From contig JAFLJO010000100.1 in assembly GCA_022712975.1 (NCBI GenBank), positions 1 through 64,000 on the forward strand: a stretch of DNA of 64,000 nucleotides, read 5' to 3'. How positions within the stretch are numbered: position 1 is the first letter of the stretch; every line of letters begins with the position of its first letter. A program made the position numbers and the translations under genes. The notes under the pieces were generated by a model, which saw only the letters and a program-made list of their open reading frames with translations, did not search any database and was not told the origin of the DNA. This DNA is from Desulfocapsa sp. (GTDB taxonomy: Bacteria > Desulfobacterota > Desulfobulbia > Desulfobulbales > Desulfocapsaceae). Positions 1-64,000 of the stretch are shown here, piece by piece.

Positions 1-2
1 CT

Positions 3-1229
3 GAAGACGATGAACTTCTTGCCCTGATGGGGGACGAGATCAACGGTGAGGACGATGAAGATCTTGAAATTGTTCTCGAAGAAGAACAGGGTGGAGATCC
101 CGATGAGCAGGAAATATGCTCAGGGTGTGGAGAGTCATTACATCCTGATTTTCTTGAAACAGTAGGATTTTTACGCTATTGCGCTCTTTGTGCTCCAGAA
201 GAGCTTGCGGATGAAGAAACTGAAGATATCAGTATCATGTTGGAAGAGGAAAAGGAATCCTCCCAGGTACCTTGTTCGGTTTGTGGTGAAAAATTACACC
301 CCGATTTTATGCTGGAAGTTGATTCTAAACTGTACTGTGGAATCTGTCAGCCTGAAATGATCGAAGCTGGGACAGATGATAACATGATTATGGCAGCAGC
401 AGGTGCAGGTACAGCCGCGGTAGTCGGGGTTGCAGCTGCCGGGGAAGGTGAGGGTGAAGATGAAACAGATGCAGAAGCTTCCACGGGCAGCACAGACTTC
501 ACCGTTGGCGAGCTTATCAAAGAAGCGTGGCAGAAAACCAAAGGGGCGAAGGCCTCTATTTGGGGGGCTGTACTCTTTCTCTATGCCGTTATTTTTGGTG
601 TCAGCCTGGGGGGAGTGGTAGCTTTTCCGGAATTCTATAAAGGAGGCGACCCGACAGTTGCCAAATATGTAAATGGCGGTTTACAGCTTATTACATCCTG
701 GCTGTCCATGCTTATGACCGGCGGTATTATGCTTATTGGTGTCCGGCATGTGCTTAAACAGAGGGTAAGTTGGAAGATGGTGTTTGCCGGATTCTCAAAA
801 GTTCTTTCAATAACCATTGCCGTGGTTCTTCAGACCATTCTGATTGGTATTGGTTTTGTTCTTCTTGTTATTCCAGGGGTCTATCTTTCGGTTGGGTATG
901 CACTCACCTTGCCACTTATTCTTGAAAAAGGAATGGGGCCATGGGAAGCACTTGAGACTTCGCGTAAAGCTATTCATAAGAAATGGTGGACAGTGTTTGG
1001 CCTGTATCTGGTGATGATTCTTCTCTTTGTCGTCTCTGTCATTCCGCTTGGTTTGGGACTGATCTGGACTGTTCCCATGTGCTTTGTGCTCATAGGTGTT
1101 CTGTATATACACCTATTTGGATCTGATGGAAATGGAGCAAAAGATCCGGAAGATGAGTTAGCGGATGAGGTTGAAGAAACAGAAGAATCGGAAGAGATTT
1201 CTGAGGAAATCGAACAGAAACATAATTGA
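3..1229 (+). CDS. Membrane protein with tandem CxxC zinc-ribbon/LIM-like modules and acidic linkers; 5' end probably outside the window
   Basis: ORF 27..1229; frame is open and acidic (EDDELLALMGDE) back to the window edge; two CxxCG..LHPDF..YCxxC modules followed by several hydrophobic helices. Confidence 0.65.
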   Translation, partial: EDDELLALMGDEINGEDDEDLEIVLEEEQGGDPDEQEICSGCGESLHPDFLETVGFLRYCALCAPEELADEETEDISIMLEEEKESSQVPCSVCGEKLHPDFMLEVDSKLYCGICQPEMIEAGTDDNMIMAAAGAGTAAVVGVAAAGEGEGEDETDAEASTGSTDFTVGELIKEAWQKTKGAKASIWGAVLFLYAVIFGVSLGGVVAFPEFYKGGDPTVAKYVNGGLQLITSWLSMLMTGGIMLIGVRHVLKQRVSWKMVFAGFSKVLSITIAVVLQTILIGIGFVLLVIPGVYLSVGYALTLPLILEKGMGPWEALETSRKAIHKKWWTVFGLYLVMILLFVVSVIPLGLGLIWTVPMCFVLIGVLYIHLFGSDGNGAKDPEDELADEVEETEESEEISEEIEQKHN

Positions 1230-1259
1230 AGAAAATTCACGTCGCACTCCCGTGGCGGT

Positions 1260-2177
1260 GTGGCGTGTATATTCTTTTTAGAAGAGGCGGCAATACATTT
1301 GTTTAAAGTCCACCTCCTCATGCTTTTTGCTGCAGTCCTTGTTTCCGGTTCTTTTCCGGTTGTGGCTGCCATTAGTAATGATCTTGATCCCATAGTACTT
1401 ACCCTGATTCGTTTTGCCCTTGCCAGTGCCCTTTTTGCCCCATTTATCTGGTTTCGTTATACTCTGGTTGTTTCCTTTGTAGCACTTGTACGTTATTCCC
1501 TGATTTCTGCATCCCTGGTGATTTGTTTCTGGAGTATGTTCCTTGCTCTTCGGTACACCACTGCCCTGAATGTCAGTACAATTTTTACAATTGTTCCCGG
1601 CCTGGCAGGTATTTATGCCATTGTTTTGAACAAGGAACGCTTGGGGCGGGTACGCCTTATTGCCTTGTTTTTAGGAATCATTGGAGCGTTATGGGTACTT
1701 TTCAGGGGTGATGTTGCATTGCTTGCTGAGTTTTCCTGGAACAAAGGAGATCTTATCTTTCTTGTCGGCTGCCTGTTCATGGGACTGTATACTCCCCTGG
1801 TTCGCTTGTTTCACAGAGGAGAATCAATGTTGCAGATGTCCTTCTGGATTATGCTTACCGGTACTTTTTGGCTCTCGCTTCTGGCAGGCCCTAAGCTGCT
1901 AACTGTGTCCTGGCCTGATGTTTCTTTCAAGGTCTGGGTTGCTATTAGCTACCTTGCTGTTTTTTCAACCATCATCACTTTTTTTCTCACTCAGTATGCC
2001 CTTCTTTTTTTAGGACCCACAAGAGTTGCGGCCTACTCCTACCTGTATCCGGGGCTTGTTCTTGTGCTCGAACTGCTTTTTGGCGGCGTATGGCCCGGAA
2101 TTCAAATCCTTCCCGGTATTGTGATTGTATTAGCAGCTATGATTGTTATTCAGCAGATGGAACATCGCGATTCGTAA
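1260..2177 (+). CDS. EamA/DMT-family transporter
   Basis: 305 aa, ten-helix DMT pattern; true start may be somewhat downstream. Confidence 0.75.
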   Translation: MACIFFLEEAAIHLFKVHLLMLFAAVLVSGSFPVVAAISNDLDPIVLTLIRFALASALFAPFIWFRYTLVVSFVALVRYSLISASLVICFWSMFLALRYTTALNVSTIFTIVPGLAGIYAIVLNKERLGRVRLIALFLGIIGALWVLFRGDVALLAEFSWNKGDLIFLVGCLFMGLYTPLVRLFHRGESMLQMSFWIMLTGTFWLSLLAGPKLLTVSWPDVSFKVWVAISYLAVFSTIITFFLTQYALLFLGPTRVAAYSYLYPGLVLVLELLFGGVWPGIQILPGIVIVLAAMIVIQQMEHRDS

Positions 2178-2363
2178 AGAGATCCCCCACCTTGGAGACC
2201 TGTTGTCTCATTGTATTGCTCAATGAGACAACGGTCTAAAGACAATAAATAGGGTGAAGAACTATTTTTCCCTTCCATTTTTGTTTGTCCAGCACATATA
2301 CTTGAAGAGTACAGGCTATTTTGAAAAGTATTTTTCAAAGATGAGTTAATTCGGGGAGACGTT

Positions 2364-4508
2364 ATGTTCAAAAAATTCTTGCCACAAACTGTAAAAGCCA
2401 GATTGTTAAGTTTAATCGGGGGTTCTTTCTCTCTGCTGATCGGTGCTCTTGTCGTATCCACAGCCATTGAACGGAAAAATAGTTTTATCCAGGCTGAAGA
2501 ACTGAAACTCATGGCAAAGTACAATGGAGTACAAAGGGGTTTTGAAGATAAAGCAGAGTTGGCTACTTCCCTGGCTCTGGTTGTTGCTGCCATGCCTGAT
2601 GTGCAAAAGGCATTTGGTTTTCGTAACCGGAGACAGCTTACAGGCCTTACTCTGCCTTTTTTTAAACAAGAGAAAGAACATCTTGCTTTGGCTCAATTCC
2701 AGTTCCATATTGCACCTGCAACCTCATTTCTCAGGCTTCATAAGCCGGAAAAATTTGGTGATGATCTCTCTTCCATTCGTCAAACTGTTATTGAAGTAAA
2801 CAGGACTAAAAAGAATGTTTCCGGTATAGAAAAAGGCCGTGCAGGTCTTGGAATCAGAGGTGTGGTTCCGGTTTTCATGAGAGGTAATCATACGGGATCA
2901 GTTGAGTTCGGTATTAAACTGAATGATAAATTGCTTAATTCTATGAAGGAGGTATTGGATGTTGATATTTCAGTAATTGTCCCTGATGGTCAGAGATTTA
3001 AGTATCTGGCCAAGACTCATTCCCTGAATATCCCTGAGAAAGGCTATCCTAAGCTGAGAATGATTATGGAAGAGGGAAAGGTAAGGATTGAACAGAACCA
3101 TAAGGATGGGAAATATTTATTAACGGTTTACGGTCCTCTGAAGGATTATAGTGGTAAGGCGATTGGTGTGTTGGCCATTCCCCTTGATATAAGTGGAACC
3201 GTAGCGGCTATCCGCACTAATACTTACTGGCTCGCTGGAGTAGGCCTGCTTATTCTCATCGTTACCATGATTACTCTTTCTATCTTGATGAATGCTCTTA
3301 TCAATAGACCCATGAAGGAGCTGATAGAAAAATTCCAACTGGCAGGTCAGGGAGATTTGACCGTTGTGATGGATAGTAAAAATCTTCATTGTATAGATTG
3401 TTCAGTCAGTATGAAGTGTGGGAAAACAGACTGCTCGAGTTATGAAGTAACCGGCAAGTGCTGGGAAAAGAGTGGATCTTTTTCGACGATTGCAGAGTGT
3501 CCTAAAATATTGAATGGAGAATATTCCAGTTGTTGTGAGTGCAAGTTGTACAAAGATTGTGTTCTTGATGAGTTTGCAGAATTGTCCACAACTTTTAATG
3601 CTTTCCTGGCAAATATGCGGCGCATGCTTCTTGAAATACAGGGTAGCACCAGGGAGATGGCTGATTCATCAGCAGAACTTTCTGGTTTGGCAGATGGGAT
3701 GAATACCGGTGCTGAATCTGCCGCCGAACGAACAACTGCCGTGGCCGCAGCAGCAGAAGAGATGAGTGTGAATATGAACTCTGTGGCAGCAGCCAGTGAA
3801 GAGGCATCAACCAATGTTAATATGGTGGCTACAGCAACTGAAGAGATGACTTCAACCATCTCTGAAATCTCACGTAATACTGCTGAGGCAAGCCAGATTG
3901 CCACCACAGCAGTGGAACAGGCCAAAAGTGCTACGGATAAAGTGAGTGTACTGGGTCAGGCTGCCAATGAGGTAAGTAAGGTCACTGAAGTTATAACAGA
4001 TATTTCTGCACAGACAAATCTTCTGGCTTTGAATGCCACAATTGAGGCAGCCAGAGCGGGTGAGGCTGGCAAGGGCTTTGCTGTTGTAGCTAATGAAATC
4101 AAGGAACTGGCTCGTCAGACTTCTGATGCAACTCAGGAAATTAAACAGCAAATTGAAGGGATGCAGAGTTCCACAAATGAAACCGTTTCCGAAATTCAGG
4201 AGATTACTGAAGTTATCAATAAGATGAATGATATTGTTGATACTATCAGTTCTGCCATTGAAGAGCAGGCTGCCACCACCGGTGAAATTGGATCGAATGT
4301 GATGCAGGCGGCCCAGGGGATCGCTGAGGTTAACGAAAATGTAGCTCAGACCACAATGGTGGCCGATGAGATTGCCGGTGACATTACTCAAGTCAGTGCT
4401 GTTACCGAGGAAGTGATTCAAAGCTCGAAACAGGTTCATAACAGCTCTGAGGTGCTCTCCGGGATTGCCAATAAAATTAAGGAACTGGTGGGTAAGTTTA
4501 AAGTGTAA
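2364..4508 (+). CDS. Methyl-accepting chemotaxis protein with HAMP-adjacent Cys-rich insert
   Basis: Two TM helices, periplasmic sensor, C-terminal MCP signalling hairpin ([40 protein letters not shown]); C-rich insert CIDC...KCW...[10 protein letters not shown]. Confidence 0.93.
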
Positions 4509-4540
4509 TTTGTTGGCGTTGCATAAAATGTAGATATTTT

Positions 4541-4577
4541 GCCCTGTTTCTCAGTTTGGGAAACAGGGCATTTTTTT
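4541..4577 (+). terminator. Rho-independent terminator after MCP
   Basis: GCCCTGTTTCtcagtttgGGAAACAGGGC followed by ATTTTTTT. Confidence 0.85.
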
Positions 4578-4667
4578 ATGCTTCTGAACGATTGTTTTGC
4601 TAGAATTGACAATGAAGTGTATTTTCTCTTTATGAAGCTGTCTTTGCTAGAAGAACTTGAATAGGTA

Positions 4668-5801
4668 TTGGAAACAGTCGCGCAAGCAGGGAGTGTTGCT
4701 ATGGGAAAACATCTTGTCCTGGCAGGAGCTGGTCATGCCCATATGGTGACCATGGCTAATATCCATGTCTTTTGTGAGCTGGGACATCGGGTGACAGTGA
4801 TAGGCCCCTCGGATTATCACTATTATTCAGGCATGGGGCCAGGGATGCTGGGTGGTGGCTATGAGCCGGATGATATTCGTTTTGCAGTGAAGAAAAACAT
4901 TGAGGATCGGGGAGGAGTCTTTCTTCGGGATTCTGTGGTGGGTGTTGATCCTGCCAGTCAGGAGCTACAATTAGAGTCGGGCGGAAAAATTTCCTATGAT
5001 GTTCTCTCATTCAACACCGGAAGTTATGTCGATTTACCAAAAATTGATATTATTTCCAAACGAATTTATCCTGTTAAACCCATTGAACGTCTCTACCTGG
5101 CCAGGGCTGAAATTGAAAAGCTTGCCCACAGGCAATCCGTTACTGTTGCTGTTGTTGGAGGTGGTCCTGCCGGTACCGAGGTGGCTGGAAATGTTGCAGC
5201 ACTGTTAAGTAAAAGCAGCCATTCCTCCAGGGTTATTTTGTATGCAGGGCGTGCATTACTTACAAAATTTCCTAAGTCCGTACAGAATAAAAGCCGTCAG
5301 ATTCTTACAAAGAGTGGTGTGATTATAAGGGAAAAGGGGCATCTTCTCTCCATTCTGGATAATTGTCTTCATTTTGACTCAGGCTTTGCTGAAAAGGCCG
5401 ATTTTATTATTCTTGCCACAGGCGTCCACCCTTCCCGGTTTTTCCGGGAAGCTGGTTTAAAAACAGGCCCTGAAGGTGGACTGCTTGTGAATAGCAAACT
5501 ACAGTGTCCCGATCATCCGGAAATCTTTGGGGGCGGTGATTGCATCTGGTATGAAGATCAACCCCTTGACAAGGTTGGAGTCTATGCGGTGCGAGAAAAT
5601 CCGGTGCTGTTCCATAACCTGAAGGCCTTTCTGCAGGGTGAGGCGCTTCAGGATTTTGATCCTGGCGGTGACTACCTTCTCATCTTGAATCTTGGCAACG
5701 GGCAGGGAGTTCTGCGTAAAAAGTGGTTCCAGATGTCTGGAAAACCTGCTTTTCTGGTTAAAGATTGGATTGATAGGAAATTTATAAGAACGTTTAAGTG
5801 A
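4668..5801 (+). CDS. FAD/NAD(P)-dependent pyridine nucleotide-disulfide oxidoreductase, NDH-2-like (resembles the N-terminal domain found fused to SelD)
   Basis: LVLAGAGHAHMVTM FAD motif, VAVVGGGPAGTEVAG NAD motif, YHYYSGMGPGMLGGGY. Confidence 0.8.
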   Translation: METVAQAGSVAMGKHLVLAGAGHAHMVTMANIHVFCELGHRVTVIGPSDYHYYSGMGPGMLGGGYEPDDIRFAVKKNIEDRGGVFLRDSVVGVDPASQELQLESGGKISYDVLSFNTGSYVDLPKIDIISKRIYPVKPIERLYLARAEIEKLAHRQSVTVAVVGGGPAGTEVAGNVAALLSKSSHSSRVILYAGRALLTKFPKSVQNKSRQILTKSGVIIREKGHLLSILDNCLHFDSGFAEKADFIILATGVHPSRFFREAGLKTGPEGGLLVNSKLQCPDHPEIFGGGDCIWYEDQPLDKVGVYAVRENPVLFHNLKAFLQGEALQDFDPGGDYLLILNLGNGQGVLRKKWFQMSGKPAFLVKDWIDRKFIRTFK

Positions 5802-5821
5802 AATTCAATAGGAGTAATAAA

Positions 5822-6160
5822 ATGAAAGTAGATTGGATGTATTTCCGTAAAGGTTGAACCTCTTGCACCAAAGCTCAAGGGGCCCTTGAGAAAGCAAATG
5901 TAAAAGTTGATGAAACTGTTGATGCGCGAAAAGAAGTGATCAAGACCGATGGTGCGTGGAATATTTTAAAAGATGCTGTTTCTCTTCATGTGGGAAGAGG
6001 GAAAAAAACGGTTGTTTATACTCCTGATGTTGAATCAAAAGAAGAAATTCTGAAGGTAAGCCTTGGGCGTACCGGAAACTTGCGGGCCCCAACTCTGCGA
6101 GTCGGGGAAAAGATATATATTGGTTATAACGATGACATGTATAAGGAGATATTGGGATGA
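5822..6160 (+). CDS. ArsC/thioredoxin-like selenoprotein (in-frame UGA = Sec at 5855-5857)
   Basis: Translation with UGA read through: MKVDWMYFRKG-U-TSCTKAQGALEKANVKVDETVDARKEVI...; UxxC redox motif; continuous with ORF 5936..6160; hairpin directly downstream of the UGA; ATGA overlap with next gene. Confidence 0.85.
5874..5890 (+). promoter_or_regulatory. Candidate bacterial SECIS hairpin
   Basis: CTCAAGG-GGC-CCTTGAG, about 17 nt after the UGA at 5855-5857. Confidence 0.65.
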
Positions 6161-6978
6161 ATTGGAGAAATTTGTTTGCATCAGATAGTAACATGAGTCC
6201 GGCAGATGTGAAAATCTTCATGGCAGAGCATAACCCTGAAGAATACCAGCTACTCGATGTCAGGCAGCCCAAGGAGTATGAAAAAGAGCATCTTCCCGGT
6301 GCTAAATTAATTCCCGTTAAAGAACTGGCGGATCGGCTGGATGAGTTGGATTCGACTAAGCCAACATTTGTTTACTGACGCTCCGGAGTGCGCAGCAAGG
6401 CTGCTGCCCAGTTGTTACGTAAAGCAGATTTTCAACAAATTTATAATATGAAAGGTGGGATTATCGCCTATGAAGGCGGTAAGGCTGTTGGTGATGAGGC
6501 TTTTGGTATAGAGTATTTTGTCAGTGGAGATTTCAGTGATGTTTTCCGGATGAGCTATGCCATGGAAGAAGGGTTACAGCAACTGTATCTTCTGTTGGCA
6601 GAAATGTGTGATGAACGTGATGTGAAGCATCTTCTTGGGCGACTTGCAAAGTTTGAGGAGGGGCACAAGGCTAAAATGAAAGCTCTGTTCCCTGCGGAAC
6701 TTACTGGTGAACAAGTCAGCTCAGATTCCCTGGAAGGTGGATTTGACAGGCAGCAGCTCCTGAATCATTTTCAATCTCGTAAAGTAACATCGGATGATGT
6801 TATTCAGCTTGGAATGATGCTTGAGACTCAGGCTTTTGATCTCTACAGTCGTCTGGCGGAAAAGGCGGATACCGCTGAAGCGAAAGATTTTTTTCTGTTT
6901 ATGGTTGGTGAAGAAAAACAGCATTTAAAATTTTTGAGTGATGAGTACGACAAAGTGATAGGGGCGGGAACGCAATAA
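6157..6978 (+). CDS. Rhodanese (Sec-containing) - ferritin-like/rubrerythrin fusion selenoprotein (UGA = Sec at 6376-6378)
   Basis: ORFs 6157..6378 and 6388..6978 are in the same frame separated by TGA; ...TFVY-U-RSGVRSKAAAQLL matches the rhodanese CRxGxR active loop with Sec for Cys; C-terminal E..Y/EExxH ferritin-like helices. Confidence 0.87.
6392..6404 (+). promoter_or_regulatory. Candidate bacterial SECIS hairpin
   Basis: GCAGC-AAG-GCTGC stem-loop about 14 nt after the UGA at 6376-6378. Confidence 0.5.
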
Positions 6979-7411
6979 GCTGAGCATATTATGCTGTAAC
7001 TGTTTCGTGTACGTTTCTTGGCCAGTTAAGGTCTTGTATGGTTCATACCCTGTTGAAATAAAGTGTTTTATCTTAAAAATTCATGGTCACCAAAATGTAT
7101 AATGCGAATTTTTGTAAAAATAAATACATGTTGGCTGACCGTGAATACAGGGAATAGTGTGAATATTGTTGGATAAGATTTCGTTAACAACGTCTTAACC
7201 CTGGTGCGAATCTGCCTTGGGTCCTTTTCTTCTTCCTTCGTTTTTTTATACCCTCTTGCTTGAAAACGTTATTTATACTGGCGGGCCAAGGTTTACAGCC
7301 TTTGTCCAAAAGCAATAAAAGAGTACTCTTTGGGAGTGTACTTTTACTGAAAATATCTTGTGCTAAAGAGTGTTGAAAAAAACTTGACTTGCGAAGAATT
7401 ATTATTTACAG

Positions 7412-8092
7412 TTGGAAATCATTATCGAAGGAGGAAGTATGGAACTACGAATGACTAATCAGCGTGAGATGATCCTCAGGGAACTTAAAAAAAGTAAAAA
7501 ACATCTTACAGCCGATGAGCTGTATGAGCGTGTTAAAAAATTTATGCCAAGGATCAGCTTGGCAACGGTGTACAGGAACCTTGAGATTCTGTCTGATGTT
7601 AAAATGATTCGAAAACTGGAGATCAGCGGCAGGCAAAAACGTTTTGACAGTGAGCTTGAGGATCATGATCATATTTACTGTGTACAGTGTCATCGTATTG
7701 AGAACCTTGATCTTGGGGAGACTGGTGTGAATCTGGCTGCTGTGGATATGAAAGGGTATACAGTTACAGGGCGTCGTCTGGAAGTAACCGGAATGTGCCC
7801 TAAATGTCAGAAAAAACAAATGCAAAAAACTCAAAATAAAAACAAAGGAGAGAGCACCATGGCGTGTGGATGTAAAAAAGATACATTAAGTGATGAGCAG
7901 AAACAGATTCTTGAAGCAATGAATAATTGTGATGGGCCTTGTGCTTCAAAAGATATTGCTGCTGCCACCGGGCTTGAGGCCAAGCAGGTGAGTTGCCGGA
8001 TTACCGCACTGAAGAAAAAAGGGTATGTGGAGAGTCCTGTACGTTGTAAGTATGGGATAACCAGTGAAGGAAAGACTGCTCTCAGAGTATGA
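7412..8092 (+). CDS. Fur/PerR-family regulator fused in-frame to a C-terminal winged-helix domain
   Basis: MTNQREMILRELKKSKKHLTADELYERVKK..ISLATVYRNLEIL, CxxC zinc site; second wHTH from internal Met at 7859. Confidence 0.85.
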   Translation: MEIIIEGGSMELRMTNQREMILRELKKSKKHLTADELYERVKKFMPRISLATVYRNLEILSDVKMIRKLEISGRQKRFDSELEDHDHIYCVQCHRIENLDLGETGVNLAAVDMKGYTVTGRRLEVTGMCPKCQKKQMQKTQNKNKGESTMACGCKKDTLSDEQKQILEAMNNCDGPCASKDIAAATGLEAKQVSCRITALKKKGYVESPVRCKYGITSEGKTALRV

Positions 8093-8111
8093 TTGATCGG
8101 AGAATATAACT

Positions 8112-8687
8112 ATGGTCGATATGAAAGGAAGTAAAACTGAAAAGAATATTCTGATTGCTTTTGCAGGTGAGTCTCAGGCGAGAAACCGATACTCCTATTA
8201 TGCAAAAGTGGCCAAGAAGGACGGGTATGTACAGATTGCAGGAATTTTTGAACGTACCGCTGAGCAGGAACGGGCCCATGCGAAAACTTTCCTGAAGTTT
8301 CTTGAAGGTGGTGAGGTTGAAATTACAGCGAAATATCCTGCAATCGCCCCTGGAAGTACCATGGAAAACCTGCAGAACGCAGCAGCGGGTGAAGAACATG
8401 AATATGAAACCATGTATCCTGAATTTGCAGCAATTGCAGAGGAAGAAGGTTTCCCTGTTGTAGCGGCTACCATGCGATCCATTGCTGTTGCTGAAAAGCA
8501 ACATGCTAAGGTGTATCGTACCTTGATTGAAAATATCGAAACAAATGCAGTGTTTGAAAAGAATGAAGAAGTAAATTGGTACTGTTCTAAATGTGGTTTT
8601 ACCCACAAAGGAAGTAAAGCACCCAAAAAGTGTCCCGCTTGTGCACATTCTCAGGCATATTTTGAGATGTTGGCTGAGAACGTATAA
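8112..8687 (+). CDS. Rubrerythrin
   Basis: Ferritin-like EExxH helices plus C-terminal rubredoxin-like CSKCGFTHKGSKAPKKCPACAH. Confidence 0.95.
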   Translation: MVDMKGSKTEKNILIAFAGESQARNRYSYYAKVAKKDGYVQIAGIFERTAEQERAHAKTFLKFLEGGEVEITAKYPAIAPGSTMENLQNAAAGEEHEYETMYPEFAAIAEEEGFPVVAATMRSIAVAEKQHAKVYRTLIENIETNAVFEKNEEVNWYCSKCGFTHKGSKAPKKCPACAHSQAYFEMLAENV

Positions 8688-8732
8688 GTAAGAAAAAATA
8701 AAAACTATACTAAAAAGTAGTGGAGACCTGAC

Positions 8733-9326
8733 ATGAAACCATTAGTAACCAATGAAGCCCCTGACTTTACCGCAATCGCAGTTATGCCTGATAACACCTT
8801 TAATGAGGAGTTTAAGCTCTCCAATTTGCGCGGAAAACATGTTTTGCTGTTTTTTTACCCTTTGGACTTCACCTTTGTTTGTCCTTCTGAGATCCTTGCC
8901 TTTAACTCTGCTGTGGAACAGTTCAAAGAGAAGAATTGTGAGATTGTGGGCATTTCTATTGATTCTCATTTCAGTCATCTTGCCTGGAAAAATACTGCGA
9001 TAAATGATGGCGGTATTGGTCCGATCCAGTTTCCTCTGGTTGCTGATCTGGATAAGTCTATCTCTAAAAAATATGGCGTGTTGCTGGACATTGGGATTGC
9101 CCTTCGTGGTCTATATCTGATTGATAAAGAAGGTGTTATTCGTCATCAGGTAGTTAATGATCTTCCTCTTGGCAGGAGTGTTTCAGAGGCCATGCGTATG
9201 CTCGATGCCATTCAGTTCACAGAGGAGCATGGTGAAGTTTGTCCAGCCAACTGGATTCAAGGTGATGACGCCATGGTTCCGACTGCAGAAGGTGTGGCGA
9301 AATATCTGACTGACCATATGGCTTGA
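8733..9326 (+). CDS. 2-Cys peroxiredoxin (AhpC/TSA)
   Basis: FFYPLDFTFVCPSE and resolving HGEVCPANW. Confidence 0.95.
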   Translation: MKPLVTNEAPDFTAIAVMPDNTFNEEFKLSNLRGKHVLLFFYPLDFTFVCPSEILAFNSAVEQFKEKNCEIVGISIDSHFSHLAWKNTAINDGGIGPIQFPLVADLDKSISKKYGVLLDIGIALRGLYLIDKEGVIRHQVVNDLPLGRSVSEAMRMLDAIQFTEEHGEVCPANWIQGDDAMVPTAEGVAKYLTDHMA

Positions 9327-9402
9327 GAACGTAGACGAAATAACTTGAACACCTTATTTCGTTCTCGTTCCTCAAAGAATTATAGCCAGTAAGGGTTTTT
9401 GA

Positions 9403-9444
9403 GACTCTTCTGGACCACCGGAAACAGGGTGCTCCAGAAGAGTC
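9403..9444 (+). terminator. 12-bp inverted repeat hairpin downstream of peroxiredoxin
   Basis: GACTCTTCTGGA ... TCCAGAAGAGTC perfect arms; no strong U tract. Confidence 0.5.
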
Positions 9445-9475
9445 AGATGAATTCCAGTTCAATAATGAATTGAAC

Positions 9476-9739
9476 ATGACTGAAAAATTAGTCATTTATA
9501 AGTATAATATTTGTGGTAACGTTGGCAGGAATCGTCCACGCAGGAAGCAGTGAGATGAGTTGCTGTGGTGCGCCCATGATCAAAGAACATTATATTGAGT
9601 GGATTGAACTGATTGCAGGTAATTTCTGTTACAAAAAATTCCTAAATCCTTGCGATACACCGGGGGCAGCGTTACAGTGTCTGCAGATTCAGTAGGCGCA
9701 CGGACTCGTTGCAATCTCCATGGGCTTTGGAAGCCTTAA
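9476..9739 (+). pseudogene. Desulfoferrodoxin (superoxide reductase) remnant
   Basis: Three frames give MTEKLVIYKYNICGNV / GIVHAGSSEMSCCGAPM..EHYIEWIELIAGNFCYKKFLNPCDTPGA / TVSADSVGARTRCNLHGLWKP; frameshifts, internal deletion, Cys-to-Tyr change. Confidence 0.85.
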
Positions 9740-9772
9740 TAGCAATACAGATAAATTTAGAGGAGCTGGGAA

Positions 9773-10195
9773 ATGTCGTCACCAGAAGAAATGTATCAGT
9801 GTCAAACAATGAATTGCGGCTATATTTATGATCCGGATAGAGGGGATCGTAAAGGGAAAATTAAAAAAGGAACACAGTTTAAAGATCTTCCTGATGGATG
9901 GAAGTGTCCAGTGTGCGGCGCAACTGTAAAAGCGTTCAAACCTCTGGCGGGGCCTGGTTCTGTTAGTGCTGAAAATGCAGCGACCTCTGTCGTTGAAACT
10001 GAAACTGAAACTGAAATAAAAGGAGCAGAAAACGGTATGAAGAAATATAGATGTGATATCTGTGGATATGTGTATGACCCTGCTGTGGGAGATGATGCCT
10101 TTGATATTCCTCCAGGGACATCTTTTGACGATCTCCCCGACGATTATGAATGTCCTGTCTGTGGTGCAGGGAAGGAAGATTTCAGCGAAATATAA
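9773..10195 (+). CDS. Two-domain rubredoxin
   Basis: [20 protein letters not shown] and [18 protein letters not shown]; linker ETETETEI. Confidence 0.93.
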
Positions 10196-10210
10196 ACGAA
10201 TCGATTTGTG

Positions 10211-10235
10211 CGGGGCTGCCATCATGGCAGTCCCT
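10211..10235 (+). terminator. Hairpin after rubredoxin gene
   Basis: GGGCTGCCATCATGGCAGTCCC stem-loop. Confidence 0.4.
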
Positions 10236-10317
10236 GTCTTTAGCCATGCTCAGCCATCACACGCAAGTTCGAGTTTGGTGTTACCTCTTTGAAAATTCTT
10301 GAAAAACAGGTATAGGT

Positions 10318-10665
10318 ATGAAGAAGATTTTGCTTGTGGCTTTCCAAGGGCAGCCCATGTGCTTTATCCATGTCCTTTTAAATGGACTGGAAATGAAAGA
10401 TGCAGGGCATGAATGTAAAATTATAATAGAAGGTGAGGCAACTACCTTAATTCCTGAGATTATCAAGCAGGAGCATTTTCTTCACGGCCTTTTTAATCAG
10501 GCAAAAGATGCTGGCTTGATTGAGGGAGTGTGTAAGGCCTGCTCTATGAAAATGCAGGTTTTTGAACAGGTTGTAAAAACAGGCATTCCCATGCTGGATG
10601 ACATGTCAGGTCATCCAGGAATGGCGAAATATATTGAAAACGGTTTTGAAGTTTTAAATTTTTAA
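10318..10665 (+). CDS. Conserved hypothetical cytoplasmic protein, DsrE/F-like fold suspected
   Basis: 115 aa with RBS; GVCKACSMKMQVFEQVVKTGIPMLDDMSGHPGM. Confidence 0.55.
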   Translation: MKKILLVAFQGQPMCFIHVLLNGLEMKDAGHECKIIIEGEATTLIPEIIKQEHFLHGLFNQAKDAGLIEGVCKACSMKMQVFEQVVKTGIPMLDDMSGHPGMAKYIENGFEVLNF

Positions 10666-10691
10666 TTTTTTTCCGAAGGAGGAAACTAGCA

Positions 10692-11891
10692 ATGAATCCA
10701 GTTAAACTTACCGAAAATGTCTATTGGGTCGGTGCTGTGGATTGGGATGTTCGTGATTTTCACGGGTATTCCACAAACAGAGGAACTACTTATAACGCTT
10801 TTCTTATCATGGATGAGAAAATCACTCTTATTGACACCGTCAAGAAAGGACTGAAAGGTGACATGCTCGCCAGGATTAAAGAGATCGTTGATCCTGAAAA
10901 GATTGATTATATTGTGGTGAACCATGTGGAGATGGATCATTCCGGAAGTTTACCGGAGATGGTCGAGTTGATTAAGCCTGAAAAAATTATCTGTTCAAAG
11001 ATGGGTGAGAAGGCTCTGCTTCAGCATTTTCATCGTGAAGACTGGCCCTATCAGATTGCCAAGCCGGGCGAGGATGTCAGCCTTGGAGAAAAGACTCTTT
11101 CCTTCCTTGAAACACGGATGCTGCATTGGCCCGATTCCATGTTTACCTATCTTGTGGAAGATCAGATTCTTTTTTCTTCCGATGCTTTTGGTGAGCATCT
11201 TGGAACCAGTGAGCGCTTTGATGATGAAGTTGACCAAGCGATCCTTATGGAAGAAGTCACAAAATATTATGCAAATATCCTTACTCTCTACTCACCACTG
11301 GTCAAGAAACTGATTGCCAAGGTTAAGGAAATGAATCTGCAGATCAAGATGATTGCTCCTGATCATGGTGTTATCTGGCGTACAAATCCTGGTATGGTTA
11401 TTGAGGCTTATGATAAATGGAGCCAGGGAAAAAGTGATGGTAAGGCTCTTGTCATTTACGATACCATGTGGCATTCCACTGAAGAAATGGCCAAACGGGT
11501 TGGCGCCGGATTACAGGATGAAGGCATTTCTTACCAGCTTCTCAATCTTCGGTACAATCATCGCAGCGATGTTATGCGTGAAGTACTGAACGCAAGTGCT
11601 ATCGTTCTTGGTTGTCCCACATTAAATAATGGTCTGCTTCCCCGGATGGCAGGATTCCTCATGTATATGCGCGGTCTTCGTCCTCTGGGTAAAGTGGGTG
11701 CAGCATTTGGGTCTTTTGGTTGGTCTGGAGAGGCTGTGAAGCTGCTTAATACCGCAATGACTGAGATGAAGTTTGATATTATTGATGACGGACTTAAGGT
11801 CAAGTATGTGCCTGAAGATGCTGATTATGTTCAGTGTGTGGAGCTTGGCCGAAAAGTAGGAAAGGCAATAAAGGAACGCGCTGGCGAATAG
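10692..11891 (+). CDS. FprA-type flavodiiron protein (rubredoxin:oxygen oxidoreductase)
   Basis: MBL diiron motif HVEMDHSGSLPE, SSDAFGEH, C-terminal flavodoxin YDTMWHSTEEMA. Confidence 0.95.
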   Translation: MNPVKLTENVYWVGAVDWDVRDFHGYSTNRGTTYNAFLIMDEKITLIDTVKKGLKGDMLARIKEIVDPEKIDYIVVNHVEMDHSGSLPEMVELIKPEKIICSKMGEKALLQHFHREDWPYQIAKPGEDVSLGEKTLSFLETRMLHWPDSMFTYLVEDQILFSSDAFGEHLGTSERFDDEVDQAILMEEVTKYYANILTLYSPLVKKLIAKVKEMNLQIKMIAPDHGVIWRTNPGMVIEAYDKWSQGKSDGKALVIYDTMWHSTEEMAKRVGAGLQDEGISYQLLNLRYNHRSDVMREVLNASAIVLGCPTLNNGLLPRMAGFLMYMRGLRPLGKVGAAFGSFGWSGEAVKLLNTAMTEMKFDIIDDGLKVKYVPEDADYVQCVELGRKVGKAIKERAGE

Positions 11892-11915
11892 CATATCGGC
11901 CAATATAGGCACTTC

Positions 11916-12305
11916 ATGAGATTCTTTGCAAAAAAGATGAAAAGAATTTCTGAAGTGCCAATCAATCTGCGAGGAGTAGTTATGAAAATCCAAATAGATA
12001 AAAATGTAGTTGAATTTGTACCTGAGAATGAGCAGGAAACTGCTTCCATGGAGACCCTGTGGAGGGTTGTGGTTGATTGTGCTGCTACTAATAAGCGTAT
12101 GGTAGCCATTGGTGAGTATGTTCCTTCTAAACAGAATCTTGCAAGGTTTCATATAGAAGGTGTTTCAGCAACCACTCAATATACTGAAGATAAGGCAGTT
12201 GAGGAGTGTACCGTTATCTGTACAACCTGTAATAAGTATATGGCGTTGAAGGGTGGCGATGCTGTGCCTGTGTGTTGTGGTAGGCCTATGGAATGTGCCG
12301 AGTGA
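11916..12305 (+). CDS. Small protein with C-terminal desulforedoxin-like CxxC...CCGxPM metal site
   Basis: CTTCNKYMALKGGDAVPVCCGRPMECAE; likely start is an internal Met (MKIQIDKN) after ggagtagtt. Confidence 0.65.
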   Translation: MRFFAKKMKRISEVPINLRGVVMKIQIDKNVVEFVPENEQETASMETLWRVVVDCAATNKRMVAIGEYVPSKQNLARFHIEGVSATTQYTEDKAVEECTVICTTCNKYMALKGGDAVPVCCGRPMECAE

Positions 12306-12332
12306 TCTAAAGAAGCCAAAAATAATTAAAAT

Positions 12333-12369
12333 AAAAAAAGCCGGTGGAGTTATTCCACCGGCTTTTTTT
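12333..12369. terminator. Bidirectional terminator between convergent genes
   Basis: AAAAAAAGCCGGTGGAgttatTCCACCGGCTTTTTTT. Confidence 0.92.
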
Positions 12370-12398
12370 GTCTGCTCTATTTGCAAAAAACAAAAGCA

Positions 12399-14666
12399 TC
12401 ATCCCCTTAAAAAATTTAAAGCAGATCCTGCCTTGAACCAGTCAATTTGTTCTTTGTTCAAGGAGTGGTTCAGTGTCACTGTTGAAGTTGTTCCATCGGC
12501 GTGGTTGAGGCCTGCTGTAATAGTAGAACCTGGAGCAATCTCAGCAACTCCCATAAGATCAATCGTGTCATCCTCCTGAACAAGATCATAATCAGCAGCA
12601 TCTGCAAAAGTGAGTGGCAGGATTCCCTGCTTCTTTAAATTTGTTTCATGGATTCTGGCAAAAGATCTGGTAATCACAGCTCTTCCGCCCATATGGCGCG
12701 GACACATGGCTGCATGTTCCCGTGAGGAGCCCTCTCCATAGTTGGTATCTCCAACAACCACCCAGTTTTCGCCAGCCGCGGTATATGCTCGGGCAATCGT
12801 GTTATATTCCTGTGATTCTCCGGTCAGTTGATTTTTTGCGTTGCCAGCCTCGCCGCTAAAGGCATTCACCGCTCCACTAAACATATTGCCGGAAATATTG
12901 TCAAGATGGCCCCGAAAACGCAGCCATGGGCCGGCAGGAGAAATATGATCCGTGGTACATTTTCCTTTGGCTTTCAGTAATAGCCGCAATCCTTTGTAAT
13001 CTTTTCCGTCCCAGGAATCAAATGGCGTGAGAATTGCCAGCCGTTCTGAATCAGGGGAAATCTGAACAGTGATACTGGTGTTGTCATCAATTGGAGCAAG
13101 GAATCCTCTTTCATCACGAACAAGATTTCCAGTGGGTACTTCAGCAACTTTTCCCGGAGGACTCAGAGTAAAGGTGGAGCCGTCTGCTGCTGTATATTCT
13201 TCAGTAAAAGGATTAACAGTGAAGCTGCCGGTCATGGCATAGGCAAGACAGGTCTCGGGGCTGCCGATAAAACCACTGGTTCCGGAATTCCCATCATTTC
13301 GTTTGGGGAAATTTCGATTATAGGAGGTAACGATGGAGTTCGGGAATCCTTCCTCAATCCCTTCACGGTTCCACTGTCCGATACAGGGGCCACAGGCGTT
13401 TGCAAGCAGTGTGGCACCAATGGCTTCCAATTTCGCAAGTTGACCATCCCGTTCAATTGTGGCTCGAACCTGTTCGGAGCCTGGAGTAAGAAGCATGGGG
13501 ATCTTGAGTTTTACACCTTTGTCAGCAATTTGCTCGGCCATGGCTGCAATTCTGCCCATATCTTCATAGGAAGAGTTTGTGCATGATCCGACAAGTGCAT
13601 AGGTGACATTCTCAGGATGATTACCATCTTTTACATACTGAGCCATGTTAGCAACAGTTGAAGCCCGATCAGGCGAGTGGGGGCCAACCAGATGGGGTTC
13701 CAGAGTGGAAAGATCAAGTTCAATAACCTGGTCAAAATAGTTTTCAGGGTTTGTCAGGACGTCATCATCAGCACGTAACAGATGCGCATATTTATCTGCC
13801 ATGGCGGCTGCATCTGCACGGTTGCACGCCTTCATAAATGTGGACATACGTTCATCGTAGGGGAAGGTGGAGGTGGTAGCCCCAAATTCAGCACCCATAT
13901 TACAGATGGTGGCTTTTCCTGTGCAGGAAATGGTGTCAGTCCCAGAACCAAAATATTCAAAGACACGGTTGGTTCCACCGGAACAACTAAGTTTGCCAAG
14001 AAGAGTTAAAATAACATCCTTTGGTGCAGCCCAGCCTTGCAGTTCACCCGTGAGACGAACACCGATGAATTTTGGATGCAGTACTTCCCAGGGGAGGCCA
14101 ACCATTACATCCACGGCGTCAGCACCACCAACACCCGATGCAAAAGCTCCAAGACCGCCGGCATGTGGAGTGTGGGAATCAGTTCCAAGCATCATGAGTC
14201 CCGGAAAACCGTACTGTTCAATAAGTACCTGATGGATAATCCCAGCTCCCGGCAGCCAGCAGCCAAAGCCATAACGCTGGGATGCTGAGGAGAGGAAATC
14301 ATAGACTTCCTTATTTTCGGTAAGAGCAATATTAAGATCGCTTATCGCACCTTTTTGGGCACGGATAAGATGGTCACAGTGAACCGTTACAGGTACTGCA
14401 GCGTAATCCTTGTCAGCCAGCATAAACTGGAGAACTGCCATTTGTGCCGTGGCATCCTGAAGGGCAATACGATCAGGTCTGGTTTTGATGTATGAACTGC
14501 CGGCAACGAGTTCCGCATCGGCTGCATTATCAAGATGACCGTAGAGGATTTTTTCTCCGTAGGTGAGGGCACGACCAAGTCGCTTTTTGACAGTTGCAAT
14601 GTTTGCATCCATCTTTTTATATGTGGCTTCAATAAAAGCGGGTGTGGAATCAACCGAAGTGTTCAT
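12399..14666 (-). CDS. Aconitate hydratase
   Basis: 755 aa; GTDSHTPHAGGLGAFASGVGGADA, SCTNSSYEDM, ANACGPCIGQW, GDTNYGEGSSREHAA. Confidence 0.95.
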   Translation of the reverse strand: MNTSVDSTPAFIEATYKKMDANIATVKKRLGRALTYGEKILYGHLDNAADAELVAGSSYIKTRPDRIALQDATAQMAVLQFMLADKDYAAVPVTVHCDHLIRAQKGAISDLNIALTENKEVYDFLSSASQRYGFGCWLPGAGIIHQVLIEQYGFPGLMMLGTDSHTPHAGGLGAFASGVGGADAVDVMVGLPWEVLHPKFIGVRLTGELQGWAAPKDVILTLLGKLSCSGGTNRVFEYFGSGTDTISCTGKATICNMGAEFGATTSTFPYDERMSTFMKACNRADAAAMADKYAHLLRADDDVLTNPENYFDQVIELDLSTLEPHLVGPHSPDRASTVANMAQYVKDGNHPENVTYALVGSCTNSSYEDMGRIAAMAEQIADKGVKLKIPMLLTPGSEQVRATIERDGQLAKLEAIGATLLANACGPCIGQWNREGIEEGFPNSIVTSYNRNFPKRNDGNSGTSGFIGSPETCLAYAMTGSFTVNPFTEEYTAADGSTFTLSPPGKVAEVPTGNLVRDERGFLAPIDDNTSITVQISPDSERLAILTPFDSWDGKDYKGLRLLLKAKGKCTTDHISPAGPWLRFRGHLDNISGNMFSGAVNAFSGEAGNAKNQLTGESQEYNTIARAYTAAGENWVVVGDTNYGEGSSREHAAMCPRHMGGRAVITRSFARIHETNLKKQGILPLTFADAADYDLVQEDDTIDLMGVAEIAPGSTITAGLNHADGTTSTVTLNHSLNKEQIDWFKAGSALNFLRG

Positions 14667-14717
14667 GGATTCTCCGTAAATATAATCAATAAGTTATGTG
14701 TGGGGCTGGTGGTTTTT

Positions 14718-15050
14718 TCAGGAACGAATCAGTTCCTCATCAAGCATGGTATCCAGAAAATCGAGTATATACTGACGTTGTTCAGATGTGGCATGGGCAA
14801 TACAGTCACAATGCAGATGTGAATTGCTGCGAACCAGCAGTTCAAAACAGACTAAGTCTTTTTCTACTTCTACGCCAAAATAAAAGGGAGCACAATCGGT
14901 GTGGTCTTTCTGGGTGTCGGATAAAATCTCATCAGGTAACACAATCCAGTAAATCCCGATCATGGGGCCCATTTTTAAATGACGTTTTAAGTACGAATCT
15001 ATGTTGTCCCGTTCCATGGGGGAGAGATCATCAATAACGATTTTACGCAT
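14718..15050 (-). CDS. Conserved hypothetical protein
   Basis: 110 aa ORF, acidic/His-Cys containing. Confidence 0.5.
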   Translation of the reverse strand: MRKIVIDDLSPMERDNIDSYLKRHLKMGPMIGIYWIVLPDEILSDTQKDHTDCAPFYFGVEVEKDLVCFELLVRSNSHLHCDCIAHATSEQRQYILDFLDTMLDEELIRS

Positions 15051-15260
15051 AGTTTTTCAGTAGGTGATTGATTAAGGGGAATATTTTACGACGCCATTAT
15101 AAATAGTCAGCAGCAAAGGCTGATAGCGGGTTTCTTTCACTTTTAGGTAAAGTAACCTGCTCACATATACTATGTTCGTTCGTTTTTTCAACTGTACGGG
15201 AAAGTCTGTTAGAAGCAGAGCTATCTTGCGTCACGGAATAAGCAGGGGAAAGAATTATTT

Positions 15261-16262
15261 CTAGTCAATTCCAAACAATTGCCTTGGAAACCCTGAGTTA
15301 TCTGGAAAACCCATCGAAGTAAAGGGACAACAATCAATTTGAGGTTTAGTATCTACAAGATCAGCAACATTATTAATCCAGGTAGAACTCGGCCCAATTT
15401 TCTTAACAAGATACCATAGAATAGTAATATGCCCGTATATCCTACGTCTGGCTTCAAGGCTAAGATTAATATTCTGAAAATAAGGGTCAGCCCTAAAGCC
15501 TTTTATGCTAATGGGATTTGAAGCTTCGCGGTTCCAAATTCGCGCATGCTGAGCACATTTGTTCCGTAATATATTTATCTCTGTAAGCCAATTTACAAGA
15601 GTAGAACTATTATTAAAACCCAAGCGTTTGATGATTCTTTGCTGGCATCTTCCGTTCAAGTTTTCGTAATATTTGGACATCAACCCATAATCCCAACACT
15701 CAATAACAACCCAAAATGGGATAGGTAACCCCCTGTCTTTGTGCCAAACAATAGAGTCTTCTTTACTGATACTTACCAAATGGCATAACTTGCTAATCCA
15801 GTCATACCAGTAATTTACAACTTGACCATTTTTCTTTTTAGTCCTGGTGATTTTGGGATTAATAAAATCTTCTTTTTCATAGGCAAGTGGATCAATCTTT
15901 CCTATTTCATGGGCAAGAAGACTTCTCATATGAATTTCTATTCGCTCAATTCCATCTAGCATTAGTTGCCGTAATTTTTTATCAAATAAATACAAGTCAA
16001 CAATATCATTAAAATTGACATTCGCTTGGAATGTATCATCCCTAACAGGCAAACCTGTTAGAGAATCTTTAAGAAATTTCCCATCACCATCAAATTTGGG
16101 GCATCTGCAAGGATACCAAAAGCCACTCAGTCGATAATAACCAATCTGTGATAGCTTGCGGATCGCCTTGGGTTTATCAGGAATTATCATACCACGGCTA
16201 AGCAAACGCTCGACCAATGCGGAATATTCTAAATGTGGTTTAATATCAAGGGGAGTAGGCAT
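15261..16262 (-). CDS. Abi_2/AbiF-like abortive infection family HEPN protein
   Basis: LVERLLSRGMIIPDKPKAIRKLSQIGYYRLSGFWYPCR N-term; HEPN-type RNKCAQHARIWNR. Confidence 0.85.
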   Translation of the reverse strand: MPTPLDIKPHLEYSALVERLLSRGMIIPDKPKAIRKLSQIGYYRLSGFWYPCRCPKFDGDGKFLKDSLTGLPVRDDTFQANVNFNDIVDLYLFDKKLRQLMLDGIERIEIHMRSLLAHEIGKIDPLAYEKEDFINPKITRTKKKNGQVVNYWYDWISKLCHLVSISKEDSIVWHKDRGLPIPFWVVIECWDYGLMSKYYENLNGRCQQRIIKRLGFNNSSTLVNWLTEINILRNKCAQHARIWNREASNPISIKGFRADPYFQNINLSLEARRRIYGHITILWYLVKKIGPSSTWINNVADLVDTKPQIDCCPFTSMGFPDNSGFPRQLFGID

Positions 16263-16286
16263 AAGAAATACACCAGAAACAAGAAG

Positions 16287-16329
16287 GCCCGACCGTAATA
16301 CAGATCATGTCTGCATCAGGGGGTCGGGC
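16287..16329 (-). other. Hairpin just upstream of the abi gene; candidate 5' leader structure or ncRNA
   Basis: GCCCGACC...GGTCGGGC 8-bp arms with nested CAGA/TCTG stem; ends 25 nt before the abi ATG. Confidence 0.4.
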
Positions 16330-16573
16330 ACGATTAATTACAAGTATACACCTATAAAGATATCTTGTCAACAGATAAGTAAATTGGATACTTCTTCTCT
16401 GTTCGATAAGCAGATAGTATCATAGCGTATTGTTAGTGCCATGTACCGTAATAAAAAGATAACAAAAGTTTACACACTGACTGGTTCACACGTCCGATTT
16501 TTGAATTTAGTTCTATCATTGCCTCTCGTTCTAAGTTTCCGGTAAATCTGTGGCCAGCAGGTGAAACAGAACG

Positions 16574-17674
16574 TTAGATATCCAGCCAGGTGGTATCCTG
16601 ATTGAGAACTTCACACCCATCTTCACGGACAACAACCATATTTTCAAGACGCACCCCACCCCAGTTCGGCAGGTAAATCCCCGGCTCGACCGTAACAATC
16701 ATTCCAGCTTGCAGGTGTTTCCGGTTGCGTGATGAAAGACGAGGCTCTTCATGTACAGCAAGCCCCACACCGTGACCAAGAGCATGCCCGAAATACTTGC
16801 CATAGCCGCCATCGGTAATGGCTTGTCTTGCAACTTTATCTATTGCCGCTGCACTGATTCCGGCACGGATTTGCTTGGTAGCAGCAAGTTGGGCTTTACG
16901 AACAAGGCGATGGATTTTTAGGAATTCTTCATCCGCTTTGCCGGGAATAAAGGTTCTGGTCATATCGGAGCAGTACCCGCCAAGGATTAATCCCATATCA
17001 ATCATCAGTGGCTGATTCTTTAGGATTTTTACAAGACCGGGGACAGCATGGGGCAGGGCGCTTCGCTTTCCTGTGGCTGTGATGGTGTCAAAACTTGGCG
17101 ATTCGGCGCCTTTTTTACGCATGGTGGCTTCAAGCGCAAGTGCAATGTCAATTTCGGTATGATCCGGGGAAATTGTTGGATAGACTTCCTGAAAAACTTC
17201 TTCATTAAGATGCACTGAGCTTCGCAGTTTGTCAATTTCTGACTCATCTTTAATAACACGCATTTTTTCCACCAAGCCATGAACCGGAGTTAGCTTGATG
17301 GAGAGCTTTTCCCCGAGGGTCTGTATCTTTTCGGCTACAGAATGCAAGGTGTAATGGCTTTCAAAGGCTAGAGATTTAATGCCAAGATCTGGAAGCAGCG
17401 GCTCCAGCAGTGCTAACAATCCTTTTGGGTAAAGCATGACTGTCATATTTTCTACTTCCTGTTCAGCCTGGATTTTAAAGCGGAAATCAGTAAGTAAAAA
17501 TGGGGAACGACGCGCAGGAATTAATAAGCTCCCTGAACTTTCGCTAATATCGTGGTCAGGGGCAGAATAACCACTCAAGTAGCGACGATTATGAGGCTGG
17601 GTGATAAGGATGGCATCAATTTTCTTTCTGCGTAGTCCGGCCTGGATTTTCTTGATACGTCTTGCAATACTCAT
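16574..17674 (-). CDS. M24 Xaa-Pro peptidase
   Basis: GHALGHGVGLAVHEEPRLS, VTVEPGIYLPNWGGVRLEN. Confidence 0.93.
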   Translation of the reverse strand: MSIARRIKKIQAGLRRKKIDAILITQPHNRRYLSGYSAPDHDISESSGSLLIPARRSPFLLTDFRFKIQAEQEVENMTVMLYPKGLLALLEPLLPDLGIKSLAFESHYTLHSVAEKIQTLGEKLSIKLTPVHGLVEKMRVIKDESEIDKLRSSVHLNEEVFQEVYPTISPDHTEIDIALALEATMRKKGAESPSFDTITATGKRSALPHAVPGLVKILKNQPLMIDMGLILGGYCSDMTRTFIPGKADEEFLKIHRLVRKAQLAATKQIRAGISAAAIDKVARQAITDGGYGKYFGHALGHGVGLAVHEEPRLSSRNRKHLQAGMIVTVEPGIYLPNWGGVRLENMVVVREDGCEVLNQDTTWLDI

Positions 17675-18264
17675 CAGCCAAATCGCTGCATAAGGATCTC
17701 TTTACGCTGGTCAAAAGCCTGAGTATATTGATCGTTCAGATTTGCCTGAGCCTGTGCCCACTCTTTCTGATACTGGGGGTGCCTGGTCGGGTCAATTGTA
17801 CTGGAATCAGGTGCTTCGCCTGTCTGTTCCTGAAGCTGCTGAGCTAATTGCGCCCTGATGGTATCTTCAAGCTGACTTTTCATCTGTTCTTTATGTTGAC
17901 CGTACTGCTCTAAAAGTTGTGTCAGCTCGGCGCAGACAGATTCCACTTCACCGCCTGTTTCTCCTGAAAGATCAAGGAGTCCGGTAAGGGCTACACCACT
18001 GTTATTCATCAGCATATCATCCCGTGGAATAACAATGTTTCGAACCAGTGCCTTTGCCATTCCCCGACGCAGAGCCATTTGGTTTTCCGGTATTTCCTGC
18101 TTCAGAATCTCTGTCAGTCCCGATTGTTTACCACTTAAGAAGTCAGCAATCAGACGCATTCCCCGTTGTTCGATTTCCTTGTCTGCGGGAATATCTTCAG
18201 CGCGTGCAGCCATTCGTGCTGCACGTTCCATAACCATATCCAGTGTACTTCGTATCTCAGCCAT
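17674..18264 (-). CDS. Conserved hypothetical, coiled-coil rich
   Basis: Start taken at MAEIRSTLDMV; adjacent to peptidase gene. Confidence 0.6.
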   Translation of the reverse strand: MAEIRSTLDMVMERAARMAARAEDIPADKEIEQRGMRLIADFLSGKQSGLTEILKQEIPENQMALRRGMAKALVRNIVIPRDDMLMNNSGVALTGLLDLSGETGGEVESVCAELTQLLEQYGQHKEQMKSQLEDTIRAQLAQQLQEQTGEAPDSSTIDPTRHPQYQKEWAQAQANLNDQYTQAFDQRKEILMQRFG

Positions 18265-18432
18265 AGTGTCCTGTTTGTATAGTGTAATAGAATAATGAAC
18301 CGCTCTTATTTGTACCACAGCAGGTAATTATCTTCATTGAAAATAATGGATCGTGATTCTGATGCCACAAAGTGGCCAAAAGGTTAAGGTACCATCAGGA
18401 GAGGGTGTAGCGATGGTGCAAAAAACACTTTT

Positions 18433-19791
18433 TTAAGAATGATTGTTTCTTAATCTGGCACTGAAAAAGCCATCAATCGTAGGTCCCGGCAAGGGTGTAA
18501 AGTATTTGTTTGTAATAAAAGTATGTGCTTTAGATGCCAAAGATGCTGTGCAGTCTTCCAATGAAAAATCGGAGTTGTGGGTTAGAAAATGTTCGATAAC
18601 CTGTTCATTTTCTTCTGTCTCGAGGGAACAGGTGGCGTATACAAGAATACCATTGGGGGCAAGAAGTTTTGCTGCAGATTGGAGTAGTCCAAGTTGAGTT
18701 TTCTGATAATTCTTGAAATCTTCTACTCGTCTGTTCCAGCGAATGTCGGGATGCCGGCGGGTGACACCAGTGCCTGAGCAGGGTACATCAAGCAGGATAC
18801 CGTGAAAGCGTTTACTACTTGAAATTGCAAAATCCTGGAGACGACCGGGAAAAATGGGGACATCCAATGATGGGTGCAAGCGGGTCATGTTTTCTTTAAA
18901 CTTTTCCAGGCGTGCTTTGTCAGGTTCTACTGCTGAGACGCTGGCTTGAACGTGCTCTGCGAGCTGAATTAGTACACTGGTTTTACCACCAATCCCAGCA
19001 CAGGCATCAAGGTAGTCACCATTTTGTATCATTGGGCCAAGGAGATGGGCAAGGAGCTGGGCTCCCTGATCCTGAACCTGAAAATATCCTTCATCAAACC
19101 CTGGTAGTTCTCGTATTTCACCGTGAAAATCTTCAAGGATGAGGGTGTCATCACAATAGTTTCCATGGTGAGTCAGTATCTCATTTGTACTAAGAATTTC
19201 TTTAAATGATTTTCGGTCAGTGGCGCAGGAGTTAATCTGCAGGCTGAAAACAGCTTGTTCATTATTTTGTCTGCAAATACGTGTGGCTTCTTTTTTGCCA
19301 TACTGTTTTTCCCAACGTTCTACAAGCCAATGGGGATGATTAAGGATAGGCTGGGCAGGATTTTCAAGCAGGGCCAGAAGTTCTTCCTTTTTGCGGATGC
19401 TGTTGCGAAGTACGCCATTTACAAAGCCATGGAGTCTTTTGGGGAGCCGTGCGGCTTTTACAGCTTTTACAGATTCATTGACTGCTGCCGATTCCGGAAT
19501 ACGGTCAAGGAACATAATCTGATATAGCCCGACCCGCAGAGCTTGAAGGATGAATGGTTCGACTTTTTTGAGTGGCTGACTACAGAGATGCTGCAGCATG
19601 ATATCGAGTGATTCCCGGTTGCGTAACAGGCCGTAAATAATATTGACTGCAAGCTGCCGATCATTGCTTTCCAGGGGGTTTTCCGCAAGCATACCATTAA
19701 GGATGCTTTTAACCGGTTTTCGGCTCTTGTGCAGTTCGCAAAGGGTCTTGATTGCAACAAAGCGTGCAGATTTTTTTTGTGTCGGTGGCAA
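18433..19791 (-). CDS. rsmB: 16S rRNA m5C967 methyltransferase RsmB
   Basis: NusB-like N-term, DACAGIGGKTSVLIQLA, LDVPCSGTGVTRRHPDIRW, YATCSLETEENE. Confidence 0.93.
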   Translation of the reverse strand: MPPTQKKSARFVAIKTLCELHKSRKPVKSILNGMLAENPLESNDRQLAVNIIYGLLRNRESLDIMLQHLCSQPLKKVEPFILQALRVGLYQIMFLDRIPESAAVNESVKAVKAARLPKRLHGFVNGVLRNSIRKKEELLALLENPAQPILNHPHWLVERWEKQYGKKEATRICRQNNEQAVFSLQINSCATDRKSFKEILSTNEILTHHGNYCDDTLILEDFHGEIRELPGFDEGYFQVQDQGAQLLAHLLGPMIQNGDYLDACAGIGGKTSVLIQLAEHVQASVSAVEPDKARLEKFKENMTRLHPSLDVPIFPGRLQDFAISSSKRFHGILLDVPCSGTGVTRRHPDIRWNRRVEDFKNYQKTQLGLLQSAAKLLAPNGILVYATCSLETEENEQVIEHFLTHNSDFSLEDCTASLASKAHTFITNKYFTPLPGPTIDGFFSARLRNNHS

Positions 19792-19808
19792 AAGGGAGAT
19801 TCGTAAGC

Positions 19809-20189
19809 TCAGGTAGTGGTAAGAGTGTCGATGGCAGCAATAAGCTCTTCTATTGGAGAACCCTTGGAAATAAGTGATGGATTATTTTCACCTTTGCCCA
19901 TATCTTCTGCTTCATCCGGGGTAAGCATGCCGGAAAGATAGAGGATGGGGATGCTGGAAGTTGTTGGATTTGCGGAAAGGGCAGAACTAATCTCAACACC
20001 GTTGGTACCCGGCATGTTGATGTCAAGGATAGCAATATCGGGAAGATTTTGACTGATAATATCGAAAGCTTCATTTCCGTTGGTGTGATAGCTGATACTC
20101 ATTCGTCCGGTATCCTCAAGCTGCAATTTCAGCAACTCACAGGCATCCTGGTCGTCATCAATTATTATAATACGTGTTTGCTTGCCCAT
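19809..20189 (-). CDS. Single-domain response regulator
   Basis: IIIIDDDQDACELL, DIAILDINMPGTNG. Confidence 0.9.
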   Translation of the reverse strand: MGKQTRIIIIDDDQDACELLKLQLEDTGRMSISYHTNGNEAFDIISQNLPDIAILDINMPGTNGVEISSALSANPTTSSIPILYLSGMLTPDEAEDMGKGENNPSLISKGSPIEELIAAIDTLTTT

Positions 20190-20269
20190 GGTAAGCCTCC
20201 TGAAATAACCTAAAGTTTACTTATTCTATCAGTATGTACTTAAAAATACCAAACAAATTTTTTATATGG

Positions 20270-22195
20270 CTATTCTGTTATTGATTTTTTCTCAGCATAA
20301 GATATCTGGACTTTGTTCAGATAGTCTGTGATCTGTGTGGCGAGTTGGTATGCCTTCTCCCTATTCATATCTTTTGCGGCCCGTTCCAGATCAAGGCACA
20401 TATCGCCCAACTCTTTAAATCCGTACATCCATGAAGTCCCTTTAATGGTATGAGACTGGCTTTGTAACTCAGCCATATCACCAGATTGTAGAGTTTTGAA
20501 AAGGTTTTCAGCCTCGTTACGTTTGTTTTCAAGGAAGCGTGGAAGTAGTTTTTTAATTTTAGGATCAAGGCAGACTCCTCGAGCCTTGTTTGATTGCTTT
20601 TTCTGTACAGGGATACTCTCAGTACCATCGGTGGAATCAAGTTGATCCATTTGGAGATGGGTGGTGATGGTCTGAATCAGGGTGTCTCTTTGCACAGGTT
20701 TAGTCAAATAACCTGTACAACCTGCTGCCATGCATTTCTTTCTAAAGCGCACGAAAGCATGGGCCGTTAATGCGACAATCGGGGTTGCTTCAAGCTTTTG
20801 TTCCTGCTCCCATCTCCGTAGCTGTCTGGTCGCTTCATAGCCATCCATGATTGGCATTTCAATATCCATAAAGACAAAATCAAAGGATGAATGTTTGAAC
20901 ATTCGGACGGCTTCCTCGCCATTTTCTGCAGTTTCAAAAGTAAAAGGAGTATTGCGCAGATAGAGGCAGAGAAGATTCCGATTATCCTCATTGTCATCAA
21001 CAAGCAGGATATGAGCGGCTTGGAGGATTTCACAACTTGAAGATAAAGCTGTCTTTTCTGTGGCAGGAATCGGGGTAGAGAGAGCCGGGCGAAAGCCGCA
21101 GGTAAAAAAGAAAGTCGATCCTTTTCCGGGCGCACTTTCCAGCCAGATTTTTCCACCCATAATTGCTGTTAGTTTCTGGCAGATGGTCAGTCCTAATCCA
21201 GTACCTCCATATTTCCTTGTGGTGAGTGAGTCGGCCTGAGTAAAGCTTTCGAAAATGAGTTTCTGTTTATCCTTTGGAATCCCTATGCCACTATCTTTGA
21301 TTGCAAAGAGGAGTTTGTCTTCTGAATCGGGTGTGACGGATATCCTGACCATGCCGTTTTCTGTGAATTTAACACTGTTTCCCACAAGATTTATAAGGAC
21401 TTGGCGTAATCTTGTGGAGTCACAGCTGATCCCTGTGGGAATGTCGGGGTGAATATCAATCGAAAGGTGAGTGTTTTGTTCTGCTGCAGGGATTGAGAGG
21501 ATTGAGAGCACGGAGTTGAGCAGTGATGGCAAGTGAAAATCAATGGCTTCAAGAACGGTTTGGCCGGCTTCGATTTTTGAAAGATCAAGAATGTCGTTTA
21601 TAATCTCAAGGAGATTTTCGCCTGCCGAGCGGGAGATTCGTACATATTCACGTTGTTCAGGGGTGAGCTGTGTATCTGCCAGCACTTCAGCCATTCCTAT
21701 AATGGAATTCAGCGGAGTACGAATTTCATGGCTCATGGTAGCAAGAAATTCGGTTTTTGAGTGGCTGGCGGCCTCGGAAAGCTTGATTAGCCTTTTGTTT
21801 TCCTTGAGCATATCATACAGGTGGAGATGGTTTCGTACCCGGGCCAGCAATTCCTGCTGGTTAAAGGGTTTGACGATATAATCATTTCCCCCTGCATTAA
21901 ACCCTGCAATGATATCCTCTTTCCGGGAAAGTGACGTGAGGAAAATAAGTGGAATGTCGGAGAATCCCGGGTCACTTTTTAACCTTTTGCACAGAGAAAA
22001 ACCATCCATGCCTGGCATCATAACATCGAGTAGAATAATATCTGGTGACTGGTTCTTTATCAGCCTGAGTGCTTCTTCCGAATTACTTCCGGTGATTACC
22101 GTGTAGCCGGCTCGATCAAGAATAACAGTGAGTAGGCGCAAGTTGCCCAAATGGTCGTCCACCACAAGAATTGTATGAGATACGGAGGGTTGCAT
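20270..22195 (-). CDS. Hybrid sensor histidine kinase (REC-HisKA-HATPase-REC-HPt)
   Basis: [45 protein letters not shown], second [16 protein letters not shown], HPt [12 protein letters not shown]. Confidence 0.94.
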
Positions 22196-22448
22196 TTGTA
22201 TTTTTTACCACAGCACTGTTTAAAATCATAGGGAAGAGATAAAAAGCCGGTTGTTAAGTTGAGACTGGTAGCAGTTTTTTTATCTTTATGATAGACATTT
22301 CCAATGTCGATTGCTAAGGTTAACTCTAGTGAAAATATGGTGTTAGGCGGGTGGTTTCCTATCCCTCCGTGTCACGTTATTCGTAGCATTTGGAGAAGAA
22401 ACTACACACAGGGCATGCAGGATAAGCAGAGAAAAATCAGATTAATCT

Positions 22449-23231
22449 TTGATGATTAGTAAAATGATGACAGCTACACAGGCTGAGCAGAATGTTTCAA
22501 ACGAAGTAATGGTCGAGTTGCGTAATGTGAATAAGTGGTACGGTGATTTTCATGTTCTGAAAAACATTAACCTAAAAGTTACAAAAGGCGAAAGAATCAT
22601 TATTTGCGGCCCTTCCGGTTGTGGAAAATCCACACTTATTCGCTGCATGAATCGTCTTGAAGAACATCAGGAAGGTGAGATTATCGTTTCCGGGGTAACC
22701 CTTAATGATGATTTGAAAAATATTGATACTGTCCGTCGTGATATTGGTATGGTATTCCAGCAGTTCAATCTTTTTCCTCATCTGACTGTAATGGAAAACT
22801 GCTGTTTGGCTCCTATCTGGGTTCAGAAAAAATCGAAAAAAGAAGCAGAAGCCATAACTATGCAGTATCTTGAACGGGTGCAGATTGCAGATCAGGCAGA
22901 TAAGTTTCCAGGGCAGCTTTCAGGTGGTCAGCAGCAGCGTGTGGCCATTGCCAGGAGTCTCTGTATGAACCCGTCAATTATGCTTTTTGATGAACCAACC
23001 TCTGCACTTGACCCAGAAATGATCAAAGAGGTGCTTGATGTTATGGTAGACTTGGCACGGGGTGGAATGACTATGCTGTGTGTTACCCATGAAATGGGTT
23101 TTGCAAAGAGTATTGCCCATCGTGTACTGTTTATGGATGCAGGACAAATTATAGAAGAAAATGAACCCAATGAATTCTTTGACAATCCTCAATCCGACCG
23201 AACGAAGCTCTTTCTGAGTCAGATTCTCTAA
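22449..23231 (+). CDS. Polar amino acid ABC transporter ATP-binding protein
   Basis: [41 protein letters not shown]. Confidence 0.95.
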
Positions 23232-23239
23232 AAAGAGGT

Positions 23240-23938
23240 ATGGCTGTGATACACTGGCTTCAACATGTACATTTTGAAGGACTTGGCTCCATTGAAAAAT
23301 ATTTGATCGACCGGGGACATGATCTGTCTTGTACCCGTCTCTGGGCAGGTGACAGGCTACCATCACCTGATTCCTTTGTGGCTTTGATTGTCATGGGCGG
23401 TTCCATGGGGATATATGACTATGAGGACTATCCATGGCTGCAGGTTGAAAAGGAGTTTCTTGCTCAAGTAGTGGATCGTGGCATCCCGATTTTAGGGATT
23501 TGTCTTGGGGCACAGCTTCTTGCTGATGTTCTTGGTGCAAAAGTGAATGCAAATCCGCAAAAAGAGATTGGCTGGTTTCCGGTGATCCGTAATAAAACGG
23601 TACCTGATTTTCTTGAGTCTGTTTTACCCGAAAAAATGACCGTTTTTCATTGGCACGGCGATACTTTTGGAATCCCGGAAGATGCTGTGAATCTCTATTC
23701 CAGTGAGGCTTGTGCGCATCAGGCTTTCTTGTATAAAGAACACGTTTTAGGGTTGCAATTTCATCTGGAAACCACTCGGGAGAGCGCAGCAGCTCTTATT
23801 GATAATTGTCGGAATGAACTGGTTCAGGATTCTTGGATTATGACCGGGCAGGAGATGTTAGGGCGTGAAGATTCATTTAATACGATCAATGATTGTATGT
23901 TTGCAGTGATCAAAAAGTTTTTCCCCTTGAAGGGATAA
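23240..23938 (+). CDS. Class I glutamine amidotransferase (GMP synthase-like)
   Basis: GICLGAQLLADVLGA, HWHGDTF, GLQFHLETT. Confidence 0.9.
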   Translation: MAVIHWLQHVHFEGLGSIEKYLIDRGHDLSCTRLWAGDRLPSPDSFVALIVMGGSMGIYDYEDYPWLQVEKEFLAQVVDRGIPILGICLGAQLLADVLGAKVNANPQKEIGWFPVIRNKTVPDFLESVLPEKMTVFHWHGDTFGIPEDAVNLYSSEACAHQAFLYKEHVLGLQFHLETTRESAAALIDNCRNELVQDSWIMTGQEMLGREDSFNTINDCMFAVIKKFFPLKG

Positions 23939-23959
23939 ATATTCTTAAGGAGGTTTGGT

Positions 23960-24334
23960 ATGAAAAAAGTATTAGCGATAGCTCTATTTTTTGGGATGAT
24001 AAGTGCGTATTCCATTGTTTCCGCTCAGGAACATTCTGCAGTTGAACCACCTGCAGTTGAACCACCTGTTGTTGAACAGGCAACTGGATGGAAAAAGGCG
24101 GGAGAGGAAATCAGCGAAGCTGCCCGCGCAGTTGGAGATGCCACGGTAGATTCTTCCAAGAAAGCGTGGAAATCAACTAAGGAAGGCTCTGCTGAGGCGT
24201 GGGATGCCACAAAAGACGGTTCTAAAGAAGCTTGGGATGCTACTAAAGAAAAGAGTAAAGCTGCTTGGGAAAAGAGTAAGACAACAATACATGACGCAAC
24301 AACTTCTGAACCTGCTAAACAGGAAGGTGATTGA
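23960..24334 (+). CDS. Secreted LEA-like 11-mer repeat protein
   Basis: Signal peptide; SSKKAWKSTKE/GSAEAWDATKD/GSKEAWDATKE/KSKAAWEKSKT. Confidence 0.7.
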   Translation: MKKVLAIALFFGMISAYSIVSAQEHSAVEPPAVEPPVVEQATGWKKAGEEISEAARAVGDATVDSSKKAWKSTKEGSAEAWDATKDGSKEAWDATKEKSKAAWEKSKTTIHDATTSEPAKQEGD

Positions 24335-24372
24335 TCAGGAGTATTGTTACTGTGGAAAGTTTTTGAAATTTT

Positions 24373-24408
24373 AAAAAGCCGGATGCAATCTGCATCCGGC
24401 TTTTTTTA
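24373..24408. terminator. Bidirectional terminator
   Basis: AAAAAGCCGGATGCAatcTGCATCCGGCTTTTTTT. Confidence 0.92.
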
Positions 24409-24426
24409 TTGTATCATTGGTTAGTT

Positions 24427-25422
24427 CTAACTGGCCTGTTCAAGTGCTACAGCAACAGCCACAGAGGCTCCAACCATGGGGTTGTTTCCCATACCAATCA
24501 GTCCCATCATTTCCACATGCGCGGGTACTGAAGAAGACCCGGCAAACTGAGCATCGGAATGCATACGTCCCATGGTGTCGGTCATACCATAGGATGCAGG
24601 GCCTGCACCCACATTGTCGGGATGAAGTGTGCGTCCGGTACCACCTCCTGAAGCTACTGAAAAGTAAGGTTTTCCTGCAATGTTACATTCTTTTTTATAG
24701 GTTCCTGCAACAGGATGTTGAAAACGTGTGGGGTTGGTTGAGTTTCCGGTAATGGAAACATCCACGCCTTCAAGATGGTTGATGGCTACACCCTCACGCA
24801 CGTCATCGGCTCCGTAGCAACGCACTTCTCCACGAGGGCCTTCCGAGAAACGTTTTTCTTTTACAATGTTAAGCTGCGAGGTGGCATAATCAAACTGTGT
24901 CTCCACGCTTGTGAATCCATTGATGCGTGAAATAATATGTGAGGCATCCTTTCCTAAACCATTCAAAATAACCCGTAATGGCTCCTTGCGAACACGGTTT
25001 GCTGACATGGCAAGTCCAATTGCACCTTCAGCGGCGGCAAAGGACTCATGTCCTGCAATAAAGGCAAAGCATTTTGTCTCTTCGCGCAGGAGCATGGAGG
25101 CAAGATTTCCATGCCCTATACCTACCTGACGATGAGCTGCAACGGAACCAGGAATACAGAAGGACTGAAGTCCAACGCCTAAGGTTTTCGCAATATCAAC
25201 AGCTTTTGTTTCGCCTTTTTTTATGGCAATGGCAGCACCAACAGTATATGCCCAGCAGGCATTATCAAAACAGATGGGCTGGATTTTCTTTACAATAGCA
25301 GCCACATCAACGCCGTATTCATCACATACTTCTTTTGCTTCTTCAAGGCTCTTCATTCCGTATTCTTTAAGAACAGGGATGATTTGATCAATCCGCCTTT
25401 CATAACTTTCAAATAATGCCAT
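24427..25422 (-). CDS. GGGtGRT protein family
   Basis: VASGGGTGRTLHPDNVGAGPASYGMTDTMGRMHSDAQFAGSSSVP; start taken at MALFESYERR. Confidence 0.88.
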   Translation of the reverse strand: MALFESYERRIDQIIPVLKEYGMKSLEEAKEVCDEYGVDVAAIVKKIQPICFDNACWAYTVGAAIAIKKGETKAVDIAKTLGVGLQSFCIPGSVAAHRQVGIGHGNLASMLLREETKCFAFIAGHESFAAAEGAIGLAMSANRVRKEPLRVILNGLGKDASHIISRINGFTSVETQFDYATSQLNIVKEKRFSEGPRGEVRCYGADDVREGVAINHLEGVDVSITGNSTNPTRFQHPVAGTYKKECNIAGKPYFSVASGGGTGRTLHPDNVGAGPASYGMTDTMGRMHSDAQFAGSSSVPAHVEMMGLIGMGNNPMVGASVAVAVALEQAS

Positions 25423-25432
25423 GAGATTCTCC

Positions 25433-26125
25433 TTATTCCTTACGCGGATCAATGGTTTTAACTGCATCCGCAAAGCGACCGTAGGTTCCTGTTGCACTTT
25501 CGAGTGCCTGGTTGGCATCTACACCGTTTCTGATGGCTTCCATCATCCGGCCAAGATGAACAAATTTGTAGCCGATGATTTCACTGTCAGCATCGAGTGC
25601 CAGTTCCATGACATAGCCTTCGGTGACTTCAAGGTAACGAGGGCCTTTCAGTCTAGTGCCATATGTGCTTGCAGTAACAGATCGCAATCCTTTACCCAAA
25701 TCTTCAAGACCTGCACCAACAGGAAGACCACCTTCGGAAAAGGCGGACTGACTGCGACCGTAAACGATCTGCAGAAAGAGTTCGCGCATGGCAACATTAA
25801 TTGCATCGCAAACCAGATCGGTATTCATCGCTTCAAGAATGGTTTTGCCCGGCATAATTTCAGATGCCATTGCCGCGGAATGAGTCATGCCGGTACAGCC
25901 AATGGTTTCAATGAGTGCTTCCTCAATGATGCCATCTTTGATGTTTAAGGTTAGCTTACAGGCTCCCTGGTGAGGAGCACACCAGCCAACTCCATGGGTT
26001 AATCCACGAATATCTTTAATTTCTTTTGCCTGTGTCCATCCACCTTCCTGCGGGATAGGCGATGGCCCATGATTTGTCCCTTGAGTCAGCGTACACATTT
26101 CTTTTACTTCAGAAGAATATTCCAT
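25433..26125 (-). CDS. IscU/NifU-like iron-sulfur cluster assembly scaffold family protein
   Basis: ETIGCTGMTHSAAMASEIMPGKTILEAMNTDLVCDAI. Confidence 0.8.
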   Translation of the reverse strand: MEYSSEVKEMCTLTQGTNHGPSPIPQEGGWTQAKEIKDIRGLTHGVGWCAPHQGACKLTLNIKDGIIEEALIETIGCTGMTHSAAMASEIMPGKTILEAMNTDLVCDAINVAMRELFLQIVYGRSQSAFSEGGLPVGAGLEDLGKGLRSVTASTYGTRLKGPRYLEVTEGYVMELALDADSEIIGYKFVHLGRMMEAIRNGVDANQALESATGTYGRFADAVKTIDPRKE

Positions 26126-26344
26126 AAGAGCCTCCTTTTGGTTGTGATTTTTGAAAACAAGATAAGGGATATCCTAAAAAGAGACAAGGGGAAATGGAGT
26201 GAGAGGTTACAAAAAAAAGCAACCCGAATCATCACATATAATAGTTGCAATCTCATCTTATGTGGGAAAAGTTTCTTATCTATGTTTTATTAGACGTAAT
26301 CGATTTGAAAAAATGATTCACAACTTACCATTAGGAGATACAAT

Positions 26345-26680
26345 ATGAAATACGTTTCTATCAATGCTTGCCTGGGCTGTGCTCTTATCATTACTGCGTC
26401 CATAGTCTTCGCAGGCCAGGGACCTGAGACAATAGATTTGAAAGCCGCCTACAAAGTGGAAGGAAAAATGAGTGCAGTAATCTTTCCTCACCATGCTCAC
26501 CAGGAAAAACTAGAGTGTGCCAAATGTCATAAAGATTCTAAAGCTGGAGGCCCACTTGTTGTTGAAATAGTTAAGCTGACCAGCATGAACAATGATTTTC
26601 ATAAAAAATTCTGCTGGCCATGTCACGTGGAGCTGGAGGTGCCAAAAGGTAAATCCTGTACAACCTGTCATCGCAAATAG
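26345..26680 (+). CDS. Small class III multiheme cytochrome c (three CxxCH)
   Basis: Signal peptide; CAKCH, CWPCH, CTTCH. Confidence 0.88.
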   Translation: MKYVSINACLGCALIITASIVFAGQGPETIDLKAAYKVEGKMSAVIFPHHAHQEKLECAKCHKDSKAGGPLVVEIVKLTSMNNDFHKKFCWPCHVELEVPKGKSCTTCHRK

Positions 26681-26696
26681 TAACTTGTATGATGAT

Positions 26697-28007
26697 TTAT
26701 TTCTTCCTTACAATCGGTTTTAGTAACTCTTCTTCAGGAGGTATACAGGGAAGTACTTCCCCAATATACTCTTCGATATCCATGAGATAAAAAGAACTTT
26801 CTTCGTCCGCAAAGCTTATGGAAATCCCATCAGCCCCGGCACGACCAGTACGCCCAATGCGATGCACATAATCTTCCGGTTCATAGGGGAGAGTGAAATT
26901 AACCACATGGCTGATTCCATCGATATGAATCCCCCGGCCGGCAACATCGGTTGCAACCATTACATGAACTTTTCCATGCCGAAAGCTCTCAAGGCGTGAA
27001 GTCCTCTTATGTTGTGGGACATCACCCGTGAGCAGGGTGCAGTTAATACCATCTCGGCTCAAATGGTCGTTAAGCTTTTTGGCATCCCGTTTCATATTGG
27101 TAAAAATAATGACCCGATCACAGGCCGCACTCTTTATAATATTATATAAAACCAGATACTTTTCATCTCTGGTGAGCGTGTAAACAACCTGGGTTACAGT
27201 TTTGACTGCAACATTATCAGCCTCGGTTTCCACTAAAACAGGGCTCACACACCACTGCGATGCCAGACGTGCAACGTCTTCGGTAATCGTTGCGGAAAAC
27301 ATCATGGTCTGCCGCTTATTTTTGTTTGGTGTTTTATGGATGATTGATCGAACATCCGGGATAAATCCCATGTCAAGCATCCGATCCGCCTCATCAATTA
27401 CCATGATCCCGGCCTCGTGGAGATGCACCACCCGCTTACGTGAGAAATCAAGCAGCCTGCCGGGTGTGGCCACTAGAATATCTACTGTTCTATTTTTTAA
27501 GTTCTTCTGCTGACGATCGTAGCCGGTACCGCCATACGCTTCAGCAACATGCATGGGAAGATACTTGGCAATAGCTCTTGCATCTTTTGCAATCTGAATC
27601 ACAAGTTCTCTTGTGGGTGCAATGATGAGTGCCCGTGGTGTTCCATTTTTCCGTTTTTCCTGCTGTTGTTCTCTCATTAACCTGGAAAAAATACCAATGA
27701 GAAATACGGCGCTTTTCCCTGTTCCGGTGGAGGCCTTGCCAATCAAATCTTTTCCGGCAATGACATCAGGCAGTGCTTGTGTCTGGATGGGTGTGCAGTA
27801 TCTGAAATTTAGATCTGCAATTCCGTGCATTAGGCCTACAGGAAGCATGAAGTCATGAAACCGGGCTTTGCCTTCTTCCGGTTCCACAGGAAATTGTGAG
27901 GCACTCCATTCTTCTGGCTTTTTGTTTTCAGTGGCTTGGGGTGCAGTAGGGTTGCTTACAGATTGCTTTTGCCTACTCTGCTGTTGTCCAATTTGTTTTT
28001 TATCCAT
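26697..28007 (-). CDS. DEAD-box RNA helicase
   Basis: ASTGTGKSAVFLI, VIDEADRMLDMGF, HRIGRTGRAG. Confidence 0.95.
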   Translation of the reverse strand: MDKKQIGQQQSRQKQSVSNPTAPQATENKKPEEWSASQFPVEPEEGKARFHDFMLPVGLMHGIADLNFRYCTPIQTQALPDVIAGKDLIGKASTGTGKSAVFLIGIFSRLMREQQQEKRKNGTPRALIIAPTRELVIQIAKDARAIAKYLPMHVAEAYGGTGYDRQQKNLKNRTVDILVATPGRLLDFSRKRVVHLHEAGIMVIDEADRMLDMGFIPDVRSIIHKTPNKNKRQTMMFSATITEDVARLASQWCVSPVLVETEADNVAVKTVTQVVYTLTRDEKYLVLYNIIKSAACDRVIIFTNMKRDAKKLNDHLSRDGINCTLLTGDVPQHKRTSRLESFRHGKVHVMVATDVAGRGIHIDGISHVVNFTLPYEPEDYVHRIGRTGRAGADGISISFADEESSFYLMDIEEYIGEVLPCIPPEEELLKPIVRKK

Positions 28008-28505
28008 TTAGTTCGAAACCTTTCGTAATATAGCAATCCCATCAGGGGTAAATTTTTCGTTTTCCGATAATTTAAAAATATCAGAAACGCTCATAAAGCT
28101 ACCGGACGCCACCTCTTCTTTCTGCAACTGAAAAGGGCCATTGTGGACACAGGAAAAAATCCGTCCCCAAACCCGGTTATCATCTTCTTCAAAATATTGA
28201 TCAAAAAGGGGTGTAAAAGAAACACCATCAACACCTAACTCTTCAGCAAGCTCACGCATAGCTGATTCTTCGTAGGATTCGCCGGCAAGCACCACACCGC
28301 CAGCAGCCACATCCCAGCAGGATGGATAAATATCTTTAGTGGCTGTTCGTTTTTGCAGGAAGAGTTCCTGCTGTTCATTGAACACAAGAATATAAGAGGC
28401 ACGATGGATTAAACCATGCTTACGCATAATGTGTCTTGCTAATGGTTCTGTTTCCAGGTTGTCGCGATCAACAATCTGGATAATCTCTTCACCTGGATTA
28501 TACAT
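28008..28505 (-). CDS. NUDIX hydrolase
   Basis: GGVVLAGESYEESAMRELAEELG Nudix box; start taken at MYNPGEE, short overlap with upstream gene. Confidence 0.9.
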   Translation of the reverse strand: MYNPGEEIIQIVDRDNLETEPLARHIMRKHGLIHRASYILVFNEQQELFLQKRTATKDIYPSCWDVAAGGVVLAGESYEESAMRELAEELGVDGVSFTPLFDQYFEEDDNRVWGRIFSCVHNGPFQLQKEEVASGSFMSVSDIFKLSENEKFTPDGIAILRKVSN

Positions 28506-29145
28506 TGGTTTTGATTCCTGGTCGTTCACAATGAGGAGTGGGAATAGCCGGAGGCCCATTAACCAGCATTTGGGCAATGCTTAGTTTTACCCGTGGATAG
28601 AGATGGAGTTTTTCTCCCATAAGTTCTCGTTCTACTGCCACTAAACGCTGTAATAGTTGTGTTCGTTCCACGTGTGGTGCCTGGGAATCATGAACAAATT
28701 TCTTTTTTACAATCGTTTGGCAGCGGAAACAGCCGGGGAAACTCAAAGTCTGGCCATCCGGGCGCCGCATGGAAGCTGGTACTCCGTGAGTTCTGCAAAC
28801 CATAAGACGATGGGTATACAAGGTGCAGTGGCCATCATCAATTAAGGGGCACATAACCTGGGGACGTTCACCTTTGGTCTCAGCCTTTGCACACTCAAGA
28901 AGATACTGTTGGGAACGTGCCATAAGTTCCTGTTGCCTGGCTTTATCAAGCTCACGAAAGCCCTTCCAGAGATAGGCCCATTCAGTATAGGTGTGATGAA
29001 GAAAATAGGAATCACAGCAGTTATCAGGACAAGCATTACAACTGAAATTCAGTGCACGAGCCACTTCATCATATTCGGACTCCATTGCTTTATAGATCTT
29101 GCGGATTTCCTCACTTAAGCGCTCGCTAAGTGCTACTTCTTTCAT
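28498..29145 (-). CDS. YkgJ-like cysteine-cluster protein
   Basis: CNACPDNCCDSYF...CPLIDDGHCTLYTHRLMVCRTHG. Confidence 0.8.
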   Translation of the reverse strand: MKEVALSERLSEEIRKIYKAMESEYDEVARALNFSCNACPDNCCDSYFLHHTYTEWAYLWKGFRELDKARQQELMARSQQYLLECAKAETKGERPQVMCPLIDDGHCTLYTHRLMVCRTHGVPASMRRPDGQTLSFPGCFRCQTIVKKKFVHDSQAPHVERTQLLQRLVAVERELMGEKLHLYPRVKLSIAQMLVNGPPAIPTPHCERPGIKTNV

Positions 29146-29738
29146 GCTTTTTCCTCTTCAAAACATTGCACCTGATAAATTTCTATTTCTGGATGGGAAT
29201 CCTTCCATGCAGATTCCACAAGCCCTGCTTTTCGGCACAGGTGGTTCATGAAAAGTTCTGGAGCAGGCAACTGATCCCACACCTGGGGTAAAAACGTGGC
29301 TCCTGCTCCGGAAAGCCTTAAAGTTACCCCGTCTACTCCCGGCCGCAGTTTACTGATAAGATCAGCACCGTCTTTATATTCAAGCGTTTGCGGCTGATTC
29401 AGTACAGAAATGTCAATTTTCACATCTTCAAACTCAGCTCCAGTGAGTGGAGAAAAACGACTATCATGGAAGGCAGCACTGATTGCATTTCGCTTTATAC
29501 CTGCCGCGACAGACTCGTTTGGTAAGAGATTGCCAATGCAACCACGTAAAGCACCCTTAATTTTGAGCGTAACAAAGGTTCCATATTCGACATCAAAAGC
29601 TGCGTCTGTTACATCAGTCGTCTCTAATCCAGAGTTCAGTCTCCCGGCAATTGTTTGTCTTGCAAGCTGGAGTAAACTTTTCCCCTGTTCTTTGGTTAGT
29701 ACGTCATCCATTACCAGTGAACTCCTAACATCAGGCAA
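29142..29738 (-). CDS. AMMECR1-family protein
   Basis: FVTLKIKGALRGCIGNLLPNESVA, HDSRFSPLTGAEF. Confidence 0.92.
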   Translation of the reverse strand: MPDVRSSLVMDDVLTKEQGKSLLQLARQTIAGRLNSGLETTDVTDAAFDVEYGTFVTLKIKGALRGCIGNLLPNESVAAGIKRNAISAAFHDSRFSPLTGAEFEDVKIDISVLNQPQTLEYKDGADLISKLRPGVDGVTLRLSGAGATFLPQVWDQLPAPELFMNHLCRKAGLVESAWKDSHPEIEIYQVQCFEEEKA

Positions 29739-30745
29739 TTAATCCCACTTCCAATTCCCAGTATGGCGGCTTTTTCGCCGGGCCGAAAGCAATCCTGTTC
29801 AATGGCCATGGCAATGGTGATGGGTGCGGACACAGATCCTACATTGCCAAGCGTTTGCAGAGTTTCGAAATTCTTTTCCAAATCAAGCCCTAAGGTATCA
29901 AAAAGAAGCCGTGTATGGGCAGTGCCCACTTGATGACAGAATAATCTGTCGATATCACTTGCGCTCCAGCCAGAAATGGATGCAAAATCCTGCCAGGTTG
30001 CATGGGCGGTCTCAACTCCCCGTATCAGTAACTCCTCGGAATTGGTATTCATAAGGGTGGTTTCGGTTCCGTTCTGAGCACCCTGACAGAGATCAGAATG
30101 CTTGGTATTTGCCTTCCATGCTCTCCTGATAAGACGCGGTTTATTCATGTCTGGTGAAAGGTTACACATATAGAGAGCCACAGACCCAGATCCGATGGTA
30201 AGGGAAGCAAAAGCTGGCTTAATCTTTTTTCTCGTCAGGCTTTCATCATCAAGCAGTGCCTGAATTGTTGATTCCACAAGTTCTTCAGCAGTTTCACCAG
30301 CTACCACCAATCCATTTTGCACCTGCCCAAGTTCTATCATATTGGCAAGCATTACCATACCATCAAGGAATCCAAGACAGGCATTGGAAAGGTCAAAGAG
30401 TAAACAGTCCTCTGATAAGCCCAATTGATTGTGGACAAAGGAGGCTGTGGCCGGCTCCATCATGTCTCTCGATACAGAAGTAAAAATAAGACATTCAATT
30501 GAGGCTGGATCAAGATCACTCTTGTCCAGCACGGCCTGTCCGGCAAGCGCTGCTCCCTGACTTGGCCTGGTACCCGGATTCCATAGGCGTCTTTCTCGAA
30601 TACCACTCATGAGCTCAAGTCTTCCAGCAGGCAGTTTCAGCCGATCATAGAGAGGGGCGAGTCTTTCCTCAATCATATCAGAAGTCAATATGCGTGGTGG
30701 CAATTCGTAGCCGAATGTGTGAAGGCAAACTTTGGAGTAATGCAT
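29711..30745 (-). CDS. 3-oxoacyl-ACP synthase III / OleA-like condensing enzyme
   Basis: DLSNACLGFLDGM active-site Cys, FCHQVGTAH, TLGNVGSVSAPI. Confidence 0.88.
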   Translation of the reverse strand: MHYSKVCLHTFGYELPPRILTSDMIEERLAPLYDRLKLPAGRLELMSGIRERRLWNPGTRPSQGAALAGQAVLDKSDLDPASIECLIFTSVSRDMMEPATASFVHNQLGLSEDCLLFDLSNACLGFLDGMVMLANMIELGQVQNGLVVAGETAEELVESTIQALLDDESLTRKKIKPAFASLTIGSGSVALYMCNLSPDMNKPRLIRRAWKANTKHSDLCQGAQNGTETTLMNTNSEELLIRGVETAHATWQDFASISGWSASDIDRLFCHQVGTAHTRLLFDTLGLDLEKNFETLQTLGNVGSVSAPITIAMAIEQDCFRPGEKAAILGIGSGINCLMLGVHW

Positions 30746-30932
30746 AATTATAATCGTTTTTTCTATCCAGCCAAATCGTATTCGAATCTCATTTCAATCG
30801 TAACGAAGGGTAATGTAGCAGGTATGGTTAAGGAACACAACTTAAGGGCTCAGTGTTTCTATTTGAGAGCAATCGTCAATGGTCGTGATGTTTTTTTGAT
30901 TACCTGGTAAATTAAAAGTCTGTCAAGGTACT

Positions 30933-31826
30933 CTACGAGCTCACCTCAGCCATTGAAGTCTCCAGTCGGCGGGCAACAAGTGAAACGGCAAAACAGAGTA
31001 GAAAATACATAAAGGAAATGGTCAGCCACACCTCGTTGGTTCGCTGGGTCGAAGACATTACCTGCATTCCCTGAAAAGTAAGCTCCTGAATGGAGATAAT
31101 GGAAACGATGGAAGAATACTTAATGGTATTGATAAACTCATTGGTAAGGGGTGGCAGCACTCGTCTTGCAGCCTGCGGCAGAACAATAAAACGCATCTGC
31201 TGTAGCCATGTCAAGCCAAGAGCAGCAGATGCCTCCCACTGTTCGTTATCTACGGATTGGATACCAGCCCGAACGATCTCCGCAATGTAGGCTCCCTGAA
31301 AGAGAGCCACTGTAAGAACTCCTGAGACAAATGGAGTGAAAAGTTCCGGTGGTGCTACAAGAATGGATAACCACTTGGCAGATATACCGGTTCTGTTGCG
31401 GATAAACTCATCTACCCCAAGCAACAGTATAAGTTGATCAGAAACAAAAAAATAGAAAATAAAGACCAACACCAGAGGTGGGATATTACGAATCAGCTCA
31501 ACATAACTACGCCCTATCAAACGGAACAAAAGACGTTTCCGGGTTCGCAAGATTCCCATCAACACACCGATCAGAGTGGCAAACAAGGTCGCCCAGACAC
31601 TGAGACGGATGGTTGTGAAAAAACCATCGATCAGAATATTACTCACCCAGCGTCCTTCATCCACGTCCCAGCGAAACAGGTAATTTGGAATTACCCCCCA
31701 GTCCCAGTGGTAATTTAATCCAACACTTACCCGGTAGGTGACAAAACCCAGAAAAAAAAGAAGAGCAGTCGTGACGACAATGTCAAGAACAGTATTTCTC
31801 TTTTTTATAAGGTATACACCTGTCAT
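30933..31826 (-). CDS. Polar amino acid ABC transporter permease
   Basis: YVELIRNIPPLVLVFIFYF, EAAxxLGLTWLQQMRFIVLPQAARRVLPPLTNEFI. Confidence 0.93.
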   Translation of the reverse strand: MTGVYLIKKRNTVLDIVVTTALLFFLGFVTYRVSVGLNYHWDWGVIPNYLFRWDVDEGRWVSNILIDGFFTTIRLSVWATLFATLIGVLMGILRTRKRLLFRLIGRSYVELIRNIPPLVLVFIFYFFVSDQLILLLGVDEFIRNRTGISAKWLSILVAPPELFTPFVSGVLTVALFQGAYIAEIVRAGIQSVDNEQWEASAALGLTWLQQMRFIVLPQAARRVLPPLTNEFINTIKYSSIVSIISIQELTFQGMQVMSSTQRTNEVWLTISFMYFLLCFAVSLVARRLETSMAEVSS

Positions 31827-31872
31827 ACTTTTATGAGTTCATCAGAATGATAAGGAACGGGAAGGAAATACG

Positions 31873-32724
31873 TTATTCAACATAATGAGACCACTCTTTC
31901 GTGCCAAACCAGTAGTGATGACGCTCTTCCAGCCAACCTTCATGGCTGACGATGGTGATCCAGTTGTTGAAAAATGTGAGTGTATCAAAATCACCCTTAC
32001 GTACAGCAAAGCCAATAGGTTCTTTAGTAAAGCTGGAATCGAGCGGCAGAAACATGGTTTCCGGATATTTAAGAGCCTCATAAGCTGGTCTTGGAGCAGA
32101 TCCAACCACTGCATGAACGTTTCCGTTACGCAGTTCCTGGTAGGCCTGAGCCTCATCATCAAAGAGGCGTAATGTCGCCTTCGGAATATATTTTTTTACC
32201 GCAGTCACCGCAGTAGTGCCTAGTTTACAGGCAATTTCCACGTCGGCTTTGTTGAAATCCTCAAGACTTGTAAAACCGGCAGCTTTTTCTTTATGGGCAA
32301 CAATAGACATACCGGAATAATCATAGGGAATGGAAAAATTAACTTTGAGCGCACGTTTAGTCTGAATTCCCATGCCGCCGATAACAACGTCAAATTTTCC
32401 GGTGAGCAGTGCAGGAATAATTCCAGCCCACTTGGTGGGTACAAATTCCACTTCCACTCCCATGTCGGCAGCCAATCTTCTGGCTACATCAATCTCAAAC
32501 CCAACCAGTTCGCCTTTCTTGTCCTTCATGGCCCAGGGAAGGAACGTATCCATTCCCACTCGCAAAACACCGCGACGCATGACCTTATCGATTGTTGACT
32601 CTGCTATAAGCTGCTTTTGCAGTTTTCCGGCTGTGGCGGGCGTAGCTGTCATAGTCACTGTTGGCACAATCAGTGCTGTGATAAGAGCAAAAGCCAATAA
32701 TGCTTTTCTGTTAAATGTGTTCAT
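31873..32724 (-). CDS. Polar amino acid ABC transporter substrate-binding protein
   Basis: Signal peptide, RVGMDTFLPWAMKDKKGELVGFEIDVARRLAADMG. Confidence 0.93.
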   Translation of the reverse strand: MNTFNRKALLAFALITALIVPTVTMTATPATAGKLQKQLIAESTIDKVMRRGVLRVGMDTFLPWAMKDKKGELVGFEIDVARRLAADMGVEVEFVPTKWAGIIPALLTGKFDVVIGGMGIQTKRALKVNFSIPYDYSGMSIVAHKEKAAGFTSLEDFNKADVEIACKLGTTAVTAVKKYIPKATLRLFDDEAQAYQELRNGNVHAVVGSAPRPAYEALKYPETMFLPLDSSFTKEPIGFAVRKGDFDTLTFFNNWITIVSHEGWLEERHHYWFGTKEWSHYVE

Positions 32725-32793
32725 TGTTCCTCCTGAAATATATTCAAAATGATTGATAGGGTAATACTAATTTGATATCTTATTGTACAGTGA

Positions 32794-33633
32794 TTAAAAA
32801 GACAAATCGGATCGATAGGGTGCTGCCATTTGTTTTTCCAGATAAGTCACCAAAAATGACAAAGATACAGTGATAACAAGATACATAAGAGCCACTGTAA
32901 ACCAGAGCTCGAAAGTAAGAAAAGTCTCGGAAATCAAGGCTTGAGCCTCCATGGTGAGATCGTACACGGCAATGGTGCTGACGAGTGCTGAATCTTTAAT
33001 GAGAGAAATCGCCTGATTGGCTAAAGGCGGCAAAATACGGCGCACCGCTTGGGGTAGAACAATAAACCGATATGCATGTTGATAACTTAAACCTAGACTA
33101 TGTGAGGCTTCCCACTGTCCCTTTTCCACAGATATAATGCCTGAGCGAAAAATCTCGGAAGCGTAAGCACCCTCAAAAAGACTAAGTGCTAAAACAGCAG
33201 CCCAGAACCTGTCCAAGCCAAGAATGGGGCCCATAACAAAATAGAGGAAAAAAAGCTGGATAAGAAGGGGAGTGTTTCGGCTGACTTCCAGGTATAATCG
33301 TGACACAACTTTTCCGGGTACTGAGTTTGACAGGCGCAGAAGCGCAGTAATCAGGCCGATAGTAAGTGCAGCAACTAAGCTTATTGCAGATATTTTTAAC
33401 GTCACCCCCAGGCCATGCAGAAGTGGCCCCGCAACAAATCCGGCATCATCCCAGACATAGAGATAACGCGGTATCTGATACCACTGCCAGTGATAGCCCA
33501 TTTCCTGAACAGAACGGTTGAAAAACCAGAAGATCAGGGTAATAAGCAACAGAAACTGTCCAATATCGAAAAGGGGAGATCTGCTGAATGATTGCCAGGA
33601 GTTCCCTTTGTTTTTAGGTGCTAAAGCATGCAT
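32794..33633 (-). CDS. Polar amino acid ABC transporter permease
   Basis: YLEVSRNTPLLIQLFFLYF, EASHSLGLSYQHAYRFIVLPQAVRRILPPLANQAI. Confidence 0.93.
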   Translation of the reverse strand: MHALAPKNKGNSWQSFSRSPLFDIGQFLLLITLIFWFFNRSVQEMGYHWQWYQIPRYLYVWDDAGFVAGPLLHGLGVTLKISAISLVAALTIGLITALLRLSNSVPGKVVSRLYLEVSRNTPLLIQLFFLYFVMGPILGLDRFWAAVLALSLFEGAYASEIFRSGIISVEKGQWEASHSLGLSYQHAYRFIVLPQAVRRILPPLANQAISLIKDSALVSTIAVYDLTMEAQALISETFLTFELWFTVALMYLVITVSLSFLVTYLEKQMAAPYRSDLSF

Positions 33634-33815
33634 TAAAGTAATATCAGCAAAGAATTAATTACAAATTGGATAACTCAAAGTATGATTGTGCTGGGAAAAT
33701 AAGCATTCAACAAAATAATAGAGTAATAATTGTATTTAATAATACTACACTTATTACCACAAGTGATCATCGACTTTTATTGGTGAAAATGCACTGAGAC
33801 TCTTACAGGAGCCGT

Positions 33816-34196
33816 ATGACAAAAATACCAGACATATCTAAAAGACAGTGTGACTCCTGCGGAAAACCGCTACCGAACGGTGAATTATTCTATCATTGCC
33901 GCACAGAACTTATTGCTGCCAAGGATGAAACCATCCCCGAGCTGAAACACCCGGATAAACTCATTGCCATGGCTCTCTCTGAAATTGCCGGAAAAGACGA
34001 AAGTGAACTGCTAGATGATATTTATCAGGAGATCATTCTGCAACTCTGCCCAAACTGTCGCCTGACCCTGCTAAAACATATCAACAGTATGCTAAATAAA
34101 GGGTGTAAGAGTTGCCCTCACTGTGGGACGCAACCGATGAAGAAAAAAGGGAAACTACTTAAATTTCCTTCGAAAAAAGACAAAGATGAACTTTGA
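33816..34196 (+). CDS. Small zinc-ribbon-like hypothetical protein
   Basis: CDSCGKPLPNGELFYHCR, CPNCRLTLL, CPHCGTQP. Confidence 0.6.
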   Translation: MTKIPDISKRQCDSCGKPLPNGELFYHCRTELIAAKDETIPELKHPDKLIAMALSEIAGKDESELLDDIYQEIILQLCPNCRLTLLKHINSMLNKGCKSCPHCGTQPMKKKGKLLKFPSKKDKDEL

Positions 34197-34197
34197 T

Positions 34198-36348
34198 CTA
34201 TCTTCTTCGTATTTCCCAACAGTGATGGATTCTGCTGTTTCTTGCAAAGTCAATGGGAATTGAACTCTTGCTGATATTGTGTATCGCATAATGTTTTTCA
34301 ATGGACTCATCCATTTGAAAACGTCTGAAATTTGTTGAAAAAATAAGCAGACCGCCTTTTGCCAACCTGGCCACTGCCTTTTCAATCAGCAAGCGATGAT
34401 CCCGCTGCACATCAAAAACCCGTCTTTCTTTCTTGGTGTTGGAGAAAGTGGGAGGATCAACAAATATCAGATCGTATTCACTCCTGTCTTCTTCCAGCCA
34501 TTTCATGCAATCCGCCTGAACCGTTTCATGGGCCAGTCCGCCAAAGCCATTAAGAGCCAGATTCATCCGTGCCCAATTCAAATAATTTGCTGAAAGATCA
34601 ACAGTAGTTGTGGATTCAGCTCCTCCAACAGCAGCATGAACCGTGGCCGTTCCTGTATAGGCAAAAAGATTTAGGAAACGCTTGCCCTTCGCCTCATTAG
34701 CAATTTTCAGCCGAATATTTCGATGATCAAGGAATATCCCGGTGTCGAGATAATCGGTGAAATTTACCAGCAGAAGGCAGTTTCCTTCCTGGACAGTATG
34801 CATCTTTTTACGGGTGGCCTGCTTTTGATACTGAGCCTTACCCCTCTGTTTTCGTCTGGTTTTCAAAAAGACCCGATCCCGCCGTACCCCAAAGAGATGG
34901 CGAACCTGATGCAGACACTGCTGAAAACGTCTTTGAGCTGCCTTTTCGTCAACTGTATCTGGAGCCTTATATTCCTGTACCTGTATCCACTTTTCATAGA
35001 GATCCACGGAAACATTATATTCAGGGAGATCTTTGTCATACACCCGAAAGCAGCGCACCCCTTCACGGCTGGCCCATTTGAGAATGGTTTTAGAATTTTT
35101 TCGTAGCCGGTTACCAAACTCTATTCCTTCGTCTGGCCCCTTTTCTGGCGTGAGTTGCCACTGAAAGTCCTGCGTTTCCCCGGAATGCACCGTGCCGCAA
35201 AAAAGACGGCAGTTAATCGAGCCATTGTACATACGGTGAGTTTTGTCCCATTTAATCCCTATGCGATCACCAAAATCGGGATTAGAGGTGAAAACTCCCA
35301 GTTGCCAGCCATCCAGCTCTTGTTTACTTATGCGGCCTAAAGCCCGGTGGAGTTGTTCTGCCTGATCATGCTCTGAAAGACGTTCACCGTAGGGTGGGTT
35401 AACTACCATAAGACCTTTTGCTGCCGGCCTGCGCAGATTTGCGAGTTGCCCCTGTTTGATAACTATCTTATCCTCGTAGCACGCATTTTCGATATTGCTT
35501 CTTGCCACTGCAACAGCGCGAGGATCGGCATCATAGCCTAGCATAGGAGGCCATTCCCGCTCAAGACCTGCCTCTTCACGCTCTATTGCCTCATCCACCA
35601 GACTGTCCCAGAGAACTTTGTCATGTCCCTTCCAGCCGCTAAAACCAAAATAGCTGCGGGAAAGACCGGGTGCAGCATCTCCAAAAATTAATGCGGCTTC
35701 TATAAGGAGGGTTCCTGATCCGCACATTGGATCAAGAAACATGGTGTCCTTCGAAGTTTCAGCTGTCCAGCCGGCAAGTGCCACAATGCCCGCAGCCAGA
35801 CTCTCCTTTAACGGGGCAAGACTTCCGCCTTCCTTGCGATATCCACGTCGATGCAGGCTCTCGCCACTTAAGTCGAGCGAGATCGTTGCCTGGTCTTTGT
35901 AAACAGAGGCACGAATCCTGATACCGGGACGCACCACCGACACACTTGGCCGTTCGTTGCATCTATTGCGAAACTGATCTACCACGGCATCTTTTACCCG
36001 GAGCGCCGCAAAACCACTATGCTGTATGGCTGATTGATTAAGGCTGCAGTCCACTGCAAAGGTGGTATCAATATTCATATGCTGGCTCCAGTCCACCTTT
36101 AATGCTCCTTCATAAAGAGCATCTTCATTGGGGGCAGGAAACTCAGCAAGCGTGAGAAAAACGCGCGAGGCATATCGTGACCAGAGGCAGGTTCGGTAGG
36201 CTGCTTCAATATCACCCTGCCAGGTCACAAGCCCTCTGACATGCTCCACTTCACTTCCGCCAAGATCCTTTGCTTCCCGGCTCACCAGTTCTTCTAAACC
36301 TGCCGCACAGCTCGCCATAAGGCTATATGTTTTTTTATTATCTTTCAT
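34198..36348 (-). CDS. rlmKL: Bifunctional 23S rRNA methyltransferase RlmKL
   Basis: THUMP N-term, FLDPMCGSGTLLIEAAL, VVNPPYGERL, FLNLFAYTGTATVHAA, FVDPPTFSNTKK. Confidence 0.95.
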   Translation of the reverse strand: MKDNKKTYSLMASCAAGLEELVSREAKDLGGSEVEHVRGLVTWQGDIEAAYRTCLWSRYASRVFLTLAEFPAPNEDALYEGALKVDWSQHMNIDTTFAVDCSLNQSAIQHSGFAALRVKDAVVDQFRNRCNERPSVSVVRPGIRIRASVYKDQATISLDLSGESLHRRGYRKEGGSLAPLKESLAAGIVALAGWTAETSKDTMFLDPMCGSGTLLIEAALIFGDAAPGLSRSYFGFSGWKGHDKVLWDSLVDEAIEREEAGLEREWPPMLGYDADPRAVAVARSNIENACYEDKIVIKQGQLANLRRPAAKGLMVVNPPYGERLSEHDQAEQLHRALGRISKQELDGWQLGVFTSNPDFGDRIGIKWDKTHRMYNGSINCRLFCGTVHSGETQDFQWQLTPEKGPDEGIEFGNRLRKNSKTILKWASREGVRCFRVYDKDLPEYNVSVDLYEKWIQVQEYKAPDTVDEKAAQRRFQQCLHQVRHLFGVRRDRVFLKTRRKQRGKAQYQKQATRKKMHTVQEGNCLLLVNFTDYLDTGIFLDHRNIRLKIANEAKGKRFLNLFAYTGTATVHAAVGGAESTTTVDLSANYLNWARMNLALNGFGGLAHETVQADCMKWLEEDRSEYDLIFVDPPTFSNTKKERRVFDVQRDHRLLIEKAVARLAKGGLLIFSTNFRRFQMDESIEKHYAIHNISKSSIPIDFARNSRIHHCWEIRRR

Positions 36349-36653
36349 GCAAATAAGGGTAATGCTGTTTCATAAATTTCACAACAGGATATTGATTCGA
36401 AGAGTAAATCTTTGTATCTCTTTAGCTATTTCCGACTTCCTTAAAACTTGGGCAAACAAGAGTTGTGCCCACCGCCTGAAGGTGGTAAATTGTCTTCTTA
36501 CTAATTGCGAGATAGACGGCTAATTGACACCAATGGAATTATAAAAGATTTAATATAGGTGTTTTTAGGTTAAGGTATAGGGGTGTAGGTTGCATTACTT
36601 TTCTGCCCATAGGGCATCATGTACGACAAATTCATAGGAAAGAAAAAATAACA

Positions 36654-37871
36654 ATGCGTAGAGTTGTTATAACAGGAATGGGGATTGTCTCCTCCCTTGG
36701 AGATACAATAGATGATGTCCTTGTTTCACTGCAAAAAGGGATATCTGGTGTTCGTTATTGGGAACCGTACGAAAAGCACGGGCTTCGTTCCTGTATAGGA
36801 GCTTTCACCCGGATCAACTGTAAAGAACATATTGATAAAAAAATACTCCGTTTTATGGGAAATGCGACTGCCTATGCTTATATCGCTATGCAGCAGGCTG
36901 TTCAGGACAGCGGATTGAAGCCTGCGCAGGTGTCTTCGCCACGTACCGGGCTTATAATCGGTTCCGGCGGAACCTCAGCGGAAAATGTGGTCATCACAGC
37001 GGATGTCATGCGCAGCAGGGGATTACGTCGTTTAAGCCCATTCATGGTGCCGAGAAGTATGTCCAGTACAGTTTCAGCAGGGCTGACCGGACCTTTTAAA
37101 ATCAAAGGAACCTGCTATTCCATCTCTTCAGCCTGTGCCACCGGAGCCCACTGCATAGGTGCCGGCATGGAACAGATCCAGCTAGGCAAACAGGATATAA
37201 TCTTTGCCGGCGGCAGTGATGAAGAGCATTGGAGCCAGACCGCCATGTTTGATGCCATGGGCGCTCTGTCAACCAAATTTAATGACCGCCCAGAACAGGC
37301 CTCCAGGCCCTACGATATCGACCGGGACGGTTTTGTGGCTTCCAATGGCGCCGGACTGGTGGTCTTGGAAGAGCTGGAGCATGCTCTTAAACGGGGTGCC
37401 ACTATCTACGGCGAACTGATCGGTTACGGAGCCACAGCAGATGGCTATGAGATGGTGATACCTTCAGGTGAGGGAGCTGTCCGTTGTCTTAAAATCGCTA
37501 TGGAGGGGGGAGACAGTCCTGTTGATTATATCAACACCCATGGTACTTCCACTCCAATCGGGGACATGATTGAATTGCAGGCTATTCGTCAGGTTTTTGG
37601 CAGCAGTATCCCACTGATTAGTTCCACCAAGTCTCTGTCAGGTCACTCCCTGGGAGCTGCTGGGGTGCATGAGACAATTTACAGTCTGCTTATGCTCACC
37701 AATAATTTTATAGCGGCGAGTGCCAATATAGAAAATATGGAACCGGAAGCAAAGGACATGAACATTGTTCAGGAAACTCAGCAGATAGAATTGAGCACTG
37801 TAATGTCAAGTAGTTATGGGTTCGGAGGCACCAACGCCTGCCTGATCTTTCAAAAATATCCCGCCCTGTAA
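36654..37871 (+). CDS. Beta-ketoacyl-ACP synthase I/II (FabB/FabF type)
   Basis: [42 protein letters not shown]. Confidence 0.93.
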
Positions 37872-37952
37872 TAGACTGTTGTGTAATGCACCCTGCAACT
37901 TTGGCAGCACGGTTTCTGCCGATTTCCTCTTCCTGTCACAGTGACAATTCAG

Positions 37953-38462
37953 CTAAATGTTCGGTCTGAGATCAGCCATCACCGTTACAATCGCAAATTC
38001 AGGCTCATAGCCAACGGTGAATTGAACCGAACCATCATTACGAATGCTTAAAAAATTTGTATTGTTTTTGGTGTAGGGACAAACAGGGTTGGCGCAGGAT
38101 TCAAATCCAAATTGCGTATAAAATTCCGGTTTCCCTAAAACATACAAAGTGTTTTCCTTGATTATATTCTGCCGTAAAGCAAAGTTGATCAACTCAGAAC
38201 CTATGCCCTGATGTTGGAATTCCGGTTTTACAGCCAAGGGTGCCAGGTGCAATCCACACAATTCCGCACCATTGTAAGCATTGGAAAAAGCAATGTAGGC
38301 CACAACCTTATTGGCGTGAATACATACCCAGTCATATATGGTCTTGTTATTCTCATGGAGATTCCCTACTAGCTGTTCCTCATAGTAACTTCCGGGAAAT
38401 GCCTGCTTCAATAAAGCAGAAGCCTTGTCGTGCATGTCTGGTGTCAGTTTACGTATTTTCAT
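37953..38462 (-). CDS. GNAT N-acetyltransferase
   Basis: LAPLAVKPEFQHQGIGSELINFAL. Confidence 0.88.
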   Translation of the reverse strand: MKIRKLTPDMHDKASALLKQAFPGSYYEEQLVGNLHENNKTIYDWVCIHANKVVAYIAFSNAYNGAELCGLHLAPLAVKPEFQHQGIGSELINFALRQNIIKENTLYVLGKPEFYTQFGFESCANPVCPYTKNNTNFLSIRNDGSVQFTVGYEPEFAIVTVMADLRPNI

Positions 38463-38648
38463 CGAAATTCATTTAGGAAAAGTTGATCTGGTTTCTCTAT
38501 TTGTGTCATGGTGCTATTTAAGGTACTATGAAAAGCCATTGACTTCAAACTTGTTGTTTTGTACTGAAGCGTATGTATGTATTTTGTTCCCTTGTGAATT
38601 GCAAGTAATTCTACTCATGAAATTGTCAGGCTCAGGAGACCCAACGCC

Positions 38649-39335
38649 ATGCCTTGTAAACAAAAACAAAACTCCACAGGGGTACTATTCAATATCCTTA
38701 TGGTTGTCATCATTCTATTTTTGGCAACAACTGTACTTGCCCAAACCCGTTACATAAAGCCCAGCTCAGAAATTGTTGTCAGACGAGGGCAGGGGACTGA
38801 ATTTAAAATTATAGCAATGGTAAAAGATGGGGTGTCAGTTGAATTCCTTGAGGCAAGCAAGACCCATGCAAGAATTCGTCTTGCCAATGGCAAAGAAGGA
38901 TGGATACTCAAGCGATTCCTCAGTAATGAACCTCCCCTTGATGCAATTGTTGCTTCTTTGCGCACTGAAAATGAGATAGTTGTACAAAAAGAAATTGACA
39001 CCACTCTAAAATTCGACGCAATGAGTGCAACCCTCACCCAAACTGAGCAGGAACTAGATGCAACTCTGAGAGAAAGAGACCAGCTGAAAGCAGATTACCT
39101 TCAGTTACAAGAAGACACAGCAGATACAATACTGATGAAAACTGATTTGGAAAAGAGCATCAAGAATAACGAAATACTCTCGCAAAAATTAGCAGCTTTA
39201 CAACTGGAAAACAGTAGTCTCGAAGACGATAATTCTTTTAAGTGGTTCCTTGCAGGAGGTGGTGTGCTTGTCTTTGGAATGCTTATCGGGAGTATATCTA
39301 CCAAGTCAAGTAGAAGAAAACCTTCACTTTTATAA
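38649..39335 (+). CDS. SH3-domain protein with coiled coil and C-terminal TM (TIGR04211-like)
   Basis: YIKPSSEIVVRRGQGTEFKIIAMVKDGVSVEFLE..GWILKRFL, coiled coil, TM. Confidence 0.85.
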   Translation: MPCKQKQNSTGVLFNILMVVIILFLATTVLAQTRYIKPSSEIVVRRGQGTEFKIIAMVKDGVSVEFLEASKTHARIRLANGKEGWILKRFLSNEPPLDAIVASLRTENEIVVQKEIDTTLKFDAMSATLTQTEQELDATLRERDQLKADYLQLQEDTADTILMKTDLEKSIKNNEILSQKLAALQLENSSLEDDNSFKWFLAGGGVLVFGMLIGSISTKSSRRKPSLL

Positions 39336-39394
39336 AAAAGCTGGCAATAACCTGAACCGACCAGGCTCAAACGTACCTGTAACATCTCCCGTTC

Positions 39395-40411
39395 CTACCC
39401 CATGGGGTACAAAATATCTTTGTGCACTTCATCGCATTTACGCAACACATCTTCAGACAACTCAAGATCAATTGCAGCTATTGAATCATCAAGCTGTTTT
39501 GTGCTTGTTGCCCCGATAATAGTTGATGCGACAATATCAAACTGTTTGCTCCAGGCAACGGCAAGTGTTGCGGGAGAGATACCAGCTTCAGAAGCAATCT
39601 CCATATAACGGGCTGTGGAGGCAAGGGTTTTTTCATTTACAAAACGCCCCACCATTGCCTGAATTCTGGGATCAGGGTCCTTGGCATAACTGCCAAAACG
39701 CCCTGCCACATCCTGCCTCGTATTGTATTTACCGGTCAACACTCCGCCAGTCATGGGAGAATAAGGAATCAGGGAGATTTTTTCACTTCTGCACATCTCA
39801 AGCATCTCATCAAGAAATCTACGATTAAGTAAAGAAAAATTATTCTGGATGGACTCAAAGCGTTTGTAGCCGTGATATTTAGAGATCATATTGGATTTGG
39901 TTGTTCCGTAGGCTGTATCATTTGATGTCCCGAGATACCGTACCTTACCCGAACGTACCAGGCTGTCAAAAGCCTCCATGGATTCTTCTCTTGGAACAAC
40001 AGAGTCCGGCCAGTGCATCTGGTACAAGTCGATGTATTCACACTTCAAGCGGCGGAGACTACCCTCCACTCCCTTTATGATATGGTGGGAATCAATTGCC
40101 GTAAGACCAGCGCGAACCGGTGGAACAAACCAGCCGGAAGCAGCACCTGCAACCTTGGTCGCAATAATCAGAGAATCCCTGTTTTTTCCCTGCAGCCATT
40201 CTCCAACAATTTCCTCGGTAATACCTATGGTTTCAGCACGTGGCGGAACCGGATATACCTCTGCCGTATCAAAGAAATTAATCCCGGCATCACAGGCCTT
40301 ATCCATGATTGCAAATGCTGTTTTTTTATCACACATGGAACCAAAGGTCATGGTTCCAAGACAAACGGGGCTTACCCGCAAACCACTTCGTCCAATATAT
40401 CTATAATTCAT
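39395..40411 (-). CDS. Aldo/keto reductase
   Basis: RYIGRSGLRVSPVCLGTMTFG, NFFDTAEVYP. Confidence 0.94.
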   Translation of the reverse strand: MNYRYIGRSGLRVSPVCLGTMTFGSMCDKKTAFAIMDKACDAGINFFDTAEVYPVPPRAETIGITEEIVGEWLQGKNRDSLIIATKVAGAASGWFVPPVRAGLTAIDSHHIIKGVEGSLRRLKCEYIDLYQMHWPDSVVPREESMEAFDSLVRSGKVRYLGTSNDTAYGTTKSNMISKYHGYKRFESIQNNFSLLNRRFLDEMLEMCRSEKISLIPYSPMTGGVLTGKYNTRQDVAGRFGSYAKDPDPRIQAMVGRFVNEKTLASTARYMEIASEAGISPATLAVAWSKQFDIVASTIIGATSTKQLDDSIAAIDLELSEDVLRKCDEVHKDILYPMG

Positions 40412-40434
40412 CTTTAAACTCCTTGTATTTCACA

Positions 40435-41268
40435 TCAACTGACAAGTGAAATACCATCGGGATCAATGCGTATAATTCTCTTTTTATAAAGAGCCCCAAT
40501 CGCCTTTTTAAACACCTTCTTACTAACACCGAAAAGAGAGTAAATATCATCAGGCGGACTTTTGTCGGTAACAGCAACCTTACCGCCATGCTTTTGTATA
40601 ATACCAAGAATGGCCTGTGAAATATCATCTACTTCCCGATACCCTGATTGTTGCAGGATCAGGTCAATCTTCAGATCTTCTCGTATTTTTTTAATATATC
40701 CTTTTAGCTTTTGACCAATTGTAATCTTCTGGAACACCTCGTTTTCATATATCATACCGGCATGTTCCCGGTTAATAAGTGCCCGGTATCCCAAGTCTGT
40801 CTGCTCAAAAAGAATAAGCTCCACCTCTTCTCCTTCTTTGTACGCAGGAGCTTTGGAACTCAAAAATTTATCCAGCCTGGAAGAAGCTATTATACGATTT
40901 GTTTTTTCACTGAGAAAGATAAAAACAACATAGGACTCCCCCTCTTCCATCGACTGTTGCTGTTCCCCCTTTGGCACAAACAGGTCATTCTCCATTCCCC
41001 AATGAAGGAAAGCACCTACAGATGTTGCAGAGACAACCTGCAAAGTGGCAAACTCACCAACTGTGGCGTAAGGTTTGTGGGTTGTTGCCTGTAGATGATC
41101 GTCTTTATCTAAATAAACAAAGACTTCAATCTCTTCACCCTCCCGGTACCTAACAGGAATATCCTTTTCTGGTAGAAGAATATCCCTGGATCCTCCAGTA
41201 TCGAGATGAATACCATGGAGATCCGTTCCTTTTATTCTCAACGTATTTATTCTGCCAATTTGTAGCAT
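40435..41268 (-). CDS. CvfB-like S1-domain RNA-binding protein
   Basis: Tandem S1-like domains, LLPEKDIP..EVFVYLDKDDHLQATT, C-terminal wHTH. Confidence 0.87.
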   Translation of the reverse strand: MLQIGRINTLRIKGTDLHGIHLDTGGSRDILLPEKDIPVRYREGEEIEVFVYLDKDDHLQATTHKPYATVGEFATLQVVSATSVGAFLHWGMENDLFVPKGEQQQSMEEGESYVVFIFLSEKTNRIIASSRLDKFLSSKAPAYKEGEEVELILFEQTDLGYRALINREHAGMIYENEVFQKITIGQKLKGYIKKIREDLKIDLILQQSGYREVDDISQAILGIIQKHGGKVAVTDKSPPDDIYSLFGVSKKVFKKAIGALYKKRIIRIDPDGISLVS

Positions 41269-41512
41269 ATTTTTCTCTAAATAATATTATCAAAATGACG
41301 ATCTCAGAAAAAACTTCTCGACCGTCTCCACATCAACTACTTCCAAAATCCACTTAAACAACAAAATAGTATAAAAACAAAGAGTCGCTCAGTAAGATTC
41401 TAACTTTTTGTATACGTTAAAAGCTTTCAGCAAATTTTCAACGACTTCTTGTAAAAGCTTTTTCTTACCTATACAATTAATGAAGTAGAAAAAGTCAATA
41501 TTGCCAATTAGT

Positions 41513-41537
41513 ACATGATGCTCGCTGGGCATCATGT
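41513..41537. repeat. Palindrome ACATGATGC/GCATCATGT upstream of MBL gene
   Basis: Perfect 9-bp arms, 7-nt loop. Confidence 0.6.
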
Positions 41538-41625
41538 TCAGGGGTTCATAATAATATAGCATGCCTGAACAGATTACGATCTTATTTTTCAGGCATAAAA
41601 GATTGGTTTTTTAGAGGAGTCTTAA

Positions 41626-43209
41626 ATGCGAATTTCTTTTCATGGAGCTGTTAGGCAGGTTACTGGATCCCTGCATTCTGTTATGTCCAATGGAGACCTT
41701 ATCTGTCTGGATTGCGGCCTGTTTCAGGGGCGACGTAAGCAGGCAAGAGAGATGAACTCTGTCATACCCTATGCTCCAGAATTAATTACCAGCATTTTAC
41801 TATCCCATGCCCACATTGATCACTGCGGACGAATCCCACTGTTTACGAGACAGGAAGGCTTTACCAGCAACATTATTTGTACCCGAGCCACGGCTGACGC
41901 CTGCAAGTACCTTCTGATGGATTCGGCTAAAATCCAGGAATCTGATTCTGATTATCTCAATTATAAGACTGTAAAACACTTTTTGAACGAGCTTAATAAT
42001 TCAAACTTTCACAACAACGAGGTCTCCAGCAAAGAAAGCAAAAAGCTGAAAAATGAACTTAAATCCAAGCCTCACAGACTAAATAAAATTTTTATCAATG
42101 AACTCCTCAAAAGATTTCAGCTTCACCGCTCCCGTCCACTCTATACAACTGCGGATGCTGAAAATTCCGAGGCCTTCTTTCACCCAATCAACTGTGTATG
42201 CCCCGTAGAAGTTGGGAAAAACATGCACGCTACTTTCTACAACGCCGGCCATATTTTAGGCTCTGCAATGATTGTCTTAAAAACAGTTGAAAACGGAAAA
42301 AAGAAAACAGTCATGTACACCGGGGATGTAGGCCGATACGATAAGCCGATTATTAAAGACCCTTCCAGTCAATTCAACGAAGAAGACAGAGATATCGATC
42401 TACTCATTATGGAATCAACCTATGGTGACCGTCTCCATGAACCGGTGGTGGATTTAAAGCCACTCCTGCAAAAAGTCATTCAAAAAACATATGACCGTGG
42501 CGGCGTTATAATGATTCCAGCTTTTGCTTATGGCAGAACCCAGGAAATAATCTATTACCTTCACGAACTCTATCTGGAAGACGCCATCCCCAAAATGCCT
42601 GTCTATGTTGACAGCCCATTGGCTGTACAACTTACCAAAGTTTTTGGAGAGCATCCTGAAACATACGACGAGGACAGTCATGCGATCTTTCTGGAAAAGG
42701 GAAAAAATCCCTTTATGTTTCCTGAAATCAATTATATCCAGACGGTTCAGGAATCTATGGCTCTAAATCGCAGTAAAGAGCCCCACATTGTCCTTGCAGG
42801 CTCAGGAATGTGTGAGGGAGGACGCATTCTCCACCATTTTCGCCATCGGCTGGAAGATGAAAGGAACACAATCCTTGTGGTTGGATATATGGCTCAAAAT
42901 ACCCTTGGCAGAAGAATTCTCGAACTTGGAAAAAAATATGCAGAAGACAACCGGAAAGGCGAGGCACCGGAAATCCGAATGTTCGGATCAAGCTACCAAC
43001 TCAAAGCAGAAGTCAAAATGCTTGCCGGATTCAGCGCCCATGGGGATCGTGATGAAATGACACGATTCCTGAAGGAGTCCGGACTAAACATCAGGAAAAT
43101 TGCTGTCGTCCACGGTGAAGAAGATCAGTCTCGCGCCTTCTGTGGACATTTGAAATCTATCGGATATAATGCTTTTGTTCCAAGGCAGGGTGAAACTATC
43201 GAACTGTGA
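41626..43209 (+). CDS. MBL-fold beta-CASP RNA exonuclease (Ysh1-like)
   Basis: LSHAHIDHCGRIP, MESTYGDRLH, SPLAVQ, GMCEGGRILHH, FSAHGDRDE. Confidence 0.94.
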   Translation: MRISFHGAVRQVTGSLHSVMSNGDLICLDCGLFQGRRKQAREMNSVIPYAPELITSILLSHAHIDHCGRIPLFTRQEGFTSNIICTRATADACKYLLMDSAKIQESDSDYLNYKTVKHFLNELNNSNFHNNEVSSKESKKLKNELKSKPHRLNKIFINELLKRFQLHRSRPLYTTADAENSEAFFHPINCVCPVEVGKNMHATFYNAGHILGSAMIVLKTVENGKKKTVMYTGDVGRYDKPIIKDPSSQFNEEDRDIDLLIMESTYGDRLHEPVVDLKPLLQKVIQKTYDRGGVIMIPAFAYGRTQEIIYYLHELYLEDAIPKMPVYVDSPLAVQLTKVFGEHPETYDEDSHAIFLEKGKNPFMFPEINYIQTVQESMALNRSKEPHIVLAGSGMCEGGRILHHFRHRLEDERNTILVVGYMAQNTLGRRILELGKKYAEDNRKGEAPEIRMFGSSYQLKAEVKMLAGFSAHGDRDEMTRFLKESGLNIRKIAVVHGEEDQSRAFCGHLKSIGYNAFVPRQGETIEL

Positions 43210-43328
43210 TTTTCCGATACATGAACAGATACTGTTAAATCTCACGATTATGGGAATAGATTACAGTACTGTGAGTCAGGATCGCAAGCGTTTGCGAAAT
43301 CGGATTTGAACCGATGTGGAAATTACCA

Positions 43329-43366
43329 TGCTTGTGGAAACAATAGGCAAGATGTGTCAAGAATAA
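43329..43366 (+). repeat. 38-nt intergenic repeat, copy 1
   Basis: TGCTTGTGGAAACAATAGGCAAGATGTGTCAAGAATAA; second copy at 43852 with one mismatch. Confidence 0.85.
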
Positions 43367-43441
43367 AGTTTTTTCCCCTCGGAACTTCGTTTGCAGTTGT
43401 CATGTTTTTTGTTCATAACCATCATTTAAAGGAGATAATTC

Positions 43442-43762
43442 ATGTCTAAGAAAAAAGGTTCGAAACATTACCGTCGTTTACAAAAACGTTTCCCTGAAGT
43501 TCTGGATGCAGTACAAAATCTGGGTTCTACAATCCGTAAAGCCGGTCCACTTGATAACAAGACAGCAGAGCTTATCCAGCTGGGAGTTGCCGCTTCTGCA
43601 GGGTCAGTCGGAGCTGTAAACTCTCATGCCAGAAGAGCACTGGAGGCTGGAGCAAGTGAAGAAGAACTGCAGCACGCTCTGCTGCTCCTTATTTCAACCA
43701 TCGGCTTTCCCAAGGTTGCAGCTGCTCTTGCCTGGGTGGAAGAAATGCTGGATAACAGATAG
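43442..43762 (+). CDS. Carboxymuconolactone decarboxylase-like (AhpD fold) protein lacking catalytic Cys pair
   Basis: LIQLGVAASAGSVGAVNSHARRALEAGASEEELQHALLLLISTIG. Confidence 0.8.
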   Translation: MSKKKGSKHYRRLQKRFPEVLDAVQNLGSTIRKAGPLDNKTAELIQLGVAASAGSVGAVNSHARRALEAGASEEELQHALLLLISTIGFPKVAAALAWVEEMLDNR

Positions 43763-43780
43763 AGCAATGTAGGGGGAAAT

Positions 43781-43889
43781 CTTTATTCTTGACACTTGTA
43801 CCTGTCCTGTGATGCATTTAATTGGGGAGATATCCCCAATTCTTCTTTCCGTGCTTGTGGAAACAATAGACAAGATGTGTCAAGAATAA
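43781..43889. repeat. Nested inverted-repeat element containing copy 2 of the 38-nt repeat
   Basis: CTTTATTCTTGACAC... inner ATTGGGGA-GATA-TCCCCAAT ...GTGTCAAGAATAAG. Confidence 0.7.
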
Positions 43890-43908
43890 GACTTGCCCCC
43901 CTGAAACA

Positions 43909-45807
43909 TCATTGATGCATCGCTGTCGCAGGATGTGGAATGACTTTTGCGAGGGGTTTGTTTTCCACCGGGGTATATTCCGGCACCAGTCGCTGGAGTT
44001 TTTCTTTAAGTCCAGGTAAGTTGCGAGCTTTGGCATCTGCGACCAGGAGTTCTATCATTACGACCAACTCTTCATGTGGCGGCGTAACCGACTGAGCAAT
44101 ACAAATTTGATTGTGCGGGGTCGGTAGTGCCCCCTCATCATCTAGCAAGAGCTCTTCGTATAGCTTCTCCCCTGAGCGTAAACCAGTATAAACAATTTCA
44201 ATGTCCTCGTGTGGTTGCAATCCAGAAAGTCGAATCAATTCCTCCGCAAGGGATTGAATTTTGACCGCCTCTCCCATGTCAAACAAGTAAATCTCACCAC
44301 CTAGCCCCATACTGCCGGCTTGCAGAACAAGTTGGGTTGATTCAGGGATAGTCATAAAGAAACGGGTCACTTCGGGATGGGTTACCGTCACCGGACCACC
44401 TTTTGCAATCTGCTCCTTAAAGGTCGGAATCACGCTACCATTACTGCCAAGAACATTACCAAAGCGGGTCGTGACAAAACTGGTTTTACTCGTCTTGTTC
44501 AGTGATTGAGTATACAGTTCAGCTATACGTTTGGTCGTCCCCATGATATTCGTGGGTCGCACCGCTTTATCCGTGGAAATCATGACAAATTTTTCTACAC
44601 CGGCATGGTCAGCCGCATCAGCCAGCAGGCGTGTTCCCTGGACATTATTGTTCACCGCTTCAGCCGGATTCCTTTCCATCATCGGCACATGTTTATAGGC
44701 TGCGGCATGAAACACAACCTGAGGCATCTGTTCATCAAAAATAACGTTGACCCGCGAGCGGTTACGCACATCACCAATAATCGGCACAATGGTCAAATCT
44801 GCATGTTTTTGAATAAGCTCTTGCTCGATTAAAAAAAGTGGGGTTTCTCCATTTTCAAAAAGGATCAATTTCTGCGGATTAAAACGAGCGACTTGTCGGC
44901 AAATTTCACTGCCGATACTGCCGCCAGCACCCGTAACAAGAACCCTCTTCCCTCTGAGATAACTATTGATCTGCACCTCATCCAGGGAAATTGGTTCACG
45001 CCCCAACAGGTCATTGAGATCAACATCACGAACCTGTTGAATCGAGACTCGCCCATCAATCAGATCACCAACACCCGGTAATATTCTAAACTTGGCATCA
45101 CTTTCCCGGCATCGTTCAACAATTTTCTTAATCTGTTTTCCTGTTGCAGAGGAAATCGCAATAATAATTTCATCTACTCCGTATTCGTCAACAATTCTAG
45201 TTATATCGGTTTGTGAACCAAGAACGTTTAAACCCTGAAATATCCCCTTTCGTTTGACCGGATCATCATCAATAAAACCGATCACATCAAGATTAAGTTG
45301 CGGATTCGAGCGGACTTCACGTGCAATCAGTTGACCGGCATCACCAGCGCCAACAATCAATGCACACGTCTGCCGCAATTCAGTCCCCTGTCGAAGTGGA
45401 TGATAGTGCTCACGAAATGCTCGCGTCATAAAACGGATACCACCAATAGCCAGAAAACAAAAAACACCATCCAGAATCAAGACTGAACGAGGAATTTGAT
45501 CCAAGCGATAAACAAGCACGGCATAAGCGACAAAAATGAAAGAGCCCAAAAAGCTTGCTTTAACAATCTGAACCAGATCGGGCATAGAGACATATCGCCA
45601 CCAGCCTCTAAAGCAACCAAATTTCCAGAAAACGGCCAACTTGATCACTAGCACAGCAGGGATGAGAGTACCAATTCTTGGCCAATAGGAAGAAGGGATC
45701 GAAAAATCAAAGCGGATGGCATAAGCCAACAGGAGAGAACTGACAATGATCAGATTCGTCATGACAAAAATGACGATCAAACGATTTCGATAAACTATTT
45801 CTTTCAT
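43909..45807 (-). CDS. Membrane-bound nucleoside-diphosphate sugar epimerase/dehydratase (WbpM/CapD-like)
   Basis: TM N-term, GAGDAGQLIAREV, VTGAGGSIGSEICRQV, MISTDKAVRPTNIMGTTKRIAE. Confidence 0.94.
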   Translation of the reverse strand: MKEIVYRNRLIVIFVMTNLIIVSSLLLAYAIRFDFSIPSSYWPRIGTLIPAVLVIKLAVFWKFGCFRGWWRYVSMPDLVQIVKASFLGSFIFVAYAVLVYRLDQIPRSVLILDGVFCFLAIGGIRFMTRAFREHYHPLRQGTELRQTCALIVGAGDAGQLIAREVRSNPQLNLDVIGFIDDDPVKRKGIFQGLNVLGSQTDITRIVDEYGVDEIIIAISSATGKQIKKIVERCRESDAKFRILPGVGDLIDGRVSIQQVRDVDLNDLLGREPISLDEVQINSYLRGKRVLVTGAGGSIGSEICRQVARFNPQKLILFENGETPLFLIEQELIQKHADLTIVPIIGDVRNRSRVNVIFDEQMPQVVFHAAAYKHVPMMERNPAEAVNNNVQGTRLLADAADHAGVEKFVMISTDKAVRPTNIMGTTKRIAELYTQSLNKTSKTSFVTTRFGNVLGSNGSVIPTFKEQIAKGGPVTVTHPEVTRFFMTIPESTQLVLQAGSMGLGGEIYLFDMGEAVKIQSLAEELIRLSGLQPHEDIEIVYTGLRSGEKLYEELLLDDEGALPTPHNQICIAQSVTPPHEELVVMIELLVADAKARNLPGLKEKLQRLVPEYTPVENKPLAKVIPHPATAMHQ

Positions 45808-45895
45808 ATATCCTCACTGCTGAACACTCAACGGAACTTTTTATTATAAGAATTGCGACAAAATCGCTTAGGAATGGGAGCTAAATAACTTGAAT

Positions 45896-45996
45896 ATGAT
45901 GCCCTGCGGGCAGAAGGTATTCGGTATGCGGTATGCGTTTTTCGGCAAGTAACATAGGAACAACTCCCACAGAAACTTTGATTTTTCGATACATTA
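45896..45996 (-). repeat. Dispersed ~100-bp intergenic repeat, inverted copy
   Basis: Reverse complement closely matches 50003-50103. Confidence 0.88.
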
Positions 45997-46533
45997 AAAT
46001 AATCCCGTCATGTTGGCAAGAAATCCAGACATAGATATGGCTGAAAAAATCATAGCAAAGGAAAAAAGTCGGATTGACATAGTGCGTGTTTCACGTAATC
46101 CGGCATCTAATTTCACATCCATACGTTCAATAATGGTGTCAAGCTTTGTATTGACCTGCTCAAAACGTTTGTTCATTTCAATGCGTATCTCTTTCTGCCC
46201 TTGGGTTACCTGCTCAAAGCGTTTGTCCACCTGCTCAAAGCGTTTGTCAACATGTTCAAAGCGCTTGTCCACCTGCTCAAAGCGTTTGTGAATGTCGGAT
46301 TTAAGGTCTCTCTGACCTTCTCGAAAGCCATCCATCTGCCTTTGCAGCATTTCAAAACTTCTTTCAAAGTATTGGGATGTCGGGATAAACTTCGTAACGA
46401 GTATTTCGAGGCTCTTCTCATTCAGGGTTACCTCGAGCTCTTTGTCATTTTTCTCCATAATTTTACCCGCCTTCATGATTTGACTTTGACACCTAAAAAA
46501 CGATACCTGAATATATATACAACATAACAGCAC
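45994..46533 (-). CDS. Coiled-coil membrane protein with KRFEQVD heptad repeats
   Basis: RFEQVDKRFEHVDKRFEQVDKRFEQV and C-terminal TM; start probably at an internal Met. Confidence 0.7.
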   Translation of the reverse strand: MLLCCIYIQVSFFRCQSQIMKAGKIMEKNDKELEVTLNEKSLEILVTKFIPTSQYFERSFEMLQRQMDGFREGQRDLKSDIHKRFEQVDKRFEHVDKRFEQVDKRFEQVTQGQKEIRIEMNKRFEQVNTKLDTIIERMDVKLDAGLRETRTMSIRLFSFAMIFSAISMSGFLANMTGLF

Positions 46534-46842
46534 AGGCCTATGAAAACAAGGTGAGGAAATTCGATTGGAAATAAAAAGCAGGGGAAAAACTCCTCACATA
46601 ATTTTACTCGCAACATAATATCCCCTGGGGTTCCTCAATGTGATACTCCCTTCACTTTTCACCACATTATGTGTCGTTTTGCATATAATCCTCATGACCA
46701 AGACAAATGATTGGTGCTGCAGATAATAGATGTCATATTCCACCTTGGCTGGGATGGGCAATTCATCATGACCGTTAATTTGTGCCCAACATACCAAAGA
46801 ACTAGCTGTTAAGTGTTGAGACCTGGCCCCTTTGTCTCTTCT

Positions 46843-48339
46843 TTATCTTCTTCGTACCTTGGTCATAAATTCAGCCACAAATGCCAGCATGACCCCACCC
46901 ATCAAGCCAAGTATAGCGAAAAGCGCAACAATCAGTGCTTTGGATTGACCGACCGGAGCCACGGAGCGAATCGCCCCCCCCAACTCCTTGGTATCGCGTG
47001 CTGCTCTCAGTCGCGCTTCCGCTACTGAAATCACTTGCCGTTGTGTTTCGATGGCAAATCGGTGATCAAACTCATGTTTTTTGAGTCGATTTTCAGAGTC
47101 CAGGATCAGATGCTGCTTCTCTTCTCGCTGCCGCACAAATTCGGTCTGTTTTTCACTTCGATTGTTTTTGAATTCCTGGATTACGTTCTGTTCCTGTTTA
47201 ATCTGGCGTTGCTGAGATTCTTGCTTAATGGCAATCTCCGTCCTCAAATCGGCCAACATAGTCTGCTGGATCAGGATTTGACGCTGCGTACTCTCTAAGT
47301 CGGCATCCAGCACAACCTTCTGGCGCGGAATATTCACCTCGACCTGCAGCAATAGTTTTCCTTGACGGATTCTATACTGTTCAAACTGGCTTTCGATCAT
47401 CATCAGGCTCAAGGCAGACAAAGGTCCCTCAACCTCTCCCGGAGCAGACAGCCTCTTTCCAGCGATCTGTTCCAACGTCCTGTTTATCTCAGCGCTCTGT
47501 TTGGAAAGGATAATTTTTTCTTGCTCCAGAAAATTCTGTTTTTCCAGGAGGGTGTTCTTTTGATCGTTCAACTGCGCCAGACTAGACTGTTCCTTCGCCA
47601 GTGTAGTCTGCAGTTTCAGCAGGGCAAACTTCTGGCTCTCAACGGTTGTCAGCAACCCCGCTTCAATTGCTTTCAACGTAAAAGATGAATGCACTTTATG
47701 TGATTGCGCCTGATCCACCAACGCATCGAGAGTACGTCTGGCAGAGGCAGTAACCTCTTTTAATCGGACAAGTTCTATTGTTTTCAACACGGGTTCCGAC
47801 AGCTGGTTCAATTTATTCTTCAACATGGCGATCTCCGCCGTGATCTGATCCCTCTTCGGTTGTACCAAATCTCTATGATTTTTCAAAAGTGCATTAAAAA
47901 CAATGGTGTGCAGAATGCGATGCTTCTGTTCGGCTTCAGCCGATCCTTGACTCTTTAGCAAAACTAAGAGACTCTCTTTCGGTGAGCTGGCCGTAATTTT
48001 GATTATTTGTCCGGCTTTGTTTTTTTCCTGTGCGGCAAGAGGAATGTAAGCCGCTCTTACCTTCTCCAACACCGAGATCGGAGACTCGATCAACGCGACA
48101 CCATCCCCACCTTCCAGTTGCGTGATGGTGGTTCCGATCTCCATCGTGGTGAGATATTCGTACACTGTCGGTCGCATGAAAGCATACCCCCCCCCGATCA
48201 ACAGGCAGACGATAAAAACCACACAGATCAATATTTTACGTTTCCAGAGGACGAAAAACAGATCAACCAGATCAATTTCATCATCGGCGGTCTGGCGGGT
48301 AAAAACTTCTTGTTCTTGTTTGTTTAAATGCTTTTCCAT
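46843..48339 (-). CDS. Wzz/chain-length determinant family protein
   Basis: EIDLVDLFFVLWKRKILICVVFIVCLLIGGGYAF, coiled coil, C-terminal TM. Confidence 0.88.
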   Translation of the reverse strand: MEKHLNKQEQEVFTRQTADDEIDLVDLFFVLWKRKILICVVFIVCLLIGGGYAFMRPTVYEYLTTMEIGTTITQLEGGDGVALIESPISVLEKVRAAYIPLAAQEKNKAGQIIKITASSPKESLLVLLKSQGSAEAEQKHRILHTIVFNALLKNHRDLVQPKRDQITAEIAMLKNKLNQLSEPVLKTIELVRLKEVTASARRTLDALVDQAQSHKVHSSFTLKAIEAGLLTTVESQKFALLKLQTTLAKEQSSLAQLNDQKNTLLEKQNFLEQEKIILSKQSAEINRTLEQIAGKRLSAPGEVEGPLSALSLMMIESQFEQYRIRQGKLLLQVEVNIPRQKVVLDADLESTQRQILIQQTMLADLRTEIAIKQESQQRQIKQEQNVIQEFKNNRSEKQTEFVRQREEKQHLILDSENRLKKHEFDHRFAIETQRQVISVAEARLRAARDTKELGGAIRSVAPVGQSKALIVALFAILGLMGGVMLAFVAEFMTKVRRR

Positions 48340-48468
48340 ATTTCAACCAGTTGCTCTACAATAGCAGTATTAAGATTAATTTTTCCCTGTGCAAGCACAG
48401 GTTGTTCAGCAAAGCACAAAGTTAAAATCAATAACCCTGTGATAAAAAAAGGTTTTACTTTTTTTCAT
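48324..48468 (-). pseudogene. Truncated, frameshifted ComEA-like (HhH) secreted protein remnant
   Basis: MKKSKTFF-(+1 in T7)-ITGLLILTLCFAEQPVLAQGKINLNTAIVEQLVEIWKSI*; INLNTA.VEQL matches the ComEA HhH start. Confidence 0.65.
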
Positions 48469-48735
48469 GATACCCATCCCAATAAGTGAAGTGTTCAGAG
48501 TAAATATGAACACCTAGGTGGAATGTCTTACAAAGAATGGCCCACTTCGTACATGTTCGGGATGAACACCTGCAAAGACTAACATTACGCACCATGATAA
48601 TGCAAAGTAAAAATAGTCATTTTTTTACCGCAACAATCATGTCAGCAGCAACTGACGATTGATTATACTCGATGTTCAAGTCTTTTTGTAACCAGTTAAT
48701 TTTATAGGGTTAGATTTCTGGGTTTTGGAAAATTT

Positions 48736-48900
48736 GAACATCTACGGAGTCTGCGCTTACCTGGAGTCTGCGTTTACCTACTTGCCCTTTGTTCCGCCAC
48801 CTGTACTTGAAAAAACGTTACATACAGGTAGTGTGCAAAGTTTTTTCAAGTACAGGTGTCGAAAAAATGTGGCGTAGGTAAGCGCAGACTCCGATATGTT
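48736..48900. repeat. Long inverted-repeat (MITE-like) element
   Basis: Outer arms GGAGTCTGCG..TTACCTAC / GTAGGTAAGCGCAGACTCC; inner perfect 19-bp arms 48798-48816 and 48840-48858. Confidence 0.85.
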
Positions 48901-49076
48901 CAACTTATTTCGTTCCCGGTTCCTAAGGAGTTCTGAGATTCTTTTCACACAACTGGTCTTATGAACCAAATATTTATGCGTAACAACTGTTCTACAGAAA
49001 GAATGATTGACATTGATTTCGTTTTACCGTAAAATCTTAGTTTAATTTTACAGTTTCTCCTTACAAGGCAAAGATT

Positions 49077-49580
49077 ATGGCTACTGAAAACAAGTTAACT
49101 GCAAGTCAGGAAGATTATCTTGAGGCAATCTATCATATTTCCTCCGCAAAGATGGCTTCCCGGGCAAAAGATATCTCTATTCGTCTCAATGTACGGGCGT
49201 CCTCCGTCACAGGGGCACTCCGAACTTTAGGGAAGTTGGGTCTTATTAACTATGCTCCGTATGATTTAATTACATTAACGGATGAAGGCCGTGTTGTTGC
49301 TGAGGAAATTGTACGTCGTCATAAGGCTCTGGAGCACTTTCTGGTTAATGTACTTGGTGTTGATCAGAAAGAAGCTGACGAGGCTGCCTGCAAGATGGAG
49401 CATTCTGTGCCCAAGGAAATTGTCGACCGGTTTGTGAAGTATGCCGAATATGTGGAGAAGTGCCCGAAAGGAGGCATTACCTGGAATTCCGGTTTCGGTT
49501 ATTATTGTAAACACGGCTGTACCGAGGAAAATTGCGAACATTATTCGAGCGAATTGTCTGAGAAAAAAATCACCATATAA
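49077..49580 (+). CDS. DtxR/MntR-family metalloregulator
   Basis: TASQEDYLEAIYHIS, RLNVRASSVTGALRTLGKLGLINYAPYDLITLTDEG, ACKMEHSVPKEIVDR; Cys-rich tail. Confidence 0.92.
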   Translation: MATENKLTASQEDYLEAIYHISSAKMASRAKDISIRLNVRASSVTGALRTLGKLGLINYAPYDLITLTDEGRVVAEEIVRRHKALEHFLVNVLGVDQKEADEAACKMEHSVPKEIVDRFVKYAEYVEKCPKGGITWNSGFGYYCKHGCTEENCEHYSSELSEKKITI

Positions 49581-49650
49581 AAATTGGAATAGTTTGTTGT
49601 TTTTGTAAGTCCCCCCCCTCTTCTTTCTTCATTCATACCTGTGCATATTT

Positions 49651-49747
49651 TTATGAATCGGAAAATCAAAATTTCTGTGGGAATTTTTTCTATGTAAGTT
49701 GTCAGTTGCTGAACACTGAGACCTTCTGCCCGCAGGGCATCATGTCC
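49651..49747 (+). repeat. Dispersed ~100-bp intergenic repeat, diverged copy
   Basis: ATGAATCGGAAAATCAAAATTTCTGTGGGA...ACCTTCTGCCCGCAGGGCATCATGTCC. Confidence 0.85.
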
Positions 49748-50002
49748 GCTATATCCTGTTTTCGACCTGCAATAAAATTCCCATGGACGAGTTTTTTTTA
49801 CTCCTGCACTAATTACAGAGGGAGTAGTAAATTCGGGCTACCTAATATAACTCTTGACGCGAAACGATTAACAAGGTAAATAATCTTTAAATTAGCTTCC
49901 CCTAAGAAAACATCTTTGGCGAAAGGTTGATTGTAAGGCATTGTTAATGAGTATAGTTGTTATATTTATTCATTTTTAAATTTAAAATATGGAGAATATT
50001 TA

Positions 50003-50103
50003 TGTTCATGTATCGGAAAATCAAAGTTTCTGTGGGAGTTGTTTCTATGTTGCTTGCCGAAAACCGCATACCGAATACCTTCTGCCCGCAGGGCATCATG
50101 TCC
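50003..50103 (+). repeat. Dispersed ~100-bp intergenic repeat, direct copy
   Basis: TGTTCATGTATCGGAAAATCAAAGTTTCTGTGGGAGTTGTTTC...CTTCTGCCCGCAGGGCATCATGTCC. Confidence 0.88.
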
Positions 50104-50153
50104 AAATGCTGACTGATTCACTCAATACTTACTACGTGATTTAAAGCGCCGTT

Positions 50154-50618
50154 ATGAAACAAAAGAAAAAAGTAAAACTTAGTGCCAGCCTGGAAGACTA
50201 CCTGGAAGCAATCTACCTGATCTGCAAGGAAGATGGCGAGGCTCGTTCCAAGAAGATTAAGGAGCATCTGCAGGTAAGCGGTCCGTCAGTCACTGAGGCT
50301 CTGCAACTGCTTGCGGGGAAGGGGCTGGTTAATTATGTCCCTTATGAACGTATTACCCTCACTCCAGAGGGAAATGAGATAGCCCGTGATGTATTGCATC
50401 GTCACGAAACACTACGGGATTTCTTTATTGATGTGCTGGGTATTGACGCCAAACTTGCAGATGAAGGAGCATGCAAGATGGAGCATGTGGCCTCAGCAAA
50501 CATTATTGATCGGATGGTTAACTATACAAAATACCTCAAAATAGAATGTAAAGGGCATGGCTGCGACAAAGTGAATTGCTTTGGTGATTATTTAAAAGAA
50601 AAAAGGAGGAAGGCCTGA
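50154..50618 (+). CDS. DtxR/MntR-family metalloregulator
   Basis: LSASLEDYLEAIYLIC, VSGPSVTEALQLLAGKGLVNYVPYERITLTPEG, ACKMEHVASANIIDR. Confidence 0.92.
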   Translation: MKQKKKVKLSASLEDYLEAIYLICKEDGEARSKKIKEHLQVSGPSVTEALQLLAGKGLVNYVPYERITLTPEGNEIARDVLHRHETLRDFFIDVLGIDAKLADEGACKMEHVASANIIDRMVNYTKYLKIECKGHGCDKVNCFGDYLKEKRRKA

Positions 50619-50639
50619 AAGATCAGAGGCTGAAGAAAT

Positions 50640-51002
50640 ATGGATACCATGAATAATATGCCGATTTACAGTGTTCAACCCAGCTCTCCACAGGTGGTTA
50701 TCGCACCACAATTCACCCCGGCAGGAACATTGATCTCAACCTTAACCATTGCCAGTGCGGTAAGCATCGGTTCCAACATGCTTGATGTGCAAAACGGTTC
50801 CATGACAATACCACAGGCACTATTAAACGGTGTTGCCAAAGGAACAGCTGCCACTCTTGTCCTGAATGCCACCGCAAGAAGCACTGTCCTACAGGTAATC
50901 ATAGCAGCGGGTACCCTTGCCGGAGCTGGATATCTGATTGACTCGTCAATGAAAAAGAACAAGCAGGAACTTTGCCGTATTGAAGAGAGTCCTGCAAGAT
51001 GA
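50640..51002 (+). CDS. Small Gly/Ala-rich membrane protein with P/Q-rich N-tail; paralog of 58392..58784
   Basis: GSNMLDVQNGSMTIPQALLNGVAKGTAATLVLNATA; ATGA overlap with the following ATPase. Confidence 0.75.
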   Translation: MDTMNNMPIYSVQPSSPQVVIAPQFTPAGTLISTLTIASAVSIGSNMLDVQNGSMTIPQALLNGVAKGTAATLVLNATARSTVLQVIIAAGTLAGAGYLIDSSMKKNKQELCRIEESPAR

Positions 51003-53128
51003 GCCTGTTTGCCCGTTCATCCATAATCGTTGCCCATGAACTTGACAGGCGGATTCGTCTGCGCTGCAGGGTGTTGAAGAAAAAAAACCTTGATTCGGAT
51101 TATTTTGAAGCCAGTCTGGAATCTATTCCAGGAGTTTTTGATGTTCGGGTGAATACCAGAGCAGCCTCCGTGGCCATTGGCTATGATGGCAGGAGCGAAA
51201 CAAGAGACTCCATAATTAACTGCCTGACAGACCTTCCAGGCGAAGTCTTTAGTTTACGAGGTCGTGGAAAGCCACGAATACCCCAGTCCATTCTATCACT
51301 TGGAGTAAAGGGCGGATTGGCTCTGTCGATTCTCTTTCTGCCGCCAATTATACGTATTCCTGTTGCGATAATTTTTTCAGCCCCTGTTGTCCTTGATGGA
51401 GTGATCACTCTCTGGACTCGCGGGGTTAAGGTAGAAGTGCTGGATGCCTCTGCTGTCCTGTTCTGCCTTGTCCGCCGTGATTTCTTCACTGCTGCATCCA
51501 TTGTTTTTCTTCTGTCCGTTGGAGAATACCTCGAGGAACTCAGTGAAAATCGAACCACGGGCCTGCTGAAAAGCTTGCTCAAACCCCAGGTTGAAAATAT
51601 CTGGATTGAGCTTGAAGATGGGCAGGAAATGGAGATTCCTGTCGATCAGGCACGCATCGGTGACAGGATTATTTGTGGTGCTGGAGAACTCATCCCCCTT
51701 GACGGAAAAGTAGTTGCAGGTGAGGCTTCTGTAAACACCAGTTCTATCACCGGGGAATCTGTACCTGTGCATGTGGAACCCGGAACCGATGTGTTATCCG
51801 GTTCTGTAATCGTTGATGGCCGCATTGTCTTTAGCGCAAGTCATGTGGGAACTGATACTGCCATGGCACGTATTTCCACTTTCCTTGAAAACTCCCTCCG
51901 CTATGAATCTGAATCACAGAAAAAAAGTGATGAGCTTGCCGATAAACTGGTGCCTGTAACTTTTGGACTCGGGCTTGGTCTGCTTGTTGTAACCCGTGAT
52001 CTTGAAAAAGCTGCGGCGGTGCTCACCGTTGATTATTCCTGTGCCATAAAGCTTGCCAATCCTGTGGCTGTAAGGGTGGCAATGTTTACCGCCGCAAACC
52101 ATGGTGTTCTGCTGAAAGGTTCGCAGGCCATGGACGGTCTTGCACGGGTTGACACTCTCGTATTTGACAAAACCGGGACGTTAACAAAAGGTCAGCTTAA
52201 AGTAACAGATATCCACGCCCATGGTTCCTACAGTGATGACGAATTGCTGATTCTCGCTGCAAGTGCCGAAGAACATTATTCCCATCCGGTTGCTTCCGCT
52301 GTTGTTCAGGCTGCAAAAGATAATGGTCTTGCTTTATCTTCTGCCAGTCAGGTCGACTTTATTGTGGCCCATGGTGTGTCTGCGTACATAGACGGAAAAA
52401 ACGTGTTGGTAGGAAGCAGGCACTTTATTGAAGCAGATGAAGGAATCGACTGTTCCGGTGTTGGTGATTTCGTAACCGCATTACAAAAAGATGGCAAGAG
52501 CCTCTTGTATGTTGCGTGCGAAGAGAAATTGGCAGGTGTTATTGGTCTGCGTGATGAACTGCGTCCTGAGGCAAATGAAGTTCTGAACCGACTTAAGGCA
52601 ACGGGAATCAAAAAAATAGTGATTCTTACAGGAGACGCTGAACTCACCGCAAAAGCTCTTGCAGCACAATTGCCTGCAGTGGATGAAGTGCATTGGGAGT
52701 TAAAGCCGGAAGAAAAGGCAGCAATCGTAAATGAATTACAGAATCAGGGATGTCGGGTTGGTTTTACGGGAGATGGAGTCAATGATGCTCCTGCTCTGGT
52801 ATCAGCAGATGTTGGTATTTGTCTGCCGGAGGGAGCAGATCTTGCCAAGGAATCGGCTCAGGTTATTTTACTTCGGGACGACCTCTATTGCCTGCTCGCA
52901 GGACGCTTGATTGCTCTGCGCAGTCAGCAAACCATCAAACATTCGTTTATTTCAGCAGTGGGTTTGAACTCAGCCTTTCTTTTTCTGGCAAGTTTTGGGC
53001 TCATTCAGCCAGTTACCGCTGCACTTCTGCATAACGCAAGTACGGTTGGAATTTTAGGTTATGCCGGTATCAGGGGAAAAAAGAAGATGAACCTTCAATC
53101 TGAAAAACAAATTTCTCATTCGGAATAA
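50999..53128 (+). CDS. P1B-type ATPase with SCA motif (P1B-6/FezB-like candidate)
   Basis: N-term HELDRRIRLRCRVLKKK, TGESVP, VDYSCAIKLANP, DKTGTLTKG, YSHPVA, GDGVNDAPAL. Confidence 0.88.
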   Translation: MSLFARSSIIVAHELDRRIRLRCRVLKKKNLDSDYFEASLESIPGVFDVRVNTRAASVAIGYDGRSETRDSIINCLTDLPGEVFSLRGRGKPRIPQSILSLGVKGGLALSILFLPPIIRIPVAIIFSAPVVLDGVITLWTRGVKVEVLDASAVLFCLVRRDFFTAASIVFLLSVGEYLEELSENRTTGLLKSLLKPQVENIWIELEDGQEMEIPVDQARIGDRIICGAGELIPLDGKVVAGEASVNTSSITGESVPVHVEPGTDVLSGSVIVDGRIVFSASHVGTDTAMARISTFLENSLRYESESQKKSDELADKLVPVTFGLGLGLLVVTRDLEKAAAVLTVDYSCAIKLANPVAVRVAMFTAANHGVLLKGSQAMDGLARVDTLVFDKTGTLTKGQLKVTDIHAHGSYSDDELLILAASAEEHYSHPVASAVVQAAKDNGLALSSASQVDFIVAHGVSAYIDGKNVLVGSRHFIEADEGIDCSGVGDFVTALQKDGKSLLYVACEEKLAGVIGLRDELRPEANEVLNRLKATGIKKIVILTGDAELTAKALAAQLPAVDEVHWELKPEEKAAIVNELQNQGCRVGFTGDGVNDAPALVSADVGICLPEGADLAKESAQVILLRDDLYCLLAGRLIALRSQQTIKHSFISAVGLNSAFLFLASFGLIQPVTAALLHNASTVGILGYAGIRGKKKMNLQSEKQISHSE

Positions 53129-53130
53129 TT

Positions 53131-53922
53131 ATGTATTCAGCACTTATAGATGCACCGATCCATACGGATCTGACTTTACTTGAAATTACAAGTCCAAAAC
53201 TTGCCAGCTGGCTGCAACGGTTTGGTTTGTTTATTGGCAGTACTATTATTCGCCATGATGAAGAAGTCAACTATCATCCTGTCAGGGTGCGTGGAACAAA
53301 GGGTGATGTGGTAGTGCCAGCAGGTCTTGGCATAAAAGTCATCGTCCATTCCGAAACTGGGGAACGCAAACCATTAGTGGAAATGAAGAAGAAGGAGAAG
53401 GGACATATCGAGACTATGTCCTGTGGCCGCGGCTGCATTCAGGCACTTTCCCGCTTAGGTGTCGAGGAGGATTCGGATGTTGTTTTTATCCGTTCGCTGC
53501 CGCATATGGATTATATCACGTTGATTGATAAAATTGTACGAACACGAATATCTGAAGGAGAGGCATCACGGCTCTGGGGAAAGTGCGAAGGCGAAGAAGA
53601 AACACAATTTTATTTTGCCACAAAGAATAAACCATTTCTAGTACAGGAAATTATCGGTGGACACCAAGTTAAGGAACATTTGAAGACTCATGCAATAGAA
53701 CCGGGAGCATCTCTTGTACTGGAGAACATCGAGCAGACTAGCGAGTTGCATAAACCGGGAGTTACACCAGTCACTATTTCAAGTGCAGGTGGATTGCGAC
53801 TTTATCTGAATCCTGCTCAGGCAGGTAAGATAATTGTGAAAAGTGCTGACCGGGAAAATGAAAACCATTCTCCCGGTCAGCAACATTCAGATATAGATGC
53901 AGAGACAGAGGGTGAGAAATAA
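53131..53922 (+). CDS. Multi-FeoA-like domain protein
   Basis: LTLLEITSPKLASWLQRFGLFIGSTIIRHDEEV..VRVRGTKGDVVVPAGLG..; IETMSCGRGCIQALSRLGVEEDSDVVFI; FLVQEIIGGHQVKEHLKTHAIEPGASLVL. Confidence 0.7.
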   Translation: MYSALIDAPIHTDLTLLEITSPKLASWLQRFGLFIGSTIIRHDEEVNYHPVRVRGTKGDVVVPAGLGIKVIVHSETGERKPLVEMKKKEKGHIETMSCGRGCIQALSRLGVEEDSDVVFIRSLPHMDYITLIDKIVRTRISEGEASRLWGKCEGEEETQFYFATKNKPFLVQEIIGGHQVKEHLKTHAIEPGASLVLENIEQTSELHKPGVTPVTISSAGGLRLYLNPAQAGKIIVKSADRENENHSPGQQHSDIDAETEGEK

Positions 53923-53924
53923 GC

Positions 53925-54206
53925 TTATGCTTTTCCTGCTACCTCATCCTGAGCCTCATTCCACATTTCAGAGTATTTCTCTTTGGTGGAGGACATGGAC
54001 TCGCCAACCTTCATTTTGGCTTTATAGGCAGTTTTCATGGCGCCCTTTACAGCACGGTCGGCAAAGCATTCCTGTCCAACCTGTTCTTCATTTTTCAAAC
54101 CAGTTTTTTTTCCGGCTTTATAGGCCAGGTAACCGGCAACGCCAAGTACGGCCCAGCCGAGCGGGTTGGTGGTCAGCAAGGGGAGATACACTATTGGAGT
54201 GGCCAT
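53925..54206 (-). CDS. Small single-TM protein (GWAVLGVAGYLAYKAGKKTG)
   Basis: ORF with TAATG overlap to the upstream small gene. Confidence 0.75.
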   Translation of the reverse strand: MATPIVYLPLLTTNPLGWAVLGVAGYLAYKAGKKTGLKNEEQVGQECFADRAVKGAMKTAYKAKMKVGESMSSTKEKYSEMWNEAQDEVAGKA

Positions 54207-54385
54207 TATTTGTCTCCTTTTGTTTCTTTTTTATCTTCAGCTTCAATTTGGGCTGGAACTGCGGTGATTTGAGAAGCAGCAGCCTCTTCTTCGCCTTTTT
54301 TCTTGCCTCTTTTATACAATGCGTAACCGCCAAGGCCGAGAATCAGCCAGCCAATAGGGGTTGTTGCCAGTGGTACATAAATCAT
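54206..54385 (-). CDS. 59-aa single-TM protein MIYVPLATTPIGWLILGLGGYALYKRGKKKGEEEAAASQITAVPAQIEAEDKKETKGDK (absent from ORF track, below length cutoff)
   Basis: Manual translation; GGAGG-like RBS upstream (aaggaggtcaac); paralogous to 53925..54206. Confidence 0.78.
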   Translation of the reverse strand: MIYVPLATTPIGWLILGLGGYALYKRGKKKGEEEAAASQITAVPAQIEAEDKKETKGDK

Positions 54386-54603
54386 AGTTGACCTCCTTAA
54401 GGTGAATACTATTTGTAAGGTATCTGAAATGAAACAGACAGAATTGACTCATTGTTAAAGGTAAGTTAAACCATGGAAGAACTGATGTCAAGTTGTTAGT
54501 ATCATTAAGTTTCTGTTTGTTGGGCGGAACATGATTTCCAGTCCCTAAGATACTAAATCATCACCTTGGCAACGGTTTGTTTTTTTTAAAATAAAGGGTA
54601 CAT

Positions 54604-56910
54604 ATGAACGCTATCATACCGGAGAATCATCCTCGGATCAGTAAAATGATACTCAAAAAAACTGGTGTCAAGGTTAAACAATCCATGCCCGGCCGTATGC
54701 GAATTCGCGTGAACAGTTTGCAGCGGCGTGTGAAGAGAGCAGGCTGGATGCAGGAACATCTGAGAAGAGCAGAGGGAATCAACAGTGTGGAGATACGCTC
54801 TGCAACAGGGTCCGTTATTGTTTTTTTTAACCCGGAAGAGATATCAATCAAAGCCATCTTGCAGGAAGTCGTTGAGCAGATTCTCCATCCTGTTTCCTAT
54901 CCCGAACCCTCGGAACCATTACCCGGTTTTAAGAGTCTCTGCAAGAGTTGTGATTGCGGTTCAAAGGTGGCTTATAGTACCAAATTGCGTCGGGTTGTAT
55001 GGCTCTCAACATTCATGCTTTATTCAGTGGTTCGCATGTGGATTTTCCGGCTACCGCTTGCACAAAATCCGATTAGTTTAATCGGTCTTGTTGCCATGGC
55101 CGGTGCGGCAACATTGTTAAAAGAAGCTGTGGTCGATGTCGCTGAGAAAAAGAAACTGACTGCCACTCCCTTTCTCGCCTTTGGCAGTTTGGCAACTATT
55201 GCCATGGGGCAGGCATTTTCTGCTCTGCAGATTATCTGGATTTACAATGTTGCAGAGCTTACAGAGGATTATGTGGGGCAGCGTTCCCGCCAGGCCATTC
55301 GGGATATTCTGGAAGTAGCCCCGGCCAATGCCTATGTCATGGTTGATGGCATGGAGCTTGAAACAAAGGTCGCAGACATTAAGCCTGGAGATATTGTTGT
55401 TGTTCATACCGGTGAAAAAGTTCCTGTGGATGGGGTGGTGGATGAAGGTGACGCATTAGTGGATGAGGCATCCATCAACGGACGATCAGAGGCAATTCTG
55501 CGCAGCAGGGGAGACAATGTGTACGCCGGCACCATTGTAAGCCAGGGGGTTCTGTTTATTCATACGATTAAAACCGGAGAAGACACCTATCTTTCCCATA
55601 TCATGCAGATGGTGGAAGATTCCATGTCCAATAAAGCACCGGTTGAGCAGAAGGCCGATGAGCTTGCCGCCCGCCTGATGAAAGTAGGGATTGCAGCCAC
55701 CGCTCTTACCCTGTTGCTCACAGGAGACCCCATGCGGGCATTAACTGTGATGCTGGTTATGTCCTGCCCCTGTGCCACTGTACTTGCTGCTTCTTCTGCG
55801 GTGACTGCAGCGGTGGCAAATGCCGCAAAACATTCGATACTTATAAAAGGCGGACTTTACCTTGAAACCATCGGCAAGGCAGATGTTTACTGCTTTGATA
55901 AAACCGGCACACTCACCATGGAGCAGCCGGAAATAATCGCTGTGCTTGGCAGAACACCATCAATTACAGAAGAATCCATCATCGCCATGGCTGCCACCGC
56001 AGAATCCCATAATCAGCATCCAATGGCCAAGGCAATTTTGGCAGAAGCTGATGCCCGGAATTTAACCCCCGAACCCCATGCCGTCTGTGAGTTTAAAGCA
56101 GGTCGCGGCGTACTCTGTACCATTGGAGGCGATGCTGTGATTCTTGTTGGGAATCGTCAGTTCATGGAAGAGCATGAAGTGGATATTCGCTGGTTTAATA
56201 AAAGGGCAGCAGCCCAACGGGAAATGGGGAACACCGTAGTCTTTGTGGCAAAAAACGGCAAAGCCAAAGGTATGCTTGGTGTGGCAAATCCTGTACGACC
56301 TGAAGCTGTAAGAGTACTCAACTGCCTGCGGGGTGATGGAGTAAAAGCCATACATCTTGTAACGGGAGATAATGAAGAAGTGGCGCAAACCATGATGAAT
56401 GTCTTTCCTTTTGATGATTGCAGAGCAGCTCTTATGCCGGAAGAAAAGGCAGCACGGGTGCAGGAACTGAAAAAAGGAAGTATCGTGGTTATGGTGGGAG
56501 ATGGTGTCAACGATGCCCTGGCTCTTTCCCATGCAGATATTGGTATCGCGATGGGAGTGGGTGGTGCAGAGGTTGCCATGGAAGCGGCAGACATTGCACT
56601 TGCTGATTCGAATCTGGAAGGTTTGATGAAAGTCCGCAACCTGAGCCATAAAACCATGACAATAATAGATCAAAATCACTATATGGCGGTTTCCACAGAT
56701 CTTATTGGTGCAGCTCTTGGGATGCTCGGTATGCTGTCACCGATTATGGCCGGAATGATTCATATTTTTCATACGGGGGGGATTTTACTTAATTCCGGGC
56801 GACTTCTTTCCTGGGAACCTCCGGTGGAACCAATGGATAAGTGTCGTGGATGTTTGCTGGGCTGCAAGTGTGGCAATGCAAACTGTAATCGCAAATGTAA
56901 AACCTGTTAA
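54604..56910 (+). CDS. P1B-type ATPase with CPC motif, altered TGE loop and Cys-rich C-tail
   Basis: MPGRMRIRVNSLQRRVKRAG, INGRSEA, SCPCATVLA, DKTGTLTME, NQHPMA, GDGVNDALAL, CRGCLLGCKCGNANCNRKCKTC. Confidence 0.9.
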   Translation: MNAIIPENHPRISKMILKKTGVKVKQSMPGRMRIRVNSLQRRVKRAGWMQEHLRRAEGINSVEIRSATGSVIVFFNPEEISIKAILQEVVEQILHPVSYPEPSEPLPGFKSLCKSCDCGSKVAYSTKLRRVVWLSTFMLYSVVRMWIFRLPLAQNPISLIGLVAMAGAATLLKEAVVDVAEKKKLTATPFLAFGSLATIAMGQAFSALQIIWIYNVAELTEDYVGQRSRQAIRDILEVAPANAYVMVDGMELETKVADIKPGDIVVVHTGEKVPVDGVVDEGDALVDEASINGRSEAILRSRGDNVYAGTIVSQGVLFIHTIKTGEDTYLSHIMQMVEDSMSNKAPVEQKADELAARLMKVGIAATALTLLLTGDPMRALTVMLVMSCPCATVLAASSAVTAAVANAAKHSILIKGGLYLETIGKADVYCFDKTGTLTMEQPEIIAVLGRTPSITEESIIAMAATAESHNQHPMAKAILAEADARNLTPEPHAVCEFKAGRGVLCTIGGDAVILVGNRQFMEEHEVDIRWFNKRAAAQREMGNTVVFVAKNGKAKGMLGVANPVRPEAVRVLNCLRGDGVKAIHLVTGDNEEVAQTMMNVFPFDDCRAALMPEEKAARVQELKKGSIVVMVGDGVNDALALSHADIGIAMGVGGAEVAMEAADIALADSNLEGLMKVRNLSHKTMTIIDQNHYMAVSTDLIGAALGMLGMLSPIMAGMIHIFHTGGILLNSGRLLSWEPPVEPMDKCRGCLLGCKCGNANCNRKCKTC

Positions 56911-56921
56911 AAAGAGGGAAG

Positions 56922-57428
56922 ATGAAATACACAATTACCGATAAAAGCCGGGTGGATTTTACAGCCCAGGCACCCATGCATACCTTTAGAGGGTGGGCAG
57001 TCGAGGGCATGGAGGGAGAAATCGATATAGGTTTTGATTCCCTTGAGTTACACCATATTAAAGTATCAGTGGATGCCAACTGTTTTGACACTGGAGATGC
57101 TGGCAAGAACAAGGCAATGGTGGATTTCTTTGAACTCGATAGTCATCCTGAAGCGTCTTTCATAATGACTGAGTGTCGGGAATTTTGCCGAATGGAAAAT
57201 GACGAATACAAGATGACCGTGCTTGGGATACTTGAACTGTCAGGTATCCGTCGGCAACTGCCAATTGTCTGTATGGTTACAAAGAATGATGAGATGATGA
57301 TAATTGATCTGCAATTCAAGTGGTCATTTAAAGCCTATGGTATGAAAGCTCCCAGACTTCTTTTTATGACGGTGAGAGACATCGTGGATATTAAAGCGCA
57401 TCTTGAATTTATATTGGTTAAGGACTGA
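56922..57428 (+). CDS. YceI-family protein
   Basis: YTITDKSRVDFTAQAPMHTFRGWAVEGMEGEIDI..KNKAMVDFFELDSHPEASF..LELSGIRRQ; no signal peptide evident. Confidence 0.75.
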   Translation: MKYTITDKSRVDFTAQAPMHTFRGWAVEGMEGEIDIGFDSLELHHIKVSVDANCFDTGDAGKNKAMVDFFELDSHPEASFIMTECREFCRMENDEYKMTVLGILELSGIRRQLPIVCMVTKNDEMMIIDLQFKWSFKAYGMKAPRLLFMTVRDIVDIKAHLEFILVKD

Positions 57429-57434
57429 GGAAAA

Positions 57435-57776
57435 ATGACACAATTGAGCAATGAAGAAATAGTAGCTGGTTTTCTTGATCATGTTCGTTATCTCAAGGTT
57501 AAACATCATGTTAACGGGCGGATTCGAGTGAAGGCCAACTGGAATGGTGCAAAAAAGCTGGCCGTAATGAAAGAAGGAGAGCTGGAAAGAATTATCACCT
57601 CTATTCCAGGTATTAAAGAGTATAGGGTGAACCCGAAGGCATTGTCTGTGATCATTGAATACGATCCGGATGTACTCCCTTTTTCACTATGGGAGGAGGT
57701 CGGCACCCTTGGCGAGTACCCGGCTAATCGGGCGAATGTGCAGACTCAGCTCCTTGATATTTTGAACAGGGCATAA
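57435..57776 (+). CDS. Standalone HMA-like domain protein without CxxC (FezC-like candidate)
   Basis: VNGRIRVKANWNGAKKLAVMKEGELERIITSIPGIKEYRVNPKALSVIIEYDPDVL parallels the ATPase N-termini. Confidence 0.72.
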   Translation: MTQLSNEEIVAGFLDHVRYLKVKHHVNGRIRVKANWNGAKKLAVMKEGELERIITSIPGIKEYRVNPKALSVIIEYDPDVLPFSLWEEVGTLGEYPANRANVQTQLLDILNRA

Positions 57777-57787
57777 CGGAGAATACA

Positions 57788-58363
57788 ATGGAAGATCAGA
57801 TACATTCAGAGACAGAAAATGCAGAAGCAGAGAGTTCAGAAGCAGTAGATAACGCAAATGAACAAGACCCGTCGGCATCAGCGGAGGAAGTCACACCGCA
57901 GCCTCAGCAGACATATCACCTGCCCCCTGGATATGCCTATGACCCGGCAAGCGGGCAGGTCTTTTATGTCGGGCCTGCAATACAACAGCCGGTACAGCCG
58001 ATCTCTTCACAACCGGGGGTGTATAGCCAGCCACAGCAGCCGGATCCTGAACAAGTTGCAGCTGCACAGGCTGCATCCACACAGCGTTACGGTCAGGTTA
58101 TTAATTCGGTGGAACAGTTTCTTGAGGGCGAGGCCACTGTATCCGATGTGGTGAAAACGCTTTACACCAATACAGCACAGGACGATCAACTTTGGAAGGG
58201 GATAATTGTCGGTGCAGCAGCAGCGATGCTACTGACAAGCGAACCGGTACGAAAAGCTATGGGCCAGACTCTTGGTGGTGTATTTCCTGGATTGAAACAG
58301 AGTAAACAAACTCAGCAGACAGCCGGAACATCAACGGCTGCTGCTGAAAATACAACAACCTAA
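57788..58363 (+). CDS. P/Q-rich protein with Gly/Ala-rich TM segment; paralog of 58860..59192
   Basis: YHLPPGYAYDPASGQVFYVGPAIQQPVQPIS; DQLWKGIIVGAAAAMLLTSEPVRKA. Confidence 0.72.
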   Translation: MEDQIHSETENAEAESSEAVDNANEQDPSASAEEVTPQPQQTYHLPPGYAYDPASGQVFYVGPAIQQPVQPISSQPGVYSQPQQPDPEQVAAAQAASTQRYGQVINSVEQFLEGEATVSDVVKTLYTNTAQDDQLWKGIIVGAAAAMLLTSEPVRKAMGQTLGGVFPGLKQSKQTQQTAGTSTAAAENTTT

Positions 58364-58391
58364 ATCCCCATTACCAGATAAGGAGTAGAGA

Positions 58392-58784
58392 ATGGAAACA
58401 GCAAATATCAATACTGCTATGGCGCAGACAGATCCTTTACATCAGTATGCCGTTCCTGTACATCAGTATGCGGTTCCTGTACAGCAGCAACCTGTGAACT
58501 ATCCGGTGCAAACAGATGTCAGTACCTCTCCGGTAATTGCAGCCGGAATATTTGGTCTTATCGTTGCCGGTACCGGAACAATGGGTGCTAATCTGCATAA
58601 GGTGAATGACGGAAAAATGACCATGGGTGAAGCCATGGGCAACAGCCTAGTAAAAGGTGCAGCAGGCGGGGTTGCCGCAGCATCTGCAACAGCTGCCACA
58701 GCTACTTTTACCAATGGTGGACTTGCTGGTTTGGCGGTCACTCTAGCTGCTGCAACAGGAGTGAGTTATTTGCTTGGCAAGTAA
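58392..58784 (+). CDS. Gly/Ala-rich membrane protein; paralog of 50640..51002
   Basis: HQYAVPVHQYAVPVQQQPV repeats; GANLHKVNDGKMTMGEAMGNSLVKGAAGGVAAASATAAT. Confidence 0.75.
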   Translation: METANINTAMAQTDPLHQYAVPVHQYAVPVQQQPVNYPVQTDVSTSPVIAAGIFGLIVAGTGTMGANLHKVNDGKMTMGEAMGNSLVKGAAGGVAAASATAATATFTNGGLAGLAVTLAAATGVSYLLGK

Positions 58785-58859
58785 CGTGATTATATGGTTT
58801 GTGCAAATTATTAAAAGAACAACTAACAGCATTTAAAGAAAAAATAAGGAGATGGGAAA

Positions 58860-59192
58860 ATGGCAGATCAATTAGTACAGCAACAGGTTCAACCGCAAAT
58901 GGCATACCAACAACCCGCAGCACCCGTTTATCAGCAAACTGTTCCTGTTCAGGCAGTTGTCCCGGTTGCAGCAACAAGTACTATTCTTGGACTCGATGTT
59001 CAGGATACAACATTTTGGAAAGGAGCGTTACTCGGAGCTGCAGTTGCCATGCTGGTAACAAATGAAACCGTACAAAAGTGTGTGGTTAAAAGTGTGTCCA
59101 AGCTTACCGCTGCTGCTCAGAGCGGTGTTGAGGAAATGAAGGAAAAATTTGAAGATGCCAAGGCAGAAGCTCTGGCTGAGACCGATAAATAG
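58860..59192 (+). CDS. P/Q-rich small membrane protein; paralog of 57788..58363
   Basis: QQQVQPQMAYQQPAAPVYQQTVPVQ; DTTFWKGALLGAAVAMLVTNETVQKC. Confidence 0.75.
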   Translation: MADQLVQQQVQPQMAYQQPAAPVYQQTVPVQAVVPVAATSTILGLDVQDTTFWKGALLGAAVAMLVTNETVQKCVVKSVSKLTAAAQSGVEEMKEKFEDAKAEALAETDK

Positions 59193-59268
59193 TATAATTG
59201 TAAATCAGAAATGAGGAATTGATAAGGTAACTCCTCATTTCTGGTTACACAATTTCTTGGATTGATTC

Positions 59269-61461
59269 ATGCCAGGTATTCAGTATTCCATAAAACATTG
59301 TCAACCCTACCGAACACGAATTCGTTTTTTCCATCTTAAACGGCGGAAAAACTTATGTGCTGTTGTACAAACAAGATTGCTGGATGTATCCGGAATCACT
59401 AGTGCACAGGTTCGTGACAGTTCAGGTTCTGTAATTGTTGAGCATCCCGACGGAGCAATTCCACTTGACCTGATTGTAAATATTGTGGGCGGGGTTCCTA
59501 CGGTCAATGCAGACTTAAATTCAGAAGATTCATCGAATAATTTGCAGCGACTCTCCTCTTCTTGTGGTTGCAGCAGTATTCACAATTCCACTGGGAAAAA
59601 TCACGTATCCGGGCGGATTCTTTTACTCTCCGGTCTCTATATTTTCTATCTTTTTGCTAAACGCTTATTCACAACCGTTGTGATCCCCACAGCTTTTATA
59701 TCCCGTGTTTTTACTTTACCTGCCCTTGTAGCTTTTGGGCTTTCCCGTCCCATTCAACGACAGGCCATAGAAAATTTCAAACAAAGTGGAAAGCCCGATA
59801 TGGGGCTAATTTCCACAGGATTACTCTATGTTTCTATCCTGACAGGAGATGTACTGGCAGCCCTTGTTGTTTTCTGGCTGTTCAATCTGTCGAGCTGGCT
59901 TGAAGATCGCATTAAGACACGAACCAGACAGGCAGTACGTGAAATGTTGAGTGGTAAGGTACACAATGCCTGGCTGGTCAGAGATGGTGCAGAAATTGAG
60001 GTGGAAGTTGATAGTCTTACGCCAGGCGATATCATCAGTCTTCGTCTCGGCAATACTATTCCGGTAGACGGCACGGTGAAACAGGGGTATTCCCTTGTAA
60101 ATGAGTCAACGCTTACCGGAGAAGGAATGCCGGTGATAAGGCAAACAGGTGACACTGTACTTGCCGGAACCGTACTGGAAGAGGGAGATATTTTAGTAAG
60201 AGTTGATAGGGCAGGAGAAGAAACGCGCCTTGCTGCTATTATTCGCCTCATTGAGACAGCAGAGACTGAGCCCGGAGAGTTGCAACTTACCAGTCAGCGA
60301 TTCTCTCAGGCCATGGTGCCGGTCTCTTTAATTCTTGCCGCAAGTGCGTTTATTTTTACAGGCAGCCTGCTTCAGGCCATGGCAGTGCTGATCATCACCT
60401 GTCCCTGTGCTTTGCGGCTTTCAACTTCCGTGGCCGTAAGCTCCGCTATGAGTCATGCCGCCACAGAGGGTATCCTGATCAAGGGCGGTCGATATATAGA
60501 AATAGCGGGTAAAGTCAATGTTCTGGTGCTCGACAAAACCGGAACACTTACAGATATGGCATCGGAAGTTGCGACAGTCACTGTTCTTGATAAACGCTTT
60601 AAGGCAGATACGATTATACAGCTTGCTGCCAGTGCCCAGAAAACGTGGCCACACCCATTGAGTCGAGCGGTAACAAACCAGGCAGAGAAGCTTGGGTTGC
60701 CGCTACTTGCCTGTGAAGAAACGAACCTGACAGTGGGACAGGGAGTAAAGGCAATAATAAAAAACGGTAAAAAGGATGTCCTGGTCGGCAACAGCTCCTT
60801 TATGGAAAAGAATCATATTTCCTGCTCCCATAAAATTGTAGCTCGGAAGCAAAAAGAAATTTCCGGGGCAAGTAGGTTGTATGTGGCCTGCAATGATTGT
60901 CTAATCGGTCTTATCGAAACAAGAAGCCAAGTTAGAGGAGACGTCGTTCAGTGCGTAAAACATCTGCGCGCCATGGGTGTGGCTCATATCGTTCTTCTCA
61001 CCGGTGACCATAAATCAGGCACCAATGGTTTAAAAGAAAGATTTGGCTTCGATGAGGTTCACTGGAACCAATCCCCTGAAGACAAAGCATCCTGGATTAA
61101 AAAGTGGAAAGCTGCTCACCCCGAAGATATTGTCGCCATGGTAGGTGATGGAATCAACGACACCCCGGCCTTTGCCACTGCTGATTTAAGCCTGGCTATC
61201 GGTGAAGGCGGAGCTGATGTGACCGTTGAATGTGCTGATATTGTCCTGCAACGGGGCGGCATTGATCAGGTTGCAACAAGCATTGCACTCGGTAGAAAAA
61301 CGCTGGGCACCATCAAGGAAAGCTACGCTATAGCCATCAGTATGAATGCAGGAACCCTTGGCCTGACAACCCTTGGTGTTATTTCTCCGATTGCCGGTGC
61401 TTTGTTGCACAATATGATCACTGTTGCTGCTGTGACGAATGCAGGCAAAGTGAAGATATAA
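59269..61461 (+). CDS. P1B-type ATPase with CPC motif
   Basis: YRTRIRFFHLKRRKN N-term, LTGEGMPV, TCPCALRLS, DKTGTLTDM, WPHPLS, GDGINDTPA. Confidence 0.9.
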   Translation: MPGIQYSIKHCQPYRTRIRFFHLKRRKNLCAVVQTRLLDVSGITSAQVRDSSGSVIVEHPDGAIPLDLIVNIVGGVPTVNADLNSEDSSNNLQRLSSSCGCSSIHNSTGKNHVSGRILLLSGLYIFYLFAKRLFTTVVIPTAFISRVFTLPALVAFGLSRPIQRQAIENFKQSGKPDMGLISTGLLYVSILTGDVLAALVVFWLFNLSSWLEDRIKTRTRQAVREMLSGKVHNAWLVRDGAEIEVEVDSLTPGDIISLRLGNTIPVDGTVKQGYSLVNESTLTGEGMPVIRQTGDTVLAGTVLEEGDILVRVDRAGEETRLAAIIRLIETAETEPGELQLTSQRFSQAMVPVSLILAASAFIFTGSLLQAMAVLIITCPCALRLSTSVAVSSAMSHAATEGILIKGGRYIEIAGKVNVLVLDKTGTLTDMASEVATVTVLDKRFKADTIIQLAASAQKTWPHPLSRAVTNQAEKLGLPLLACEETNLTVGQGVKAIIKNGKKDVLVGNSSFMEKNHISCSHKIVARKQKEISGASRLYVACNDCLIGLIETRSQVRGDVVQCVKHLRAMGVAHIVLLTGDHKSGTNGLKERFGFDEVHWNQSPEDKASWIKKWKAAHPEDIVAMVGDGINDTPAFATADLSLAIGEGGADVTVECADIVLQRGGIDQVATSIALGRKTLGTIKESYAIAISMNAGTLGLTTLGVISPIAGALLHNMITVAAVTNAGKVKI

Positions 61462-61794
61462 AAAATATATTCAAAGGAAAACAGGAGATCATTGATCGTT
61501 TCTCAAATCTCGGAGCGTATGAGGGCTCTCTGAAGAGTAGTGGTTTTCTTAAAGTTGGCATGCTCGTCTATGATCTTGGCTGGTTTTACTATCGGTAAAT
61601 AAGGATGTGGATATTATGCCATAGAAAAATAGTATTGTTTTCACATAGTTTCGGTTCTTACTCGTTCACGCATGATATCCGGTTAGAAACAAGGCAGAAC
61701 TTCAACAAAATGCTATTGAGTCTTTCAGAACTGTGAAGATATCCAGAAACCGGATAATAACTTGTTCGGCTTTAAAATTCAAATAGGTGCTTAA

Positions 61795-62475
61795 ATGAAA
61801 GAACGCATAAAGAGTATATTAAGTAATCTCAAAAATGTTCAAGAAGATTTATTGGCATTGTCCGATGATTTGTGGTTGGAGATTGATCATAACGACAATG
61901 AAGCAATTGACAATGGAGTTCAGTTCAAATCAGAGTTTAATGAAAATAACAGGCGGTTTTCTGATGCAGCCAATTCTTTATCTACACTGATTCAAAACCA
62001 TACTAACACACCACTTTATCAACAAGAAGAAGGCCAATACAGGCAAGTATCTTCTGTAGAAAATGAAAGAATAATCAAAGAATTAAACAACAAAGAGCCT
62101 CATAATTTAACAGAGGATTTCAAATACAAAAGACCTTATGGCTTCGTACTTTCTGGAATCCCATATAAAAACAAGGTGACTTGGTCAGAGCTATATATCC
62201 AGCTTTGTACTCATCTTCTGAATACCGATCAAAAGATCTTTAACACCCTAGAAAGCAATCAGGATCATATATCGAATCGTAATAACAAATATTTTTCCAG
62301 TAACTCAAGTGAGCTAAGAAGCTCACAAAAATGTGGTTCTTCCACTTATGTTGAAATGAATCTTTCAGCAAATGGAATTCGAGATAGCATAAAGAGATTA
62401 CTGAAAACATATAATATTAAAGCCAATGATCTTTCCATTTATCTTCGGGAAGATAGAGATGCAGAAAGAGCCTAA
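61795..62475 (+). CDS. Hypothetical accessory protein
   Basis: 226-aa ORF, AT-rich; C-term YVEMNLSANGIRDSIKRLLKTYNIKANDLSIYL. Confidence 0.6.
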   Translation: MKERIKSILSNLKNVQEDLLALSDDLWLEIDHNDNEAIDNGVQFKSEFNENNRRFSDAANSLSTLIQNHTNTPLYQQEEGQYRQVSSVENERIIKELNNKEPHNLTEDFKYKRPYGFVLSGIPYKNKVTWSELYIQLCTHLLNTDQKIFNTLESNQDHISNRNNKYFSSNSSELRSSQKCGSSTYVEMNLSANGIRDSIKRLLKTYNIKANDLSIYLREDRDAERA

Positions 62476-62893
62476 CAACACGCTGCAAGAACCGGCGGGC
62501 AGCACGGTTTTTCGGAGTTCAGTCTTGCCTGCCAACGTCTCAGGTAAATCAAATCTCAGTGCTGTAAATCCCGCTGGCTCCGCACAGCTTGTCCGTTCGG
62601 CAGTGAAAATACCGAGGATCTTCCAACAAACATTAATCAATAAATATTAACAGGAAAAGTCCTAAGTTGCAGGATTTCTGAAGTAGTTGACCTTGCCAAA
62701 TCTAGTCAGATACTCTGGGGTTAATTCATACCTAGGTAACTGGTCTTGTCATGTACGTAGTTTTCCGCCTTAAACATCCAATTTAATCTGTCTTATTTTA
62801 AATGCCAGCCCCTCCAAAAAATTAAGATAAGACATCAACACCTTCCCTCTAACGCAACATTTACAAGTTTTTCAATAAACATCGAGACTATTT

Positions 62894-62937
62894 ATTGACA
62901 TACGTACAAAGCAGTGCTACCTTAATAATATGTCAAT
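62894..62937 (+). promoter_or_regulatory. Inverted repeat ATTGACATA/TATGTCAAT, likely operator/promoter
   Basis: 9-bp perfect arms including TTGACA, 40 nt upstream of the RHH-like gene. Confidence 0.5.
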
Positions 62938-62976
62938 ACGGTGATCAACTAAGAACTTTTAAAGACGGGGTAGATA

Positions 62977-63528
62977 ATGAGCAAAAAATTAACAATTAGC
63001 ATACCTGATGATTTGCATAAGAGATTAGACAAATATCGAGGAAGAATAGCTATTTCTACTGTTTGTGCGAAGGCAATAAGCACCGAAATAGAGAATATTG
63101 ATGATTGCATAAAAGCTGTTAAAGGAAGATTTAGCTTACTAACTCAACGTGAAATTTGTAGCTTGGCACATAAAGAAGGCAGGCATTGGGCTGGTTATAA
63201 AGCCACTCTCGAAGATTTAGCGATTGTTAGTTGTTGGAGAGGCTCCGACGAAGAAGAACCAGATTGGTTTGATAAGTTAAGTGAAGACGCAAAAGAAAAG
63301 ATAGAAAATGGGACAGTTGCCTGGACTACAGTAGAGGAATTGGCAATAGACCTATTAAGTGAAGTCGTAAGAATTAGATCTGACGAGGACGGTTTTGATT
63401 TTTACTGGGAGAACCATGAAGCTGCCCAAGATTTCATCATAGGAGCTCGGGAGATATGGTGGGTGATTGAAGATGAAGCTATAGAACTTTTAACTTCTTC
63501 AAAACGAAGATTTCAAGGAAAGGAGTAA
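62977..63528 (+). CDS. Protein with N-terminal ribbon-helix-helix-like domain and acidic C-terminus
   Basis: KKLTISIPDDLHKRLDKYRGRIAISTVCAKAISTEIE. Confidence 0.65.
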   Translation: MSKKLTISIPDDLHKRLDKYRGRIAISTVCAKAISTEIENIDDCIKAVKGRFSLLTQREICSLAHKEGRHWAGYKATLEDLAIVSCWRGSDEEEPDWFDKLSEDAKEKIENGTVAWTTVEELAIDLLSEVVRIRSDEDGFDFYWENHEAAQDFIIGAREIWWVIEDEAIELLTSSKRRFQGKE

Positions 63529-63713
63529 ATCACGGCTAAAAATAGTGAAATGATACGAGAAGAAAAAGTGGGGACTTTTTTCATCTGTATAGGCTTTATA
63601 ATTTTGGTTTACTATGCGATGAAATATTTTTAATGTAAAATTGAAAAATACGAAAGAAGTACAATTTTTGTAGAAAAAACAACAACAAACAATAATTCTG
63701 AAGGAGTTTACGT

Positions 63714-63947
63714 ATGGAATTCGATTATGAAATAAAAGTTAAGGAACCTGACAAGAACTCTCTTCCCTTTCAGCCTATTCTTCAATTTCAATTTAAACAA
63801 CTCAATTTATCCGCTGAATGTATAAATGAAAATGAACTTGATGAACAGATAAATCAATTGATTGATCGTGTTGAACAATTACGCAAGGAGGCTAAAATCA
63901 AACTCAATAATTCCATAAAAAGACACGATGATCTTTTCCAAAAATAA
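63714..63947 (+). CDS. Small hypothetical protein
   Basis: 77 aa, preceded by aaggagttt RBS. Confidence 0.5.
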   Translation: MEFDYEIKVKEPDKNSLPFQPILQFQFKQLNLSAECINENELDEQINQLIDRVEQLRKEAKIKLNNSIKRHDDLFQK

Positions 63948-64000
63948 AACAAGGTCGACGGCAATGGGGTCGTACCAAGCTAAGGTACTGTGTTAATGGA

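Follow-up and report, generated by a model that had tools for sequence, protein, structure and literature searches.

The glutamate of the TGE loop is treated as a universal feature of P-type ATPases; in the P1B-ATPases dephosphorylation is carried out by this loop, which has been termed omnipresent (PMC10973460), and in KdpB the glutamate of TGES coordinates the attacking water (PMC9651954). What, then, does a P-type ATPase that lacks this residue do? The question is raised by a 64-kb stretch of DNA from a Desulfocapsa sp. genome (the window, that is, the whole stretch analysed), which holds three P-type ATPase genes, all on the + strand: 50999-53128 (709 aa), 54604-56910 (768 aa) and 59269-61461 (730 aa). 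A preliminary description of the window had reported a disrupted TGE loop in the second of these and had proposed a slow, locked or regulatory ATPase, possibly with a metal-sensing role. We find that the change marks a lineage in which arginine is fixed at the glutamate site and the rest of the catalytic machinery is under selection; such a lineage is a natural test of the roles of a phosphoenzyme apart from transport.

An arginine replaces the TGE glutamate in a P1B-type ATPase

The disrupted loop is real. Within the intact 768-aa reading frame of the second ATPase (protein P0001, hereafter the NGR ATPase), the codons gca tcc atc aac gga cga tca gag gca at 55468-55494 read A-S-I-N-G-R-S-E-A (residues 289-297), in the wider loop D-E-A-S-I-N-G-R-S-E-A-I, and the actuator loop is DEASINGRSEAI at the site where other P-type ATPases have TGE. 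The altered segment, SINGRSEA, occupies 55471-55494 (+ strand), with the codons of Arg294 and Glu296 at 55483-55485 and 55489-55491. The other two window ATPases have the normal loops originally reported for them, SITGESVP in 50999-53128 and TLTGEGMP in 59269-61461. While arginine occupies the glutamate position of the NGR ATPase, DKTGT (with Asp432; 55897-55911), HP and GDGVND (residues 632-637; 56497-56514) are intact, as had also been seen, and so is TGD.

All three window ATPases match the Pfam families E1-E2_ATPase and Hydrolase and exceed the cut-off of TIGR01525, the NCBIfam model for heavy-metal P1B-ATPases; HMA_2 is above its cut-off in the first and second and weaker in the third, which has a CPC motif. 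In the NGR ATPase the HMA_2 domain is N-terminal (PF19991, residues 22-95, E 1.2e-11; 54667-54888), CPC lies at residues 388-390 (55765-55773), and an HxxH motif (His720 and His723; 56761-56772) lies in the last transmembrane (TM) segment. An AlphaFold2 model built from a 46-sequence alignment (pLDDT 85.5, pTM 0.82) predicts a complete P1B fold. Sequence and fold comparisons with the PDB both place CopA and ZntA structures first, with AfCopA (7r0g) closest to the model at TM 0.66-0.68, and E2-state structures fit less well. The model is E1-like and gives neither a placement of the arginine in E2P nor a position of the loop near Asp432.

The glutamate was lost once

Relatives of P0001, sought in the phylum and class of the window and in one order, share roughly 34-92% identity with it. 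Most members of the clade that they form score above 475 bits against P0001, and the best TGE ATPase of the phylum sample scores 395 bits; one divergent member (L081, 390 bits) falls inside the score range of the TGE ATPases and was placed in the clade by the tree. Across 52 clade loci (49 in the alignment and tree, plus L216, L228 and L264 read separately) the residue at the glutamate position is Arg in 48, Cys in two, Val in one, Gln in one and Glu in none, and the change is thus no private mutation; the remaining ATPases of that tree all have Glu at the site (64/64). Because a 92% identical ortholog from a genome of the same genus carries an identical INGRSEA, and because no clade member has Glu, neither chance nor sequencing error accounts for the loop.

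In a maximum-likelihood tree of 113 ATPases, made with the loop columns left out, the 49 rows without Glu form one clade (SH-aLRT 100), and the loss amounts to one change of state, compared with a mean of 36.8 after shuffling. The tree was made by a quick method and some of its branches are long, but the branch that leads to the clade is strong. The nearest row outside the clade, L212, has TGES. We conclude that a single loss of the catalytic TGE glutamate took place in the ancestor of a separate lineage of P1B-ATPases, whose members now nearly always have arginine at the site. This lineage has the DKTGT, TGD and GDGxND motifs of the P-type superfamily and lacks the catalytic TGE glutamate (0/52); it has the P1B features of CPC and HP (both 49/49) and GxG, and P0001 itself has a TIGR01525 score above cut-off and a model that matches CopA. 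Its single clade-wide loss is of the kind expected of pseudoenzymes, in which loss of a catalytic residue is fixed across orthologs.

Absence outside the phylum of the window was judged from samples of three other phyla. At E <= 1e-115 no match was found in 299 genomes of the phylum that includes the genome of L083 (titled Gammaproteobacteria) or in 150 of the phylum that includes that of L134 (titled Planctomycetales); 148 genomes from the phylum of the L093 genome (titled Nitrospira) gave a single match, with normal TGES. A single-protein scan of viral contigs gave no match, plasmids held ATPases at ~31% identity only, and a genome-contig scan with overly general peptide patterns drew generic TGE ATPases. 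The literature search, with most subscription papers outside its reach, turned up no natural P1B-ATPase that lacks TGE; a trypanosome flippase-like protein without TGES is of unclear identity (PMC6658743).

The arginine and the phosphorylation residues are under selection

Loss of the glutamate has left the phosphorylating half of the enzyme in place. Asp432, Lys433, Thr434, Gly435, Glu467, His472-Pro473, Gly500 and Gly502 (GxG), Lys615, GDGxND and CPC are found in all 49 aligned clade members, and Thr436 and the Asp of TGD in 48. All six arginine codons are in use at the altered site (CGG 13, CGC 10, AGG 7, CGT 5, CGA 5, AGA 5), so the arginine has persisted while its codon changed synonymously many times. 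Of six pairwise dN/dS values for the NGR ATPase, five lie between 0.04 and 0.10 and one, from a close pair, is 0.33, similar to the 0.04-0.16 of the neighbouring ATPase. Together, the codon usage and the mostly low dN/dS mean that the arginine is selected and is not a product of decay.

Like CopA and ZntA (7r0g, 4umv), the NGR ATPase has the P1B fold with its A, P and N domains, CPC, DKTGT, HP, GxG, TGD and GDGxND. Unlike them, it has Arg for the TGE Glu, HxxH in the last TM segment (49/49 in the clade) and, across the clade, mostly HNxHP instead of SEHP in the N domain; position 723, His in every aligned member, is a different residue in at least 61 of the 64 TGE ATPases of the tree. In many clade members the linker that follows HMA_2 contains Cys clusters. 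Separately, the NGR ATPase ends in a Cys-rich tail (residues 734-768; 7 Cys in 35 residues), which is also found in L038 and L203, occurs with 4 Cys in L204-L206 and L210, and is missing from most other members.

Pairing with a second ATPase in a probable iron cluster

The neighbouring ATPase (50999-53128) has DYSCA in TM4, and from this SCA-type motif of the published P1B scheme we take it to be of the P1B-6 type. P1B-6 ATPases are assigned to Fe(II) in a review (PMC7558416). At 38 of the 52 loci the clade gene is accompanied on the same strand, 3.6-5.0 kb away start to start, by a gene for an ATPase with an ordinary TGE loop whose TM4 contains D(Y/F)SC(A/V), classed as P1B-6-type by that motif. 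At five loci (L066, L074, L078, L079 and L081) it instead adjoins the gene of a PEGL P-type ATPase of ~1000 aa, and a Pfam scan of one of these (that of L066) gave a weak N-terminal match to HMA_2; the genomes of these five gave no P1B-6 match at E <= 1e-100. Neither partner type is seen at 9 of the 52 loci, four of them at or near contig ends: for L043, L201 and L068 a P1B-6 gene lies on another contig of the same genome, and in L210 the clade gene is at the contig edge. No second ATPase was seen on usable contigs for L064, L067, L076 and L077, and L065 has an ATP3-type ATPase only. In L213, L214 and L217-L220 the first P1B-6-type ATPase is followed downstream by another, P1B-6-like one, whose TM4 contains (F/Y)ACAVKFP and whose TGE is normal.

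The two genes also occur together across genomes. In the order of genome G265 (199 genomes), 28 genomes have a strong P1B-6 match (at least 640 bits), and an NGR or TGR gene is present in 27 of these, 26 by the order search and one (G1605) by reading of the locus; in the remaining genome the P1B-6 gene lies on a 3-kb contig. The other 171 genomes gave no NGR or TGR gene (0/171) in a search that had missed G1605, so this absence is not watertight, and because the genomes of the order are related, the co-occurrences are not independent events.

The genes around the pair point to iron. In the window, all on the + strand, they include two DtxR-family iron-dependent repressors (49077-49580 and 50154-50618), a FeoA-domain-like protein at 53131-53922 (FeoA 20.4 bits, below the Pfam cut-off; its counterpart in a sister cluster scores 80 bits), a YceI-domain protein (56922-57428) and a stand-alone HMA_2 domain protein (57435-57776). 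The regulators around clade genes are DtxR and Fur, FeoB is nearby in several loci, and Pfam matches among 85 neighbour ORFs comprise FeoA-domain (12), HMA_2 (7), DUF5132 (4), weak DUF4405 (3) and YceI (3). Given these iron regulators and FeoA-domain, HMA_2, DUF5132, DUF4405-like and FeoB genes, a ferrosome-like iron cluster is the likely setting of the NGR ATPase gene. The P1B-6 ATPase of ferrosomes is FezB. Ferrosomes contain FezB as a putative Fe(II) transporter, and their FezC is a DUF4405-like cytochrome (PMC11334425). Much as in FezB clusters, genes for an ATPase that is P1B-6-type by its motif, FeoA-domain, HMA_2, DUF5132 and FezC-like DUF4405 proteins and Fur/DtxR stand beside the NGR ATPase gene, with the DUF4405 matches weak and located in sister clusters; Pfam found no DUF4405 protein in the window. 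By motif and tree the NGR ATPase is not itself the P1B-6 protein, having CPC instead of an SCA-type motif in TM4 and belonging to a different clade. It would be an unstudied component of such clusters.

Possible roles of the NGR ATPase

Since the glutamate is gone while the phosphorylating half is fixed, the simplest reading is an ATPase that would charge itself with phosphate, lose it slowly, and work on or with the adjacent pump. We tentatively favour this reading, giving it somewhat short of an even chance: the NGR ATPase would autophosphorylate without the standard dephosphorylation residue and, as a partner of the iron pump encoded next to it, act as a latch or a regulator. It would bind metal (through CPC and HMA_2) and ATP, and the aspartyl-phosphate would form normally; lacking the side chain that normally orients the water for attack, the phosphoenzyme would be long-lived, and the arginine may even hold the phosphate or a contact between the A and P domains. 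The protein could then serve as a latched subunit of, or a switch for, the adjacent P1B-6-type (Fe2+) ATPase in ferrosome-like iron storage; phosphoenzyme stability, a physical or functional partnership, and iron as the metal are points that we infer. A bolder version, in which phosphorylation and dephosphorylation have been split, and a stable phosphoenzyme is an ATP-charged latch or regulatory subunit of its partner ATPase in iron-organelle loading, the two forming a hetero-oligomeric P-type pair, is conceivable and rather doubtful.

There are partial precedents for such a latch. Phosphorylation of a serine in the TGES loop of KdpB inhibits the pump (PMC9651954), a natural off-switch that likewise latches a P-type ATPase through an altered loop, although in KdpB the modification is reversible and Glu is present, whereas in the NGR ATPase the replacement of Glu by Arg is fixed. 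Mutation of the TGE phosphatase loop of ATP7B traps the protein in vesicles, and ATP7B and ATP7A mutants without TGE function either fail to dephosphorylate or are trapped in this way (PMC5428812); those are laboratory or disease mutants, whereas the NGR ATPase is a natural lineage. The slow, locked or regulatory ATPase of the preliminary description fits the kept phosphorylation half, the fixed loss of Glu and the frequent pairing with a normal ATPase; it is unproven, and the role of the Glu may have passed to an acid two positions further along. Its metal-sensing role has nothing specific behind it except the HMA_2 domain, the CPC motif and the Cys clusters. Counting against a latch are this acid, the four loci with no visible second ATPase and the one with an ATP3-type only, and the nature of the pairing, which is linkage and not contact.

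The main rival reading is that catalysis has been rewired by a register shift of the loop, such that the acid at +2 (Glu296) would activate water and the arginine would contact the phosphate in a working, perhaps slower, metal pump. Glu or Asp is present two residues after the arginine in 47 of the 52 clade members, whereas the same position in the TGE set is mostly hydrophobic (Glu in 3/64). Most clade members have also lost the Pro normally found at +3; these two changes suggest that the loop backbone has probably changed. The strictly kept CPC and TM residues, which a pump would need, also favour this reading. However, the acid is replaced in five members (L068 V, L074 M, L078 Q, L080 Q, L081 F) that keep the other catalytic residues, and the arginine (48/52) is conserved at least as well as the acid. 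We regard rewired catalysis as possible and on the unlikely side.

Dephosphorylation in trans, in which the actuator domain of the neighbour or another protein would remove the phosphate within a heterodimer that transports jointly, would suit the frequent same-strand pairing. The divergence of the NGR ATPase and that of its P1B-6 partner are strongly correlated (r 0.92 over 30 loci), a value that shared inheritance explains as well. Several loci have no partner, however, and dephosphorylation in trans is not known to us from any P-type ATPase, which makes this reading improbable. We consider it slightly less probable still that the NGR ATPase no longer cycles and is a scaffold or metal buffer, a structural or metal-binding membrane protein: the catalytic residue is lost, and HMA_2 and the Cys clusters could bind metal, but the residues for phosphorylation and ATP binding do not vary across 49 divergent members, which is unexpected if they are unused. 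A private mutation, a pseudogene or a sequencing error is ruled out for practical purposes by the 52 loci, the single clade, the intact frames and purifying selection.

Small genes and repeats around the cluster

Three small proteins with an Ala/Gly-rich membrane segment are encoded between the HMA_2 protein and the third ATPase (57788-58363, 58392-58784 and 58860-59192, + strand); they have homologs in clade clusters and a DUF5132-like counterpart in a sister cluster. Another small Ala/Gly-rich membrane-type protein (50640-51002, + strand), which matches no Pfam family, is distantly similar by phmmer to that at 58392-58784. Two small ORFs on the - strand (53925-54206 and 54206-54385) run opposite to the operon and have in common a GW..LG..GY..YK.GKK.G-like motif, possibly as tandem small membrane proteins. 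Upstream of the first DtxR gene, nested inverted repeats at 48745-48893 (18 nt, 100% complementary, and 37 nt, 84% complementary) resemble a palindromic insertion element.
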